A program made the translations under genes and the position numbers. The notes below the pieces were generated by a model. It saw only the letters and a list, made by a program, of their open reading frames with translations, was not told the origin of the DNA and did no database searches. Below, in pieces: positions 1 through 64,000 of a stretch of 64,000 nt of DNA (position 1 is its first letter; each line of letters begins with the position of its first letter). The stretch comes from Pectobacterium wasabiae CFBP 3304 (lineage in GTDB: Bacteria > Pseudomonadota > Gammaproteobacteria > Enterobacterales > Enterobacteriaceae), in assembly GCF_001742185.1 (NCBI RefSeq), contig NZ_CP015750.1, positions 620,001-684,000 of the forward strand, in the 5' to 3' direction.

Positions 1-1180
1 CCAGCACGTCATTCGAGTCGGCCATCTCTTCCTGCCAGGCAAGCAGTTTACGCAGCCAGGCAATACGACCTTCGTAGCCAGAACGCCCGCCCACGGAGGT
101 GCCTTCTTTGTATTTCCAGTGCGCTGCGACGCCCAGTTCGGCATCTTCATGCATCTGACGCGTGCGAATCTGAATTTCGAGCGTCTTCCCACCCGGCCCT
201 AACACCACCGTGTGGATGGATTGATAGCCATTCGGTTTGGGGTTAGCAACGTAATCGTCGAACTCGTCCGGTAGATGGCGATAGTGCGTATGCACGATAC
301 CGAGCGCCCCATAGCAATCCTGTAAACGTTCAACGACAATACGTACTGCACGCACGTCGAACAGTTCATCGAACGACAGCGCTTTCTTCTGCATCTTACG
401 CCAGATGCTATAAATATGTTTGGGGCGGCCGTAGATCTCTGCCTGCACGCCCTCTTCTTTCATCGCATCGCGCAGCGTTTTGACAAAATCATCAATGTAC
501 TGCGCGCGATCGATACGGCGCTCATGCAGCAATTTGGCGATTTTTTTATATTCATCAGGATGCAGGTAGCGGAAGCAGAAATCCTCCAGCTCCCACTTCA
601 ACTGGCCGATACCCAAACGGTTAGCCAGCGGCGCGTAGATATTGGTACACTCTTTGGCCGCCAACACCCGTTCTTCTTCCGGGGCATCCTTCACTTCACG
701 CAGGTGTGCGATCCGCTCGGCGAGCTTAATCACCACGCAGCGGAAATCTTCCACCATCGCCAACAGCATACGGCGGATGTTATCGACCTGTTCGGAGGAG
801 CCTGAATCATTCTGCGTCGCTTTGAGCTGGCGGATTGCATCCATATCGCGCACGCCATGCACCAAATCAACGATGTTTTTCCCAAACGCAGCTTCCAGCG
901 TCGGTTCATCGACCACGTTCGCATCGGCCAGCGGAAAGAGCAGCGCCGCACGCATGCTGTCATTGTCCATGCTAAGCGTGGACAGAATTTCCACCATTTC
1001 GATGCCACGCCACAGCAATAACGAGGCATCAGCGTGATCTTGCGTTTGCTGTTCACAGTAACGCCAGGTTTCGGCTAAACGTTCACACGATTGCTGACTG
1101 GCAATGCCCAGTGAAGCAATCCACGCGTCAGGGACAAATTCACCTGCCGTATTCAAATGCGCACTTCTTACCGCAACCAT
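1..1180 (-). CDS. relA: GTP pyrophosphokinase RelA (3' part cut by window edge)
   Basis: Ribosome-associated (p)ppGpp synthetase, which makes pppGpp/ppGpp from ATP and GTP or GDP during amino-acid starvation. The reverse-strand translation starts MVAVRSAHLN and follows E. coli RelA closely through the degenerate hydrolase (HD) region into the synthetase domain (YGRPKHIYSIWRKMQ, then NPKPNGYQSIHTVV). About 393 of roughly 744 residues are present; the rest of the synthetase and the TGS/ACT regulatory part lie beyond position 1. The ATG at 1180 has a GGGAG ribosome site about 6 nt upstream. It follows rlmD on the same strand after a 53-bp gap, as in E. coli, so co-transcription is likely. Confidence 0.97.
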   Translation of the reverse strand, partial: MVAVRSAHLNTAGEFVPDAWIASLGIASQQSCERLAETWRYCEQQTQDHADASLLLWRGIEMVEILSTLSMDNDSMRAALLFPLADANVVDEPTLEAAFGKNIVDLVHGVRDMDAIRQLKATQNDSGSSEQVDNIRRMLLAMVEDFRCVVIKLAERIAHLREVKDAPEEERVLAAKECTNIYAPLANRLGIGQLKWELEDFCFRYLHPDEYKKIAKLLHERRIDRAQYIDDFVKTLRDAMKEEGVQAEIYGRPKHIYSIWRKMQKKALSFDELFDVRAVRIVVERLQDCYGALGIVHTHYRHLPDEFDDYVANPKPNGYQSIHTVVLGPGGKTLEIQIRTRQMHEDAELGVAAHWKYKEGTSVGGRSGYEGRIAWLRKLLAWQEEMADSNDVL

Positions 1181-1233
1181 AATTTCTCCCTACGTTACCC
1201 TTCACCTTGCAAACGACGCTGTGCTTCTGTTTA

Positions 1234-2583
1234 TTAAGCCTTCCGCGTGCCGGAATCGTGCAAAAACAGTGCCATCGATTCAAGGTGTCCGGTATGTGGA
1301 AACATATCCAGCATCGCAACATTCGCCAACCGGTAACCGGCTGCGAGTAACACTTTGCTGTCGCGTGCTAGCGTCGTGGCGTTACAGGAAACATACACCA
1401 CCCGTTTCGGTGCCAGTTTGGTTATCTGCTCCATCACGCCTGCCGCGCCCGCACGTGCCGGATCAAGTAATATCTTATCAAAACCCTGAGCCGCCCACGG
1501 CTGCTGTGTGACGTCATCTTCAAGATTTTGGTGAAAAAATGTGACATTGGACAACGCATTGCGGCGGGCATTCTCACGTCCTTTCTCGACTAACGCGGTA
1601 ACCCCTTCCACACCGACAACGCTGGCGGCACGCTGTGCCAGCGGCAGCGTGAAATTGCCCATGCCGCAAAACAGATCCAATATTCTATCCTGCGGTTGTA
1701 CATCCAGCCACGTCAGCGCCTGAGCAACCATCTGCTGGTTCACCGCATCATTGACCTGAATAAAATCACGCGGGCTAAATGCCAGCGTCAGCCCAGCGAC
1801 GTGATAGACCGGCTCTTCGCCCTGTAGGCACGTCAGCGAGTCGGCATCTGGTGCCAGATAAACCGAGACACTCTGCTGCTGGGCAAAATCACGCAACGCC
1901 TGCTCATCCGATGGATGCAGTGGATCAAGATGCCTCAGCACCAGCAGCGGACCGTTCTCTGCATTCACCAGTTCCACGTGCCCAAGACGCTTCACCGCTT
2001 TTAGTCGACTCAGACATTCGCGCAACGGTTGCAGCAGCGCTTCAAGCTCGGGGCGCAATACCGGACAGGCTTTGATATCCACTAGATCGTGAGAATTGGG
2101 CTGCCGATAGCCCATCAATAGCCGCTGCTCTTTTGCCTGAAAGTATAACGCAAGCCGCGCACGTCTCCGATAGGCATAAGGTGTGCCAGCAACCAGCGAT
2201 GCGGCTGGCAGTACAGCGCCCGTTTCCCGCGTCATCAGGCGCATCAACGCTGCGATTTTGCTACTCTGTTGCAGCGTGATTTCTGCATGCTGCTGCTGAC
2301 AACCGCCACAGCGGGTAAAATGAGGGCACAGCGGCTCAACGCGCTGCGGGCTAGGCGCTAGAAGGCGTTTCAGCTTCGCATGCGAAAACTGACGTTTTTC
2401 TTCCGTCAGTTGCACCTCGGCCTGCTCTCCCGGCAGTACCCCTGTGACAAAAACCGTCTTGCCTTCGTGACGCGCTACGCCCTGCCCAAACGGGTCAAGT
2501 GACGCCACCGTGACAGTGAGGTTTTTCGCTGGAACTGCTTTCCGGGTCGTCACACGCCGGTTTGGAGAGTAGAATTGCGCCAT
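1234..2583 (-). CDS. rlmD: 23S rRNA (uracil-1939-C5)-methyltransferase RlmD
   Basis: SAM-dependent methyltransferase making m5U1939 in 23S rRNA (formerly RumA). The 449 residues show an N-terminal TRAM domain (about 20-75), a 4Fe-4S cysteine cluster (C86, C92, C95 in [10 protein letters not shown], with a fourth Cys in KACPVL near 173) and a C-terminal Rossmann methyltransferase domain with [13 protein letters not shown] and the catalytic-cysteine motif YVSCNATTL. Length matches the family (E. coli about 433). The gene lies upstream of relA on the same strand and is divergent from barA with about 100 bp between starts. Confidence 0.97.
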
Positions 2584-2685
2584 AATGTACTATCGATTTT
2601 TCTCTTGAGTTGAATGGCTGTACCCGATAACTAAATTAAATAATAGGGTGCCTGGCATCCTCTAATTCTCCCACATTGGAACCTC

Positions 2686-5472
2686 ATGACCAAATACAGT
2701 CTTCGTGCACGGATGTTGATACTGATTTTGGCACCGACGCTGATGATCGGGCTACTGCTCAGTTCGTTCTTCGTTATCCATCGTTACAATCAACTACAGG
2801 CGCAGTTGGCCGATTCGGGCACCAGCATCATTGAACCGTTGGCAACCATCAGCGCTTACGCCATTACCCATCGCCAGATGGACACGATCCCTGCGTTAAT
2901 TAATACGCTTCATCGCCGCCACTCCGCGATTATTCGTACCATTAGCGTGTTCGATGCCCGTAATCAGCTACTGGCCACCACCAATGTCCGCAACAACGTG
3001 ACATTACTGCCGCTCAGCAGCGATGCGCTTTCGTACAATAAGCTGCACCTGCACCACACGAATGATGCGCTGATTTTGCACATGCCGATCGTCAATGACA
3101 GTGAATTCATGCCTGGCGGAGTGCAGCCCGGCACCGCGACGCCTCTCGGCTATCTGGTGATCGAGCTGGATACCAGTACCATCCGGCTTCAGCAGTATCA
3201 GGAAATCTTTATCGCCGCACTCCTGCTGCTGTTATCACTGGGTGCAGCCGTTGTTTTTGCCTATCGTCTGATGCGGGATGTCACCACGCCGATCCGCAAT
3301 ATGGTGGATACCGTCGATCGCATTCGCCGCGGGCAATTGGATAGTCGAGTGGAAGGCTATATGCTCGGCGAGTTGGATATGCTGAAAAACGGCATTAACT
3401 CGATGGCGATGTCGCTAACTGCCTACCACGAAGAAATGCAGCAAAACATCGATCAGGCGACCTACGATCTGCGAGAGACGTTGGAGCAGATGGAGATCCA
3501 AAACGTCGAGCTGGATCTCGCCAAAAAGCGCGCGCAGGAAGCGGCACGCATCAAGTCCGAATTTTTGGCGAATATGTCACACGAACTGAGAACGCCGCTG
3601 AATGGCGTGATCGGTTTCACCCGCCAGACATTGAAAACCTCACTGAACACCACGCAGACCGACTATTTACTTACCATTGAGCGATCCGCCAATAACCTGC
3701 TGAATATTATTAACGATGTGCTGGATTTCTCGAAGCTGGAGGCCGGAAAGCTGGTACTGGAGGATATTCCGTTCTCCCTGCACAGCACGCTGGACGACGT
3801 TATGATGTTGCTGGCGCATACGGCACATGAAAAAGGGTTAGAACTGACGCTCAGTATTCAGAACGACGTTCCCGAACAGTACGTCGGCGATCCGCTACGG
3901 ATACAGCAAATCATCACTAATCTGCTGGGCAATGCGATTAAATTTACTGAACAGGGCAACATTGACATTCGAGTAGAGAAGCGCCGACAGGAACATCATC
4001 AGGTTCAGCTAGAGGTACAAATATGCGATACCGGCATCGGTATCGCCGAGTTGCAGCAATCACAACTGTTTCAGGCTTTCCGTCAGGCTGACACCAGTAT
4101 TTCACGCCGTCATGGCGGTACAGGGCTTGGGCTGGTCATCACCCAACGTTTGGTCAAAGAGATGGGTGGCGACATCAGTTTTCAAAGCCAGCTCAACAAA
4201 GGCTCGACTTTCTGGTTCCACATCACGCTGCCGCTCAATCCCCACACGGTGCCTATTGAGCCGGTTTATACGATGCTGCAAGGTAAACATCTGGCCTACG
4301 TCGAGTACCACCCCATCGCGGCACAGGCCACGTTGGATATCCTGAGCCAGACGCCGTTGATGGTGAGCTATAGCCCGACATTTGAGCAATTGCCGGAAGG
4401 GGAATTTGATATCCTGCTGCTCGCCATTCCCGCGCAATATCGCAATACGCTGCTCGACTATACCCCCAGACTGCGCGATATCTGCCGCCGTGCGCCGTGC
4501 GTGATTCTGGCGCTGCCCAGTCTGGCGCAAATGGATGCCGAGCAGTTGAAGACTTTCGGCGTGCATGCCTGCCTGAGCAAACCGCTTGCCGCATCACGCC
4601 TGTTACCACTACTACAGGACAGCACGCTCTTCCAACTCTCTTTCCTGCCGAGCGACACCACATCGCATCAGGGTGCAGTACGCCATCCAGCCCGTCTGCC
4701 GCTGAGCGTGATGGCGGTAGATGACAACCCGGCGAATCTGAAACTGATCGGCACATTGCTGGAGGAACAGGTCGATACGATTATCTTGTGCGAAAGCGGG
4801 ACAGAGGCGATTACACAAGCAAAAATGCATCAAATCGACATTATCCTGATGGATATTCAGATGCCGGGTATGGACGGCATTTGCGCCAGCGAGTGGATCC
4901 GCCAGATCCCTCACCATGCCACTACGCCCATTATCGCGGTGACCGCGCAGACGATGACGGGTGAACGTGAGCACCTGTTGAGCTCGGGTATGGATGACTA
5001 TCTGGCCAAGCCAATAGACGAGCAGATGCTGAAAAGCGTGCTGACACGTCATGCGCGGAAAGATCCGTTGAAGCGCGATCGGGCCGACATGGTGGGTCTG
5101 CTGAGCGAACACGACGACAGCCAACTGTCACTCGACTGGGCATTGGCACAGCAACAAGCTGCCAACAAACCGGAACTGGCGCGTGACCTGTTACAAATGC
5201 TGTTGGATTTCCTGCCGGAGGTGCAGCGAAAAATAGAGAACGTGCTAAATGGTCAGACGGATGACGATATTATCGAGCTGGTCCATAAACTGCATGGCAG
5301 TTGCAGCTACAGCGGCGTTCCGCGTCTGAAACGCATCTGCCGCTATCTGGAACAACAGTTGCGCAAAGGCGTTCACGCCAGCGATCTCGAACCCGAATGG
5401 CTGGAATTACTGGACGAGATCGACAACGTCAACAACGCCGCTCAGCCGCATATCAACCCCCGACTCCCATAA
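2686..5472 (+). CDS. barA: Hybrid sensor histidine kinase BarA (GacS/ExpS)
   Basis: Inner-membrane tripartite sensor kinase that phosphorylates UvrY/GacA; in soft-rot bacteria this pathway drives rsmB RNA and so exoenzyme production and virulence (family knowledge). The 928 residues show a TM helix near 10-30, a periplasmic part, a second TM near 170-192, HAMP, a HisKA domain with phosphoacceptor His299 ([13 protein letters not shown]), an ATPase domain (GTGLGL), a degenerate receiver-like stretch, a receiver with Asp723 ([12 protein letters not shown]) and a C-terminal HPt domain with His870 ([11 protein letters not shown]). All three phosphotransfer residues are intact. Its position beside rlmD-relA on one side and gud genes on the other matches E. 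coli, except that garK-garR-garL lie in between here. Confidence 0.97.
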
Positions 5473-5573
5473 TCAATGACCGATATAGCCCTGTCTCTTC
5501 GTCATATTTTATCTGGCGGTGGAGACAGTTTCGAGCGCTGACAATACGGCTATTTTATGCTCCTTCGTAGCAC

Positions 5574-6719
5574 TCAGCGCGATACTGACTGCGCCAGTCG
5601 GATCGTGGCGGCGATATTGCGCGCCGTCATTCGCACATTCTCTGCCGCATTATCCAGCGCTTCTTCGAGTGAGCAGATGTTGTAAAGCACGCTGAATACA
5701 GCATCCAACCCATGCTCATGCACGACGCCGACATCTGCCGTCAGGCTGCCTGCAATACCAATAACCGGTTTATTATACTGTTTGGCAACTCGCGCCACAC
5801 CAATCGGCACTTTGCCATGGATCGTCTGGCTGTCGATACGTCCTTCCCCGGTAATCACCAGCGTGGCATCTCGAACCAGTTCGTCCAGCCCCAATGCTTC
5901 CGTGACAATCTCTATTCCCTGACGAAGCTCAGCGCCGCAAAAGGCCTGTAACGCTGCGCCCATTCCGCCGGCAGCACCCGCTCCAGGAACCTGTTCCACG
6001 TCCATGTCCAGATCGTGACGGATCACTGCGGCATAATGCTTCAACGCATTATCCAACTGTTCGATCATCTCCGGCGTTGCGCCTTTCTGAGGACCAAAAA
6101 TAGCCGAGGCCCCCAGCTTCCCCGTCAACGGGTTAGTCACATCGCAGGCCACTTCAAAACGGCAGCCTTTAATTCGCTCATCCAGCTCGCTGATATCAAT
6201 GCGGGCGAGTTTGTCGAGTTCACCGCCGCCAAAACCAATCTGTTCGCCCTGCTTATCCAGCAACTTCGCGCCCAGCGCCTGCACCATGCCCGATCCGCCA
6301 TCATTGGTTGCGCTCCCGCCAATCCCGATGATGCAGTGCCGAACGCCGTGATCCAACGCGCAGCGAATTAACTCGCCCGTGCCATAGCTAGTAGTTTTTA
6401 ATGGGTTACGCTGTTGTGAAGGCACGCGCTCCAGACCGCTTGCCGCCGCCATCTCAATAAAGGCCGTTTTTTCATCGCCAGACAGGCCAAAGAACGCGTC
6501 AATATTATCGCCTAACGGTCCTGTCACCTTAACATTAACAATCTTGCCATCGGTCGCAGCCACCATGGCTTCAACCGTGCCTTCTCCACCATCTGCAACG
6601 GGCAATTTGACATAGCAGGCATCGGGAAATATTTCACGAAACCCCTTTTCAATTTGCGTAGCAACCTCTTGTGCAGACAAGCTTTCTTTATAAGAATCCG
6701 GTGCGATCACTATTTTCAT
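5574..6719 (-). CDS. garK: Glycerate 2-kinase GarK
   Basis: Phosphorylates D-glycerate to 2-phosphoglycerate, the last step of the galactarate/glucarate route into glycolysis. The 381-residue protein starts MKIVIAPDSYKESLSA and carries the signatures of the type-1 glycerate kinase family (VADGGEGTV, GIGGSATNDGGSGM, PGAGAAGGMGAAL, ITGEGRID). GlxK is a close paralogue in other enterobacteria; the neighbouring garR and garL favour GarK. It is the last gene of the minus-strand series, converging on barA, and sits 176 bp after garR, so it may have a promoter of its own in addition to read-through. Confidence 0.93.
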   Translation of the reverse strand: MKIVIAPDSYKESLSAQEVATQIEKGFREIFPDACYVKLPVADGGEGTVEAMVAATDGKIVNVKVTGPLGDNIDAFFGLSGDEKTAFIEMAAASGLERVPSQQRNPLKTTSYGTGELIRCALDHGVRHCIIGIGGSATNDGGSGMVQALGAKLLDKQGEQIGFGGGELDKLARIDISELDERIKGCRFEVACDVTNPLTGKLGASAIFGPQKGATPEMIEQLDNALKHYAAVIRHDLDMDVEQVPGAGAAGGMGAALQAFCGAELRQGIEIVTEALGLDELVRDATLVITGEGRIDSQTIHGKVPIGVARVAKQYNKPVIGIAGSLTADVGVVHEHGLDAVFSVLYNICSLEEALDNAAENVRMTARNIAATIRLAQSVSR

Positions 6720-6789
6720 AAACGATCCGATTTCATCAACGTTCCGATTGCATCAATAATCCGCGCGCTCATGAAATAGCGCTTATACC

Positions 6790-6880
6790 CATCAGCTTTC
6801 AGGGCAGAGATCCTGAAATCTCTTGGGTAGATCAGAATGCTTATCTGCCAGTCGGCTGGCATCCTGTGCCAGCCTCGTGA
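6790..6880. other. Intergenic inverted repeats between garR and garK
   Basis: The 176-bp gap between garR and garK holds two inverted repeats: TTTCAGG/CCTGAAA near 6799-6820 and GGCTGGCA (6854-6861) paired with TGCCAGCC (6867-6874). Neither is followed by a clear T run on the minus strand, so they look more like mRNA-processing or attenuating hairpins than strong terminators. They may set garK expression apart from the genes upstream; this is inference. Confidence 0.4.
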
Positions 6881-6895
6881 CTATCGCTTCACGGC

Positions 6896-7780
6896 TTATC
6901 GCGTAACTTCTACTTTAGCCAGTTTCTCGTAGTAACACGCCAGCGCACTGTGGTCGGCCGATCCCAGATCGTCCGCTTTCAGCGCCTGCATCATTTCCAT
7001 CACCGCCGCCGTTAACGGCAACTGTGCACCAACGCCGTGTGAGGTATCCAAAGCATTCGCCAGATCTTTGATATGCAGATCGATGCGAAACCCTGGCTTA
7101 AAGTTACGATCCATCACCATCGGCGCTTTCGCATCCAGCACGGTGCTACCCGCCAACCCACCGCGAATCGCCTGATAAACCAGATCGGGGTTAACACCTG
7201 CTTTCGTCGCCAGCACCAGCGCTTCAGACATAGCAGCAATGTTCAGTGCCACAATCACCTGGTTCGCCAGTTTGGTGACGTTGCCCGCACCGATATCGCC
7301 GGTATGTACAACGGAACCAGCCATTGATTTAAGAATTTCAAAGCAGCGGTCAAACTGCGCTTTGTCGCCACCGACCATCACGGACAGCGTGCCGTCGATC
7401 GCTTTAGGTTCACCACCGCTAACCGGGGCGTCCAGCATGGAAATCTCTTTTACCGCCAGCGCAGCAGCAATTTCACGGCTGGCAAGTGGTGCGATGGAAC
7501 TCATATCCACCACAATGCTTCCGGCACGCGCGCCATCAATGACGCCGTTTTCGCCCAGCACCACCTCTTTAACGTGTGGAGAGTTAGGCAGCATGGTGAT
7601 GATAATGTCGCTCTGCGCCGCAACCTGTTTTGGCGTTTCAGCCGCCGTCGCACCTGCCGCAACCACTTCCGCGACGGCTTCCAGATTTCTGTCCATCACG
7701 ACTAATGAGTAACCTGCTTTTAGCAGATTTTTACTCATCGGTTTTCCCATAATGCCCAGTCCAATAAAACCAATTTTCAT
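6896..7780 (-). CDS. garR: 2-hydroxy-3-oxopropionate (tartronate semialdehyde) reductase GarR
   Basis: Reduces tartronate semialdehyde to D-glycerate with NAD(P)H. The N-terminus MKIGFIGLGIMGKPMSKNLL is the Rossmann dinucleotide-binding signature of beta-hydroxyacid dehydrogenases. DAPVSGG (substrate site) and GAGNVTKLANQ with the catalytic lysine follow. I place the start at the ATG at 7780 rather than 11 codons upstream: homologues begin with this MKIGFIG, and a GAGG lies upstream. That gives 294 residues, the usual family length. It works downstream of GarL, whose gene lies about 80 bp upstream. Confidence 0.95.
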   Translation of the reverse strand: MKIGFIGLGIMGKPMSKNLLKAGYSLVVMDRNLEAVAEVVAAGATAAETPKQVAAQSDIIITMLPNSPHVKEVVLGENGVIDGARAGSIVVDMSSIAPLASREIAAALAVKEISMLDAPVSGGEPKAIDGTLSVMVGGDKAQFDRCFEILKSMAGSVVHTGDIGAGNVTKLANQVIVALNIAAMSEALVLATKAGVNPDLVYQAIRGGLAGSTVLDAKAPMVMDRNFKPGFRIDLHIKDLANALDTSHGVGAQLPLTAAVMEMMQALKADDLGSADHSALACYYEKLAKVEVTR

Positions 7781-7862
7781 CGCCCTAACCTCATTGTCTG
7801 ATGTAGATATCACTTCAATTCACGATGAACCCGTCTCATGACGGATTCGATTCGCGGCGGAA

Positions 7863-8633
7863 TCACTTCTTGTATTTGTCGCTCAGCGCCTGTGTCGCGC
7901 CTCGGAACACGCCCAGATCGCTACCGACCGCCACAAAGCTTGCGCCCCATTCCAGATAGCGACGCGCATCGGCTTCAACCGGTGCCAGAATGCCGCACGG
8001 TTTGTTATGTGCCGCCGCGCGATCGAAGATGTGGCGGATCGCCTTCTGCACGTCAGGGTGGTTAGGCTGACCGAGATAGCCCAGCGCCGCTGACAGATCG
8101 CTCGGGCCAACAAATACGCCGTCTACGCCATCTACCGCGATGATCGCATCCAGATTGTCGAGGCCGTCCTGACTTTCGATTTGCACCACGACGGTAATGT
8201 TGTCGTTAATCTTGGCGAAATAGTCCGGTTCGGTGCCATAGCTATTGCTACGATGCGCCACGGAAACACCGCGAATACCCGCTGGCGGATAACGGGTGGA
8301 AGCGACCGCACGCGCGGCTTCTTCTGCCGTTTCCACGAAGGGGATCAGGAAGTTATTGAACCCAATATCCAGCAGTCGTTTGATGATGATCGGTTCATTA
8401 CACGGCGGACGAACAACCGGCGCGCTGTGGCTACCTTTCAGCGCCATTAGCTGGGGAATAAACGTCACGATATCGTTAGGCGCGTGCTCTCCATCCAGCA
8501 CCAACCAGTCGAATCCAGCGAGCCCCAGCACTTCGGTTGAAATCGGGTTGCCTAGCGCACACCAGCAGCCAATCAACGTTTTCCCCTGCTGCAAATCTTG
8601 GCGAAAACGGTTAGGTAACAGCGGAGTCTTCAT
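7863..8633 (-). CDS. garL: 5-keto-4-deoxy-D-glucarate aldolase GarL
   Basis: Metal-dependent class II aldolase of the HpcH/HpaI family, cleaving 5-keto-4-deoxy-D-glucarate to pyruvate and tartronate semialdehyde. The 256 residues match the family length. Visible motifs are [13 protein letters not shown] (catalytic His region), [12 protein letters not shown] (metal-binding Glu), [14 protein letters not shown] and the C-terminal [11 protein letters not shown]. The product of gudD (upstream) and garD (divergent) is its substrate, and garR (downstream) takes one of its products. A GC-rich hairpin separates it from gudD. Confidence 0.95.
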
Positions 8634-8654
8634 TTTTTATCCTCGGTCATTCCA

Positions 8655-8677
8655 GCGCCGCTTACCTGAAGCGGCGC
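8655..8677. other. Intercistronic hairpin between gudD and garL
   Basis: GCGCCGCTT (8655-8663) and AAGCGGCGC (8669-8677) form a perfect 9-bp stem with a 5-nt loop in the 69-bp gap between gudD and garL. There is no T run after it on the minus strand. It may protect or process the operon mRNA so that gudD and garL are made at different levels (inference). Confidence 0.55.
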
Positions 8678-8702
8678 GCTCAAAAAACGGAAAAGTGGGA
8701 CG

Positions 8703-10043
8703 TTAGCGAACCAGACACGGACGTTTGTTATCAAACGTCCACTCAGGAATAAGGTACTGCATTCCCATTGCGTCGTTGCGTGCGCCTAATCCCATGTTTT
8801 TATACAGCTCGTGGGCTTTCATCACCTGATCCATATCCAGCTCGACACCCAGACCTGGTTTCTTCGGCACTTCCACCATACCGCCAACAATCTGCAACGG
8901 TTCTTTCGTCAGGCGTTGGTTACCTTCCTGCCAAATCCAGTGCGTATCGATCGCCGTAATCTTGCCCGGCGCCGCAGCGGCAACCTGGGTAAACATGGCC
9001 AGTGAAATATCAAAGTGGTTATTAGAGTGAGAACCCCAGGTCAAGCCCCATTCATGGCACATCTGTGCCACACGAACGGAGCCTTGCATCGTCCAGAAGT
9101 GCGGATCGGCCAACGGAATATCGACCGATTGCAGCGAAATAGTGTGACCCATTTGACGCCAGTCGGTGGCGATCATATTGGTCGCGGTAGGCAACCCCGT
9201 CGCACGGCGGAACTCAGCCATCACTTCACGACCAGAGAAACCTTGTTCCGCACCGCACGGGTCTTCCGCATACGCTAGTACGCCGCGTAGTTGCTTGCCC
9301 AGACCGATGGCTTCATCCAGCGACCAGGCACCGTTCGGGTCTAGCGTAATGCGCGCCTGCGGGAAGCGTTTCGCCAGCGCGGTCACCGCTTCGGCTTCTT
9401 CGCTACCGGCTAGTACGCCGCCTTTCAGTTTGAAATCATTAAAACCGTATTTTTCATACGCGGACTCAGCCAGACGCACGATGGTTTCTGGCGACAGGGC
9501 TTCTTCGTGACGTAGACGATACCAGTCGCACTTCTCACTCGTCTGATTCTGATAAGGCAGATCGGTCTTGTTACGATCGCCGATATAGAACAGATAACCC
9601 AGCATTTCTACCGCATCACGCTGTTGACCATCCCCTAGCAGCGAAGCCACGCTGACATTGAGGAATTGCCCCAGCAGATCCAGCATGGCGGCTTCTATCC
9701 CCGTGACAACATGGATGGTGGTACGCAGATCGAACGTCTGCAAACCACGCCCAGAGGAGTCACGGTCAGCAAACTGCGCACGCACTGCCGTCATCACGTT
9801 TTTGTATTCGCCTAGCGTTTTACCCACCACCAGCGCGGCAGCATCCTCCAGCGTCTGACGGATTTTTTCACCACCAGGGATTTCACCGACACCGGTATTC
9901 CCGGCGTTATCTTTCAGAATCACAATGTTGCGCGTGAAATAGGGTGCATGTGCGCCACTCAGGTTGAGCAGCATACTGTCGTGACCTGCAACCGGAATAA
10001 CCTGCATGTGGGTAATAACCGGCGTTGAATTTTGCAACGTCAT
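8703..10043 (-). CDS. gudD: Glucarate dehydratase GudD
   Basis: Enolase-superfamily enzyme dehydrating D-glucarate (and L-idarate) to 5-keto-4-deoxy-D-glucarate. The 446 residues align almost end to end with remembered E. coli GudD, from [20 protein letters not shown] to [10 protein letters not shown]. Catalytic landmarks are the KxK motif ([10 protein letters not shown]), the metal-ligand run LDPNGAW ... AEDPCGAEQ and the catalytic-His segment [12 protein letters not shown]. The paralogue gudX lies immediately upstream with a 36-bp gap, so the two are surely co-transcribed. Confidence 0.96.
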
Positions 10044-10079
10044 TTTCTTATCCTTATCTCTCTAATTTTTTATGTAGGG

Positions 10080-11417
10080 TTAGCGGCCAAAAACCGGGCG
10101 TTTGCGATCAAACTTCCAACCAGGAATCAGGTACTGCATGGTGACAGCGTCATTACGTGCCCCGCTCGGTAATTTTTTGTACAATTCGTGGGCCTTCATG
10201 ACTTGCCCCATATCCAGCTCAATCCCCAGACCAGGACGTTCTGGCACCTTAATTTTACCGTTGACGATTTGCAGCGGCTCTTTGGTCAGGTGTTGCCCCT
10301 CCTGCCAGATCCAGTGCGTATCAATCGCCGTCGGGTTACCCGGTGCCGCAGCCCCCACGTGTGTAAACATCGCCAGAGAGATATCGAAATGGTTATTTGA
10401 ATGGCAGCCCCACGTCAGGCCCCATTCGTCGCACAGTTGGGCGACGCGCACCGCACCGTGCATCGTCCAGAAATGCGGATCGGCCAGCGGGATATCGACA
10501 GCCTGCAACATCACGGCATGATTCATTTCACGCCAGTTGGTGGCAATCATGTTGGTTGCTACCGGTAGCCCAGTGGCACGGCGGAATTCAGCCATCACCT
10601 CACGGCCAGAGAAACCTTGCTCAGCACCGCACGGATCTTCCGCATAGGTCAGAATACCCGTCATGTCTTTGCACAAATCTATCGCTTCATCCAGCAGCCA
10701 GGCACCGTTTGGATCGACGGTAATACGAGCATCCGGAAAACGCTTTTTCAGCGCCTTCACGGCATCAATTTCCTGCTCACCGGGCAGCACGCCACCTTTG
10801 AGCTTGAAATCTTTGAATCCGTAGCGGTCAGTGGTGGCTTCGGCCAGACGCACAATCGCCTCGCTGTCCATCGCCTGCTGGTGACGCAGGTGATACCACT
10901 CATGCTTACCTTTCTCACCCGACAAATAGGGGAGATCCGTCTTTGTGCGGTCGCCGATATAGAACAGATAACCGAGCACGGTGACTTCATCACGCTGCTT
11001 ACCTGGCCCCAGCAGTTCGGCAACCGGGACGCCCATGAATTGCCCCAACAGATCGAGCAGTGCCGCTTCGAGTGCCGCCACCGCATTCACGCGCAGCTCA
11101 AACGTCCAGGCACCTTTACCGAAGGAATCAAAATCAGAAGACTGATTGCCGACATGGATGTCATGAACCAGACGGTTCATCCGAGCGATTTGTTCGCCTT
11201 TCACGCGGGGAATGGCCTCGACCAGCGTGTTGTAAATGACTTCACCACCGGGCGCTTCGCCAACACCAGTATGCCCGGCGCTGTCGGTTAAAATCACAAG
11301 ATTACGGGTGAAATAAGCACCATGTGCGCCACCGATATTCAGCAGCATGCTGTCATAGCCCGCAACGGGGATGACTTTCATGTCGGTAATGACAGGCGTC
11401 GCTGAAAAATTTGTCAT
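10080..11417 (-). CDS. gudX: Glucarate dehydratase-related protein GudX
   Basis: Paralogue of GudD in the enolase superfamily. At 445 residues it matches E. coli GudX better than GudD, for example [27 protein letters not shown] and the end [11 protein letters not shown]. The KxK motif ([10 protein letters not shown]), LDPNGAW-type metal site (VDPNGAW) and the HSNNHFDIS histidine are kept, while GudD's Ser in WGSHSNN is Cys here. The E. coli homologue is regarded as catalytically impaired, so its contribution is uncertain. It is the first gene after the terminator that follows gudP, with a long leader region of its own. Confidence 0.93.
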
Positions 11418-12080
11418 TACAGACTCCCGTCATGAATAGAGCGCACAGAATGTACGCGTAGGGTTCCGATGTTTGCCAAAATGCAGGAACGCATTGAGGC
11501 CAGTGAACATAATTCAGTCATACAGAAATAAAAAACAGATGGTGCACCAGTAGATGATTTCATGTTGTTTTCCTACTTATTAGCGCGACCTTGTTTTTAC
11601 TCTGATTTGGAATGAACCATGCTTGTAGGGTGATCAGAATAAAAACAGGTATAACTACCTTCATACCGGAATAACACAGTCAGGAAAGCGGTGCCATAAT
11701 CCGTACCGCCTTACCAACCTCAGTAAAAAGTATAAGTTTTCTTATTTCACAACTCATTGGGCAATAGCACAGCATTCCCTATCGAAATGCAGATTAAATA
11801 TGTCATTATCACAAACGAATGGGAGGTGTTTCACGAAAACCGAGAAACGCGAATTTCTGCCTGATAAACATCGGAATACGTACTATTGGCACCTAATTTC
11901 GCAGAGATAAATCCCTACTTTTCATGACATAAATAAAGGGCAAGCCTTAATACCGATCGTTTAAAAACTGAGATAGACGGAGCGACCACGGGGCAACGTG
12001 TTCCTGCGGGAACCTCATCCCGTGTTTCTCCTAAAAATGAGGCTTAAGTGACCGGCATTAGGGCAAGCTTATATAAATAA
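11418..12080. promoter_or_regulatory. Long gudX upstream region with motifs shared with gudP/garD
   Basis: About 660 bp without a credible gene. It should hold the promoter of gudX-gudD-garL-garR(-garK). Motifs recur in the gudP/garD divergent region: TGTAGGGTGATCAGAAT at 11624-11640 against a one-mismatch copy at 13560-13576; AGGTGTTTCACGAAAA at 11824-11839 against a one-mismatch copy at 13784-13799; GCCTGATAAA at 11859-11868 and 13903-13912. Shared motifs suggest a common regulator. CdaR is the known activator of these genes in E. coli, but I cannot verify its site here. The repeat at 11957-12060 occupies the distal end. Confidence 0.55.
11957..12060. repeat. Foldback intergenic repeat, copy A
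   Basis: About 100 bp, similar along its whole length to 18511-18613. Both begin TCGTTTAA, contain CGACCACG, GCGGGAACCTCATCCC and CTCCTAAAA, and end near GCTTAAG. Complementary segments (a TTCC/GGGA core, CGGG/CCCG flanks, TTAA at the ends) allow an imperfect long hairpin, so it looks like a non-coding MITE- or REP-type element. I do not recognise a named family. It lies just downstream of the gudP terminator. Confidence 0.65.
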
Positions 12081-12112
12081 ACGCCGAGCCATCAGCATGA
12101 TGACTCGGCGTG
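12080..12112 (-). terminator. Rho-independent terminator after gudP
   Basis: The segments ACGCCGAG and CTCGGCGT, with further pairing through CATCA/TGATG, form a long stem near 12081-12111. On the minus strand it is followed by TTATTTATAT. It sits about 40 bp past the gudP stop, so gudP transcription probably ends here and gudX starts separately. Confidence 0.75.
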
Positions 12113-12150
12113 TTGTGTTACAGACTACATTCAGAATTCAGAGATGCTCA

Positions 12151-13503
12151 TTAACGCTTAACGAACGGCTTCAATTCGATACGTTTAATATCCTGCACGA
12201 TGAACAGGTAGCTGGCGATAGCAACCAGTGCATGGATCCCGACATACACCAGACCGCCATTGAAAGAGCCAGTCATCCCGATGATGTAGCCAATTGCAAT
12301 TGGCGTCACGATACCTGACGCATTACCGAACATATTAAACAGTCCACCGCTTAACCCACTGATTTCTTTCGGTGCTGTATCGGCCATAACCGCCCAGCCC
12401 AGCGCACCAATACCCTTACCAAAGAAGGCCGCCGACATCACCGCAATGACGACCCACTCGGTTTCAACGTAGTTACAAATCACCATCGACATGGAAAGTA
12501 GCATACCAAGCACGATAGGCGTTTTACGGGCAAAGGTCAGTGAATTGGTTCGGCGCATCAGGTAATCGGAAATGATGCCGCCCAGAACGCCGCCCACAAA
12601 ACCGCAGATAGCAGGCACCGAGGCGACAAATCCCGCTTTAAGGATCGACATGCCGCGCGCCTGAACCAGATAAAGTGGGAACCAAGTGATGAAGAAGTAG
12701 GTCAGTGCGTTAATACAATATTGACCGATGTAAACACCAAGCATCATGCGAGACTGCATTAATTGCTTGATCTGATGCCATTTTTCACCCTTCACGGTCG
12801 CATTCTTCGACCCTTTGGCGTCCATATTGATCAGTGCGCCACCTGCTTCAATATAATCCAGTTCAGCCTGATTCACGCCAGGATGATCTTTGGGGTCGTG
12901 GATCACTTTAAGCCAGACAAAGCTGAGGATGATACCCAATCCGCCCATGAACCAGAACACATGCGCCCAACCCACCGCGTGTACCAGCCAGCCCATGATA
13001 GGGGCGAAGATCACGGTCGCAAAGTACTGTGCCGAGTTGAATATCGCGACAGCCGTGCCACGCTCTTGTGCGGGGAACCAGGCAGCCACAATTCGGCTAT
13101 TTCCCGGGAAGGAAGGTGATTCACACAAACCGACCATAAAGCGCAGGAGGAACAGAGAAATGACAATGCCCGCACCGCTGAAGATATCGACAAAGCCTTG
13201 TAATAAGGTAAAAATCGACCAGGTGAAGATACTGTAGAAATAGACTTTCTTTGAGCCAAAGCGATCGAGCAGCCAACCTCCAGGTATTTGACCAATAACA
13301 TATGCCCAGGAGAACGCAGAGAAGATAAATCCCATCCCCACTGCGTCCAACCCAATCTCCTTAGACATTGCTGAACCAGCAATGGACAAGGTCGCACGGT
13401 CTCCATAGTTAAATGACGTGACAATAAACAACATCACGACAATCCAGTAGCGGGCGTTTGTTCTCTTTTGTATCGCGCCAGCTGCTGAGCTTACTGTATT
13501 CAT
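12151..13503 (-). CDS. gudP: Glucarate/galactarate MFS transporter GudP
   Basis: Inner-membrane D-glucarate/galactarate:H+ symporter of the major facilitator superfamily (anion:cation symporter family). From the ATG at 13503 it has 450 residues and about 12 hydrophobic helices. The segments NARYWIVVMLFIVTSFNYGD and KEISGLSGGLFNMFGN are characteristic. An ATG 11 codons upstream is possible, but E. coli GudP aligns from the inner start. It is divergent from garD across a 569-bp regulatory gap and ends at its own terminator rather than running into gudX. Confidence 0.95.
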   Translation of the reverse strand: MNTVSSAAGAIQKRTNARYWIVVMLFIVTSFNYGDRATLSIAGSAMSKEIGLDAVGMGFIFSAFSWAYVIGQIPGGWLLDRFGSKKVYFYSIFTWSIFTLLQGFVDIFSGAGIVISLFLLRFMVGLCESPSFPGNSRIVAAWFPAQERGTAVAIFNSAQYFATVIFAPIMGWLVHAVGWAHVFWFMGGLGIILSFVWLKVIHDPKDHPGVNQAELDYIEAGGALINMDAKGSKNATVKGEKWHQIKQLMQSRMMLGVYIGQYCINALTYFFITWFPLYLVQARGMSILKAGFVASVPAICGFVGGVLGGIISDYLMRRTNSLTFARKTPIVLGMLLSMSMVICNYVETEWVVIAVMSAAFFGKGIGALGWAVMADTAPKEISGLSGGLFNMFGNASGIVTPIAIGYIIGMTGSFNGGLVYVGIHALVAIASYLFIVQDIKRIELKPFVKR

Positions 13504-14072
13504 GATGAACTCCTGCTTCAATCGCGGTTCGCTCATTCATTCCAAATAACAGATAACGGTGTAGGGTTATCAGAATGAAGATCAGTGGATTATTTAGGGT
13601 ATAGTAAATTCCCATTTTTATTTTTTTTGCGAATAGCCAGGCTATATAGCTTCAGAGTAATTAGCTGACATCTTCAACTCGCAGGAACATTATAATTTCT
13701 ACCTGCTGGGTGCTCACTAGATAAAAGCACAACATTAAAAATGTCCTTTGGAATATGTTGGTGCACTTGCCCTAGATAGTGCGAGGTATTTCACGAAAAA
13801 TACCGTTATTCTCTTTTTACCGTCATACACATCATTTCTATTCCCGCCAGAAAAACCACAAGCAGGAAGAATGTGATCAAACTCACCGAAAACTGGTTCT
13901 TCGCCTGATAAATCAGAAACAAAAACCTCTGGCTTAGGTCAATTGCATAATGTACGAGAAGAGAACCTCACGTATACTCGTTAGCGAGCAATGAAGTAAT
14001 AGTGTGGTAAGTTATTCGTATAGTAATAGTTACCACAGCGTTTCTGATAAACAAATAATAAAGGCTTGCATC
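13504..14072. promoter_or_regulatory. gudP-garD divergent control region
   Basis: 569 bp between the divergent gudP and garD starts, AT-rich and without a gene. It carries TGTAGGGTTATCAGAAT at 13560-13576 (57 nt before the gudP start), AGGTATTTCACGAAAA at 13784-13799 and GCCTGATAAA at 13903-13912. Each has a near-identical partner upstream of gudX. Co-ordinated induction of transporter, dehydratases and aldolase from these sites is the simple reading; the binding protein is not identifiable by eye. Confidence 0.55.
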
Positions 14073-15647
14073 ATGTCAGATAAATCAGAAAATAATGCTG
14101 CACAAGAGCAGCCACTTTATATTAAGGTCCATGATTCTGATAATGTTGCCATTGTTGTCAATAATAATGGCTTACGTGCCGGAACCCGTTTTAATGATAA
14201 TCTGGAATTAATTGAGCATGTTCCACAGGGACACAAAGTTGCCCTTGTTGATATCATCAAGTCAGGTGCCATCATCCGCTATGGTGAAATTATCGGGTAT
14301 GCACTGCGCGACATTGCCCAAGGAAGCTGGATTGATGAATCCCTGGTCGAATTGCCTCAGGCTCCTGCACTGGAAACCCTACCACTGGCGACCAAAATTC
14401 CCCCCACCCTGCCCCCGCTGGAAGGTTATACCTTTGAAGGTTACCGTAACGCCGATGGCAGCGTAGGTACGAAGAATCTGCTAGGCATTACCACCAGCGT
14501 ACACTGTGTCGCGGGCGTGGTTGACTATGTCGTCAAAATTATCGAGCGAGATTTATTACCTAACTACCCCAATGTGGACGGCGTGGTCGCGCTCAATCAT
14601 CTCTATGGCTGTGGTGTGGCAATCAATGCCCCTGCGGCAGTCGTTCCTATCCGCACCATTCACAATCTGGCACTGAACCCAAATTTTGGTGGCGAAATAC
14701 TGGTGGTGGGTCTGGGCTGTGAAAAATTACAGCCGGAACGCCTACTGGAAGGGACGCCAGATGTACAGGCCATCTCCCTTGATGACACCAGCATTGTCCG
14801 CTTACAAGATGAACACCACGTTGGTTTCAGATCGATGGTGGATGACATTCTGACAATGGCAGACAAGCATCTGCAACGGTTAAACAAACGTCAGCGTGAA
14901 ACCTGTCCAGCCTCTGAACTGGTTGTCGGCATGCAGTGTGGCGGCAGCGATGCTTTCTCTGGCGTCACCGCAAACCCGGCCGTTGGTTTTGCCTCCGACC
15001 TGCTGGTTCGCTGCGGCGCAACCGTCATGTTTTCTGAAGTAACCGAAGTACGCGACGCCATTCATTTATTAACGCCGCGAGTTATCAACGAAGAGGTCGG
15101 TAAACGTCTGCTGGAAGAAATGGCCTGGTACGATAATTATCTCGATAGCGGCCAGACCGATCGTAGCGCCAACCCATCGCCGGGCAACAAAAAAGGTGGC
15201 CTCGCAAATGTGGTGGAAAAAGCTCTCGGCTCCATCGCCAAATCTGGCACCAGCGCCATCGTCGAAGTCCTGTCCCCCGGCCAACGCCCAACCAAACGCG
15301 GGTTGATTTACGCGGCAACGCCAGCCAGCGACTTTGTGTGTGGTACCCAGCAACTTGCTTCCGGTATCACCGTACAGGTTTTCACCACCGGTCGCGGTAC
15401 GCCCTATGGCCTGTTGGCTGTACCCGTGATCAAAATGGCGACCCGTACCGCATTGGCAAACCGCTGGCACGATCTGATGGACATTGATGCTGGTACGATT
15501 GCCACCGGAGAGGCCACGATTGAAGACGTCGGCTGGCAGCTTTTCCATTTTATTTTGGATATCGCCAGCAACAAGAAAAAAACCTGGTCCGATCAATGGG
15601 GACTTCATAACGCCTTGGCCGTTTTCAACCCAGCACCGGTAACCTGA
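14073..15647 (+). CDS. garD: Galactarate dehydratase GarD
   Basis: Dehydrates galactarate (mucate) to 5-keto-4-deoxy-D-glucarate, feeding the same aldolase as GudD. The ATG at 14073 ([21 protein letters not shown]) gives 524 residues, like E. coli GarD (523); a longer GTG-started reading from 14004 has no homology support. An N-terminal SAF-like domain (about 15-100) is followed by the UxaA/GarD domain with [34 protein letters not shown] and [12 protein letters not shown], whose cysteines and histidines fit the family's iron-dependent active site. It is transcribed away from gudP. Confidence 0.96.
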
Positions 15648-16326
15648 TTATCTTTTCCCGCAGGTCAGAGTCATTCTCCGGCCTGCGGATGGCGTTATTT
15701 GATCTATAATAAATTCTGCTTCAATAAGAATGTGAAAAAGTGCAGAAAAAGAATAACAAATATCAATGCAGCAACATTTTATTGCATTAAGGCAATAAAA
15801 TAACATAAAAAAATTAACAAGTGATTTTTCTTAATCAGAAACAAGGCTTATATAGAACACATTCCCAGTAAAAATTCCATGTTCTACTCACCTATTCTTC
15901 ATCGTTTTTTCTCTAATTATTTATTGCCAATAAAATGAATCAATTGACAGGTAATCGTCCTCATCATAAATTTACGCGTGCTGAAAAAGCGTGCTAACAC
16001 TGATGACATATTTGTTACAAACATATAGTTACAAATATATAGTTACAAAATCTCCATCACGCACAAAATAGGGCTAATAGCCCGCTCATTATAAATAGTG
16101 TCTGGCATTATTTTATATAAGCGAGTAAACCACCCAAAAAATTTCAGTATACCTATTTGAATAACTTGAATATTTACACAGCAATATGCCTGACAGATTT
16201 CACAGTATCGTCACGCGGTAGCCCTGTAACATCCCCCCTCTGGAATAGCCAGACAGTTGGGGTGAGAAAAGCAGCCAGCATAGATGAACTTGGAAACTGA
16301 GCGGGATAAGTACGCCGGGGTTCCTA
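15648..16326. other. 679-bp AT-rich intergenic region between garD and aer
   Basis: No credible gene on either strand. A stem CCGCAGG (15658-15664)/CCTGCGG (15682-15688) just past garD may end its transcript, although the T run is weak. At 16023-16049 a 13-base unit, ATATAGTTACAAA, occurs twice 14 bp apart with a degenerate third copy just before it. The rest is AT-rich and probably holds the aer promoter; I could not pick a convincing sigma-28 element. Confidence 0.5.
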
Positions 16327-17862
16327 ATGAGATTAAATACACCTGTCACACAGCAGGAGTATCTGTTAGACATGGACACCATATTGATGTCCACGACAAA
16401 TATTCACAGCCACATTACCTATGCCAACTCTGCCTTCATTAAGGTTAGCGGTTTTTCTGAAGAGCAGCTCATCAACCAGCCTCACAATATTGTTCGTCAT
16501 CCAGACATGCCCGTTGAAGCCTATGCCGACATGTGGTCTACGTTGAAACAAGGCGATAGCTGGACCGGATTAGTCAAAAACCGTCGCAATAACGGCGATC
16601 ATTACTGGGTTCGCGCCAACGTTACGCCGGTTTACCAGCAAGAACATCTGGCAGGCTATATCTCGGTACGTAACACCCCCAGCGCCGAAGAAATAAAAGC
16701 GGCCGAAATGTTGTACAGCGCCGTGCAGAAAAAGCAGGCAGGAAGCCGTAAATTCTACAAAGGATTGGTTGTTCGCACCGGGCTTTTCTCCCCGCTGTCG
16801 CTTTTGCAGAAATTGTCAGTCCGCTGGCGCTTGCGCATCGCCGTATTAGCGGTAGGACTTATTCCCGCATTGCTTGCTTTCAGCGGCATGAATCCACTGT
16901 GGCTGTTGGCGCTGACGCTGTTGCTCACCGTCATCATGGATCAGTTCCTACAGCAGCAAATTGCACAGCCCATCAAGATGATACTCAAACAAGCGCAGCA
17001 TGTGGTATCAGGCCGTAAAGTAAAACATATCCACCTTAATCGGGTAGACGAAATTGGCTTACTGCTACGTTCAGTTAACCAGTTTGGCCTGAACCTGCAT
17101 TCGCTTGTCGATGACGTCAGTATGCAGGTTAATGGCATCACGAATGTCAGCCGTAAATTGGCGGAAAACAATATCGACCTGAATAGTCGCACAGAAGAAA
17201 CGTCAGCAAATCTGCAACAAACCGCCGCCGCTATTGAGGAAATTACCGTTGCCGTGCAACAAAGTGCAGAAACCGCGGCACAAGCGACAACAATGGCAGA
17301 AGCCGCCAGCAGCACCGCGCTTAAAGGTGGCAATATCATGAAGGAAACCATCGGCATGATGGATTCCATTTCCAGCGCCAGCGATAAAATCGTTGATATC
17401 ATTGGTGTAATAGACAGTATTGCTTTCCAGACCAACATCCTCGCGCTGAATGCCGCCGTTGAAGCGGCTCGTGCTGGCGTACAAGGGCGAGGGTTTGCCG
17501 TGGTAGCTGCCGAGGTTCGCAATCTGGCACAGCACTCCGCTTCTGCGGCTAAAGAAATTAAAACCCTGATCGATGCCAACGTTGAAAGTGTGAAACAGGG
17601 CAGCACAATGGTAGAAACTGCGGGTAAACATATCAGCGATATCGTTGATGAAGTCTTCCAGGTCTCCACCATGATCAAAGAAATCAGCAATGCAACGCAT
17701 GAGCAGACTTCTGCGTTAGGCTTGATCAATACCTCGATTGCCCAGATAGAACAAATGACACAGGGCAATACCGATATGGTTACGCAATCAACCGATGCAG
17801 CCGAAGGACTAAACCTTCAGGCGAAGCGACTGAACAGCGCAATTAATGTGTACGGTAGTTAA
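16327..17862 (+). CDS. aer: Aerotaxis/redox chemoreceptor Aer
   Basis: Membrane receptor that senses redox state through FAD bound to an N-terminal PAS domain and signals to CheA/CheW. The 511 residues resemble E. coli Aer throughout: VTQQ ... TILMSTT, PAS about 20-115, a hydrophobic anchor about 170-210, HAMP-like segment and MCP signalling hairpin ([20 protein letters not shown]). Residues at the Aer FAD-site positions are present with identical numbering: Asn34, Arg57, His58, Asp60, Trp70. It has no periplasmic sensor and no NWETF-like C-terminal tether. It is one of two intact receptors in the window. Confidence 0.93.
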   Translation: MRLNTPVTQQEYLLDMDTILMSTTNIHSHITYANSAFIKVSGFSEEQLINQPHNIVRHPDMPVEAYADMWSTLKQGDSWTGLVKNRRNNGDHYWVRANVTPVYQQEHLAGYISVRNTPSAEEIKAAEMLYSAVQKKQAGSRKFYKGLVVRTGLFSPLSLLQKLSVRWRLRIAVLAVGLIPALLAFSGMNPLWLLALTLLLTVIMDQFLQQQIAQPIKMILKQAQHVVSGRKVKHIHLNRVDEIGLLLRSVNQFGLNLHSLVDDVSMQVNGITNVSRKLAENNIDLNSRTEETSANLQQTAAAIEEITVAVQQSAETAAQATTMAEAASSTALKGGNIMKETIGMMDSISSASDKIVDIIGVIDSIAFQTNILALNAAVEAARAGVQGRGFAVVAAEVRNLAQHSASAAKEIKTLIDANVESVKQGSTMVETAGKHISDIVDEVFQVSTMIKEISNATHEQTSALGLINTSIAQIEQMTQGNTDMVTQSTDAAEGLNLQAKRLNSAINVYGS

Positions 17863-18032
17863 CTGACGTTATTTCATCATTAGTGCTGGCAAGGGAGTCA
17901 GGAAACATACTTGCCAGCGCCTTTCTTTTCTCCTATTTCCTGACAAACACATTTAGTTACATTGACTGCCAAAAAAGTGAGTCTTTCATGTTTCATTACC
18001 AACAATGTCACCTGCAAGAACATGTTTAAATT

Positions 18033-18076
18033 GCCGATATAAAGACCTGTACCCAAAATAATTTGGGTATATCGGC
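18033..18076. promoter_or_regulatory. Nested inverted repeat upstream of flxA
   Basis: GCCGATAT (18033-18040) pairs with ATATCGGC (18069-18076). Inside it ACCCAAA (18051-18057) pairs with TTTGGGT (18062-18068). The GCCGATAT arm resembles a sigma-28 (FliA) -10 element, but the region where a -35 TAAA should lie does not match well. It could be an operator or a 5'-UTR hairpin ending 18 bp before the flxA start. Confidence 0.45.
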
Positions 18077-18094
18077 ATATTTTCAGGAGGGAAG

Positions 18095-18451
18095 ATGTCA
18101 AATACCATCAGCAGTGCTAGCGTATCAACCACAACGGCAAGCAGTAGTAAAAGCAGCAGCACGTCAGAACAGCAGATTGCGCAGCTAAACAAGCAGATTC
18201 AGACACTCACCAAACAGGCAAGTAAGCTGACCGAATCGGCTTCTAGTGCAGCAAGTGATGAAGAGCGTAAACTAATCGAACAGCAGCAACAGGCAATTCA
18301 GGCGCAGATCCAAGCGTTACAGGCGCAAATTGCCCGCTTGCAGAGTGAAAAATCAGAGCAACAGTCTGATTCCTCTTCTTCGACGCAAAATGCTAAACAA
18401 GAAGGCGTTAACAACCCGACAGCAGACAACAAGATTAATATCTACGTATAG
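18095..18451 (+). CDS. FlxA-like family protein
   Basis: 118-residue low-complexity protein: a Ser/Thr-rich head (1-24), then a Gln-rich heptad-like coiled coil (EQQIAQLNKQIQTLTKQ ... AIQAQIQALQAQIARLQSEK, about 25-90) and a hydrophilic tail. This layout fits the FlxA family, whose E. coli member is flagellar sigma-28 dependent and of unknown function. AGGAGG lies about 4-5 nt before the ATG at 18095. Its position after aer fits a motility-linked role, which is inferred. Confidence 0.75.
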   Translation: MSNTISSASVSTTTASSSKSSSTSEQQIAQLNKQIQTLTKQASKLTESASSAASDEERKLIEQQQQAIQAQIQALQAQIARLQSEKSEQQSDSSSSTQNAKQEGVNNPTADNKINIYV

Positions 18452-18510
18452 TCTGCGTCAGGGAAGTAATCAGTAAACGTAAAAGGTCGCCTCGTTGAAT
18501 GCTCATGGCA

Positions 18511-18613
18511 GTCGTTTAAGAACCGAGATACACGGGCGACCACGAGGTGAGGTATCCCAGCGGGAACCTCATCCCCGTGTTGCTCCTAAAATGAAGCTTA
18601 AGCGGCCCGTTTT
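18511..18613. repeat. Foldback intergenic repeat, copy B
   Basis: Second copy of the element at 11957-12060, matching at roughly four in five positions by eye. Its self-complementarity is clearer here: CTTAAG-type ends, ACACGGG paired with CCCGTGT, GAGGT paired with ACCTC, and a TCCC-AGC-GGGA tip. It fills most of the gap between the convergent flxA and ypeB genes and could act as a bidirectional transcription end. Confidence 0.65.
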
Positions 18614-18660
18614 ACTTCATTGAAGCGACCTTTTCTCATCATGGTTGTGCAGAAGGATAG

Positions 18661-18882
18661 TCAGGAACGAGTTCGCTTCAGCGGTGTGACCAACCCTTGC
18701 AGACCCTCTACCTTGATTGCCAGCGTAATTTGCATCAATTCCCCCAAGCGACCCTGAGGAAATTCATCCTTGCGAGAGAACCACAGCAGGTACTCTTCTG
18801 GTAAATCAATCAGCACCCGCCCTTTGTATTTGCCAAAGGGCATCGGCATCGTGGCAATGTCTATCAGGTCTTCTTTTTCCAT
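18661..18882 (-). CDS. ypeB: DUF3820 family protein (YpeB-like)
   Basis: 73-residue protein, MEKEDLIDIATMPMPFGKYKGRVLIDLPEEYLLWF..., typical of DUF3820, some members of which are labelled putative quorum-sensing-regulated virulence factors; its biochemical role is unknown. In E. coli ypeB also follows ligA. Here its ATG lies 4 bp after the ligA stop, so translation is probably coupled to ligA. Confidence 0.85.
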   Translation of the reverse strand: MEKEDLIDIATMPMPFGKYKGRVLIDLPEEYLLWFSRKDEFPQGRLGELMQITLAIKVEGLQGLVTPLKRTRS

Positions 18883-18886
18883 CCGT

Positions 18887-20974
<2,088 letters not shown>

Positions 20975-20988
20975 TCACGATTTATATG

Positions 20989-21026
20989 ATTCTCGCTCGT
21001 GGTGTGTCAGAGCGAGAATCATTAGC
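20989..21026. terminator. Hairpin after hldE
   Basis: ATGATTCTCGCTC and GAGCGAGAATCAT form a strong stem around 20988-21024 in the gap between hldE and ligA. On the minus strand it is followed by ATATAAAT rather than a clean T run. It plausibly ends the ygiF-glnE-hldE transcript before ligA. Confidence 0.5.
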
Positions 21027-21070
21027 TGGCGGACTAAAATGGGTTAGCCACACTGTCAGTGTTATGTCGT

Positions 21071-22507
21071 TTAAGATTTAGACGTAGTGGCTTTAATCGT
21101 GTTGATGATATTTGTCGTGGAGCAACCATCCTCAAAATTCAGGACCTTCACTTCACCGCCGTTGGCCCAGACCTCTTCACTACCGGCGATTTCATGTGGC
21201 TGGTAGTCTCCGCCTTTCACCAGAATATCCGGCAAGATGCGAGCAATCAGGCGCTGTGGCGTATCTTCTTCAAACGGCACGACCCAATCGACCGCTTCCA
21301 ACGCCCCTAGCACGATCATCCGCTGCGGCAGCGGGTTGACCGGTCGAGTTGGTCCCTTCAGCCGCTTGGTGGATGCATCGCTGTTTACCGCAACGATTAA
21401 CCGATCGCCAAGCTTGCGGGCGTTTGCCAAATAAGACACATGTCCGGCATGCAAAATATCGAAGCAGCCATTGGTCATCACAATCTTTTCGCCACGCTGA
21501 CGCGCTAGCTCAACGGCATGTTTCAACTGTTCTTCAGTCATCACGCCAAATCCGGTTTCGGCACGGCCGCGGATAGCATTTTCCAATTCAATCGGCGTAA
21601 CTGTAGACGTTCCCAGCTTGCCAACGACAACGCCTGCGGCGGCATTCGCCAGGAAACAGGCTTCCTCCAGCGGATTACCCGCCGCCAGCGCAGCAGCCAG
21701 AACACCAATGACGGTATCGCCAGCACCGGTCACGTCATATACTTCTTGCGCCTGCGTCGGCAAATGCAGCGGTGCTTTACCCGGCTGTAGCAGCGTCATC
21801 CCTTGCTCGGAACGGGTGATCAGCAATGCGGACAGATCGTAATCCGCCACCACCTTCATACCGCGTTCGACCAGTTCTTCTTCCGTTTTACTGCGCCCAG
21901 CGACGGCTTCAAACTCAGACAGATTTGGCGTTAGCAGCGTCGCACCACGGTAACGAGAAAAGTCGGTGCCTTTCGGGTCGATCAGCACCGGAACGCCAGC
22001 CGCTTTTGCCGTCTGAATCATGGTTTGCACATGTGCTAATACGCCTTTCGCATAGTCAGACAGCACCAACACGCCAATTTTTGGCAGCGCCTGTTGGATA
22101 CGCTCGATGATTGGCTGAGGATCAATCCCCTCGAAGCCCTCTTCGAAATCCAGCCGGATCAACTGCTGATTGCGCGACAGCACGCGCAACTTGGTGATCG
22201 TCGGGTGCGTAGGAACAGAGACAAAGTCACACTTCACATTCACTTCGCCAAGTTTAGCGTTCAGTGCACGAGCAGCATCATCAATGCCCGTTACCCCCAC
22301 CAGACGCGAACCAGCCCCCAATGCGGCGATGTTCATTGCAACGTTCGCCGCCCCACCCGGACGCTCTTCGATCGTATCAACTTTGACCACAGGCACCGGT
22401 GCCTCTGGTGAAATTCGGCTAGTAGGGCCATACCAGTAACGGTCCAGCATGACATCACCCACCACTAACACACCCGCTTGACGGAAATCAGGCAGCGTCA
22501 CTTTCAT
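21071..22507 (-). CDS. hldE: Bifunctional heptose-7-phosphate kinase / heptose-1-phosphate adenylyltransferase HldE
   Basis: Makes ADP-D-glycero-beta-D-manno-heptose for the LPS inner core. The 478 residues hold an N-terminal ribokinase-fold kinase (about 1-318; [34 protein letters not shown]) and a C-terminal nucleotidyltransferase (about 344-478; [16 protein letters not shown] with the HxGH motif, then VAVNSDAST). Length equals the E. coli enzyme. It follows glnE by 114 bp on the same strand, as in E. coli. Confidence 0.96.
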
Positions 22508-22621
22508 CCTCTACTCCAGGCTTATTTCGCATAATGCGCGTAATAATATCATAGGCACGATCATTACACGCCACCGCACCGAGTCTCTTCGCTGAGTGCT
22601 TGACCACATATATTGAGAAAC

Positions 22622-25477
22622 TTACGCGTTCACCAACCACTTATTCCAGCTCACCCGCACCTGCTCCCGCTCCGCAACAAACCGCTCCTGGCTGACACGG
22701 CCGGACAGTTCCTGCAAGGCCAAATGGTGTAGTTCATTGCGCATGGTGACATAGGCCAGCTTGAGCGCGTTAGCTTCGCTCTCTTCCATCACACCATACT
22801 GCGCCATCAGTTCCAGAATTCGTACATTGTCTGACCAACGGGTTAAACGCGGCTCCTGCGCGGCGTAACGCAGCACCAAATACTGGGCGATAAATTCGAT
22901 ATCTGTAATGCCGCCCGCATCCGTTTTGATGTCAAAAAGCGTTTTATCTTTATTCGCCAGATGTTGACGCATTTTTTCCCGCATTTCGCGCACTTCGGTG
23001 CGCAGAGTGTCCGCGTCACGCTCTGTACAGAGGATGCGGCGGCGAATAGACTCAAAGGTCTGCTGCACGCCGCTTTCGCCGTACACCATGCGCGCGCGCA
23101 CCAGCGCCTGGTGCTCCCACGTCCACGCCTCATTGCGCTGATACTCATCAAACGCTTCCACCGTACTCACCAACATACCTGCCGCGCCCGATGGACGCAG
23201 CCGTGCATCCACTTCATACAAAATGCCTGATGACGTCCGAGTACTAAACAGGTGCATTACTCGCTGTGCGAGGCGCAGGTAAAACTGGCGACCATCAATA
23301 CTGCGTTCGCCTTCCGTCATCACGTCCGACGGGCAATCCAGCAGGAATACCAGATCGAGATCGGAGCTATATCCCAGCTCCCAACCACCAAGCTTGCCAT
23401 AGGCAATGACGGCGAACCCACGCCCTTCACGATGCTGTAAATGGGATGGCTGGCCGTAGCGCGCCACCATCTGTCCCCATGCCTGCTGAACCACTGCCGC
23501 GATAATCGCTTCCGCCAGATACGTTAAGTGATCGCTCACTTTCATGACCGGTAGGACGCCGCCGATGTCCCCTGCGGCGATACGCAACTGCTGTGACTGT
23601 TTAAACTGGCGCACGGCCTCCAGTTGTTGTTCTTCATCGTCCTCAGGGACACGCATCAAATATTGACGCAGCTCATCAGAGTACGCGCCCGGTGCCGTCG
23701 GCTGATACAGCGTTGAAGCATCAAGCAATTCATCTAACAGAAGGGGATAACGCGCCAGTTGGCTGGCAACCATCGGCGAAGCCGCACACAGACGAATCAA
23801 CTGAGCCAGAGCAGCACGAGACTCCAGCAACAGCTCAAGATAGGTGGTGCGCGTGACGATGCCCAACAGTAGCGGAGTCAAACGAGACAGCACCGTATCC
23901 GCCTCCTGACGAGCACACACTTCCGCCAGCAAACACGGCATGAGTTGATCCAGCACATCTCGCCCGCGTGGCCCTATTGTGCGTTTCGCCACATCGTGAC
24001 GAAATTCCACAATCGTCCGCATCAGCTTCTCACGCACGGTTTCCGTAAGATGCGGCGTTAGCGGGGCCAGTTCACCATCGTCCAGCGTATCCTGCCATAG
24101 GCTGCTATAGCTGCTATGTTCAGGGATATCGTTATTGTCTGGCGCATCATCACCAATCAGCTCATCAAATACGTTCCGCACCGCCTGCATATGCTGTGAC
24201 AGCATGGATTGCAATGCATCCCAACTGTCGAAACCCATTCCCCATGCCAGACGTTGCTGATTGAGTTCATCACCCGGCAGCGTTTGCGTCTGCTCATCAG
24301 CAATCGCCTGCAACAGGTTTTCCAGACGGCGTAGAAACAAATAAGAGCTACTGAGATCGAGCACCTGTTGTGGCGTTAATAATCCCAGAGTCCCCACATG
24401 CTGGAGCGTAGGTAGCAACGATCGCCCCTGTAACCCCGGTTCACGCCCGCCGCGAATCAGTTGGAAAACCTGCGTGATAAATTCGATTTCACGAATTCCC
24501 CCCGCCCCCAGCTTGATGTTGTTACGCAGATCCCGGCGACGCACTTCACGGGCAATCATGCCCTTCATGTTGCGCAAAGACTGAATCACGCTGAAATCAA
24601 TATAGCGACGGAAAACGAAGGGCTTCAGCGTACTACGCAGTTCCTGACTGTAAGCATCGTCCATTCCGCCCATCAGGCGCGCTTTGACCATCGCGTAACG
24701 TTCCCAGTCGCGGCCCTGCTCCTGATAATAATCTTCCATCGCGGCAAAGCTGAGCACCAGCGGGCCGCTATCACCAAAGGGACGTAGCCGCATATCCACA
24801 CGGTAAACAAAGCCATCGACAGTCGGCTGATCCAGCACCTTAATGAGGCGCTGTCCCAGACGCGTGAAGAACTGTGCGTTATCCAACTCGCGCCGTCCGC
24901 CTTGCGTGTGACCATTTTCGGGATAGACGAAGATAAGATCGATATCCGAAGAGAAGTTGAGTTCTCCTCCACCCAATTTCCCCATGCCAAGAATCAGCAA
25001 AGGCTGAGCCACGCCCTGCGCATTACAAGGTGTCCCCCACTCGCGACAACAGGCCTCATATAGCCAGCTTCTGGCCGCCACAATCATCACTTCAGCCAGT
25101 TCGCTCAACTGACGCAGCGTATGTTCCGTGGTACTGGTTTGCAGCGCCTGCGACCACGCAATTCGCGTCAACATATGGCGGCGAAACCGACGCAATGCCG
25201 CCATCAACGCATTTTCATCGTTAACACTGGTCAGAGCGTCACGCAGCCAGTCGGCATAGTGCCGCCACTCTTCGGGCTGCGGCGGTTGCTGATGAATCCC
25301 TTGCCACCAGTCAGGATGCAGCGCAAGCGCATCGCTGACAAAATCGCTCAATGCCAAAACAGCAGCATCGCTGTCCGTTATCGGTTCATCAGGTGCGGCT
25401 TCCCACAAACGCGATAGCGCACGCTGAGAGTGTTCCGTCAGAAGCGCAGGTAAAGCAGGCAAAGGAAGTATCGACAT
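22622..25477 (-). CDS. glnE: Glutamine synthetase adenylyltransferase/deadenylase GlnE
   Basis: Adenylylates or deadenylylates GlnA in answer to PII and glutamine. The 951 residues contain two related nucleotidyltransferase domains with the motifs [17 protein letters not shown] (N-terminal, adenylyl removal) and [17 protein letters not shown] (C-terminal, adenylyl transfer), each followed by a PII-uridylyltransferase-like helical region. It lies between ygiF and hldE in the standard enterobacterial order. Confidence 0.96.
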
Positions 25478-25529
25478 GGGGGTTCCCTTGATGTGCCGCC
25501 TATCCTCACTGACAAGCGGCAGTTAACGG

Positions 25530-26861
25530 TTACTGTCCGCCGCTATGTAGCCAGAACGGAGACAAAGTCAGCACGGCTTTACGCTGGGCTTCCAGATAGA
25601 CAGAAGGAGCCTGCCCGGCAGCAAGCCGCTCAATCTCCTGTAGTAACGCCCGCCAGTGTTCAACGTAGGCTTCTACTTGCTCTGCCGGATAGGCACCGGA
25701 TAAGAGGAGAAATGCGCAGAGATTACGTTGAAGGCGAGGGATTTGCTGCTCGTACTGCGCCTCCGTCAAGGTAGAAGAAAAAGCACTTTTCAGCTCCGCT
25801 GTGCTACGGCTTAGCATAATGTCGGCAAAGCGTTTGAACGAGCCCTGTAGCTTAATGCGATCTTTATTATCCATATAGTCGCACCAGCCAGACTCGATTA
25901 GCCACGAAGTCAGCACTAACTTACTTTGCAGGTAGTCGGCGCTATAACAGATTTCCGCTCCACCGGGACCTTGTAACCGATTTTCCAGCGTGGCGAGTGC
26001 AGAGCGGAAAAGCGTGGTGACCTTACGTAACACGACACCTCCCACCAGCACCAGCATTTCGCGCATCAACGCGCTGGCCTGTGGCATAGCGTCACGGGCA
26101 GAGGCATCTCCTCTTACCCACAGTTCTTCGTGGTATTGCCAATGAGCCAACGCCAATTCTAGCGCCGCGCGGATGGCCTGATCGATGTTGGTTTTTGCAT
26201 CCACGACCAATGTATTGAGCGGAAGACATTCGCGCACAGGATTGCCTTTAGCCAGATGGTATCCACGTGCCGCCTTACTGAGGCTGCCCTGCCGCATACC
26301 ACCAAACTCCGCGATTTCTTTTGCCAAGGCCAACAGATGAGTGGTTTGCCCCAACTTAAGTTCCATCTCCAGTTCGCACAGCGGCTCACTCAGATCGCCA
26401 GCACGAATTTCACCACGGTCTAATGCAACCTCAATGACGCTTTGGTAGTAAGTAAACACCCACTTCTCACGCGTAAAATCCGTACTAAACAGTGGAGTAA
26501 GTGAGGGTTGCAGCGCCTCAATATCGCAATCGTCCGGCCAGACCTCCGTAGGAAACAGGCTGAGATCCAACTCGGCTTTCTCCAGCGCAACGTTATATTC
26601 AGGGTGTTGGTGCAACCCACCAACCACCTTACCCGCCGTTTTCGCCGTCATTTCGTAGCGTTCATTCTCGCCGCGAATACGCAGGCCAATGCCATTACGA
26701 CGCAGGTAGTTATCTGCGGTTTCATAGTAGACATTGCTCAGACGCTGAGCACGCATATGCTCATACTGGCTGTAATCACTCTCCCATTCAGCCAATTGCG
26801 TCAGCAGCGATTCAACGCTGTCAGGATGAACAATAAATTTCAGCTCAATTTCTTCACTCAT
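25530..26861 (-). CDS. ygiF: Inorganic triphosphatase YgiF (CYTH-CHAD)
   Basis: Hydrolyses tripolyphosphate. The N-terminal CYTH domain begins with the signature EIELKF at residue 4 from the chosen start and continues with ERYEMTAKTAG and CELEMELKLG. The C-terminal half is a CHAD helical domain (HYHEELWVRGD-like WQYHEELWVRGDAS, SFKRFADIMLSR). Start chosen at 26861 (MSEEIELKF) because homologues begin close to EIELKF; an ATG three codons upstream is equally possible. First gene of the ygiF-glnE-hldE series. Confidence 0.9.
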   Translation of the reverse strand: MSEEIELKFIVHPDSVESLLTQLAEWESDYSQYEHMRAQRLSNVYYETADNYLRRNGIGLRIRGENERYEMTAKTAGKVVGGLHQHPEYNVALEKAELDLSLFPTEVWPDDCDIEALQPSLTPLFSTDFTREKWVFTYYQSVIEVALDRGEIRAGDLSEPLCELEMELKLGQTTHLLALAKEIAEFGGMRQGSLSKAARGYHLAKGNPVRECLPLNTLVVDAKTNIDQAIRAALELALAHWQYHEELWVRGDASARDAMPQASALMREMLVLVGGVVLRKVTTLFRSALATLENRLQGPGGAEICYSADYLQSKLVLTSWLIESGWCDYMDNKDRIKLQGSFKRFADIMLSRSTAELKSAFSSTLTEAQYEQQIPRLQRNLCAFLLLSGAYPAEQVEAYVEHWRALLQEIERLAAGQAPSVYLEAQRKAVLTLSPFWLHSGGQ

Positions 26862-27147
26862 AGCATTCACAACACCAAGATCGCGTTCATTATTATGTCA
26901 GTAAATAACATTTTACTTCACCTTACTACCCTTACCGCACACACTCTTTTTCACCTGCGAACAAGCGCGCATTTCTTATGCAAACTTGCCATTAGGAACA
27001 TTCTTCTCTCTGTTTAAATACGGAGGACACCGCCTTCCTGGTATGACGCCCGCCAAGAGTAAGACTGTTCTCATTTCGGTTTATACATTGCCTCGTCAGA
27101 CTTAAGCCTCTACTATCAGACCACCATTAACGCAACATGATGATCTT

Positions 27148-27768
27148 ATGCAGAAATTAGGCTTACTCTGTTTCACTTTGTTTTCTCTCACGCTGAGTTG
27201 GACCGCACAGGCGGAAGAAAAACGCTACATTTCCGATGAGTTATTGACGTATGTCCACAGTGGGCCAGGCAATCAATATCGTATCGTCGGCACAGTGAAT
27301 GCTGGCGCTGAGGTCACGCTACTCAGCGTCAATGAAAGCGCGGGTTATGCACAGATCCGTGATGATAAAAACCGTACCACCTGGATCCCTCTCGACCAGC
27401 TTAGCGATACGCCAAGCCTGCGTACACGGGTGCCGGAGCTGGAAAAACAGGTAAAAGACCTGACTGACAAACTGAATAATATCGATCAGACCTGGAACCA
27501 GCGCACCGCTGACATGCAGCAAAAAGTAGCGGCCAGTGATGATATTATCAACGGATTACGTCAGGAAAATCAGGATCTGAAAAATCAGCTTATCGTCGCA
27601 CAGAAAAAAGTCAGTGCGGCGAATGTCCAGCTTGATGATAAGCAGCGCACCATCATTCTACAGTGGTTTATGTATGGTGGAGGTGTCGCGGGTATAGGCT
27701 TGCTGCTAGGCCTGTTGCTACCGCACATCATCCCTCGCAAAAAGAAAAATGACCGCTGGATGAACTGA
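27148..27768 (+). CDS. ygiM: SH3-domain membrane protein YgiM
   Basis: 206-residue TIGR04211-type protein: a cleavable signal peptide (about 1-22, ending AQAEE), a bacterial SH3 domain (about 25-90; YISDELLTYVHSGPGNQYRIVG), a coiled coil (about 95-165; LEKQVKDLTDKLNN) and a C-terminal TM helix (about 172-195) with a basic end RKKKN. The SH3 domain would be periplasmic. Function is not established; it is conserved next to cca in enterobacteria. A terminator follows. Confidence 0.88.
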   Translation: MQKLGLLCFTLFSLTLSWTAQAEEKRYISDELLTYVHSGPGNQYRIVGTVNAGAEVTLLSVNESAGYAQIRDDKNRTTWIPLDQLSDTPSLRTRVPELEKQVKDLTDKLNNIDQTWNQRTADMQQKVAASDDIINGLRQENQDLKNQLIVAQKKVSAANVQLDDKQRTIILQWFMYGGGVAGIGLLLGLLLPHIIPRKKKNDRWMN

Positions 27769-27778
27769 TTAGAATACG

Positions 27779-27803
27779 TGCCTGCTTCTTGCAGGCATTT
27801 TTC
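27779..27803 (+). terminator. Terminator after ygiM
   Basis: TGCCTGC and GCAGGCA form a stem with loop TTCTT, followed by TTTTT, 10 bp past the ygiM stop. A standard rho-independent terminator. Confidence 0.85.
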
Positions 27804-27876
27804 TCTGTGACTAACGCAACAGCATAAAGATGGTAGTATGTTGTGAAATATTGGTTATTGATTCAGGAGCCCGACG

Positions 27877-29121
27877 TTGAAGATTTACCTTGTCGGCGGC
27901 GCTGTTCGGGACAGCCTGCTGAGTTTACCCGTCACCGAAAAGGATTGGGTGGTGGTCGGTGCGACGCCGGAGCATCTGCTTACGCAGGGTTACCAGCAGG
28001 TTGGAAAGGATTTTCCCGTTTTCTTACATCCCGTCAGCCACGATGAATACGCCCTCGCACGAACCGAACGCAAATCCGGCAAAGGCTATACTGGATTTGT
28101 CTGCCATGCCGCACCGGATGTCACGTTAGAGCAGGATTTACTCCGCCGCGATTTGACCATCAATGCCATTGCCCGTACTGAGCAGGGTGAGCTGATCGAT
28201 CCTTATCACGGTCGTCGCGATCTTGAGAACCGCGTACTGCGCCATGTCTCTGACGCCTTTGGCGAAGATCCGTTACGCGTCCTGCGTGTCGCCCGTTTTG
28301 CCGCACGTTTTGCCCATCTCGGCTTCCAGATTGCAGAAGAAACCATGGCGCTGATGCAAAAAATGGTGCATGAGGGCGAACTGGCTTACCTAACGCCAGA
28401 ACGCGTCTGGAAAGAGACGGAAAAAGCGCTCAGAACATCGTCGCCAGATGTCTATTTTCAGGTGCTACGTGACTGCGGCGCGCTGGCCGTGCTGTTCCCT
28501 GAAATCGATAATCTCTATGGCGTACCCGCTCCTGCCAAATGGCATCCGGAAATCGATACCGGCATTCATACCATGATGACAGTAGCAATGGCCGCACGCC
28601 TCAGTCCAGAGATTGACGTGCGTTTTGCCACACTGTGTCACGATGTAGGAAAAGGGCTAACACCGCCTGAACTGTGGCCACGACATCATGGGCACGGCCC
28701 TGCGGGTGTCAAACTGGTTGAAGCCCTGTGTCAGCGCTTACGTGTGCCTAACCCCATTCGCGATCTGGCGAAGCTGGTTACGGAATATCATGACCTGATT
28801 CATACCGTGCAGGTACTGCAACCCAAAACCCTGCTGAAGTTATTTGATGCGATTGACGTCTGGCGCAAGCCACAGCGTCTGGAGCAGCTCGCGCTGACTA
28901 GCGAGGCCGATGCCAGAGGCCGTGCCGGTTTTGAAGAGAACCCTTATCCACAAGGCGACTACCTGCGTGAAGCCTTCCACATCGCCGCCCTGGTCAGCAG
29001 TGCCAGCGTCGTCGCCGATGGTTTTAAAGGCATTGATGTGCGTAATGAATTGGCCCGTCGCCGTATTCATGCTCTGGCAGAGTGGAAAGCACAGCAGCCT
29101 GATATCTCGGGTACATCCTGA
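27877..29121 (+). CDS. cca: Multifunctional CCA tRNA nucleotidyltransferase
   Basis: Adds or repairs the 3' CCA of tRNAs; the long bacterial form also has phosphohydrolase activity. The 414 residues carry the class II nucleotidyltransferase signature [15 protein letters not shown], the [10 protein letters not shown] motif and an HD domain ([17 protein letters not shown]). The start is TTG at 27877, supported by AGGAG 7 nt upstream and by exact alignment of the first residues with E. coli Cca. No ATG fits the family start. Confidence 0.95.
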
Positions 29122-29126
29122 AAACA

Positions 29127-29157
29127 AAGAGGCCACGCTAATGCGCGGCCTCTTCTC
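29127..29157. terminator. Bidirectional terminator between cca and uppP
   Basis: AAGAGGCC (29127-29134) and GGCCTCTT (29147-29154) flank a short GC-rich loop region between the convergent cca and uppP genes, serving both strands. Confidence 0.75.
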
Positions 29158-29185
29158 TATCTAACAACAACCAAGTCTCTCAGAC

Positions 29186-30004
29186 TTACATAAAGACCAT
29201 GTAAACCACGCCCGCGACGATAAAACGGTAAATCGCGAAGGGAACAAACGAGATGCGTTTGATGATTTTCAGGAAGGTTTTAATCGCAATCAGCGCCACG
29301 ACAAACGCCGTCACGAAGCCCACGGCAAACATCGGTACATCAGCCAGCGACAGGAAATGCCAGCTTTTATACAGATCCAAAACGGTCGCCCCCATCATCA
29401 TGGGAACCGCCAGAATAAAAGAGAACTCAGAGGCCGCATAACGGCTGACACCCACCAGCATTCCACCGGAAATCGTTGCCCCTGAGCGTGAAAAACCGGG
29501 CCACAGCGCCAGACATTGAAAACAGCCAATCATAAACGCCTGACGATGCGTAATGTCATCCAGCCCGACGGCACGTGGTTTTTTAGGCTTAAGCCATTCA
29601 GCCGCTAACAGCAGGAAGCCCCCGATAACCAGCGCATACATCACGTTTTGTGGATAAAACAACGATTTGATCACGTCGTGGAAAATCAGACCGAGCACAA
29701 CCGCAGGGATCATGGCCAGTAAGATGTGCGTCAACTTCAGTCGGCCAGCCGTATGCCCTTCATGCGGCACCTTTCCGAAGTGGATCCCAATCAGGCCAAA
29801 GAGACGACGCCAGAACACAACGACAACCGCCAGAATCGAGCCAAGCTGGATGATAACTTCAAACGTCTTGGCTTTCTCATCAACAAACCCTAGCCAGTGA
29901 CCAACAATAATCATATGCCCCGTAGACGATACGGGCAAAAACTCGGTCAGCCCTTCGACCACACCAAGAATGAATGCGATTAGCAGCGAATGCAGGTCAG
30001 TCAT
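29186..30004 (-). CDS. uppP: Undecaprenyl-diphosphatase UppP (BacA)
   Basis: Integral membrane phosphatase that recycles undecaprenyl pyrophosphate for peptidoglycan and O-antigen synthesis and gives bacitracin tolerance. The 272 residues have about eight hydrophobic segments and the two family signatures: [18 protein letters not shown] near the N-terminus and [12 protein letters not shown] in the middle. It has the usual length and sits convergent to cca. Confidence 0.96.
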
Positions 30005-30352
<348 letters not shown>

Positions 30353-30709
30353 TTATCGCGTACCGCGCTCAATAATAACTCCAACCTGGCGCGCCTGCGC
30401 CACGGCGCCTGGCTTGCTAAGCTTGATGCGCAGCCAGGGAATAGCGAAGCGCTGCATCAGCAACTGCGCGACTTCTTCAGCAACACGTTCCACCAGAGCA
30501 AAACGCTGGTTCGCCACATGGGCAATCACCGCATCGCTAACATCGGCATAGCTCAGGCAGTCATTCACATCGTCACTGGCTGCTGCCTGACGGTTATCCC
30601 AGCCCATTTCGATATCGAACACCAGCTTCTGCTGGATCGTCTGTTCCCAATCGTAAACACCAATGGTAGTGATTACAGTAAGCTCTTCAATAAATACGAT
30701 ATCCATCAC
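30353..30709 (-). CDS. folB: Dihydroneopterin aldolase FolB
   Basis: Bifunctional dihydroneopterin aldolase/epimerase of folate synthesis. The 118 residues include the family start [21 protein letters not shown], the [10 protein letters not shown] substrate loop and the conserved lysine in [10 protein letters not shown]. Length matches E. coli FolB. It is divergent from plsY with about 100 bp between start codons, the standard arrangement. Confidence 0.95.
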
Positions 30710-30813
30710 GCCGTTCTCTGTTTTTGTCGCTGTCGGATACCACTTCCGACGGAATGTGCGTATTATCCACAGATGAGAAGAGTAAAACGACCCTTATTAA
30801 ACGGAATGGCGTT

Positions 30814-31449
30814 ATGAGTGTTACCGCGCTTGGTATGATGTTAATCGCGTATCTGTGTGGCTCTATTTCCAGTGCGATTTTGTTTTGCAGAATTGCTGGG
30901 CTGCCCGACCCGCGTCAACATGGTTCTGGCAATCCCGGAGCCACTAACGTATTGCGTATTGGCGGCAAAGCTGCCGCAGCAACCGTGTTGGTTTTTGACG
31001 TTCTGAAAGGCATGTTGCCCGTCTGGGCTGCTTACGCACTGGGCGTTGCCCCGCTGTATCTCGGGTTAACCGCCATCGCCGCCTGCCTCGGCCATATCTA
31101 TCCCGTATTTTTCCACTTTCGCGGGGGTAAAGGTGTGGCAACGGCTTTTGGTGCCATCGCCCCTATCGGTTGGGATTTGACAGGCCTGATGACCGGCACC
31201 TGGCTACTGACCGTTCTGTTAAGCGGCTATTCCTCACTCGGTGCTATCGTCAGTGCGCTCATCGCACCATTTTATGTCTGGTGGTTCAAACCCCAGTTTA
31301 CTTTCCCCGTCGCAATGCTCTCTTGCCTGATATTGATGCGTCACCACGACAATATCCAACGCCTATGGCGCGGACAGGAAAGTAAAATCTGGGATAAACT
31401 GCGCAAGAAGAAGAAATCGGAAGACGAGAAGACGTCTCTCGAAAAGTGA
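30814..31449 (+). CDS. plsY: Glycerol-3-phosphate acyltransferase PlsY
   Basis: Membrane enzyme that transfers the acyl group from acyl-phosphate to glycerol-3-phosphate, first step of phospholipid synthesis. From the ATG at 30814 it has 211 residues with five hydrophobic segments and the three cytoplasmic motifs: [12 protein letters not shown], the [18 protein letters not shown] segment and the C-terminal [12 protein letters not shown] longer in-frame reading from 30724 lacks homology and overlaps the folB promoter region. The C-terminus is lysine-rich. Confidence 0.95.
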
Positions 31450-31452
31450 GGC

Positions 31453-31482
31453 AAAAAATTCCCGCTTTCACGGGAATTTTTT
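31453..31482. terminator. Bidirectional terminator between plsY and an MCP gene
   Basis: AAAAAATTCCCG and CGGGAATTTTTT form a symmetric stem with A/T runs on both sides, located between the convergent plsY and chemoreceptor genes. Confidence 0.9.
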
Positions 31483-31501
31483 ATGAAGTATGAAAGGGGT
31501 A

Positions 31502-33088
31502 TTAGAATCGGCCGATAGCGGCAAACTCCTGCGACTGCACTTTAAACTGTGCCATGCTTTCCGCCAGCAAATGTGCCTGATCCTCTAATGAACGCGTGGC
31601 AGCGGCGGATTCTTCAACCAGAGACGCATTTTGCTGCGCGACCTCATCCATCTGCGATACCGCCAAATTCACCTGCCCAATTCCATTGCTCTGCTCACGC
31701 GTTGCCGTTGAGATCTCACGCATCAGGGACGTCACACGCCCGACTGCGTCAGAGACGTCATCCATCGTTTCGCCAGCCATTTTTGCCATCACTGTGCCTT
31801 CACTGACGCGGCTCTGGGATTCTTCCACCAATGTTTTGATCTCTTTCGCTGATTGCGCGCTGCGCTGCGCCAAATTACGGACTTCCCCCGCAACCACAGC
31901 AAACCCCCGCCCCTGCTCTCCCGCCCGCGCGGCTTCAACCGCCGCATTCAGCGCCAGAATATTGGTCTGAAACGCGATACCGTCAATCACCGCCAAAATA
32001 TCGCCAATACGTGTGGAACTGCTGGAGATCATCTGCATCTTCTCAATCATGTTCCCCACCATATCACTACCTTTACTGGCAATATCTGACACATTTTGTG
32101 CCAGCGTATGGGCTTGTTCCGCACTCTCGGCGTTGAGCGTCACCGTGGCGGTCAACTGTTCCATACTGGCGGCAGTTTCTTCCAACGACGATGCGGACTC
32201 TTCTGTGCGGGCGGCCAGATGCGTATTGCCGGAAGATAGCTCGCGCGTACCGACATCGATTTGCATACCCGCATCGCGGACACGCCCTACAGCGGTGGCT
32301 AACGAATGTTGCATTGCCTTCATCGCCTGAGTCAGGCGACCAATTTCATTATTGCCGCCATCGGCAATAGGCTGGGTTAAATCGCCACGGGCAATAAACT
32401 CCAACTGTTCGACCGTTTGTTCAAGCGGGGACAAAATAGAACGTTTCAGGGCAGCCCAGGCAGCCACCACCAGCAGCAGAACGAATAGACAGGCAATACC
32501 GATGATCGTCAGACGCTCGAACGCAAAACTTTCTGCTTCAGTGAGCATGTTTTCTCCCACTTCCAGCCCAAAGTCGCGGAATTCATTCGCTACCTTATCC
32601 ATCTCAACGCTAAGCGGTGGTAGCACGTCCTGCAACAGCGCGTAATAAGCAGCAACGTCACCACGTTTCAGCGCATCGACCATTGGCTGAACGCCAAGGT
32701 TCATATATTGCTCGTAGTTGCTTTTCACCTCTGCCGCCATTTTGGCGCCGCGTTCCGTTACGGTGCCATAGGAAAGAAAACGCATCATTTCTTGGTGGGA
32801 AAGTGCCGTGTAGGCTTCTGCTCGCGCCACTGACGCATTCGCGAGATCGGTCAGTCCATTTTCCATCTGACGAGCAGCCAATGCTGCCCCCGTTCTGGCA
32901 CGCAGCGAGGCCGTGTAGCTCCCTGCAAGCGCCGTCACTTCTTTGCCCTGAATCTTGTCGATAGTCGTGAGTGACGTGATCCCCTGATTGATGGAGGTGA
33001 TGCCAATTCCGCATACCAGTAATAAGAGCAGCACCATCATGCTCAACAAAGCAATCAAGCTCGTCTTGATTGTGATGTTTTTTAACAT
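31502..33088 (-). CDS. Methyl-accepting chemotaxis protein (intact)
   Basis: Transmembrane chemoreceptor of the Tar/Tsr class. From the ATG at 33088 (AGGGA 7 nt upstream) it has 528 residues: TM1 about 10-30, a four-helix-bundle periplasmic domain about 35-190, TM2 about 190-212, HAMP about 213-265 and a full methylation/signalling helix bundle with the hairpin tip [37 protein letters not shown]. The C-terminus ends AAIGRF and lacks an NWETF CheR/CheB tether. The ligand cannot be read from sequence. An in-frame start 18 codons upstream is less likely. Confidence 0.9.
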   Translation of the reverse strand: MLKNITIKTSLIALLSMMVLLLLLVCGIGITSINQGITSLTTIDKIQGKEVTALAGSYTASLRARTGAALAARQMENGLTDLANASVARAEAYTALSHQEMMRFLSYGTVTERGAKMAAEVKSNYEQYMNLGVQPMVDALKRGDVAAYYALLQDVLPPLSVEMDKVANEFRDFGLEVGENMLTEAESFAFERLTIIGIACLFVLLLVVAAWAALKRSILSPLEQTVEQLEFIARGDLTQPIADGGNNEIGRLTQAMKAMQHSLATAVGRVRDAGMQIDVGTRELSSGNTHLAARTEESASSLEETAASMEQLTATVTLNAESAEQAHTLAQNVSDIASKGSDMVGNMIEKMQMISSSSTRIGDILAVIDGIAFQTNILALNAAVEAARAGEQGRGFAVVAGEVRNLAQRSAQSAKEIKTLVEESQSRVSEGTVMAKMAGETMDDVSDAVGRVTSLMREISTATREQSNGIGQVNLAVSQMDEVAQQNASLVEESAAATRSLEDQAHLLAESMAQFKVQSQEFAAIGRF

Positions 33089-33265
33089 TTCCATTTCCCT
33101 GACATTACAAATGATAAATAAATGCGGAGAAATGCTCCGCATAACGTGATCTTGATCATGTTCCTATCGGTAGCAAGCCTGCTTTCTTTAAAGAAACTTT
33201 AGTAACGAAAGTATTTTTACTTAAACGACTCACGTTAATGCATAGCGCGTCGACACGCTAAAAAT

Positions 33266-33295
33266 CGGCGACATGAAACGCTTTTTGGCTATAAT
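33266..33295 (+). promoter_or_regulatory. Probable ppa promoter
   Basis: A perfect -10 hexamer TATAAT at 33290-33295 lies 41 bp before the ppa start. The -35 position is poorly conserved. The assignment rests on the -10 and the short distance to a strong ribosome site (GAGAAGGAA). Confidence 0.5.
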
Positions 33296-33336
33296 GACGG
33301 CCACGCTATTTCAGGTTTTAAGAGAAGGAAACTGAC

Positions 33337-33867
33337 ATGAGTCTGAACGATGTTCCGGCAGGTAAAGATCTGCCAGAAGATATCTATGTAGTGATTGAAA
33401 TTCCCGCGAATGCCGATCCGATCAAATATGAGATTGATAAAGATACTGGCGCGCTGTTTGTAGACCGTTTCATGTCTACCGCCATGTTCTACCCATGCAA
33501 CTATGGCTACATCAACCACACGCTGTCTCTGGATGGCGACCCGGTTGACGTGCTGGTACCGACCCCGTATCCGTTACAGCCTGGCTCTGTGATCCGTTGC
33601 CGTCCTGTTGGCGTGCTGAAAATGAGCGATGAAGCAGGTGAAGATGCCAAGCTGGTTGCCGTTCCACACAGCAAGCTGACCAAAGAATACGATCACATTA
33701 AAGACGTTAACGACCTGCCTGAACTGCTGCGCGCACAGATCGGCCACTTCTTTGAACATTACAAAGATCTGGAAAAAGGCAAGTGGGTGAAAGTTGACGG
33801 TTGGGATAACGCTGCTGCGGCAAAAGCCGAAATCGTTGCTTCCTTCGAGCGCGCAAAAAACAAATAA
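33337..33867 (+). CDS. ppa: Inorganic pyrophosphatase
   Basis: Family I soluble pyrophosphatase, hydrolysing PPi to phosphate and pulling biosynthetic reactions forward. The 176 residues equal E. coli Ppa in length and contain the active-site segments [24 protein letters not shown], the metal-binding GDPVDVLV motif and KVDGWDN near the C-terminus. AGAAGGAA lies upstream of the ATG. It is convergent with ytfP. Confidence 0.97.
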
Positions 33868-33937
33868 GCGCCGCTCCATACGCCATCAAAAGCATTGCGT
33901 ATGCAAAAGCATGACGTGCTCAAAAAATAGCACGATC

Positions 33938-33966
33938 AAAAACACCGCGTTACGCGGTGTTTTTAT
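33938..33966. terminator. Terminator between ppa and ytfP
   Basis: ACACCGCG and CGCGGTGT form a stem preceded by an A run and followed by TTTTT, between convergent genes. Confidence 0.85.
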
Positions 33967-34000
33967 TTATGGCGACCATGACTTGATGGGTTACTCGACC

Positions 34001-34348
34001 TCAAGCCTCTTCATCACGCTTCAACCAGTCACCGCTGGCAATACGCGTTAACCCTTCAGTCGGGTGTTTATACAGATAGATCCAGGCACTGCCCAGAGGA
34101 GTGGAAATCAGCTCACGCTGGTATTCGTGGCCGTCCCGCTTTAAGGCATCCAGCTCCGTCAGAATCGACGAACTAATGCGATAAACCTCACAATGAATTT
34201 CTCCATCGCCGGGGACGACAGCCGGATAATGGCCGAGATCGTACAGCTCGAAACCGGCGAGCTGACAATCCCCTAACCATTGCGCATTCGTCATCCAATG
34301 ACTATTTCCCTGTTTGCGTCGTAAACTGCCGTAAACAATAATTCGCAT
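34001..34348 (-). CDS. ytfP: Gamma-glutamylcyclotransferase-like protein YtfP
   Basis: 115-residue protein of the GGCT-like/AIG2 fold, starting MRIIVYGSLRRKQGNSHWM with the YGSLR phosphate-binding-loop signature, followed by LGDCQLAGFELYDLG. No physiological substrate is established for YtfP. It begins 2 bp after the tamB stop, so tamA-tamB-ytfP form one operon as in E. coli. Confidence 0.9.
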   Translation of the reverse strand: MRIIVYGSLRRKQGNSHWMTNAQWLGDCQLAGFELYDLGHYPAVVPGDGEIHCEVYRISSSILTELDALKRDGHEYQRELISTPLGSAWIYLYKHPTEGLTRIASGDWLKRDEEA

Positions 34349-34350
34349 CG

Positions 34351-37300
34351 CTAGAACTCAAACTGATAGAGCACATCTAGTGCCTGACTAATTCCAGACA
34401 CCGCTTCCAAGTATAGCTTTGGCATCAAGCGGTAACGCAGCGTTAACGTTGCCAAAGAATCGAATATGCCAACTCCATATTTCACTTGCAGACCCGGAAG
34501 GACGTAGCCGCTGACGACAACCTGAGAATTATCGCCAACACCCTGTGTATCCAGAGCTAAATTACTTACGCCAAAGGCCTCGCCGATTTTACCCACAACT
34601 TGCCCACTTTGTGCAACCCCTAAACCTACTAACATTGAGGTCATCGCCGAGCTATCTGCTCCACCGCTGTCCAAACCTTGCCCACGCAGCAGATAAGAGA
34701 GTGCTTCCTGCTGTGACATCGCCGGATCGGAGAAGACTTCCAGCTTCGGTGTGGCGGCCATACCGGTGACACGCACGCCAGCGATAACATCATTAGCGGT
34801 GTTGTCTGGGTTACGAATGGCTTCGATATTCAGGATCGGCTGATCCGGCGGTCCAGAGAACAAAATCAGTCCTTTACGAACGATCAGATCCTGCCCATAG
34901 GCTTTAAAACGACCGGACGGAATATCGATTTGGCCGTTCAGCCCTAATCCGCGCTCGTCCTGAACCATTTTCAGGTCACCCTGCAAGCGCGCGGCCAACC
35001 CAAATGCATCCAGTCGAACATCATTGCCAACGCGGATCGTCAAATTGCTGTTAATCGGAATCGCGGCGCTGGCTTTCTTCAACGGCTGGCGCTGAGCATC
35101 CAGCATCACTTCATCCGACGACACCGCCACCGCACTTTCCGGCATGTCTTTAACCACGATCCGCGCCCACGGGATACTGACAGAGCCGTTTAGCGCAAAC
35201 AGTTGCGGCGTGGCTTCAAAAACAATATCCGGCGAAACATCCAACCGCGCCATCGGTGGAATCGTCACCCGCAGCTTCTGGCCCTTCGCAGCAATCCGCG
35301 CACGCCAGGCATCAGGCCTCGACCAGTCGGCATTCCCACCGAGGTTCAATTGCCCATTGTCCGTTTTCAAAAAACCTTGCAGCGTTGACGACATCCCGCT
35401 GAAGTTCACCGCCAGCCGCCCGTTAGTTAGATCGATAGGCATCCAGTTGCCATCAATATCCAACCGTTCCAGCACCATTTGGCCGAATAGCTGCGGGCGA
35501 GCGACATCGCCCGCCAGACGCAGGTTTGCATTCAGCATGCCTGCCGCCTTTTCTCCTTTGCTCAATGCCGGGTTGAGCAATGCCAGCGAAATATTATTTA
35601 TCGTGACGCTGCCGCCGAGATTGCGTCGGCCTTGTGGATCGGTCACCTGAATATCACCGCTAAAGCGTCCGTTTTCCCGGATCGCCATCAGCCAGCCAAG
35701 CTGTGCCCGCCCGCGATCGAGCCCAGCATTCAGCGTAAAGGTATCGAAATCAATTGGCAGCGTGTTGCCCTGCATCTGCTGGCGCACGCTCACGCCGTTA
35801 CCCACCAGCGAGACTTTCGCCTGCGGTAAACCTTGTCCCGCCTGCCAACTGATATCGGCACCACCGGTGAACGTCCCGGCCAGCACCGTATCTTCCGTCA
35901 GGAACGGTTTTAACATAGCAAGATCGAAACGGTTCAGTCGAATACTTGCCTGTCCGCTCGGCCCGGCTTCAATCGCTTTCGGTACACAAAGCTCGGCGTT
36001 CGGATTACGCCAACAGTGCGTACCAATCGTGATCTTCTGTTGCGTATTCAGATAATCCAACGCCATATCCTGCGTCAGACGCCATTCTCCCACCGGCGTG
36101 TCGAAACGGGTATTGTTTAGCGTGCCGCGCCAGCGCTGTTCCTGACGATCGAAGCTGCCTGAAAGCGCTAGTTGTCCCGCAACCGGTTCTCCCTGCATAT
36201 TCAACCGAAGCTGATGCTGTTTCTCATTGCCACTGGCATCCAGCGTCAACAGGGCAATATTCAGGCCGTCCTGCTTCAGCGCTTCAAGACGCACCGCGAG
36301 TTTACCTTGAATCTGCTGTTCAGAACGCACATCGCCTTCCACCCTCACTTGGTTAATGGTGATCGCCTGCCAGCGTAGACCCGAAGCCGTGATATCTGCC
36401 AACATCTGCGGTTCACGCAGATTGCCACGTAGCTTAAGCGTGCCGAGGGCGCGTCCCGCCAGACCGGGCAACATGCCGTCCAGCGATGGCGCATTGATGT
36501 CCGCATCCAACTGCCACTTGTCGCTCAAGTCGCCTTTGACGTTCAGTTGGTTACGGCCTAATGCCAGATTCAGCTCCGGTATTGTCCACTGCCCCGCCGC
36601 GTTACCGCGCAGTTCACCTCTGGCCGTAAGCTTATTCGCTTTTACATTGCCATCCAGACGCAGTTCTGGCACCTGCAACTGCCAGCTACCGCCATAGACG
36701 CTGCCGCGCGTCGTAATCTTTCCATCTATTTTTGCGGGCCATTCAGGCCACTGTTTCGCCGTATTGATTCCGTTCAGCAGGAGTTCACTGCGCCAACTGA
36801 TTGCTTTACTCCAGTCGATAAGCGCACTCAGATCGGCATTGCCCTGCAACGCCGCCAGCCGTAGGCGACTCAGCGTAAACTGCTGCTCATTGCCTTTACC
36901 ATCCAGCAGCAGCGTCGCGGGGGGAATATCTGCCCCGCTCAGGTCGCCGCGCAGCGACAGCGCGTAGTCGGTCGCTTTGCCGTTAAAACGCAGCCTGACA
37001 TTATTGGCCTGATACTGTGTTACGCCCGTCAACGGCCAGCGCACGCGTTCGGTTTGCAGCGTCAACGCCAGCGGCAACCCGGCTTCCGCCAGTTTGGTTT
37101 GCAGCTCCAATTGCGCACGCTGCGGCCCCGAGAGATTCAGAGCCACATTCAACTGCTCGCGCAGGCCGCCGTCGACCGTCAGCTTCAGCGTTTCCCCCTT
37201 GAGCGGATCGACGTTCAACACGCCGTTCGCCGCCAGCGAAACGGGCCAGTTATCACTGAGCGTTGCCTCGCCGCGCACATTCAATCCACCCTGCGGCGAT

Positions 37301-38379
37301 TGCACAATCAGTTTGTCCAGACGCAAATGCTGCTGTTGGGTCGACGCCTGCACGAACAGGTTATTAATCAAAATGTCCTGATCGCCCGTCAGCCGCAGTT
37401 GTTCACCGTGAATCTCGACGATGTTCAAATCCAGCGGTAGCGTGAACTGCGGTAAATCCGCCAGCAGCGGTTTGGAGAACAGTTCGCGGAGGCGTTCGCC
37501 CAGCGGCGGTTCAGGCGCTGCGGGTTGATCCGAGGCATTATCCGTTTTCGCCGTTGGTATCGGTGTCGTCGTCGTGGCAGCCGCTACCGTGTTATTTGCT
37601 TCTAGCACTTTATCGATTTGAAGCGTTTGTGAGGTGCCTTGTTCAGCAGCCTCACGAACATTCGCTGCCGTTTCTTTGATGACGGACGCCATTTCCGCCG
37701 CCGTCACTTTGCCATCTTCCAGCACACTAACCGGTGTCTTTGGCAAGGCCACCAGCAGCGCACTAATTTTGGTCGGCAGCAGCGTCAGCGCGCGCCCTTC
37801 CCACTGCATTCCGGTGCGGAATTCGCCCAGAGAAATCGCCGTATCATCGACGGTAACCTGAACGCCGTTGAGCACCAGTTGGCGTAGAGAAATCGGGAAA
37901 GGCGCTGAGATTTCTGTGACCGGTTCTGAAGAAGGAGGCGGCTCTTCTGATGCGGGCAACGCTTTGGTATCGACGACAACGTCAATGCGGTTAGCCGAGA
38001 GATCATTGATGCACAGTTGGCTTTTACGCAGACAACCCAGCACCAGCGACAGGTGAAATTCTTCACTCTTTACCGTCACGCCCGGCATCTGGTAGCTGAC
38101 GTTTTTCAGCGTTAAATCACGCCAACCCCCGCTCACACTGGCGATCTCCAGCCCCGGCACCACGCGCGCGGCGGTATTCAGCAGTAGGTGCAGACCCGGC
38201 GTGGTTCCTACCAGCAGGCCCACTCCAACAACCAGCAGCAATAAGAAGGCGACGATGCCAATGCCGATGCGTTTCCACCAGCGTCCTTTGCGTGCTGGCG
38301 TCGTCGGTACATTATCCTGCGCGACCTTTTCTTCCGTCACCGCGACCGGTGCGTTGTTGTCGTTTTTATCATCCATCAT
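34351..38379 (-). CDS. tamB: Translocation/assembly module protein TamB
   Basis: Very long inner-membrane-anchored periplasmic protein that partners TamA; AsmA-like TamB family proteins are implicated in moving phospholipid to the outer membrane and in outer-membrane protein assembly. The 1342 residues have one N-terminal TM helix (about 36-58) after a cytosolic tail, a long beta-rich repeat body and a C-terminal DUF490 domain ending [10 protein letters not shown]. It is somewhat longer than E. coli TamB (about 1259), with a low-complexity Thr/Pro/Ala insertion near residues 260-290. Its ATG overlaps the tamA stop by 4 bp. Confidence 0.95.
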
Positions 38380-40238
38380 AATTCAGGCCCCAGTGCGATA
38401 TAGAACTGAACATCATTCTTCTTCTCCGCATCGCCGATCGGCATGGCGACATCGAGTTTCACCGGGCCAATCGGCGAGGCCCAGCGTACACCGACCCCCG
38501 TGCCGGTCTTGAAGTTACTCCGTTTGATGTCATTCACCGCTTCACCTGAATCAACAAAAACCGCGCCCCACCATTTTCCCGTCACGTTGTATTGGTATTC
38601 GAGCGAGCCGGTCGCCAGCTTGGACGCACCGGTCAGTTTGCCGTCGCTGTCACGCGGCGAAATAGATTTGTATTTATACCCACGGATGCTGCGATCGCCA
38701 CCGGCAAAGAAACGCAGTGAGGGCGGAACACGGGAGAAATTATTGGTTTCAATCCAGCCCAGATTGCCGCGCGCGACAAAACGGTGTTTATCCGCCAGCG
38801 TGCGAATCCAGACGTTTTGTGCCTGAACCACGGCAAAATCGATATCCGATCCCCACGCGGTGTCGGAAATGTCGATAGAGTAGCGCTGCGTATCGCCCCA
38901 TACCGGCATCAGCCCGCCGCGTTGGCGGGTTCGGTTAATGCTGACACCAGGATAGATCAGCATCGTGGTATCCGTTACGCTCGCCTGCGTAAAGTGGTCG
39001 AGACTCCAGCGCAGATTAATCGCCCGTTGCCAACCGCTGGAGAGATCCCAGTAGCGAGCCACGTTCAGCGTGGTGCCATCAGATTGGGTATCGTTGAGGT
39101 CTTCGCGCTTGAAGCCGCCTTGCAGCAGGTAATACTGCTCAAGTGGATTCTTCAATAAGGGAATTTTGTAGCTAAAATCAAGCGATTGCTCCGGCGCGGA
39201 GACGCTCAGGCTGCTTTCCAGGCTGTGACCCCGTGAATTCACCCAAGGCTTATTCCAGGTAGTTTTAAAACGTGGGCCAACATCCGTGGCATAACCCACC
39301 CCGGTTTCGATGCGGTTACGGGTTCGCGGCGTCACCACTGCGTCCAGCGGCAGAATTTTGGTACTTTTTGACTGATCAAAATTGGGCGACACCACGACAG
39401 AATTGAACCACCCCGTCGCGGAAAGACGGCGGTTTAACTCACCGAGGTCTTCGCTGGTATACATATCACCGTCATGAAACGGCACCAGATTTTGCAGATA
39501 ATCCTCGCGGATTTGTGCGCCCTGAAAGCGTACAGCGCCAAAGCGATAGCGTTCCCCACTATCAAAATCGATATCCCAAAAGGCTTCTTTCTCTTCGCGC
39601 ATCACGCCAAGCTGGCTTTGCTGGAAACGCGCATCGAAATAGCCTTTGCGTAGCGACAAACCGTTCAGCCCGCTTTTAAAACGATCGTAATCGCTATGAT
39701 TCAGCACCGAGCCAATGTCGGGGCGATCGTCTTTAACCAACTGTTGGTAGTCTTTATCATCGTGCGCACCGCCGCGCAGCGTGATGTTCACTCCAGCAAT
39801 TTTTACCGGTTCGCCGGGGGTGACAGTGGCAATCAATACCGGTCGTCCGCCATTTACGGCAGGTCGAAATTCAAAACCTATCTGTGGATCGTAATAGCCG
39901 AGTGCACGCAACCCCTGCCGGATCGCTTCATCAACGCGGGAGCGGAAACGCCCGTCAGCATTAACCTCATCGCCCGCAATAGTGGATAAACGCGCTCTCA
40001 CATTCTTTTGCAACTGCCCTTCCAGCCCCGTGACTTGCAGACGCACATTCGCCGCCTGACTTTCAGGCACCAACATGAGCAACGCGCACATCAGGCCAAA
40101 TATCCGGTATCGCGGAACACCGCCGCAGCGAGCAAGGCCGGTTTTTCTTCCCGCTATGCCTTTTTTCCCGGTGGCACTTTTTTGCCCAATGAAACGGTTT
40201 TTTAAAGTAAAACGTCTTTTTGCAATGAAAATAGTCAC
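38376..40238 (-). CDS. tamA: Translocation/assembly module outer-membrane protein TamA
   Basis: Omp85-family outer-membrane barrel with three POTRA domains (about residues 60-300) and a 16-strand barrel. Barrel landmarks are the [15 protein letters not shown] segment, [14 protein letters not shown] (the Omp85 RGF/Y-type lid motif) and a C-terminal phenylalanine-rich strand ending ALGPEL. The start is GTG at 40238 with GGGAG just upstream. This gives an unusually long, basic leader before the hydrophobic [14 protein letters not shown] segment, where E. coli TamA starts only about 20 residues before its mature part. First gene of tamA-tamB-ytfP, divergent from msrA. Confidence 0.94.
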
Positions 40239-40571
40239 TGAGCTCCCTGATCAATCGGTCTGTCGCCTAAAATCTATAGCATGGCTTTTATCAATTCGCC
40301 CGCCGCGCTGACGGCCATAGAGGTTCATGCTTCCAAACAAAACATCGTGTAAAGCAGAAACAGGCGAGTAACCTTGCATTAAATTAGTGATAAATACTAA
40401 TTTTTTACCTTAGTAGTAGATATTAACCTGAGATTGTCACTTTTTCGCGTTATGGACACGTATTACCTTAACATTAAACACGTTTAAGATATAAAGACAG
40501 GTCAATACTTCTTGGTTATGCTCTCAGTGAAAGAGGGTCGTTCACCCAGTTCTGTTGGAGTCAGCAACGTG
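40239..40571. promoter_or_regulatory. tamA-msrA divergent region with a probable msrA promoter
   Basis: 333 bp between divergent starts, no gene. TTAACA at 40468-40473 and TATAAA at 40490-40495, spaced 16 bp, make a reasonable sigma-70 promoter directed at msrA. No convincing promoter for tamA could be singled out. Confidence 0.45.
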
Positions 40572-41210
40572 ATGAGTTCGATTGATAAGACACAGCGGAT
40601 TACACAATCCGATGCTTTACCGGGGCGTTCAACCCCGATGCCCGTGGCAAGGCTGCATGTCGTCAATGAACATTCGATGACGCATGTGCCAGACCACATG
40701 TCCGTGGCCATTTTTGCCATGGGCTGTTTCTGGGGTGCGGAGCGTTTGTTCTGGCAACTGCCGGGGATCTACAGCACAGCGGCGGGGTATATTGGCGGTT
40801 ACACCCCCAATCCAACCTACCGTGAAGTGTGCAGCGGCCAGACCGATCACGCTGAAGCGGTACGTGTCGTTTTCGATCCTGCGGTCATCAGCTACAGTCA
40901 GTTGCTGCAACAGTTCTGGGAAAATCACGATCCCGCGCAAGGTATGCGCCAGGGCGGAGATATCGGCAGCCAGTACCGTTCCGCTATCTATACACTCACG
41001 CCTGAGCAGAAACAGGCCGCGCAGGAAAGCCTTCAGCGTTTTCAGCAGGCGATGAGAGAGAACGGCGATGGCCGCGCTATCAGCACAGAAATCGAGTCTG
41101 CGGGTCCGTTTTATTATGCAGAAGATGATCACCAGCAATACCTGCACAAGAACCCGAACGGCTACTGTGGATTGGGCGGTATCGGCGTCTGTCTGCCGCC
41201 ACCGCGTTGA
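40572..41210 (+). CDS. msrA: Peptide methionine-(S)-S-oxide reductase MsrA
   Basis: Repairs oxidised methionine in proteins using thioredoxin. From the ATG at 40572 the protein has 212 residues, like E. coli MsrA, with the catalytic Cys52 in [13 protein letters not shown], the substrate motif [15 protein letters not shown] and recycling cysteines in the C-terminal [14 protein letters not shown]. An upstream in-frame start at 40512 would add 20 unsupported residues. In Dickeya, msrA is known to be needed for full virulence (literature recollection). Confidence 0.95.
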
Positions 41211-41381
41211 TCGCTGGCGGTAATTTCGCCGCTCCTGCTATAATGCGCCCGGACCGAGCCCATCCTCGCCCGGTTCAAGCCTTCAATAACGATCATAATG
41301 TGTTCACTTTTATGTGTTCATCTTTCTGAGGATCGCTGCGTCAATCTCGGCTCATGCGAAAACTTACCTAAAGTAAAAACT

Positions 41382-42707
41382 ATGTTAAACAGTCTATTAC
41401 TGATTCTTTTTCTTATTGCCATCAGTGCATTTTTCTCGCTATCCGAGATTTCGCTGGCGGCGTCTCGTAAAATTAAACTCAAACTGATGGCCGATGAGGG
41501 AAACCTCAACGCCGATCTGGTGCTCAAATTTCAGGAAACGCCGGGCATCTTCTTTACCGTAATTCAAATTGGCGTCAACGCCGTCGCCATTCTGGCTGGT
41601 ATCATCGGCGATGCGGCATTTTCTCCTACCTTTTCCATGCTATTTGAACGCTTTATGTCACCCGAAGCTGCAGATAAAGTCAGCTTCATCTGCTCATTCG
41701 TGCTTGTCACCAGCCTGTTCATCCTGTTTGGCGATCTCACCCCGAAACGCATCGGTATGATTGCGCCGGAAACCGTAGCGGTCCGCATAATCAACCCCAT
41801 GCGCTTCTGCCTGTTCCTTTTCCGCCCGCTGGTCTGGATATTTAACGGTCTGGCTAACGTCATTTTCCGTCTGCTTAAGCTGCCGATGGTACGTAAGGAT
41901 GACATCACGTCCGATGATATCTATGCCGTGGTGGAAGCTGGTGCGTTGGCCGGTGTACTGCGTAAGCAGGAACACGAACTCATCGAGAACGTGTTTGAAC
42001 TGGAGTCCCGCACCGTACCGTCCTCAATGACCTCGCGCGAAAGCGTGGTTTACTTCGATCTACGCGAGCAGGAAGACAGTATTAAGGAAAAAATCGCCCA
42101 GCAACCGCATTCCAAGTTTCTGGTCTGCGATGGCACAATCGATCAGATCGTCGGCTACGTGGATTCCAAAGACCTGCTGATCCGGGTGCTGGGAAACCAA
42201 AGCCTGACACTGAGCAGCGGCGTGCAGATTCGTCCAGCGCTGATCGTACCGGATACGCTGACGCTGTCCGAAGCATTAGAAAGCTTCAAAACGGCGGGCG
42301 AAGATTTCGCGGTCATTCTGAATGAATACGCACTGATCGTCGGCATCATCACGCTTAATGATGTGATGACCACCCTGATGGGCGATCTCGTCGGTCAGGG
42401 CATGGAAGAGCAGATTGTGGCGCGCGATGAGAATTCCTGGCTGGTCGAAGGCGGTACACCGATAGAAGACGTGATGCGGGCACTGAATATTGATGACTTC
42501 CCGCACTCCGGTAACTATGAAACCATTGGTGGCTTCATGATGTATACGCTGCGGAAAATCCCCAAACGTACCGATGCAGTACGCTTCTCAGGCTATAAGT
42601 TTGAAGTCGTGGATATCGATAGCTATAAGATCGATCAGCTATTGGTCACTCGTCTGGAAGACCGTCCTGTTGTCTCATCCAGCGCGCGGGCTGATAGCGC
42701 GGACTAA
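41382..42707 (+). CDS. paeA: Polyamine export protein PaeA (YtfL; CNNM/CorC family)
   Basis: Inner-membrane protein with an N-terminal CNNM (DUF21) domain of about four TM helices (residues 1-190), a CBS pair (about 205-340; TSRESVVYFDLREQEDSI, IITLNDVMTTLMG) and a C-terminal CorC/HlyC domain (about 355-435). The E. coli homologue exports cadaverine and putrescine. The ATG at 41382 (MLNSLLLILFLIAISAFFSL) matches the homologue start and gives 441 residues; the 28 residues coded upstream have no support. A terminator follows. Confidence 0.93.
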   Translation: MLNSLLLILFLIAISAFFSLSEISLAASRKIKLKLMADEGNLNADLVLKFQETPGIFFTVIQIGVNAVAILAGIIGDAAFSPTFSMLFERFMSPEAADKVSFICSFVLVTSLFILFGDLTPKRIGMIAPETVAVRIINPMRFCLFLFRPLVWIFNGLANVIFRLLKLPMVRKDDITSDDIYAVVEAGALAGVLRKQEHELIENVFELESRTVPSSMTSRESVVYFDLREQEDSIKEKIAQQPHSKFLVCDGTIDQIVGYVDSKDLLIRVLGNQSLTLSSGVQIRPALIVPDTLTLSEALESFKTAGEDFAVILNEYALIVGIITLNDVMTTLMGDLVGQGMEEQIVARDENSWLVEGGTPIEDVMRALNIDDFPHSGNYETIGGFMMYTLRKIPKRTDAVRFSGYKFEVVDIDSYKIDQLLVTRLEDRPVVSSSARADSAD

Positions 42708-42731
42708 CTGTTATCAATAGTGACATACCAG

Positions 42732-42757
42732 AACGGCCCGCTACGGGCCGTTTCTTT
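42732..42757. terminator. Bidirectional terminator paeA/ytfK
   Basis: AACGGCCCG and CGGGCCGTT with a 3-base loop, followed by TTCTTT, between convergent paeA and ytfK. Confidence 0.85.
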
Positions 42758-42762
42758 ATCAT

Positions 42763-42969
42763 TCATCCCATCTCGGCCTGAAGCCGGATGACCTGGCGAT
42801 TCACTTCGGACATCACCAGAAGATGCTGCTTATCCTGTTTCTTTGGCAAAAGAATTTTGCCGTAGTCGAACTCAAAAGCACCAACCCCTTTTATGTACAG
42901 CCGCCCGCGAAACAGGGTTTTCACATACTTGGCGACTTTCAAAGGATTGTAACGTTCGAAGATCCTCAT
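42763..42969 (-). CDS. ytfK: DUF1107 protein YtfK (SpoT regulator homologue)
   Basis: 68 residues, [34 protein letters not shown]..., nearly colinear with E. coli YtfK, which binds SpoT and shifts it toward (p)ppGpp synthesis under phosphate or fatty-acid starvation. That makes it functionally linked to relA at the left end of the window. It is divergent from ytfJ across 346 bp. Confidence 0.93.
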
Positions 42970-43315
42970 CGTTTTACTCTCCCGTTTTATTTTTCTACGC
43001 TCTCCCTGTCGCCAACATGGCTGAGGTTCTGGAGCGCTAATGAGATAACGGATACTGCTAATTAGTACTGTAAAACGGCTTTTAGTTCCCCACTATTCAG
43101 TATTCTTAACTGTTTTTACAGATTTTTACAGAACAGTGTTTAAATAAACCCCTAGCCATCAGTATAAACCTTCAAAAATAAGGGTTTTGTGCACTAAACC
43201 ACAAACCGTTTTTGCGCGAAGCAAGACAGACCCATTTCCTGAATCTACGCTTATACCATCGCTCGACGTTTTCCATCATTGACATCGCATCGGGCCCCCC
43301 ACAGAAGGAAATACC
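42970..43315. promoter_or_regulatory. ytfK-ytfJ divergent control region
   Basis: 346 bp without a gene. A 10-base unit TTTTTACAGA is repeated in tandem at 43113-43132. On the minus strand it reads as CTGTAAAAAT repeats, reminiscent of PhoB-box CTGT half sites but with a 10- rather than 11-bp period. ytfK is phosphate-regulated in E. coli, so this is a candidate PhoB-type site read toward ytfK; not proven. Confidence 0.45.
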
Positions 43316-43894
43316 ATGATAAAAATACGCCACCTGCTTCTTGCGCTATTTATCACGCCCTTATTGGGATTTGTTCCACTCACAGCCTCAGCGCATACGC
43401 TGATACTCAACCAATTCGTTCCTCCCGTCGGCATTGCAGACAGGGGAGAACTTCAGTACCAGAATAATCAGTTTAGTTATAAAAACTGGAACAGCGCGCA
43501 ATTGCCCGGAAAAGTACGGGTGATACAACATATCGCTGGCCGAACCGCTGCCAAAGAGATGAACGATCCGCTCATCTCCGCACTGAAGGCAGCTAACCTA
43601 CCGCATGATTATTACCAAACGACGACAATCGTGAATACCGACGATGCCATCATCGGCACCAGCATGTTTGTGCGTAGTAGCCTTGAGGACAACAAAAAAG
43701 CGTTTCCGTGGTCGCAATTTATTGTCGATAGCAACGGCAATGTGCGCAAAACCTGGCAGCTACAGCCACAGAGTTCAGCTATCGCGGTGCTAGATAAACA
43801 AGGGAAAATTCGGTTCGTGAAGGATGGGGCGTTAAGCGAGCAGGACGTGCAGCAGGTGATGTCCCTGCTGCGTCAGTTGCTGGAAGAGAAATAG
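43316..43894 (+). CDS. ytfJ: Periplasmic protein YtfJ
   Basis: 192-residue member of the YtfJ family with a signal peptide (about 1-26, cleavage after ASA in PLTASAHTL) and a thioredoxin-like fold without an obvious CxxC. Segments NWNSAQLPGKVRVIQHIAGRTAAKEMND and WQLQPQSSAIAVLDKQGKIRFVKDGAL are typical. No activity is known. Position between ytfK and cysQ matches E. coli. Confidence 0.9.
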   Translation: MIKIRHLLLALFITPLLGFVPLTASAHTLILNQFVPPVGIADRGELQYQNNQFSYKNWNSAQLPGKVRVIQHIAGRTAAKEMNDPLISALKAANLPHDYYQTTTIVNTDDAIIGTSMFVRSSLEDNKKAFPWSQFIVDSNGNVRKTWQLQPQSSAIAVLDKQGKIRFVKDGALSEQDVQQVMSLLRQLLEEK

Positions 43895-43913
43895 CGCTAA
43901 AACGCTTAGTAAA

Positions 43914-44654
43914 TTAAAATAAAGAGACGCGAAAACCGGGGTTGAGGAAGGATTCACGCGGCGTGTAGGACAGCGGTTGCCCCTGCCAATCGTGAATCTG
44001 CGCCCCGGCAGCCACCGCCACCGCATGGCCCGCCGCCGTATCCCAAATGTTAGTCGGCCCGAAACGGGGGTAAAGCTGCGCGTCGCCTTCGGCCACCAGA
44101 CAAAATTTTAGCGATGAGCCAATCGCCACCGTCTGGTGCTCACCCAATTGGCTGAGATAGTCCTTTAGCTCACTATCAGCATGAGAGCGGCTGACCACCA
44201 CCAGTGGCGGATGCGCCTGCTTCACCGAAATTTGCCAACGCTGACCGTTTTCTTCTTTCCAGGCTTTACCTTCCGCTGCGGAATACATCACGCCCGTAAC
44301 TGGCACGTAAACCACGCCCAGCACCGCCTGCCCGTTCTCGATCAGCGCAATGTTTACCGTGAATTCACCGTTGCGACTGAGGAACTCTTTAGTGCCGTCC
44401 AGCGGGTCGACCAACCAATAGCGCTGCCAGTGCCGACGGGTTTCCCATTCAGGCGGATCTTCTTCTGACAGCAAAGGAATATCAGGAAACGCCGCGGCCA
44501 GCCCGTCTTTAATCACCCGATGCGCCGCAAGATCGGCGGCGGTCACTGGCGAATCATCTTTCTTATGCGCGACATCTACGGGATGCTGCCCGTCGTAAAC
44601 CTGCATAATGGCAGCACCAGCATCACGGGCCAGTTGGCAAATAGGTTCTAACAT
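43914..44654 (-). CDS. cysQ: 3'(2'),5'-bisphosphate nucleotidase CysQ
   Basis: Removes 3'-phosphoadenosine 5'-phosphate, a by-product of sulfate assimilation. The 246-residue inositol-monophosphatase-fold protein shows the lithium-sensitive phosphatase metal sites: the EEDP run in [11 protein letters not shown], the [13 protein letters not shown] motif and the C-terminal [15 protein letters not shown] motif. Length matches E. coli CysQ. It is convergent with ytfJ and divergent from cpdB. Confidence 0.96.
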
Positions 44655-44859
44655 GCTCTACCTCATCGTTATCGGTTGCGCGTAACGCAGACTTCATCTC
44701 TACCATTCATTATACATCTGTGAGGCAATCTACGATTATTGCCATTATTGATGTCATCCTCAGGATTTAGAGACGATAATCACTTTAACTTCATCATGAT
44801 ATGAAAAACACCCCCCGATCGCCTTACGCATCGACAATCACCGCACAAGGAGTTACCCA

Positions 44860-46812
44860 ATGAAGCATTCACTGGCACTCAGCCTGCTTGCTACGCTGGT
44901 CGCCACGACCGTTCATGCCGCCACCGTTGATTTACGGGTATTGGAAACCACCGATCTGCACAGCAATATGATGGATTTCGATTACTACAAAGATACCCCA
45001 ACCGATAAATTTGGTCTGGTGCGCACCGCCAGCCTGATTCACGCCGCGCGCGAACAGGCAACCAACAGCGTGTTAGTCGATAATGGCGACCTGATTCAGG
45101 GCAGCCCGTTAGGCGACTACATGGCGGCAAAAGGGTTGAAGGCTGGCGATGTACACCCGGTTTATCAGGCGATGAACACGCTGGATTATTCCGTCGGCAA
45201 TATCGGTAACCACGAATTCAACTATGGATTGGACTACCTGCGCAAGGCGCTATCAGGCGCAAAATTTCCCTATGTGAATGCTAACGTACTGGATGCAAAA
45301 ACCGGTAAGCCACTGTTTACGCCATACCATATTGAAAACAAGTCGGTTAAAGATCGCGATGGCAAACAGCATACTCTGCGCATCGGCTATATTGGCTTCG
45401 TCCCGCCACAGGTGATGGTGTGGGATAAAGCCAACCTGACAGGTAAAGTCACCGTGGAAGACATCACGGAAAGTGCCAAAAAATGGGTGCCAGAAATGCG
45501 CAAGCAAGGTGCCGACCTGGTGATTGTTATCCCCCACTCTGGCCTGTCCGCCGAGCCGTATAAAGCCATGGCGGAAAACTCCGTTTACTACCTCAGCCAA
45601 ATTCCCGGGGTTGACGCAATCATGTTTGGCCACGCTCACGCGGTTTTCCCCAGCAGTGACTTTGCCAACATCAAAGGCGCGGATATCAAACAGGGAACGC
45701 TTAACGGCGTGCCTGCCGTAATGCCGGGGCAATGGGGTGACCATCTCGGCGTCGTCGATTTCACATTGAATAACGACAGCGGCACATGGAAGGTGGAAAA
45801 GGCAAAAGCAGAAGCCAGACCGATCTATGACAAAGCGCAGAAGAAATCACTGGCGGCGGAAGACGACAAACTCGTGAAAGTACTCGCCGATGCGCACAAA
45901 GACACGCGTGAGTTCGTTAGCAAGCCCATCGGCAAATCCGCAGACAACATGTACAGCTACCTGTCGTTGGTTCAGGACGATCCGACCGTGCAGATCGTCA
46001 ACAATGCCCAACGCGCCTACGTCGAACACTTTATTCAGGGCGATCCCGATCTGGCCGATCTGCCAGTGCTTTCCGCCGCCGCACCGTTTAAAGCCGGTGG
46101 ACGTAAAAACGATCCGGCCAGCTATGTTGAAGTGGAAAAAGGCCAGCTCACTTTCCGTAACGCTGCCGATTTGTATCTCTACCCGAATACGCTGGTGGTG
46201 GTGAAAGTCAACGGACAGCAGGTGCAAGAATGGCTGGAGTGCTCTGCGGGACAGTTCAAACAAATCGATACGAGCAAGCGTGAACCGCAATCCCTGCTCA
46301 ACTGGGATGGCTTCCGCACGTATAACTTCGACGTGATCGATGGCGTCAATTATCAGATTGATGTGACGCAGCCAGCCCGCTATGACAGCGAGTGCGCGTT
46401 AATCAACGAGAAATCACACCGTATCAAAGCGCTGACGTTTAACGGCAAACCGATCGATCCTAAAGCAACCTTCCTGATCGCCACCAATAACTACCGCGCC
46501 TACGGCGAGAAATTTGCCGGCACGGGTGAGAAATCTGTGGCCTTCGCATCACCGGATGAAAACCGTTCCGTGCTGGCGGCTTACATCAGTGCGGAAACCC
46601 AAAAATCAGGAGAAGTGAAGCCACAGGCGGATAACAACTGGCGTCTGGCACCTATCGTCAGCGATACGCCGCTGGATATCCGTTTTGAAACGTCACCGTC
46701 AGAGAAAGCCACCGCGTTTATCAAAGAGAAAGCGCAGTACCCGATGATATCCGTCGGTAATGATGAAACGGGTTTTGCGGTTTATCGTATTGACCTGCAA
46801 CACGCGAAATAA
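44860..46812 (+). CDS. cpdB: 2',3'-cyclic-nucleotide 2'-phosphodiesterase/3'-nucleotidase CpdB
   Basis: Periplasmic enzyme hydrolysing 2',3'-cyclic nucleotides and 3'-nucleotides for salvage. The 650 residues begin with a signal peptide (about 1-20, [12 protein letters not shown]) and continue with a calcineurin-like metallophosphatase domain ([46 protein letters not shown]) and a C-terminal 5'-nucleotidase domain (about 370-620). 2',3'-cyclic phosphate ends are also the substrate chemistry of RtcB, encoded at 56 kb, though the compartments differ. Confidence 0.96.
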
Positions 46813-46825
46813 ACACCGACAGCCT

Positions 46826-46856
46826 TGTCAGGCTCCTGCGGCGGTAGGAGCCTGAG
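46826..46856 (+). terminator. Hairpin after cpdB
   Basis: TCAGGCTCCT and AGGAGCCTGA form a 10-bp stem about 15 bp past the cpdB stop. No T run follows, so termination strength is uncertain. Confidence 0.5.
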
Positions 46857-46998
46857 CACCCCGTGATTCAAACCAGGCTCTCTCCTATTTTCACTCCAGT
46901 ATCATAATGTTACAGAGTAATGAAACAGAGATAATCTTTTCTCGGTGTAAAGTAGGTTATCTACGTACCGAGACAACATAGAAAAAACGGGAACAATC

Positions 46999-47553
46999 AT
47001 GTCAAAAAACGTCGTTATTTATCATTCCGGCTATGGCCACACACAACGTCTGGCACAGTCCGTGGCAGAAGGCGCGCAAGCCACGCTGATCGCGATTGAT
47101 GCAGAAGGAAATATTACCGATGCCGAGTGGGAGCAACTCGCCGCTGCCGACGCGATTATTTTCGGTGCACCGACTTACATGGGCGGCGTTCCCTGGCAGT
47201 TCAAGAAATTTGCGGATGCCAGCTCTAAAGTTTGGATGTCCCGCAGTTGGAGCAATAAAGTGTTTGGCGGCTTTACTAACAGTGCCAGCCTGAATGGGGA
47301 TAAACAGGTTACGCTGATTTATCTGCAAACGCTGGCTTCACAGCACGGCGGGATTTGGGTCAGTCTGAACCAACTGCCTTCCAATGCTAAAGCGGCAAAA
47401 CGTGACGATCTGAACAACTTGGGTGGTTCCGTGGGCCTGCTGGCACAAACGCCTTCTGATGCCAGCGCAGATGAAGTGGTAGCCGGCGATCTGGCGACCG
47501 GTAAGCTGTATGGTCAGCGCATCGCAGACATCGCAGCGAAACTGGCAAGCTAA
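46999..47553 (+). CDS. Flavodoxin-fold NAD(P)H-type FMN protein
   Basis: 184 residues with the flavodoxin fold: the FMN phosphate loop YHSGYGHTQRLAQ at the N-terminus, FGAPTYMGGVPWQFKKF (the isoalloxazine loop of WrbA-like proteins) and SKVWMSRSWSNKVFGGF. It looks like a flavodoxin family/NADPH-dependent FMN reductase related to WrbA; the redox partner is unknown. I recall no equivalent between cpdB and ytfE in E. coli, so this and the next gene are lineage-specific additions to the core order. Confidence 0.8.
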   Translation: MSKNVVIYHSGYGHTQRLAQSVAEGAQATLIAIDAEGNITDAEWEQLAAADAIIFGAPTYMGGVPWQFKKFADASSKVWMSRSWSNKVFGGFTNSASLNGDKQVTLIYLQTLASQHGGIWVSLNQLPSNAKAAKRDDLNNLGGSVGLLAQTPSDASADEVVAGDLATGKLYGQRIADIAAKLAS

Positions 47554-47572
47554 GCCTCTTCGCTGACGAACA

Positions 47573-47600
47573 CGCGCCGCCCTTTCGCGGCGCTTTTTTA
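47573..47600. terminator. Terminator between the flavodoxin and DUF2502 genes
   Basis: GCGCCGC (47574-47580) and GCGGCGC (47587-47593) followed by TTTTTT, between convergent genes. Confidence 0.85.
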
Positions 47601-47605
47601 TTTAG

Positions 47606-48028
47606 CTAATCGCGGAACGACCCTCGCCCATTGCGGTAATAGCCATTTCCTCGCTCATGTCCACGCCTATCCCACTCGCCGCGACGCGGGCCGCGTTCAT
47701 CAACGTAGCGCGGTGGATCAAAGCGACGATTGTCGTAATCGCGTCTGTCGTGCTGACTCGCGCGCCACCAGCGGGCATCCCGCCAGCGCCAGCCATCCCA
47801 ATAATAGCCGTGACGATTACGCTCACCACGATTGTAACCCCGGTGTTCCTGCCACCAGCGCTCGCTGCGCCAGTCGTAGCCATCCCAGTAGTTACCACGT
47901 CTGTCACGTTCACCGATATTCAACGTGACGCCGGGCATCAGATCGATGCTGGCCCCCTTAGCCTCTGGCGCAGGCATAACCGCAAACATTCCCATAAACA
48001 GGGCACTGATAACGAGTGGCTTAAACAT
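47606..48028 (-). CDS. DUF2502 family exported Trp/Arg-rich protein
   Basis: 140 residues from the ATG at 48028 (AAGGAG 8 nt upstream): a signal peptide (about 1-26), a short SIDLMPGVTLNIGERDRRGNYWDG motif typical of DUF2502 (YpeC-like) and a strongly basic, Trp/Tyr/Arg-rich body. The body contains an internal repeat, YWDGYDW ... RWWQ and YWDGWRW ... RWWR about 28 residues apart. Likely periplasmic; no function is known. A reading 13 codons longer starts before the ribosome site and is rejected. Confidence 0.8.
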   Translation of the reverse strand: MFKPLVISALFMGMFAVMPAPEAKGASIDLMPGVTLNIGERDRRGNYWDGYDWRSERWWQEHRGYNRGERNRHGYYWDGWRWRDARWWRASQHDRRDYDNRRFDPPRYVDERGPRRGEWDRRGHERGNGYYRNGRGSFRD

Positions 48029-48374
48029 AGGGGGTACTCCTTGCTCACCGCGACTGCGGCCTGGCAAAGATATACGGGGAATTCCCCTACACCACTATCA
48101 GATAAATACGTATTTACCTGATTTTACCGTTCTTAACATTTCGCTCACGTTATTCATCGGTGGGCTATCCATCCACTATAAATTCTGTCATTTCCGATCG
48201 GTATCCAATTTCTCTTTCTTCTGGGCTACCATAACTCGCCATCGCTGAGATCCGGTCATAGGTGACATTAATCACGCCATGCATTTTACCGCCTACCTCG
48301 TAAGCGGTATATTCAACACATAAAGATGCATTTAAAATGCAATTTATAAACTGCATTTGTTGAGAGGCATCATC
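48029..48374. other. Intergenic region between the DUF2502 gene and ytfE
   Basis: 346 bp between divergent genes. It contains the NsrR operator at 48323-48345. I see no convincing gene in the rest; a short minus-strand reading frame there lacks a ribosome site. Confidence 0.5.
48323..48345 (+). promoter_or_regulatory. NsrR operator of ytfE
   Basis: AAGATGCATTTAAAATGCA with the following ATTT matches the two-half-site NsrR consensus (AAGATGCATTT spaced against AAATGCATCTT); the first half is perfect and the second is partly degenerate. It lies about 30 bp before the ytfE start. In E. coli ytfE is one of the strongest NsrR-repressed, nitric-oxide-induced genes, so the same control is expected here. 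Confidence 0.8.
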
Positions 48375-49040
48375 ATGGCATATCGCGATCAATCCCTGGG
48401 TGAGCTGGCTATCGCTATTCCGCGCGCTACCAAGCTCTTTCGTGAACTCAATCTGGACTTCTGCTGCGGCGGAAAGCAAACGCTAAGCCGCGCGGCTGGC
48501 AAAAAAGATCTCAATATCGATGAGCTAGAAGCCCAGTTAAATGAGCTGGCCGCACAACCTTCTGATGCACGAGACTGGCGTGAAGCACCGCTGGCTGACA
48601 TTATCGCGTACATCATTCCTCGCTTTCATGACCGCCACCGTGAACAACTGCCTGAGCTGATTCTGATGGCAGAAAAAGTCGAACGCGTGCATCACGATAA
48701 AGCTGACTGCCCACACGGCCTCGCCGCACAGTTGACCGCCATCTATAACGAGCTATCTCAACATATGATGAAAGAAGAGCGCATCCTGTTCCCGATGATC
48801 AGTCAGGGAATGGGGGCGAATGCTGCCGCACCGATTTCAGTGATGGAGCATGAGCATGATGACGCCGGGCGTGATGTGGAAGTGGTAAAAGAGCTAACCA
48901 ATGGCGTCGTACCGCCGGAAGGTGCCTGCAACACCTGGCGTGCCCTGTACTCTGGTATTAACGAGTTTATTACCGATCTGATGGAACACATCCATCTGGA
49001 AAATAATTTGCTGTTCCCACGCGCACTGCGCGGTGAGTAA
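48375..49040 (+). CDS. ytfE: Iron-sulfur cluster repair di-iron protein YtfE
   Basis: Cytosolic RIC-family protein repairing Fe-S clusters after nitrosative or oxidative stress. From the ATG at 48375 the 221 residues match E. coli YtfE: N-terminal ScdA_N domain with the [12 protein letters not shown] cysteine pair, then a hemerythrin-like domain with di-iron ligands in [28 protein letters not shown] and [12 protein letters not shown] start six codons upstream is possible but unsupported by homology. Confidence 0.95.
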
Positions 49041-49078
49041 TGTCGCTTCAATAAAAAATAAAAAAGTCAGTAAAGACC

Positions 49079-49109
49079 AGAAAGGCGCTCAGTGAGCGCC
49101 TTTCTTTTG
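49079..49109. terminator. Bidirectional terminator ytfE/fklB
   Basis: AGAAAGGCGCTC and GAGCGCCTTTCT form a symmetric stem with A/T flanks between convergent genes. Confidence 0.85.
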
Positions 49110-49117
49110 TCTGGAAT

Positions 49118-49738
49118 TTACAGAATTTCCAGCAGTTCCACTTCAAAAATCAGCGCGCTGAACGGCGGAATGGAAGCACCCGCACCACGTTCACCATACG
49201 CCAGATTGTGCGGAATATAGAGTTCCCACTTAGAACCAACTGGCATCAGCGTCAGCGCCTCAATCCAGCCAGGGATCACGCCACTTACGGGGAACTCAGC
49301 AGGTTGACCACGCTCAACAGAGCTATCGAACACGCTGCCGTCAATCAGGCGACCGGTGTAATGCACACGAACACGATCCTGACGAGCAGGAATCGCCCCT
49401 TCACCCTGTGTTAACACGCGGAATTGCAAACCAGATTCCGTGCTATCTACGCCTTCTTTCTGCGCGTTTTCCGCCAGGAATTGTTGGCCTTCTACCGCCA
49501 GCACCTGTTGGCGATCGCGGCGTACTGCGTCAGCACGCTCATGAATTTCACGCAGCGCACGATGAACCACATCCACAGGCACCGCTGGCGCATTACCTTC
49601 CAGCGCATCGCGTAGACCAGCAAGCAGAGCTTCTGGGATCAGGCCTTCAAGACCTGATTCCTGTAACTGTTGACCAACCTGTAAGCCGATGCCGTAACTT
49701 GCCTGCGCTTCGACGCTATCAAAAGAAGGAGTTGTCAT
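49118..49738 (-). CDS. fklB: FKBP-type 22-kDa peptidyl-prolyl isomerase FklB
   Basis: 206-residue prolyl cis-trans isomerase: an N-terminal helical dimerisation domain (about 5-95; [15 protein letters not shown]) and a C-terminal FKBP domain (about 110-206) with [30 protein letters not shown] and the [24 protein letters not shown] strand. No signal peptide, so cytosolic. Conserved next to ytfB. Confidence 0.95.
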
Positions 49739-50010
49739 GGATGTTCCTTTTAATCTGTAAAAAACTGAAAGCGCAGCATAACAGCGACGGGGATTGGGGT
49801 AAAATCTTGTGTGCAGATAATCACGTTAACCGAATACCAGCTAAACCATTGCCGGAAGCTGGCCTATACTGGTAGTTCTGCTCTTGCTAACGCGTCGGCG
49901 GTCTTGATCATCAACGCGTTAACTAGTCACCTAAGGAAAATTATCGGTATACTGAACGCATTCTTATCCTGATACTGTTTTTATACTGAATGGTAGTAAG
50001 AGAGGTCACC

Positions 50011-50724
50011 ATGGGCAGAATTGCGCCCAGGAAGCGGAAAACCACCTGGGATTATCAAACGCTAGTACGCTTCTGCCAGCGAATCATCCAGCGGCAGCCC
50101 TCAGATGCTGTAGCCGTAGAGAACGATGAGGTTAATGAAGAGCAGACGCGTCTGTCTCTCCCTTCCCTGCGCGAGCGTATGGGCGCCACACTGCAAAAAG
50201 TCTGGCATCTGCCCGACGGTTACCACTGGATGGAGCCATTGCCGCTCCTCCATCGTCGCTGGATTTTAATCGCTATCGCACTGCTGCTGCTGGTGTTGCT
50301 GTGGCCTTACAGCTCACAGCACCCACAGCCTCTCCATTCTACGCCCGTTCCCCTAACTCAGGCGGATAATCAGGCTGCGATGCAGGCCGTAATTATTGAA
50401 AACCAGCCTTCCACGTCACAGCAACAGTATGCGACGACACCGCCGCCGGATCAGCAGTCAGCGCCGTGGCGGAATTATGAAATATCATCAGGGCAAACGC
50501 TGGCCCAGCTCTTTCGCGATAACAATTTGCCCGTCAGCGATGTGTTCGCTATGGCGCAGGTGGAAGGCCGGGATAAGCCGCTCAGCAATTTACGGGCAGG
50601 TCAGGCAGTCAAATTACAACTGAATGCACAAGGCATGGTGGCAGAGCTGGAAATCGAAACTACAGCGAACCAAACGATTCGGTTCACGCGCGGTGCGGAC
50701 GGCGCATTCACCCGCACACGCTAG
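50011..50724 (+). CDS. ytfB: OapA/YtfB family cell-division-associated protein
   Basis: 237 residues from the ATG at 50011 (GAGAGGT upstream): a basic cytosolic N-terminus, the YtfB-type LQKVWHLPDGYHWMEPLPLLHRR box, one TM helix (about 89-105), a Gln/Pro/Thr linker and a C-terminal OapA (LysM-like, glycan-binding) domain (about 150-237; SGQTLAQLFRDNNLPVSDVFAMAQVEG). E. coli YtfB binds glycans and influences cell division. The N-terminal 45 residues are longer than in E. coli. The 3' end overlaps the convergent DUF488 gene by 4 bp. Confidence 0.9.
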   Translation: MGRIAPRKRKTTWDYQTLVRFCQRIIQRQPSDAVAVENDEVNEEQTRLSLPSLRERMGATLQKVWHLPDGYHWMEPLPLLHRRWILIAIALLLLVLLWPYSSQHPQPLHSTPVPLTQADNQAAMQAVIIENQPSTSQQQYATTPPPDQQSAPWRNYEISSGQTLAQLFRDNNLPVSDVFAMAQVEGRDKPLSNLRAGQAVKLQLNAQGMVAELEIETTANQTIRFTRGADGAFTRTR

Positions 50725-51083
50725 TGAGCCAGCCGTTCCAATAGAAAATCGCGCAGGACGATAGCATGGTTGTGCTGCGCGTCTTTACTGCCATAAAGCA
50801 GCGTGATGGTCTTCTTCTGCTCAAGTAACGCCAACAGCTTGTTGCACGCCGTTCCCTGCGCCAACTCATTACGATAATAATCCACAAACTCCGCCCAGCG
50901 TTCAGGTTCAGCGTGGAACCATTTCCGCAACTCACTGCTCGGCGCAATGTCTTTAAACCACTCAACCCTTTCCAGACGCGTTTTACTGATGCCACGCGGC
51001 CACAGGCGGTCAATAAGAAAAACGGGGGAAGAGAAAGGGGCATGCGCGTCATACACGCGGGTGAGGTGAATCAAGTCAGACAT
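50721..51083 (-). CDS. DUF488 family protein
   Basis: 120 residues, YeaO-like: LTRVYDA, FLIDRLWPRGISKTRL, WFHAEPERWAEFVDYYRNEL and LLYGSKDAQHNHAIVLRDFL are the recognised DUF488 motifs. Function unknown. It is tail-to-tail with ytfB, with stop codons overlapping by 4 bp. Confidence 0.88.
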   Translation of the reverse strand: MSDLIHLTRVYDAHAPFSSPVFLIDRLWPRGISKTRLERVEWFKDIAPSSELRKWFHAEPERWAEFVDYYRNELAQGTACNKLLALLEQKKTITLLYGSKDAQHNHAIVLRDFLLERLAH

Positions 51084-51143
51084 GTGACCTCCCTCTTTGC
51101 TAGGTATCGATAATGATAGATCATTTTCTAATCCCTAAAATGC

Positions 51144-51171
51144 AAAACGCTGGCACAAGGCCAGCGTTTCA
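51144..51171 (-). terminator. Terminator of the rpsF-priB-rpsR-rplI operon
   Basis: AAACGCTGG (51145-51153) and CCAGCGTTT (51161-51169) form a 9-bp stem followed on the minus strand by TTTTGCA, about 40 bp past the rplI stop. Confidence 0.8.
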
Positions 51172-51209
51172 CATGTTAACTAAAGTGTTAATTCAGCGAC
51201 GAACGCGAA

Positions 51210-51662
51210 TTATGCTTCAGCAACAACAACAACATTCAGTTCAGCAAATACATCGCTGTGTACCTGGAAGCTCACTTCGTGCTCACCCAGAGTACGCAGA
51301 ACGCCGTTCGGCAAACGAACTTCGCTCTTAGCAATGTCAACACCGGCAGCCGTTACCGCATCAGCGATATCGCGAGTACCGATGGAACCGAACAGTTTAC
51401 CTTCGTCGCCTGCTTTAGACGCGATAGTAACACTACCCAGTTCTTTGATCTTAGTGGCGCGAGCTTCAGCAGCAGCCAGAACGTCAGCCAGTTTGGCTTC
51501 CAGTTCAGCACGGCGTACTTCGAAGAACTCAACGTTTTTCTTCGTTGCCGGCACAGCTTTGCCCTGCGGAACCAAGAAGTTACGAGCATAGCCCGCTTTA
51601 ACGTTTACCTGATCACCCAGGCTGCCCAGGTTTGCTACTTTATCAAGCAGAATAACTTGCAT
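51210..51662 (-). CDS. rplI: 50S ribosomal protein L9
   Basis: 150 residues beginning [32 protein letters not shown], the L9 signature; the N-terminal 23S-binding domain and the long connecting helix ([22 protein letters not shown]) lead to the C-terminal domain. Last gene of the S6-PriB-S18-L9 operon. Confidence 0.98.
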
Positions 51663-51703
51663 TACTTTATCCTCTCAAAGTCTCGTTAATGGACAGTGGC
51701 CGA

Positions 51704-52253
<550 letters not shown>

Positions 52254-52261
52254 CACAACAA

Positions 52262-52672
<411 letters not shown>

Positions 52673-52679
52673 TTATTCA

Positions 52680-52714
52680 GCCTCCTGTCTGGGTCAACCG
52701 CGGCCCGTGGAGGC
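52680..52714 (-). ncRNA. S6:S18-responsive leader of rpsF
   Basis: In the rpsF 5' UTR, GCCTCC and GGAGGC form a closing stem around a loop with CCGCGG-type sequence, ending about 25 nt before the rpsF start. This position and shape fit the known leader through which the S6:S18 complex represses rpsF-priB-rpsR-rplI in many bacteria. I could not check it against the Rfam model. Confidence 0.65.
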
Positions 52715-52753
52715 AAGGAACGTGTATGTGTGCGGCTGAAAAAATGACGCGTA

Positions 52754-52782
52754 AGTATAGTGCTCGACATTAAAGAACACAA
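52754..52782 (-). promoter_or_regulatory. rpsF operon promoter
   Basis: On the minus strand TTGTGT (52782-52777) and TATACT (52759-52754) are separated by exactly 17 bp, about 100 bp before rpsF, leaving room for the leader hairpin. Confidence 0.65.
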
Positions 52783-52835
52783 GGAAGAAACACATGCATT
52801 TTCTACATTGTGATATTTACAGGATCGGCGGGGAA

Positions 52836-53588
52836 TTACAGCGTCCGCTGGAAGAAATCAGCTCCCGCCTGCAGCGCCGTCGGCGTAATGCGATGCGCCA
52901 CACCCGGCTCGGTCAGATACGTTAGATTATCCAGCTTATTGCGCGCCTGTAATGCCTGATGGAGGCGTGCGCTTTCTGCTGCTGGCACGACATCATCCGC
53001 CTCGCCATGCCACACCAGCAGCGGTCGATTGGACAGCGCCTCCAGACGGGTGGTGACATCATAGTCAGCGAGTTGGGTCGCTAACGCCTGCAACACCGCC
53101 TGATTTTCGCCGCTGCCGGACGGAACCGGAGGAAATAGCGTTGAAGATAACGTGGAGAAATAGCCAGAGCCCATAAATGCCGCCACCGCCGTAATCCAGG
53201 AATAGCGAGCCATGCATCCCAGTGCACTCATTCCACCAAGTGACGCGCCGCAAACGCCAACACGTTCCCCGTCGATCAGGCCACGCTGCCGATATTCCGC
53301 GACATAATCAGGAAGTTCTTCAATGTTCGATTGCAGGATATCCCAAAAATGACGCAACCGATGCGCGTCATCGCCGTCATAGCGGGCACCGTGCATGGCG
53401 GCATCGGGTAGAATCACTCTGAATCCAGCCTGAGCCAGCGCATAGCCAAAATACGAGTACACCTCTTTTGACGAGCAGTAACCGTGGAAGAAAAAAATCG
53501 TCGGCAACCGTTGATCTCTTCTTCCCGCAGGCACCGCGTGAATTGCTTCGATACCGCTGCCGAGCTTATCCAGTGACATTTCGACCAT
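52836..53588 (-). CDS. yjfP: Serine esterase YjfP
   Basis: 250-residue alpha/beta hydrolase (dienelactone-hydrolase-like). The oxyanion region TIFFFHGYCSSKEVYSYFGYALAQAG, nucleophile elbow CGASLGGMSALG (Ser), Asp in WHGEADDVVP and His in AHRITP give a complete triad. The E. coli homologue hydrolyses short acyl esters. The ATG at 53588 has GAGGG upstream. In E. coli it also lies near bsmA; here about 5 kb of chemoreceptor, rtcB-prfH and orphan genes separate them. Confidence 0.92.
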   Translation of the reverse strand: MVEMSLDKLGSGIEAIHAVPAGRRDQRLPTIFFFHGYCSSKEVYSYFGYALAQAGFRVILPDAAMHGARYDGDDAHRLRHFWDILQSNIEELPDYVAEYRQRGLIDGERVGVCGASLGGMSALGCMARYSWITAVAAFMGSGYFSTLSSTLFPPVPSGSGENQAVLQALATQLADYDVTTRLEALSNRPLLVWHGEADDVVPAAESARLHQALQARNKLDNLTYLTEPGVAHRITPTALQAGADFFQRTL

Positions 53589-53883
53589 ATTTCCCTCGCT
53601 TTCAGTTCTGTCAGCACGTTTTTATGTAGCGAAATCGTATTTAGCGGCAGAGCCACTACCTTTTACGATAAATCCGCACACAGCACTCTTCCTATTCTCA
53701 GCACCGCCATTAATTCCGTGCTGATTTAATAAGCGTATTTATGTAAATAAAAAAAATGCATTGACCGGAATCAATTACTGAAATGGACATTTACACTCCG
53801 TGAGTAAATTTTTTTTATTTACTGCCGTTAACGCATATGAAGTAAGACTAAAAAATAACCTTTTTATTATAAGAGACACACAT

Positions 53884-55829
53884 ATGTTGGGACTTTCCTT
53901 TAAGCACTGGGGTTTGGGTATCAAGTTATCAATTATCGCCTCCCTGAGCGTGGCGATATTGTTCATTGCCTTCACCCTCACTCTTACCCGCTCCGCAGGC
54001 AATCAACTAAAATCGTTGACCCTCAATGACATGCAGAGCCAGGTGAATGGAGTCACCGACATGATCAACATGTACGATACCAGCCTACAAGCCGAAGTTA
54101 GCAATTATACGCGGCTGCTGGCGAGCTTTCTGCCGACGCGGTTTTCACTGGATACCGTTAACCGTACCCCTTTCGGCAACACACCTCAGCCGACACTAAA
54201 GGCTGGCGATACGGTATTGAACCTCAACACCGAGGTGACGGATGACTTTCTGAGCCGTACTCACGCAATCTCAACGATTTTTGTCCGCGATGGAGAGGAT
54301 TTTACGCGCATCACCACCTCACTGAAGAAAGAAGATGGATCGCGCGCAATGGGCACCCAACTCGATCGTGAAAGCCCAGCCTATGCACTTGTGATGAAAG
54401 GTGAAACCTACAGTGGGCTAGCAACCCTGTTCGGCAAACAGTACATCACCCAGTATCAGCCAATACGCGATAGTGAGAACAAGGTCATCGGTATTCTGTT
54501 CGTCGGCGTCGACATCACAAAGCAATTTACCGAGATGCAACAAACTATTCTGAACAAGAAAATGGGTGAGACAGGCCATTTCTTTGTCCTTAGCACGAAA
54601 AAAGGAAAGGATGCAGGTAACTATCTTTACCACCAAAGCAATGCCAACCAACGCCCTGACTGGTCAGAAGGTGCGCTAGAGAAAGTGCTGACAACCGGTA
54701 ATGGCACGATCGAATACGACAACAACACGATGGCGGGCGAAGAAAAAACCCGGATCATGGTGTACCGCAGCATTCCACAGTGGAACTGGATTGTGGCGGG
54801 AACCATCAGTAAGGAAAGCCTGATGGCGGAGGTTAACCGCACCCGTAACCTATTTTTGGGCGGTGGCATTATTCTGGTCCTGCTTTTCGCTGCATTCTTT
54901 GTCGTGCTGACGCGCAAATGGCTGAGCCAGCCGCTGGTCGAAATCGTCAAAGTGGCGGAACAATTTTCTGCCGGTAACCTGACGGCCACGCTTTCCAGCA
55001 ACCGTGGCGATGAAGTCGGCCGTCTGATCGATGCGATTAACGGCATCGGACAGGGGCTAACGACTATCGTATCGCAGGTAAGAAGCTCATCTGAGGAAAT
55101 CAGCGCCAGCACCGATGCGCTGGCTGCTGATAGCGAGAACATCAGTGAGCAGATTGCCCGTCAGGCCAGCAGCGTCGAAGAAACCTCTGCCAGCATGGAA
55201 CAGCTCTCAGCCAGCGTGAAACAAAACGCCGATAATGTCTCTGCGGCCAAAGATCTGGCAGAGCAAAGCGCAGCGCAGCGGCAGCACGCAACGGTAGTCA
55301 GACCGTTACTGACTCGGTTTCTACAATGAGCGACATTAAAAACTCATCGCAGCGGATCGCCGATATAACGACAGTGATCGAATCTATCGCTTTCCAGACC
55401 AATATTCTGGCGCTTAATGCTGCGGTAGAAGCCGCTCGCGCGGGCGAACACGGCAGAGGCTTCGCTGTGGTTGCTGCTGAAGTGCGAGCACTGGCACAGC
55501 GCAGTTCTACTGCGGTGAAAGAGATCGAAACCTTGATTGATGAATCGCTGGAAAAAATCGAAGCGGGCTACCATTTCTCAGAAAAAACGCAGGCGGTAAT
55601 GGACGACTTGCGCAACCGCATCCTACAGGTCAGCACCATCGTGAACGATATTGATATCGCCTCACGCGAGCAGTCCGCAGGGATCAGCCAGGTAAATATC
55701 GCCATTGTACAGATTGGTCAGGCAACACAGGAAAACGCCATTCTGGTCAATAACTCGGAAGATACCGCGCAGAGTTTGCGTCAGAAAGGCCACCACCTCA
55801 GCGAACTGGTCAGCGTCTTCCGTATTTAA
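53884..55829 (+). pseudogene. Methyl-accepting chemotaxis protein, frameshifted (Cache sensor)
   Basis: Two abutting frames make one receptor of about 647 residues. Frame one, from the ATG at 53884, has TM1 (about 15-33), a large periplasmic Cache-type sensor (about 40-300), TM2 (about 322-342), HAMP and the first methylation helix, then leaves register and stops at 55327-55329. The second frame (through 55829) carries the signalling tip [25 protein letters not shown] and the return helix. GCAGC is duplicated in tandem at 55270-55279; removing one unit restores a continuous reading, [18 protein letters not shown]. As it stands the product would lack the CheA/CheW-binding tip. Confidence 0.88.
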
Positions 55830-55885
55830 CCCTAAATCATTCGAGTTTCAGGAAGGCGGCCATCGCGGGTATTGCGCGATGGCCG
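55829..55885. repeat. ERIC-end-like remnant and hairpin after the MCP gene
   Basis: ACCCTAAATCATTCGAGTTT and a few further bases at 55829-55860 resemble the left end of the element at 30084. It is joined to an 11-bp perfect stem, CGGCCATCGCG (55857-55867) with CGCGATGGCCG (55875-55885), which may end MCP transcription though no T run follows. Confidence 0.5.
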
Positions 55886-56075
55886 TTACTTGAGTATTAT
55901 GCCGACGTTTTTTTCACCCATCCCCACTGACAAAGGAGACGACATCATGACAACACTTACTCTGATTCTTTGCAGGACATCTCGGGTCTAATTACCGCAT
56001 TCTTTTCCGCTTTGCGTTATCCCCCTAGCTGTAGCCTGCCTTACCCTATTTTTAAATTGATCAGCAGGATGATCT

Positions 56076-57197
56076 ATGGGCAATGCTATTCGCTCTATTT
56101 CGGCGCGCGTCAGTGTGATCGCGACGGAAAATACCTGGATTGAAGATAAAGCAATCCAACAGCTTCAAATTACATCACAACTTCCCGATATGGTACGCGT
56201 GGCCGGTATGCCAGATTTGCATCCAGGCCGCGGTTACCCGATTGGGGCTGCATTTTTTTCACAACGGCGCTTCTACCCCGCTCTGGTCGGAAACGATATC
56301 GGCTGCGGCATGGCGCTATGGCGCACTGGCCTGAACGCCAACAAAATTTCGCTGGATAAGCTGGAAAAACGGCTTGGCAATATCGATGGGCCACTGGAAG
56401 ACGATATCGATATTCCACCCGAACTGGCAGATTTCCGCTATTCGCTGGGCACCATCGGCGGCGGTAACCACTTTGCAGAATTGCAGCAGCTTGATGAAAT
56501 TTATCAGCCCGATACGCTGCACGCTCTGCACATTGATCCTAAACAGTTGCTGTTGCTCGTGCATAGCGGCTCACGCGGCTTAGGGCAAACCATATTAGAA
56601 GCCCACGTGCGGGAGTTCGGTCATCAGGGTCTTGAAGCCAATACGCCTGCCGCAGAGTCTTATCTGGAACAGCATCAGTTTGCACTGACGTTTGCCACCA
56701 ACAACCGGCGGCTGATCGCGCAACGAATGCTGGAACGTTGGCATACGGAAGGCGATGCCGCACTGGACGTGAACCACAATCTGGTGACATCGACGACGAT
56801 TGAGGGCATTTCCGGCTGGCTGCACCGCAAAGGCGCGACACCCGCCGACTGCGGCCCGGTTATCATCCCCGGTTCACGCGGCGACTACAGCTATATCGTG
56901 CAACCTATATCTCATGCCGACAGCCTGTATTCACTGGCTCATGGCGCAGGCAGAAAGTGGATGCGCACGGAGTGTAAGGATCGACTGTCTTCACGTTATA
57001 GCGTCCAGCAACTGGCGCGTACGCGTTTCGGCAGCCGTGTGATTTGTCAGGACAGGCAACTTATTTTTCAGGAAGCACCAGAAGCCTACAAACCGATAGA
57101 CAGCGTGATCGGTGCGATGCAGCAGGCAGGATTAATTACACTGATTGCTCGCCTGAAACCGGTGCTCACCTACAAAACGCGCGGGGAGGATAAATGA
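56076..57197 (+). CDS. RtcB-family RNA ligase (RtcB2)
   Basis: GTP- and Mn2+-dependent ligase joining 2',3'-cyclic-phosphate (or 3'-phosphate) to 5'-OH RNA ends. At 373 residues it is shorter than canonical RtcB (about 408). Active-site motifs are complete: MPDLHPG, GNDIGCG (metal ligand Cys77), [25 protein letters not shown] and [10 protein letters not shown] with the guanylylated His289. It overlaps prfH by 4 bp (ATGA). RtcB paralogues paired with PrfH are reported to reseal 16S rRNA cut at the decoding centre. No archease or rtcA is present here, so this is not the classic rtcBA operon. Confidence 0.92.
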
Positions 57198-57820
57198 TAT
57201 TGCTTCAACTTTCCGCCGCACAGGGACCGGACGAATGCATGCTGGCAACGGCAAAAGCGTTGCAAGCTCTGATTCGCGATGCCGCACGACAAGGCATCGA
57301 ATCTGAAATCATCGAAACCGAAGCAGGGAAACGTTCCGGCACGCTACGTTCCGCACTGGTTCTGCTAAACGGTGAGCAGGCAGAACCGCTGGCTGCCAGT
57401 TGGTGCGGTACGCTTCAATGGACGTGCAATAGTCCGTGGCGTAAAGGTGGCGGACGCAAGAACTGGTTTATCGGCGTCGCACGCTTTCATCAGGAACAGG
57501 CATTTGCCGATAACGAGATTCGTTTTGAAACCACCAAATCCTCCGGCCCCGGCGGACAACATGTGAATAAAACTGAGTCTGCCGTCCGCGCCACCCATGT
57601 TGCCAGCGGTATCACGGTAAAGGTGCAGAGTGAACGCAGTCAGCACGCTAACAAGCGTCTGGCCTGTTATCTCATCGCCTATCGCCTGGAGACGTTACAG
57701 CAACAACAGCACGCTGAACTACGCGCACAGCGGCGTCTGTTCCACCATCAGATAGAACGCGGCAATCCGGTAAAAGTCTTCAAAGGTGAAGATTTCACGC
57801 TGGTCACCGCCTCGCGCTAA
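57194..57820 (+). CDS. prfH: Peptide chain release factor homologue PrfH
   Basis: 208-residue class-I release-factor homologue. It keeps the peptidyl-tRNA hydrolysis motif GGQ (residues 120-122, in [21 protein letters not shown]) but lacks the full RF1/RF2 codon-recognition superdomain. PrfH is reported to recognise ribosomes whose decoding-centre rRNA has been cleaved and to release the stalled peptide so that RtcB2 can repair the cut. The start overlaps the rtcB2 stop, so the two products are made together. Confidence 0.93.
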
Positions 57821-57829
57821 CCTCAACTC

Positions 57830-57866
57830 ACGGGCGGGCATCGATTGCCTGCCCGTTATTTTTTCT
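57830..57866 (+). terminator. Terminator of rtcB2-prfH
   Basis: ACGGGCGGGCA and TGCCTGCCCGT pair (one G-U) and are followed by TATTTTTTC, 10 bp past the prfH stop. The T run overlaps the end of the converging gene. Confidence 0.85.
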
Positions 57867-58314
57867 CGGAAATGGCCTTAAAGTATTGGGATAAGCTAAA
57901 CGGCACCTGTAAAGCCGGCTGTTTGCCGAGTCGATTAAGTTCATCGCGATGCGAGGCTATCCATTGCTGCTGCAAGGGCTTCAACGTCGTTGTCCGCGCC
58001 GCAATGAGCGAATCCAGGAAATTCCGCTCGCCTTCCACCGCCAAATGGAATGCTTTTATCGCCAGTTTATCCACCTCACTGCCGGTACAACTATTCATCG
58101 CCTGTTCATTCAAATAAACAAGCGCGGTGGCTTTATCATCGTTGTTTAACGTCCAGAACCAGTCGTTTTCAGACGGCAGCGCGACAGGCCTATCCTTCCC
58201 CCGCTCACGGCACTGCTGATAGATCGAATCTAATTCGTGTAGTGAAGGTTCGGCAGCATGTATATAGCCAGCAATAAAGAAGAAAAAGATAAACCTACTT
58301 ATTGTACGATGCAT
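57856..58314 (-). CDS. Hypothetical exported protein
   Basis: 152 residues from the ATG at 58314, chosen over the GTG two codons upstream because GGAAG lies 7 nt before it. A signal peptide (about 1-20: basic start, FIFFFFIAGYI core, cleavage near HAA) is followed by a hydrophilic, helix-rich mature part with two cysteines (QQCRERG, NSCTGSE), possibly disulfide-bonded. Its layout vaguely recalls small periplasmic inhibitor or immunity proteins, but I recognise no family. It overlaps the end of the upstream gene by 20 bp and converges on prfH. Confidence 0.65.
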   Translation of the reverse strand: MHRTISRFIFFFFIAGYIHAAEPSLHELDSIYQQCRERGKDRPVALPSENDWFWTLNNDDKATALVYLNEQAMNSCTGSEVDKLAIKAFHLAVEGERNFLDSLIAARTTTLKPLQQQWIASHRDELNRLGKQPALQVPFSLSQYFKAISEKK

Positions 58315-58630
58315 AGACACACTTCCAGAACTCTGACTCTCCTCCTACGGAAGACCACGCCATTGGCTCTACTACCTGATCCAATTTATGCCTGAGAATA
58401 TTCGGTATACCAGCCATCGCTTGACCGTAAAGTTCCCAATCATAATCGCTAACATTATAAGTGACATCTTTAGCACTACGTGGATCGCTGAAAATACTGT
58501 AAGGAGGGGTTGTTGAAACAGCGAATGCTAGTCGGTTTGCACTATCAACTAGTGTGTTGATTTGTTCGATTGCCTCTACCGAACGAGCACTTAAGGTGAG
58601 TTCCTTGATCTGACAAGTGGCAATTCCCAT
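58295..58630 (-). CDS. Hypothetical cytosolic protein
   Basis: 111 residues with no signal peptide or TM helix; GGAG lies 6 nt before the ATG at 58630. A helical N-terminal half (LSARSVEAIEQINTLVDSANRLAF) is followed by a Trp/Tyr-rich half (VSDYDWELYGQAMAGI, PMAWSSVGGESEFWKCVY). I recognise no family. Codons and flanks are more AT-rich than the neighbouring core genes, consistent with acquired DNA. It is first in a two-gene unit with the exported protein, and the 20-bp overlap suggests a functional pair. Confidence 0.6.
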   Translation of the reverse strand: MGIATCQIKELTLSARSVEAIEQINTLVDSANRLAFAVSTTPPYSIFSDPRSAKDVTYNVSDYDWELYGQAMAGIPNILRHKLDQVVEPMAWSSVGGESEFWKCVYASYNK

Positions 58631-58807
58631 GCCCTACTCCATCCAAGTAAATGATTACAAAAATCTGATCGTTTATTCCCGTTCTCATGCCCATGAACAA
58701 ATTAAAATAAGCAATTAATAATAATCTGGTCAACCAAAATTAAGCCTTTATCGTAGATTTTGTAACGGTGCTACACTCCCGCTATCTATTCCTGTCAGGC
58801 TGAAGCG

Positions 58808-59116
58808 ATGAACATCGTACGGATACTTTTTTTACCCTTAATACTGATACTGTCCGGTTGCCAGCTCATACAAGGAAAACCAGTCGCAGCACCACCGCCT
58901 GCAGAGAAAGCGCTCGAAATTCGCTACGCGCAAACCAACCAGTTAGAAAAAGTGGGGGCGATCTCCGCGACCGTACGCGGGAACGCAGACGATGCCGATC
59001 GTGCCATTCAGCAAAAAGCCGATGCCTCCGGTGCACATTATTATGTGATTGTACTGAAATCCGAGGCCGCCACGCTCCCCGGTTTGTGGTCTGTACGCGC
59101 CGTGCTGTATCGCTGA
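58808..59116 (+). CDS. bsmA: Biofilm peroxide resistance lipoprotein BsmA
   Basis: 102-residue DUF1471 (YhcN-like) lipoprotein. The signal peptide ends in a lipobox LILSGCQ, followed by a short linker and the fold EIRYAQTNQLEKVGAISATVRGNADDADRAIQQKADASGAHYYVIV. E. coli BsmA (YjfO) protects biofilms against peroxide and acid. The outer-membrane destination is inferred from Gln after the lipid Cys. Confidence 0.9.
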   Translation: MNIVRILFLPLILILSGCQLIQGKPVAAPPPAEKALEIRYAQTNQLEKVGAISATVRGNADDADRAIQQKADASGAHYYVIVLKSEAATLPGLWSVRAVLYR

Positions 59117-59136
59117 ATCGTCGGGACATGCTGTAA

Positions 59137-59163
59137 AAAAATACCGGGAAGATTCCCGGTATC
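59137..59163. terminator. Terminator between bsmA and yjfL
   Basis: ATACCGGGAA and TTCCCGGTAT form a stem with a 2-base loop; the A run before it becomes the T run on the minus strand, so it serves yjfL best. Confidence 0.8.
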
Positions 59164-59179
59164 ATCATGCAGAAACAGA

Positions 59180-59578
59180 TTAATACGACATACACGCCGC
59201 ATTCAGAATGCCCCCGCTGAGCGAAGCGGCGCAGAGAAAGGCACCGGACGCAGTATCGTTATTCTGGATATGTTGGCTGAGGCGCGGCATATACAGGCGC
59301 ACAGCGAAATAAATCAATAGTTGCACCACCAGCGCGACCACACCCCAGGTGATGTAATCCACCAGACTCACCGAATTAATCGCCGCACTGGAAAGTGGAA
59401 TCACATAGCCAATCAACGCCCCACCAAACCCAATAGCGGCTGTACCGTTGTTCTCTTTAATCAGCGCCCATTCATCATGCGGCGTAACGCGGGTGTAAAT
59501 AAACAAAAAGGCCAGCACCATGGCAAACCCGATAAAGAAATAGGACGCGAAAGCGAGTAGCGACGTAACAATAGGCAT
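59180..59578 (-). CDS. yjfL: DUF350 membrane protein YjfL
   Basis: 132 residues from the ATG at 59578 (AAGGA 8 nt upstream), with about four TM helices and the segment IGYVIPLSSAAINSVSLVDYITWG, which matches E. coli YjfL. Function unknown. In E. coli it lies in the yjfI-yjfC cluster; here it stands alone. Confidence 0.9.
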   Translation of the reverse strand: MPIVTSLLAFASYFFIGFAMVLAFLFIYTRVTPHDEWALIKENNGTAAIGFGGALIGYVIPLSSAAINSVSLVDYITWGVVALVVQLLIYFAVRLYMPRLSQHIQNNDTASGAFLCAASLSGGILNAACMSY

Positions 59579-59617
59579 AGCGATATTCCTTTTAAATAAG
59601 ACACGTTGGCGCGTCAC

Positions 59618-59944
59618 AATAGGTAAGGGAAAGGATGGAGAATTATAGATGATTCATGCATAGCAAAGCGTTTATACATGACTTTCCGTGATAAGCAATG
59701 CCGGGATCCCCTGCGTGGCGCTTTACCCCCTAGCCGTTGTATCTACACGAATATCCTCACATTGTTTGAGAAAATGAATAAGTATTGCGCCTGAAATGCC
59801 GATAACGGATAAGGTATTTTTATCAATAATATAGGAGCCTTTTTCACTTTCATCACCTGCCCTTTTTACACAACACACAACGACAACTAATCCGTTATTG
59901 GCCTGCTATGACGGTAATAATTAATGAAAAAAAGGAAGAAGTTT
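59618..59944. other. Intergenic region yjfL-MCP
   Basis: 327 bp between divergent genes, AT-rich near the chemoreceptor. I see no gene, strong hairpin or recognisable operator in it. Confidence 0.5.
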
Positions 59945-61476
59945 ATGCTGCGCTGGATGTCATTTCAAAATCTGTCAGTAACACGCAAGTTATTGGTAGG
60001 GTTTGGTTTATTGCTCATCATGGGAGTGATTCTTTCCATGGTTGGCTTTTATGGATTATACAATAGCGACCAATCGTTAAAACGCATTAGCCGCCTTGGT
60101 GCCATTTATGACAAGACCGTTGTCGCCCGAGAAGGCAACTTTGGCTATGCGCTGGAGCGTAAAGCACAGTATCTGGAACAACATGACAGCGCTATCGGTA
60201 ATATCAGCGGAGAGCTATCAGCACTGTTGAAGGAAATTGATACGGGGCACTGGCCAGCAGAAGATAAAAGCGCTATTCAGGATATCAGCACGTCACTCAA
60301 TGCCTATCTAACCCAGCGCCAGCAAGTCATGAGCCCGGATGTCAGCCAACAACGGCTTAGTGAATTGAACGATCAGATGGCGCTGTTGCAGGAAAATATC
60401 AATAAGCTTTACTTCACAGAAGAGAGTCGCGCTGGCCGTAACGTCATCAGCAGCGATATCCAACTGGGTGTAATTACGCTGATTGCCATCATACTCGGTC
60501 TGACGACGGCGATTGTTATTTCACGGCAGATCGTTCGCCCACTACACCAGGCGCTACATGCCACTCGCGCGATTGCAGAAGGCGATCTCACGGTACAACT
60601 TCACAATGAGCGCCGCGATGAATTAGGCCAGTTGATTTCAGCCATGGGGCAGATGAACAGCAACCTGCACGGCATGATTGATAAAATTCGCCTCAGCGCG
60701 AATCAAATTTCCTCTGCCGCAGGGGAGATTACCGCCGGTAATTCCGATCTTTCCGTCCGAACCACGCAGCAAGCCGCTGCACTGGAAGAAACTGCCGCCA
60801 GTATGGAACAACTGACGTCAACGGTGAAACAAAATGCTGATAACGCCCATCACGCCAACCGGCTGGTTATGGATGCCTCTGATACCGCGAATCAGGGGGA
60901 GAGCAGGTTTCTAAAGCCGTGAATACCATGCACGGCATTGCACAGAGTTCCCACCGTATTGCTGAAATCACCTCAATGATTAACAGCATCGCGTTCCAAA
61001 CTAACATCCTGGCGCTCAATGCTGCGGTAGAGGCTGCAAGAGCGGGTGAACAAGGTCGTGGTTTTGCCGTCGTCGCCAGTGAGGTGCGCAATCTGGCACA
61101 GCGCAGCGCGCAGGCCGCCAAAGAGATCGATACGCTCATTGGCGAATCGGTTTCGCAGATTAATAACGGTGCGGCACTCGTTAACAGCGCAGGAAAAACG
61201 ATGGAGGGGATTGTAGAGTCCGTGACGCAGGTTCACGCCATCATGAAAGACATTACTACCGCTTCTGACGAGCAGCATCGCGGTATTTCTCAGGTCGGTC
61301 AGGCAATCATAGAAATGGATCAGAACACACAGCAAAACACCGTGCTGGTCGAGCAATCCTCTTCTGCCGCTCACTCGCTGGAACAACAGGCACTCATGCT
61401 TTCCGATGCCGTTTCCGTCTTCCGGCTTTTACATCCTTCACAGCAAGACGTTCGCAGGCTGACATCGGCAGCATAA
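59945..61476 (+). pseudogene. Methyl-accepting chemotaxis protein, frameshifted (4HB-type)
   Basis: One receptor of about 511 residues split in two frames. From the ATG at 59945 (AAGGAAG upstream; an ATG 7 codons earlier is weaker) come TM1, a short periplasmic four-helix domain (about 35-180), TM2 and HAMP, then the first methylation helix. The frame is lost at a run of five G at 60895-60899 and stops at 60920-60922. One more G restores [14 protein letters not shown] and joins the downstream frame, which holds [25 protein letters not shown]. Without correction the signalling tip is lost. No NWETF-like tail. Confidence 0.88.
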
Positions 61477-61486
61477 TCCCAACGAC

Positions 61487-61512
61487 AGAGAGGTGCCCTA
61501 GGGCACCTCTCT
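61487..61512. terminator. Perfect palindrome between the MCP gene and rlmB
   Basis: AGAGAGGTGCCCTAGGGCACCTCTCT is a 26-bp perfect palindrome given here as its two halves, AGAGAGGTGCCCT (61487-61499) and AGGGCACCTCTCT (61500-61512), between convergent genes; a likely bidirectional transcription end. Confidence 0.7.
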
Positions 61513-61532
61513 GCTATCATCCACCGCTCCGA

Positions 61533-62264
61533 TTAGACGCGTTGGCGAACTGCTTCAAACAAACACACACCAGTAGCAACAGACACATTCAGTGAAGACA
61601 CGCTGCCTGCCATCGGGATGCTGATCAACTCATCACAGTGCTCACGGGTCAGACGACGCATGCCTTCCCCTTCCGCGCCCATCACCAGCGCCAACGGCCC
61701 GGTCAGTTTACTTTGGTACAGCGTATGATCCGCTTCACCCGCCGTGCCAACGATCCAGATATTGCGCTCTTGCAGCAGGCGCATCGTTCGAGCCAGATTA
61801 GTCACGCTGATGACTGGCACCGTTTCCGCCGCACCACAGGCTACCTTCTTCACCGTCGCATTCAACTGCGCAGAACGATCGCGCGGGACAATCACCGCAT
61901 GTACACCAGCACCATCTGCATTACGCAGGCACGCACCCAGGTTATGTGGATCGGTTACGCCATCCAATATCAGCAGGAAAGGCGTTTCCAGATGGTCTAA
62001 CATCGCAGGCAGATCGTTTTCCTGATATTTCCGCCCTTCTTTGACCTTCGCTACGATCCCCTGATGCACCGCGTCTTCAGCCTGTTTATCCAGCCATTGA
62101 CGACTCGCCACTTGAATGACGATACCTTGCGCTTCCAGCTCGGCAATCACGGGCTGAAGACGGCGATCGTCGCGCCCTTTCAGAACAAAGACTTCCAGAA
62201 AACGCTGTGGATCGCGCTCAAGCAGTGCCTTAACTGCGTGGATACCGTAAATAATTTCGCTCAT
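61533..62264 (-). CDS. rlmB: 23S rRNA (guanosine-2'-O)-methyltransferase RlmB
   Basis: SPOUT-class enzyme making Gm2251 in the 23S P loop. The 243 residues contain the N-terminal substrate-binding domain ([15 protein letters not shown]) and the knotted SAM-binding domain with [34 protein letters not shown] and [22 protein letters not shown]. Lies downstream of rnr as in E. coli. Confidence 0.97.
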
Positions 62265-62309
62265 TAATACTCTTCAAATTAACCATAACAGGCAGAACCT
62301 GTTCATTAG

Positions 62310-62355
62310 AGATAGAGGTTTCCCCTGCTCCTCTTCATCGAGGAGGAGCAGGTTA
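62310..62355. other. Hairpin between rnr and rlmB
   Basis: CCTGCTCCTC and GAGGAGGAGCAGG form a strong stem near 62317-62346 in the 98-bp gap. No T run follows on the minus strand, so RNA processing or partial attenuation before rlmB is more likely than full termination. Confidence 0.5.
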
Positions 62356-62362
62356 ACTAACC

Positions 62363-64000
62363 TTACTCCGCAGACTTTTTCTTCGCGCGTTTAGCCTTGG
62401 TCGCGGCGGCAATTTTACGCGTTTTTTCTGCGTTCTTTTTCGCTTTATCGCGGTTCTTCTTCGGCTTCACTTTGGGTTTATCCGCCGTCGCGCTGCGATC
62501 GCCTTCTTTGCGGAATGCAGCATCCGGTTCAAAGTTTGCGGCGGCTTTGCTTGGGCTACGACGACGTCGACTTGGCTTCGCCTCACGCGACTCTGGTTTC
62601 TTCGTCCGGTCACGTGCGGTTTTACCTTCGCCGCGCACCTTGCGAGTACTGGAAACCAAGGCGAAATCAATGTTGCGTTCGTCCATATGCACAGCTTCAA
62701 CGCGGATTTCTACTTCATCACCCAGACGATAAACCTGCCCGCGCGATTCACCGATCAGTCGCTGACCGATATTATCGTAACGGTAGTAGTCATTATCCAG
62801 CGTAGAAACGTGTACCAGCCCATCGATAAACAGATCTTTCAGGCGCACAAAGAAGCCAAAACCGGTCACACTGGCGATAATCCCCGTAAAGACTTCACCC
62901 ACATGATCCTGCATAAAGTCGCATTTCAGCCAGTCCGCAACGTCGCGAGTGGCTTCATCCGCACGGCGCTCTGTCATCGAGCAGTGCATGCCCAACTGTA
63001 GCATCTCATTAATATCGCTATGCCAACCGCCCGTTGACGTCCAACGCTCATGACGATCGCTCAACAGATACTTAATCGCACGGTGCAACGACAGATCAGG
63101 ATAACGACGAATTGGCGACGTGAAGTGGCCGTAAGACGTCAAGGCCAGCCCGAAGTGACCGCGGTTTTCCGGATCATAAATCGCCTGTTTCATTGAACGC
63201 AGCAGCATGGTTTGCAGCATTTCCCGATCGGGACGCTCCGCCACTTCGTTCATCAATTCCGCGTAGTCTTTCGGCTGTGGCTTCATTCCGCCTTTCAGCG
63301 TCAGCCCCAGTTCGCCCAGCACGCTACGCAGGGCTAATACATGGTCTTCGCTCGGCTGATCGTGTACGCGGAACAACGCAGGCTCTTCGTTTTTCTCCAC
63401 AAATCTTGCGGCGGAGATATTCGCCAGAATCATGCATTCTTCGATTAGCTTGTGTGCGTCATTACGCACTACGGCTTCCACACGGTCGATACGGCGTTCG
63501 GCGTTGAAAATAAACTTCGCTTCTTCGGTCTCAAACGCGATGCCACCACGTACTTCACGCGCGTGTTCCAACGCTTTATACATGTGGTGTAGCTCTTCCA
63601 GCCCACCAACCAAAGGTTTGTAGTGCTCACGCAGCTCGGCATCGCCTTGCAGAATGTTCCACACTTTGGTGTAGGTCAGACGCGCGTGTGAACTCATCAC
63701 CGCTTCATAGAATTTGTAGGACGACAGCTTGCCCTGCGCCGAGACAGTCATTTCACAGACCATACACAGGCGATCAACCTGTGGGTTAAGCGAACACAGC
63801 CCGTTCGACAGCACTTCCGGCAGCATCGGCACGACCTGCGACGGGAAGTACACCGATGTACCACGCGCCCGCGCTTCATGGTCAAGCGCCGTATTCGGCC
63901 GCACGTAATAGCTCACGTCCGCAATTGCGACCCACAAACGCCAGCCGCCGCCACGTTTCTGTTCACAGTATACGGCGTCATCAAAATCGCGGGCATCTTC
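62363..64000 (-). CDS. rnr: Ribonuclease R (5' part cut by window edge)
   Basis: Processive 3'-5' exoribonuclease that degrades structured RNA. The frame is open to position 64000, where it begins [11 protein letters not shown], the metal-binding aspartate cluster of the RNB active site. It continues with [23 protein letters not shown] and [10 protein letters not shown], a C-terminal S1 domain ([20 protein letters not shown]) and a long Lys/Arg-rich tail ending KKSAE. About 545 residues are present; the cold-shock domains lie outside. RNase R helps degrade damaged rRNA. Confidence 0.97.

Follow-up and report, generated by a model that had tools for sequence, protein, structure and literature searches.

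A probable ribosome-stall-sensing leader upstream of rtcB2-prfH, a predicted ribosome rescue and rRNA repair operon of Pectobacterium wasabiae

Within a 64,000-nucleotide stretch of the Pectobacterium wasabiae CFBP 3304 genome (contig NZ_CP015750.1, positions 620,001 to 684,000; hereafter the window), we found an rtcB2-prfH pair which, with a probability that we put at roughly three in four, forms an operon for ribosome rescue and rRNA repair whose leader senses stalled ribosomes. This leader probably turns the pair on when ribosomes stall, and the best reading of its relatives is that in beta- and gammaproteobacteria alike rRNA repair is under an attenuator of this kind. Judged from sequence, the gene pair is a further member of the known RtcB2-PrfH system and not new in itself; the new value lies in the leader, a conserved and covarying element tied to the operon that would act as a ribosome-reading switch. 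Among the matches listed in open-access PMC, there is no description outside P. aeruginosa of how cells notice cut or stalled ribosomes and induce RtcB2-PrfH, and the conserved leader makes this induction directly testable.

The pair occupies positions 56076 to 57820 of the forward strand, exactly where the first-pass annotation had placed it, and the description of the two genes given there was borne out. rtcB2 (56076-57197, 373 aa) encodes an RNA ligase of the RtcB family (PF01139) that scored 622.2 bits against TIGR03073, above the cut-off of 271.8, and 584 bits against NF007153, while prfH (57194-57820, 208 aa) encodes a peptide chain release factor H scoring 330.7 bits against TIGR03072 (cut-off 166.65), which establishes both proteins as members of these NCBIfam families. 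The five active-site motifs expected of a catalytically complete ligase were all found (DIGCG starting at residue 74, GGGNHF at 128, HSGSRG at 163, HRKGA at 250 and HGAGRK at 289) and aligned with those of solved RtcB chains; which of their residues bind metal or GMP is our assumption. The solved chain closest to PrfH was 7sa4_8 (‘Peptide chain release factor H’, E 1.3e-81), the match spanning residues 1-201. PrfH has the intact GGQ reported for it, at residue 120, and is without RF domain 1, the RF2 model being aligned at positions 121-316 only. rtcB2 lies directly 5′ of prfH on the same strand, and the ATGA overlap from which translational coupling had been proposed is present at 57194-57197. 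Such an overlap, of -4 nt in 76 loci or -1 nt in 47, recurred in 123 of the 130 loci with a measurable rtcB2-prfH distance, out of 149 loci. An intrinsic-terminator-like hairpin with an 11-pair stem and the T tail TATTTTTTCT follows prfH at 57830-57866 on the forward strand, although terminator-like sites were about as common in shuffled sequences (3 in the region versus a shuffled mean of 2.9).

Both genes are well preserved in the genus. In 19 intact copies, the mean difference at codon positions 1 and 2 was 0.023 for rtcB2 and 0.028 for prfH, far below the 0.281 and 0.272 at four-fold sites, and therefore both genes are constrained; RtcB2 is 94-98% identical to the copies in eight named Pectobacterium contigs. 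The genome (one contig of 5,043,228 bases) encodes two further RtcB paralogues, at C1:838545 and C1:2310386, both below the TIGR03073 cut-off. PADLOC models of anti-phage defence gave no match to RtcB2 or PrfH up to E 1. The operon and its coupling were described in 2006, with Erwinia carotovora in the published alignment, according to the part of PMC1586002 available, and the E. coli ATCC25922 operon shares gene order, overlap, both protein families and the catalytic motifs with the window pair, as far as the available parts of PMC9223846, PMC1586002 and PMC6514570 describe it. Compared with the E. coli ATCC 11775 proteins, the window RtcB2 and PrfH are 56% and 63% identical, respectively. 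E. coli rtcBA (RtcB1), whose ligase belongs to the same superfamily as the window RtcB2, is controlled by sigma-54 and RtcR.

The function of the pair can be transferred by homology from work in E. coli. There, rtcB2-prfH shields strain ATCC25922 from colicin E3 but offers no protection against the tRNases E5 and D, and studies cited in the same paper reported in vitro release and religation of colicin-E3-cut ribosomes and 16S rRNA (PMC9223846, available in part). By this analogy, we infer that, once ribosomes have been cut at the decoding centre, PrfH would free their nascent chains and RtcB2 would reseal the 16S rRNA. The first-pass annotation had gone further, regarding the pair as a plausible defence against ribosome-cleaving toxins and suggesting a survey of its co-occurrence with carocin-type bacteriocins; the identity of the pair held, whereas a role in defence against such bacteriocins found no support in the genus. 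The E3-type RNase domain PF09000 scored over its cut-off in only two of the 25 genomes of the genus (G014, and G022 with two internal stops in its copy) and in this search was not found in the P. wasabiae genome itself. Both carriers are without RtcB2, so that PF09000 was present in two of the five genomes without RtcB2 over cut-off versus none of the 20 with it, a distribution with a chance of about 0.03 by our own arithmetic on one genome per species, drafts included. We regard this mutual absence as a hint and not a result. A missing weapon is what would be expected of a shield, and hence the absence of PF09000 neither refutes nor supports the defence reading.

The same rarity of E3-type domains would fit an operon that serves translation stress in general (antibiotics, oxidation, tRNA or mRNA damage), with colicin-type nucleases being incidental, as would the published induction of armZ and prfH of P. 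aeruginosa by ribosome-targeting antibiotics (PMC12057347, PMC13041342 and PMC3516279, each available in part). The selective protection of E. coli against colicin E3 argues against so broad a role, and armZ (PA5471) has been studied as a MexZ anti-repressor controlling MexXY efflux, a second job that need not apply to the window operon. We hold general stress as a tentative alternative, well short of even chances, to an operon for rescue and rRNA repair. For the trigger, as distinct from the purpose, analogy does point to stalled ribosomes in general as the probable signal, because the P. aeruginosa homologue of the leader responds to ribosome-targeting antibiotics.

The control region of this operon, at 55921-56081, had been overlooked in the first-pass annotation, which was right about the genes. 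The leader element scored 88.5 bits against our covariance model R1 (E 3.5e-27), and R1 had no other hit in the window up to E 1; the window leader is itself one of the 42 sequences behind the model. It contains, all on the forward strand, a Shine-Dalgarno sequence AAAGGAG (55932-55938, within segment A) located 8 nt from the ATG of a 14-codon upstream ORF (uORF; 55947-55991, MTTLTLILCRTSRV followed by a stop), for which comparable uORFs exist in relatives; segment B inside this uORF (55968-55976, CTTTGCAGG); segment C (56033-56041, AGCCTGCCT), able to pair with B or with the rtcB2 start region; and segment D, comprising the rtcB2 ribosome site and start codon region (56059-56082). A weak promoter-like TTGCGC-N17-TATTAT, inferred by reading the sequence, lies farther upstream at 55872-55900 on the same strand; its columns are largely kept in 21 genus loci, mostly as TTGCRC-N17-TATTAT, and the consensus promoter scan reported no site in this region by its own criteria. 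A search of 55840-56110 against Rfam returned no match up to E 1, which rules out a known Rfam family.

Within the genus, the intergenic region 5′ of rtcB2 hardly varies: from just 5′ of the uORF Shine-Dalgarno sequence through the rtcB2 ATG, the mean pairwise difference per site was 0.021 versus 0.281 at rtcB2 four-fold sites, and lower in all 171 pairs of the 19 genomes. A Shine-Dalgarno-led uORF of 12-16 codons preceded rtcB2 in 145 of 149 loci with a readable rtcB2 start, which are what remained of 151 after two with a partial rtcB2 (L051 and L174) had been dropped and are not independent, since named Pectobacterium contigs repeat genus genomes. The four loci without a uORF were L172, L173, L175 and L111, whose contig begins 100 nt upstream. 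Dinucleotide shuffling of 42 upstream regions of 260 nt yielded a uORF in 24 of 840 shuffles and one with the motif in 4 of 840, ruling out a chance origin of the uORF, the real regions having been chosen for possessing a uORF with the motif.

From this arrangement a simple switch can be proposed. The uORF, with its strong ribosome site, carries B; B could pair with C, and C could instead pair with the rtcB2 start region. In the off state, normal ribosomes would reach the uORF stop and cover B, and C would then hide the rtcB2 start; in the on state, ribosomes stalled early in the uORF would leave B free, B would take C and the rtcB2 start would be exposed. The switching, its direction and its response to rRNA damage are deduced, in part by analogy with the homologous armZ leader PA5471.1.

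The two alternative pairings were evaluated in a sequence-only alignment of 42 elements with less than 80% identity, drawn from 123 that had the motif, lay at most 205 nt from rtcB2 and were free of N. Pairing of B with C was observed in 86.6% of 336 cells with a covariation of 0.301 versus 0.181 in shuffles, and in none of 500 shuffles, a control that leaves shared ancestry in place, was either value as high; at two pairs, A-U was replaced by G-C in five sequences and G-C by A-U in seven. Pairing of C with D was observed in 77.3% of 291 cells across the 42 loci, with 0 of 500 shuffles as high on pairing and 1 of 500 on covariation. For both B:C and C:D, all slides scored lower on pairing and on covariation. 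Other measures were less sharp: on doubly changed pairs and on pair types, 36 and 19 of 500 shuffles, respectively, were as high as B:C and 14 and 115 of 500 as high as C:D, and on doubly changed pairs or cells and on pair types some slides equalled or passed the B:C and C:D structures. Taken together, the base pairings B:C and C:D are supported by covariation. A third candidate pairing, of the uORF ribosome site with B (A:B), was 90.4% paired with weak covariation and was not convincing.

Folding energies agreed with this switch for the leader family. In 37 of 42 loci, a ribosome placed at the uORF stop made the rtcB2 start more expensive to open than one placed at the uORF start. The mean stop-minus-start difference was +3.42 kcal/mol when 6 nt of coding sequence were included (shuffles +0.33, sets -0.33 to 1.46) and +2.07 kcal/mol with 33 nt (shuffles -0.23, sets -0.62 to 0.66); the difference was -1 kcal/mol or lower in 3 of 42. 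Relative to a ribosome on codon 4, the difference was +1.72, the stop state being costlier in 36 of 42 loci. The ribosome-free state was costlier than the start-stalled state in only 29 of 42 (mean +1.02), and the weak covariation of A:B, the pairing that would hold the ribosome-free state off, counts against such holding. In the window copy, B:C consists of five pairs only (GCAGG 55972-55976 with CCTGC 56035-56039), and its predicted probability is 0.67 when a ribosome occupies the uORF start, 0.05 in free RNA and 0 when the uORF stop is occupied. For free RNA and for an occupied stop, the best folds have C (TGCCT, 56037-56041) paired with GGGCA (56078-56082) at the rtcB2 start codon; pairing of C with the Shine-Dalgarno sequence GCAGG was ruled out by a predicted probability of 0-0.06. 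The stop-minus-start difference of the window element was +1.73 kcal/mol in the short context, with 4 of 20 shuffles as large, and vanished with more coding sequence (8.62 and 8.66). The modelling thus supports the switch for the leader family, and the energetics of the window copy do not show it clearly.

The leader has a studied relative in the armZ-PA5470/prfH locus of P. aeruginosa, where the uORF in front of an RtcB2-family gene beside prfH is short and contains the CTTTGCAGG segment too. According to the available parts of PMC12057347, PMC13041342 and PMC3516279, armZ encodes an RtcB-like protein, adjoins a release factor gene and is preceded at about 250 bp by PA5471.1, a leader ORF of 13 residues with Gln3 and Phe4. 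R1, whose training set includes other Pseudomonas leaders and not that of P. aeruginosa PA7, found the PA7 leader with 44.8 bits (E 3.3e-13), and the uORF there, MIQFSTLCRLRLA, fits PA5471.1 because it has 13 codons with Q3 and F4 and lies 254 nt upstream, compared with 129 in the window. As in the PA5471.1/armZ type, the window leader is a short Shine-Dalgarno-led uORF with a TTTGCAGG segment before an rtcB2-family gene, and one covariance model covers both. On these sequence grounds we consider the window leader a homologue of PA5471.1. The available parts of the same papers report that deletion or early interruption of PA5471.1 raised ArmZ, which fits an on state in which B is not covered.

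In P. aeruginosa, PA5471.1 was published as a ribosome-stall attenuator with transcriptional attenuation as the model (PMC12057347 and PMC13041342, available in part), and this raises the possibility that in the window, too, C pairs downstream to form a terminator which an early-stalled ribosome prevents. T-rich stretches 3′ of C in many of the 42 elements would suit such a mechanism. It appears rather unlikely for the window leader, where the consensus scan detected no terminator-like hairpin of the published 3:4 type between the uORF and rtcB2; across the 42 loci, C covaries with the ribosome site in D, and the P. aeruginosa mechanism has been called translational attenuation in the available part of PMC3575510. 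As the scan showed no 3:4-type terminator between the two, we call the leader a homologue without taking the same action as proven.

A leader ORF may alternatively just feed ribosomes to rtcB2 by reinitiation or raise expression constitutively, with the pairings stabilising the RNA, a role proposed for leader ORFs in general (PMC4833913, available in part). We think this very improbable, since B:C and C:D share C and both covary, and the published rise of ArmZ on early interruption or deletion of PA5471.1 is the opposite of what a feeder would produce.

With respect to the proposed stall-sensing leader, the question of whether RNA or peptide is conserved could be addressed through the reading frame of segment B. 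A CTTTGCAG-like segment was present inside the uORF in 142 of 149 loci and was read in frame 2 in 127 (giving ..LCR.. or similar), in frame 1 in 14 (..FAG.. or similar) and in frame 0 in one; since B is read in three frames, it is the RNA that is kept and not the peptide, and conservation at the peptide level alone is ruled out. Arrest of the ribosome by the nascent peptide (..LCR..) on a ligand or damage, which the recurrence of L-C-R residues in most loci and the tight uORF length of 12-16 codons might suggest, is very improbable, as B lies in another frame in 15 of the 142 loci with other peptides such as MTITSTSFAGLIR and codon 4 varies among L, I, F, T and P within the genus.

Outside Pseudomonas, no report of this leader before rtcB2-prfH was found among the matches listed in open-access PMC, apart from a riboswitch screen in which the E. 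coli K-12 stretch before prfH/ykfJ is listed as a candidate (PMC4448311, available in part), and regulation of an anti-repressor via a leader peptide was said to appear unique to MexXY in the available part of PMC12057347. One review, available in part, states that ykfJ of E. coli K-12 is induced by 4-azaleucine, as the stall-sensing leader model predicts. R1 recognises the same leader in E. coli ATCC 11775 (L089, 108 bits; near-identical leaders of the E. coli type are in R1), and this leader goes unmentioned in the available parts of PMC9223846, PMC1586002 and PMC6514570. A bolder proposal, in which our confidence falls somewhat short of even odds, is that the armZ leader, known from MexXY efflux control, represents a single instance of an RNA switch spread through beta- and gammaproteobacteria, whose ancestral job would be to sense ribosomes that initiate yet cannot elongate and to induce rRNA repair. 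The switch would work by RNA pairing whatever the peptide, and PrfH would complete the circuit by freeing the leader of its stalled ribosomes. A conserved leader would also explain how an RtcB-like protein of P. aeruginosa could be under stall control before its recruitment to efflux regulation.

R1 appears specific for this operon. In the genus, a strong match (E <= 2.3e-19) was obtained in 21 of 25 genomes, namely the 20 with RtcB2 and G007, which has an rtcB2 remnant, and all other matches were at E 0.005 or worse. Among 388 order genomes there were 36 matches at E <= 1.2e-5, of which 33 precede RtcB2; in G189 the rtcB2 that follows is broken over contigs, and in G191 and G493 the match is followed by a prfH whose rtcB2 has been lost; the next match was at E 1.1e-4, with weaker ones between E 1e-4 and 0.01. 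All strong matches in these 25 and 388 genomes are thus located 5′ of rtcB2, its remnant or prfH, in searches limited to scoring, for each genome, 114 first-look candidates in the genus and 7 in the order, which may miss elements elsewhere. Three of the 36 order genomes with RtcB2 gave no match at E 1.2e-5 (G197, G430 and G439), and G439 had one in the right place at E 0.0035. When R1 was applied to 13 loci, eight were matched at E 0.01 or better and five (L172-L176) were not, and there was no strong match near the two RtcB paralogues of the P. wasabiae genome. Operons with prfH only keep the leader: in L206 (G191:C10) and L207 (G493:C80) it stands before prfH with no rtcB2 found between, a short rtcB2-like start remaining in L206. 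In L027 (G007:C3), the leader is kept (69.9 bits) before a decayed rtcB2 matched in pieces within residues 1-70. R1 offers a bioinformatic handle for locating intact, decayed and prfH-only versions of the operon.

The distribution of the pair is sporadic, matching the earlier description in PMC6514570 (available in part). RtcB2 scored over the TIGR03073 cut-off in 20 of 25 genus genomes, one of which (G021) has a split rtcB2 frame; the genus search found only the remnant in G007 and nothing in G002, G009, G014 and G022. At wider ranks, it was over cut-off in 19 of 149 family, 36 of 394 order and 6 of 369 class genomes, counts that include the P. wasabiae genome, with the class search limited to E <= 1e-60. 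PrfH was over its cut-off in 35 of the 36 order genomes with RtcB2, G430 not being among the PrfH matches. In E. coli, DNA matches at 60-80% identity occurred in 3578 of 5426 genomes, with a query coverage of at least 80% in 1131. Named carriers, taken from the best 80 of 463 loci found, include Serratia, Xenorhabdus, Lonsdalea, Pseudomonas, Achromobacter, Ralstonia and Chitinimonas, the last three of which we take to be betaproteobacteria. In the plasmid collection, RtcB2 relatives were found in 32 records, nine of them typed conjugative; PrfH was annotated beside the relative in the two annotated plasmid records opened, and searching the collection with the leader DNA gave no match. The Klebsiella IncC plasmid NZ_CP086440.1 (L090), which is conjugative, carries leader, rtcB2 and prfH 5′ of sul1.

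Variant arrangements were also observed. In L078, from an order relative (G187), RtcB2 and PrfH form one in-frame protein of 578 aa that matches the two families over residues 1-370 and 375-576, the sole case in 149 loci, reflecting either a real fusion or a stop lost by sequencing error. In five genomes (G220, G256, G363, G507 and G523), PrfH over cut-off lies near RtcB relatives below the TIGR03073 cut-off, which suggests a second, divergent kind of pair. Elsewhere in the window, Rfam matches at 11603-12177 and 52652-52736 correspond to Rev72 (soft rot asRNA) and an RpsF leader, respectively. The chemoreceptor gene 5′ of the operon (53800-55829) is in two frames, split by a 5-base GCAGC duplication that is missing from the three relatives with printed alignments, and a second chemoreceptor gene (59924-61476) is likewise in two frames, broken at roughly the corresponding point in its signalling domain.
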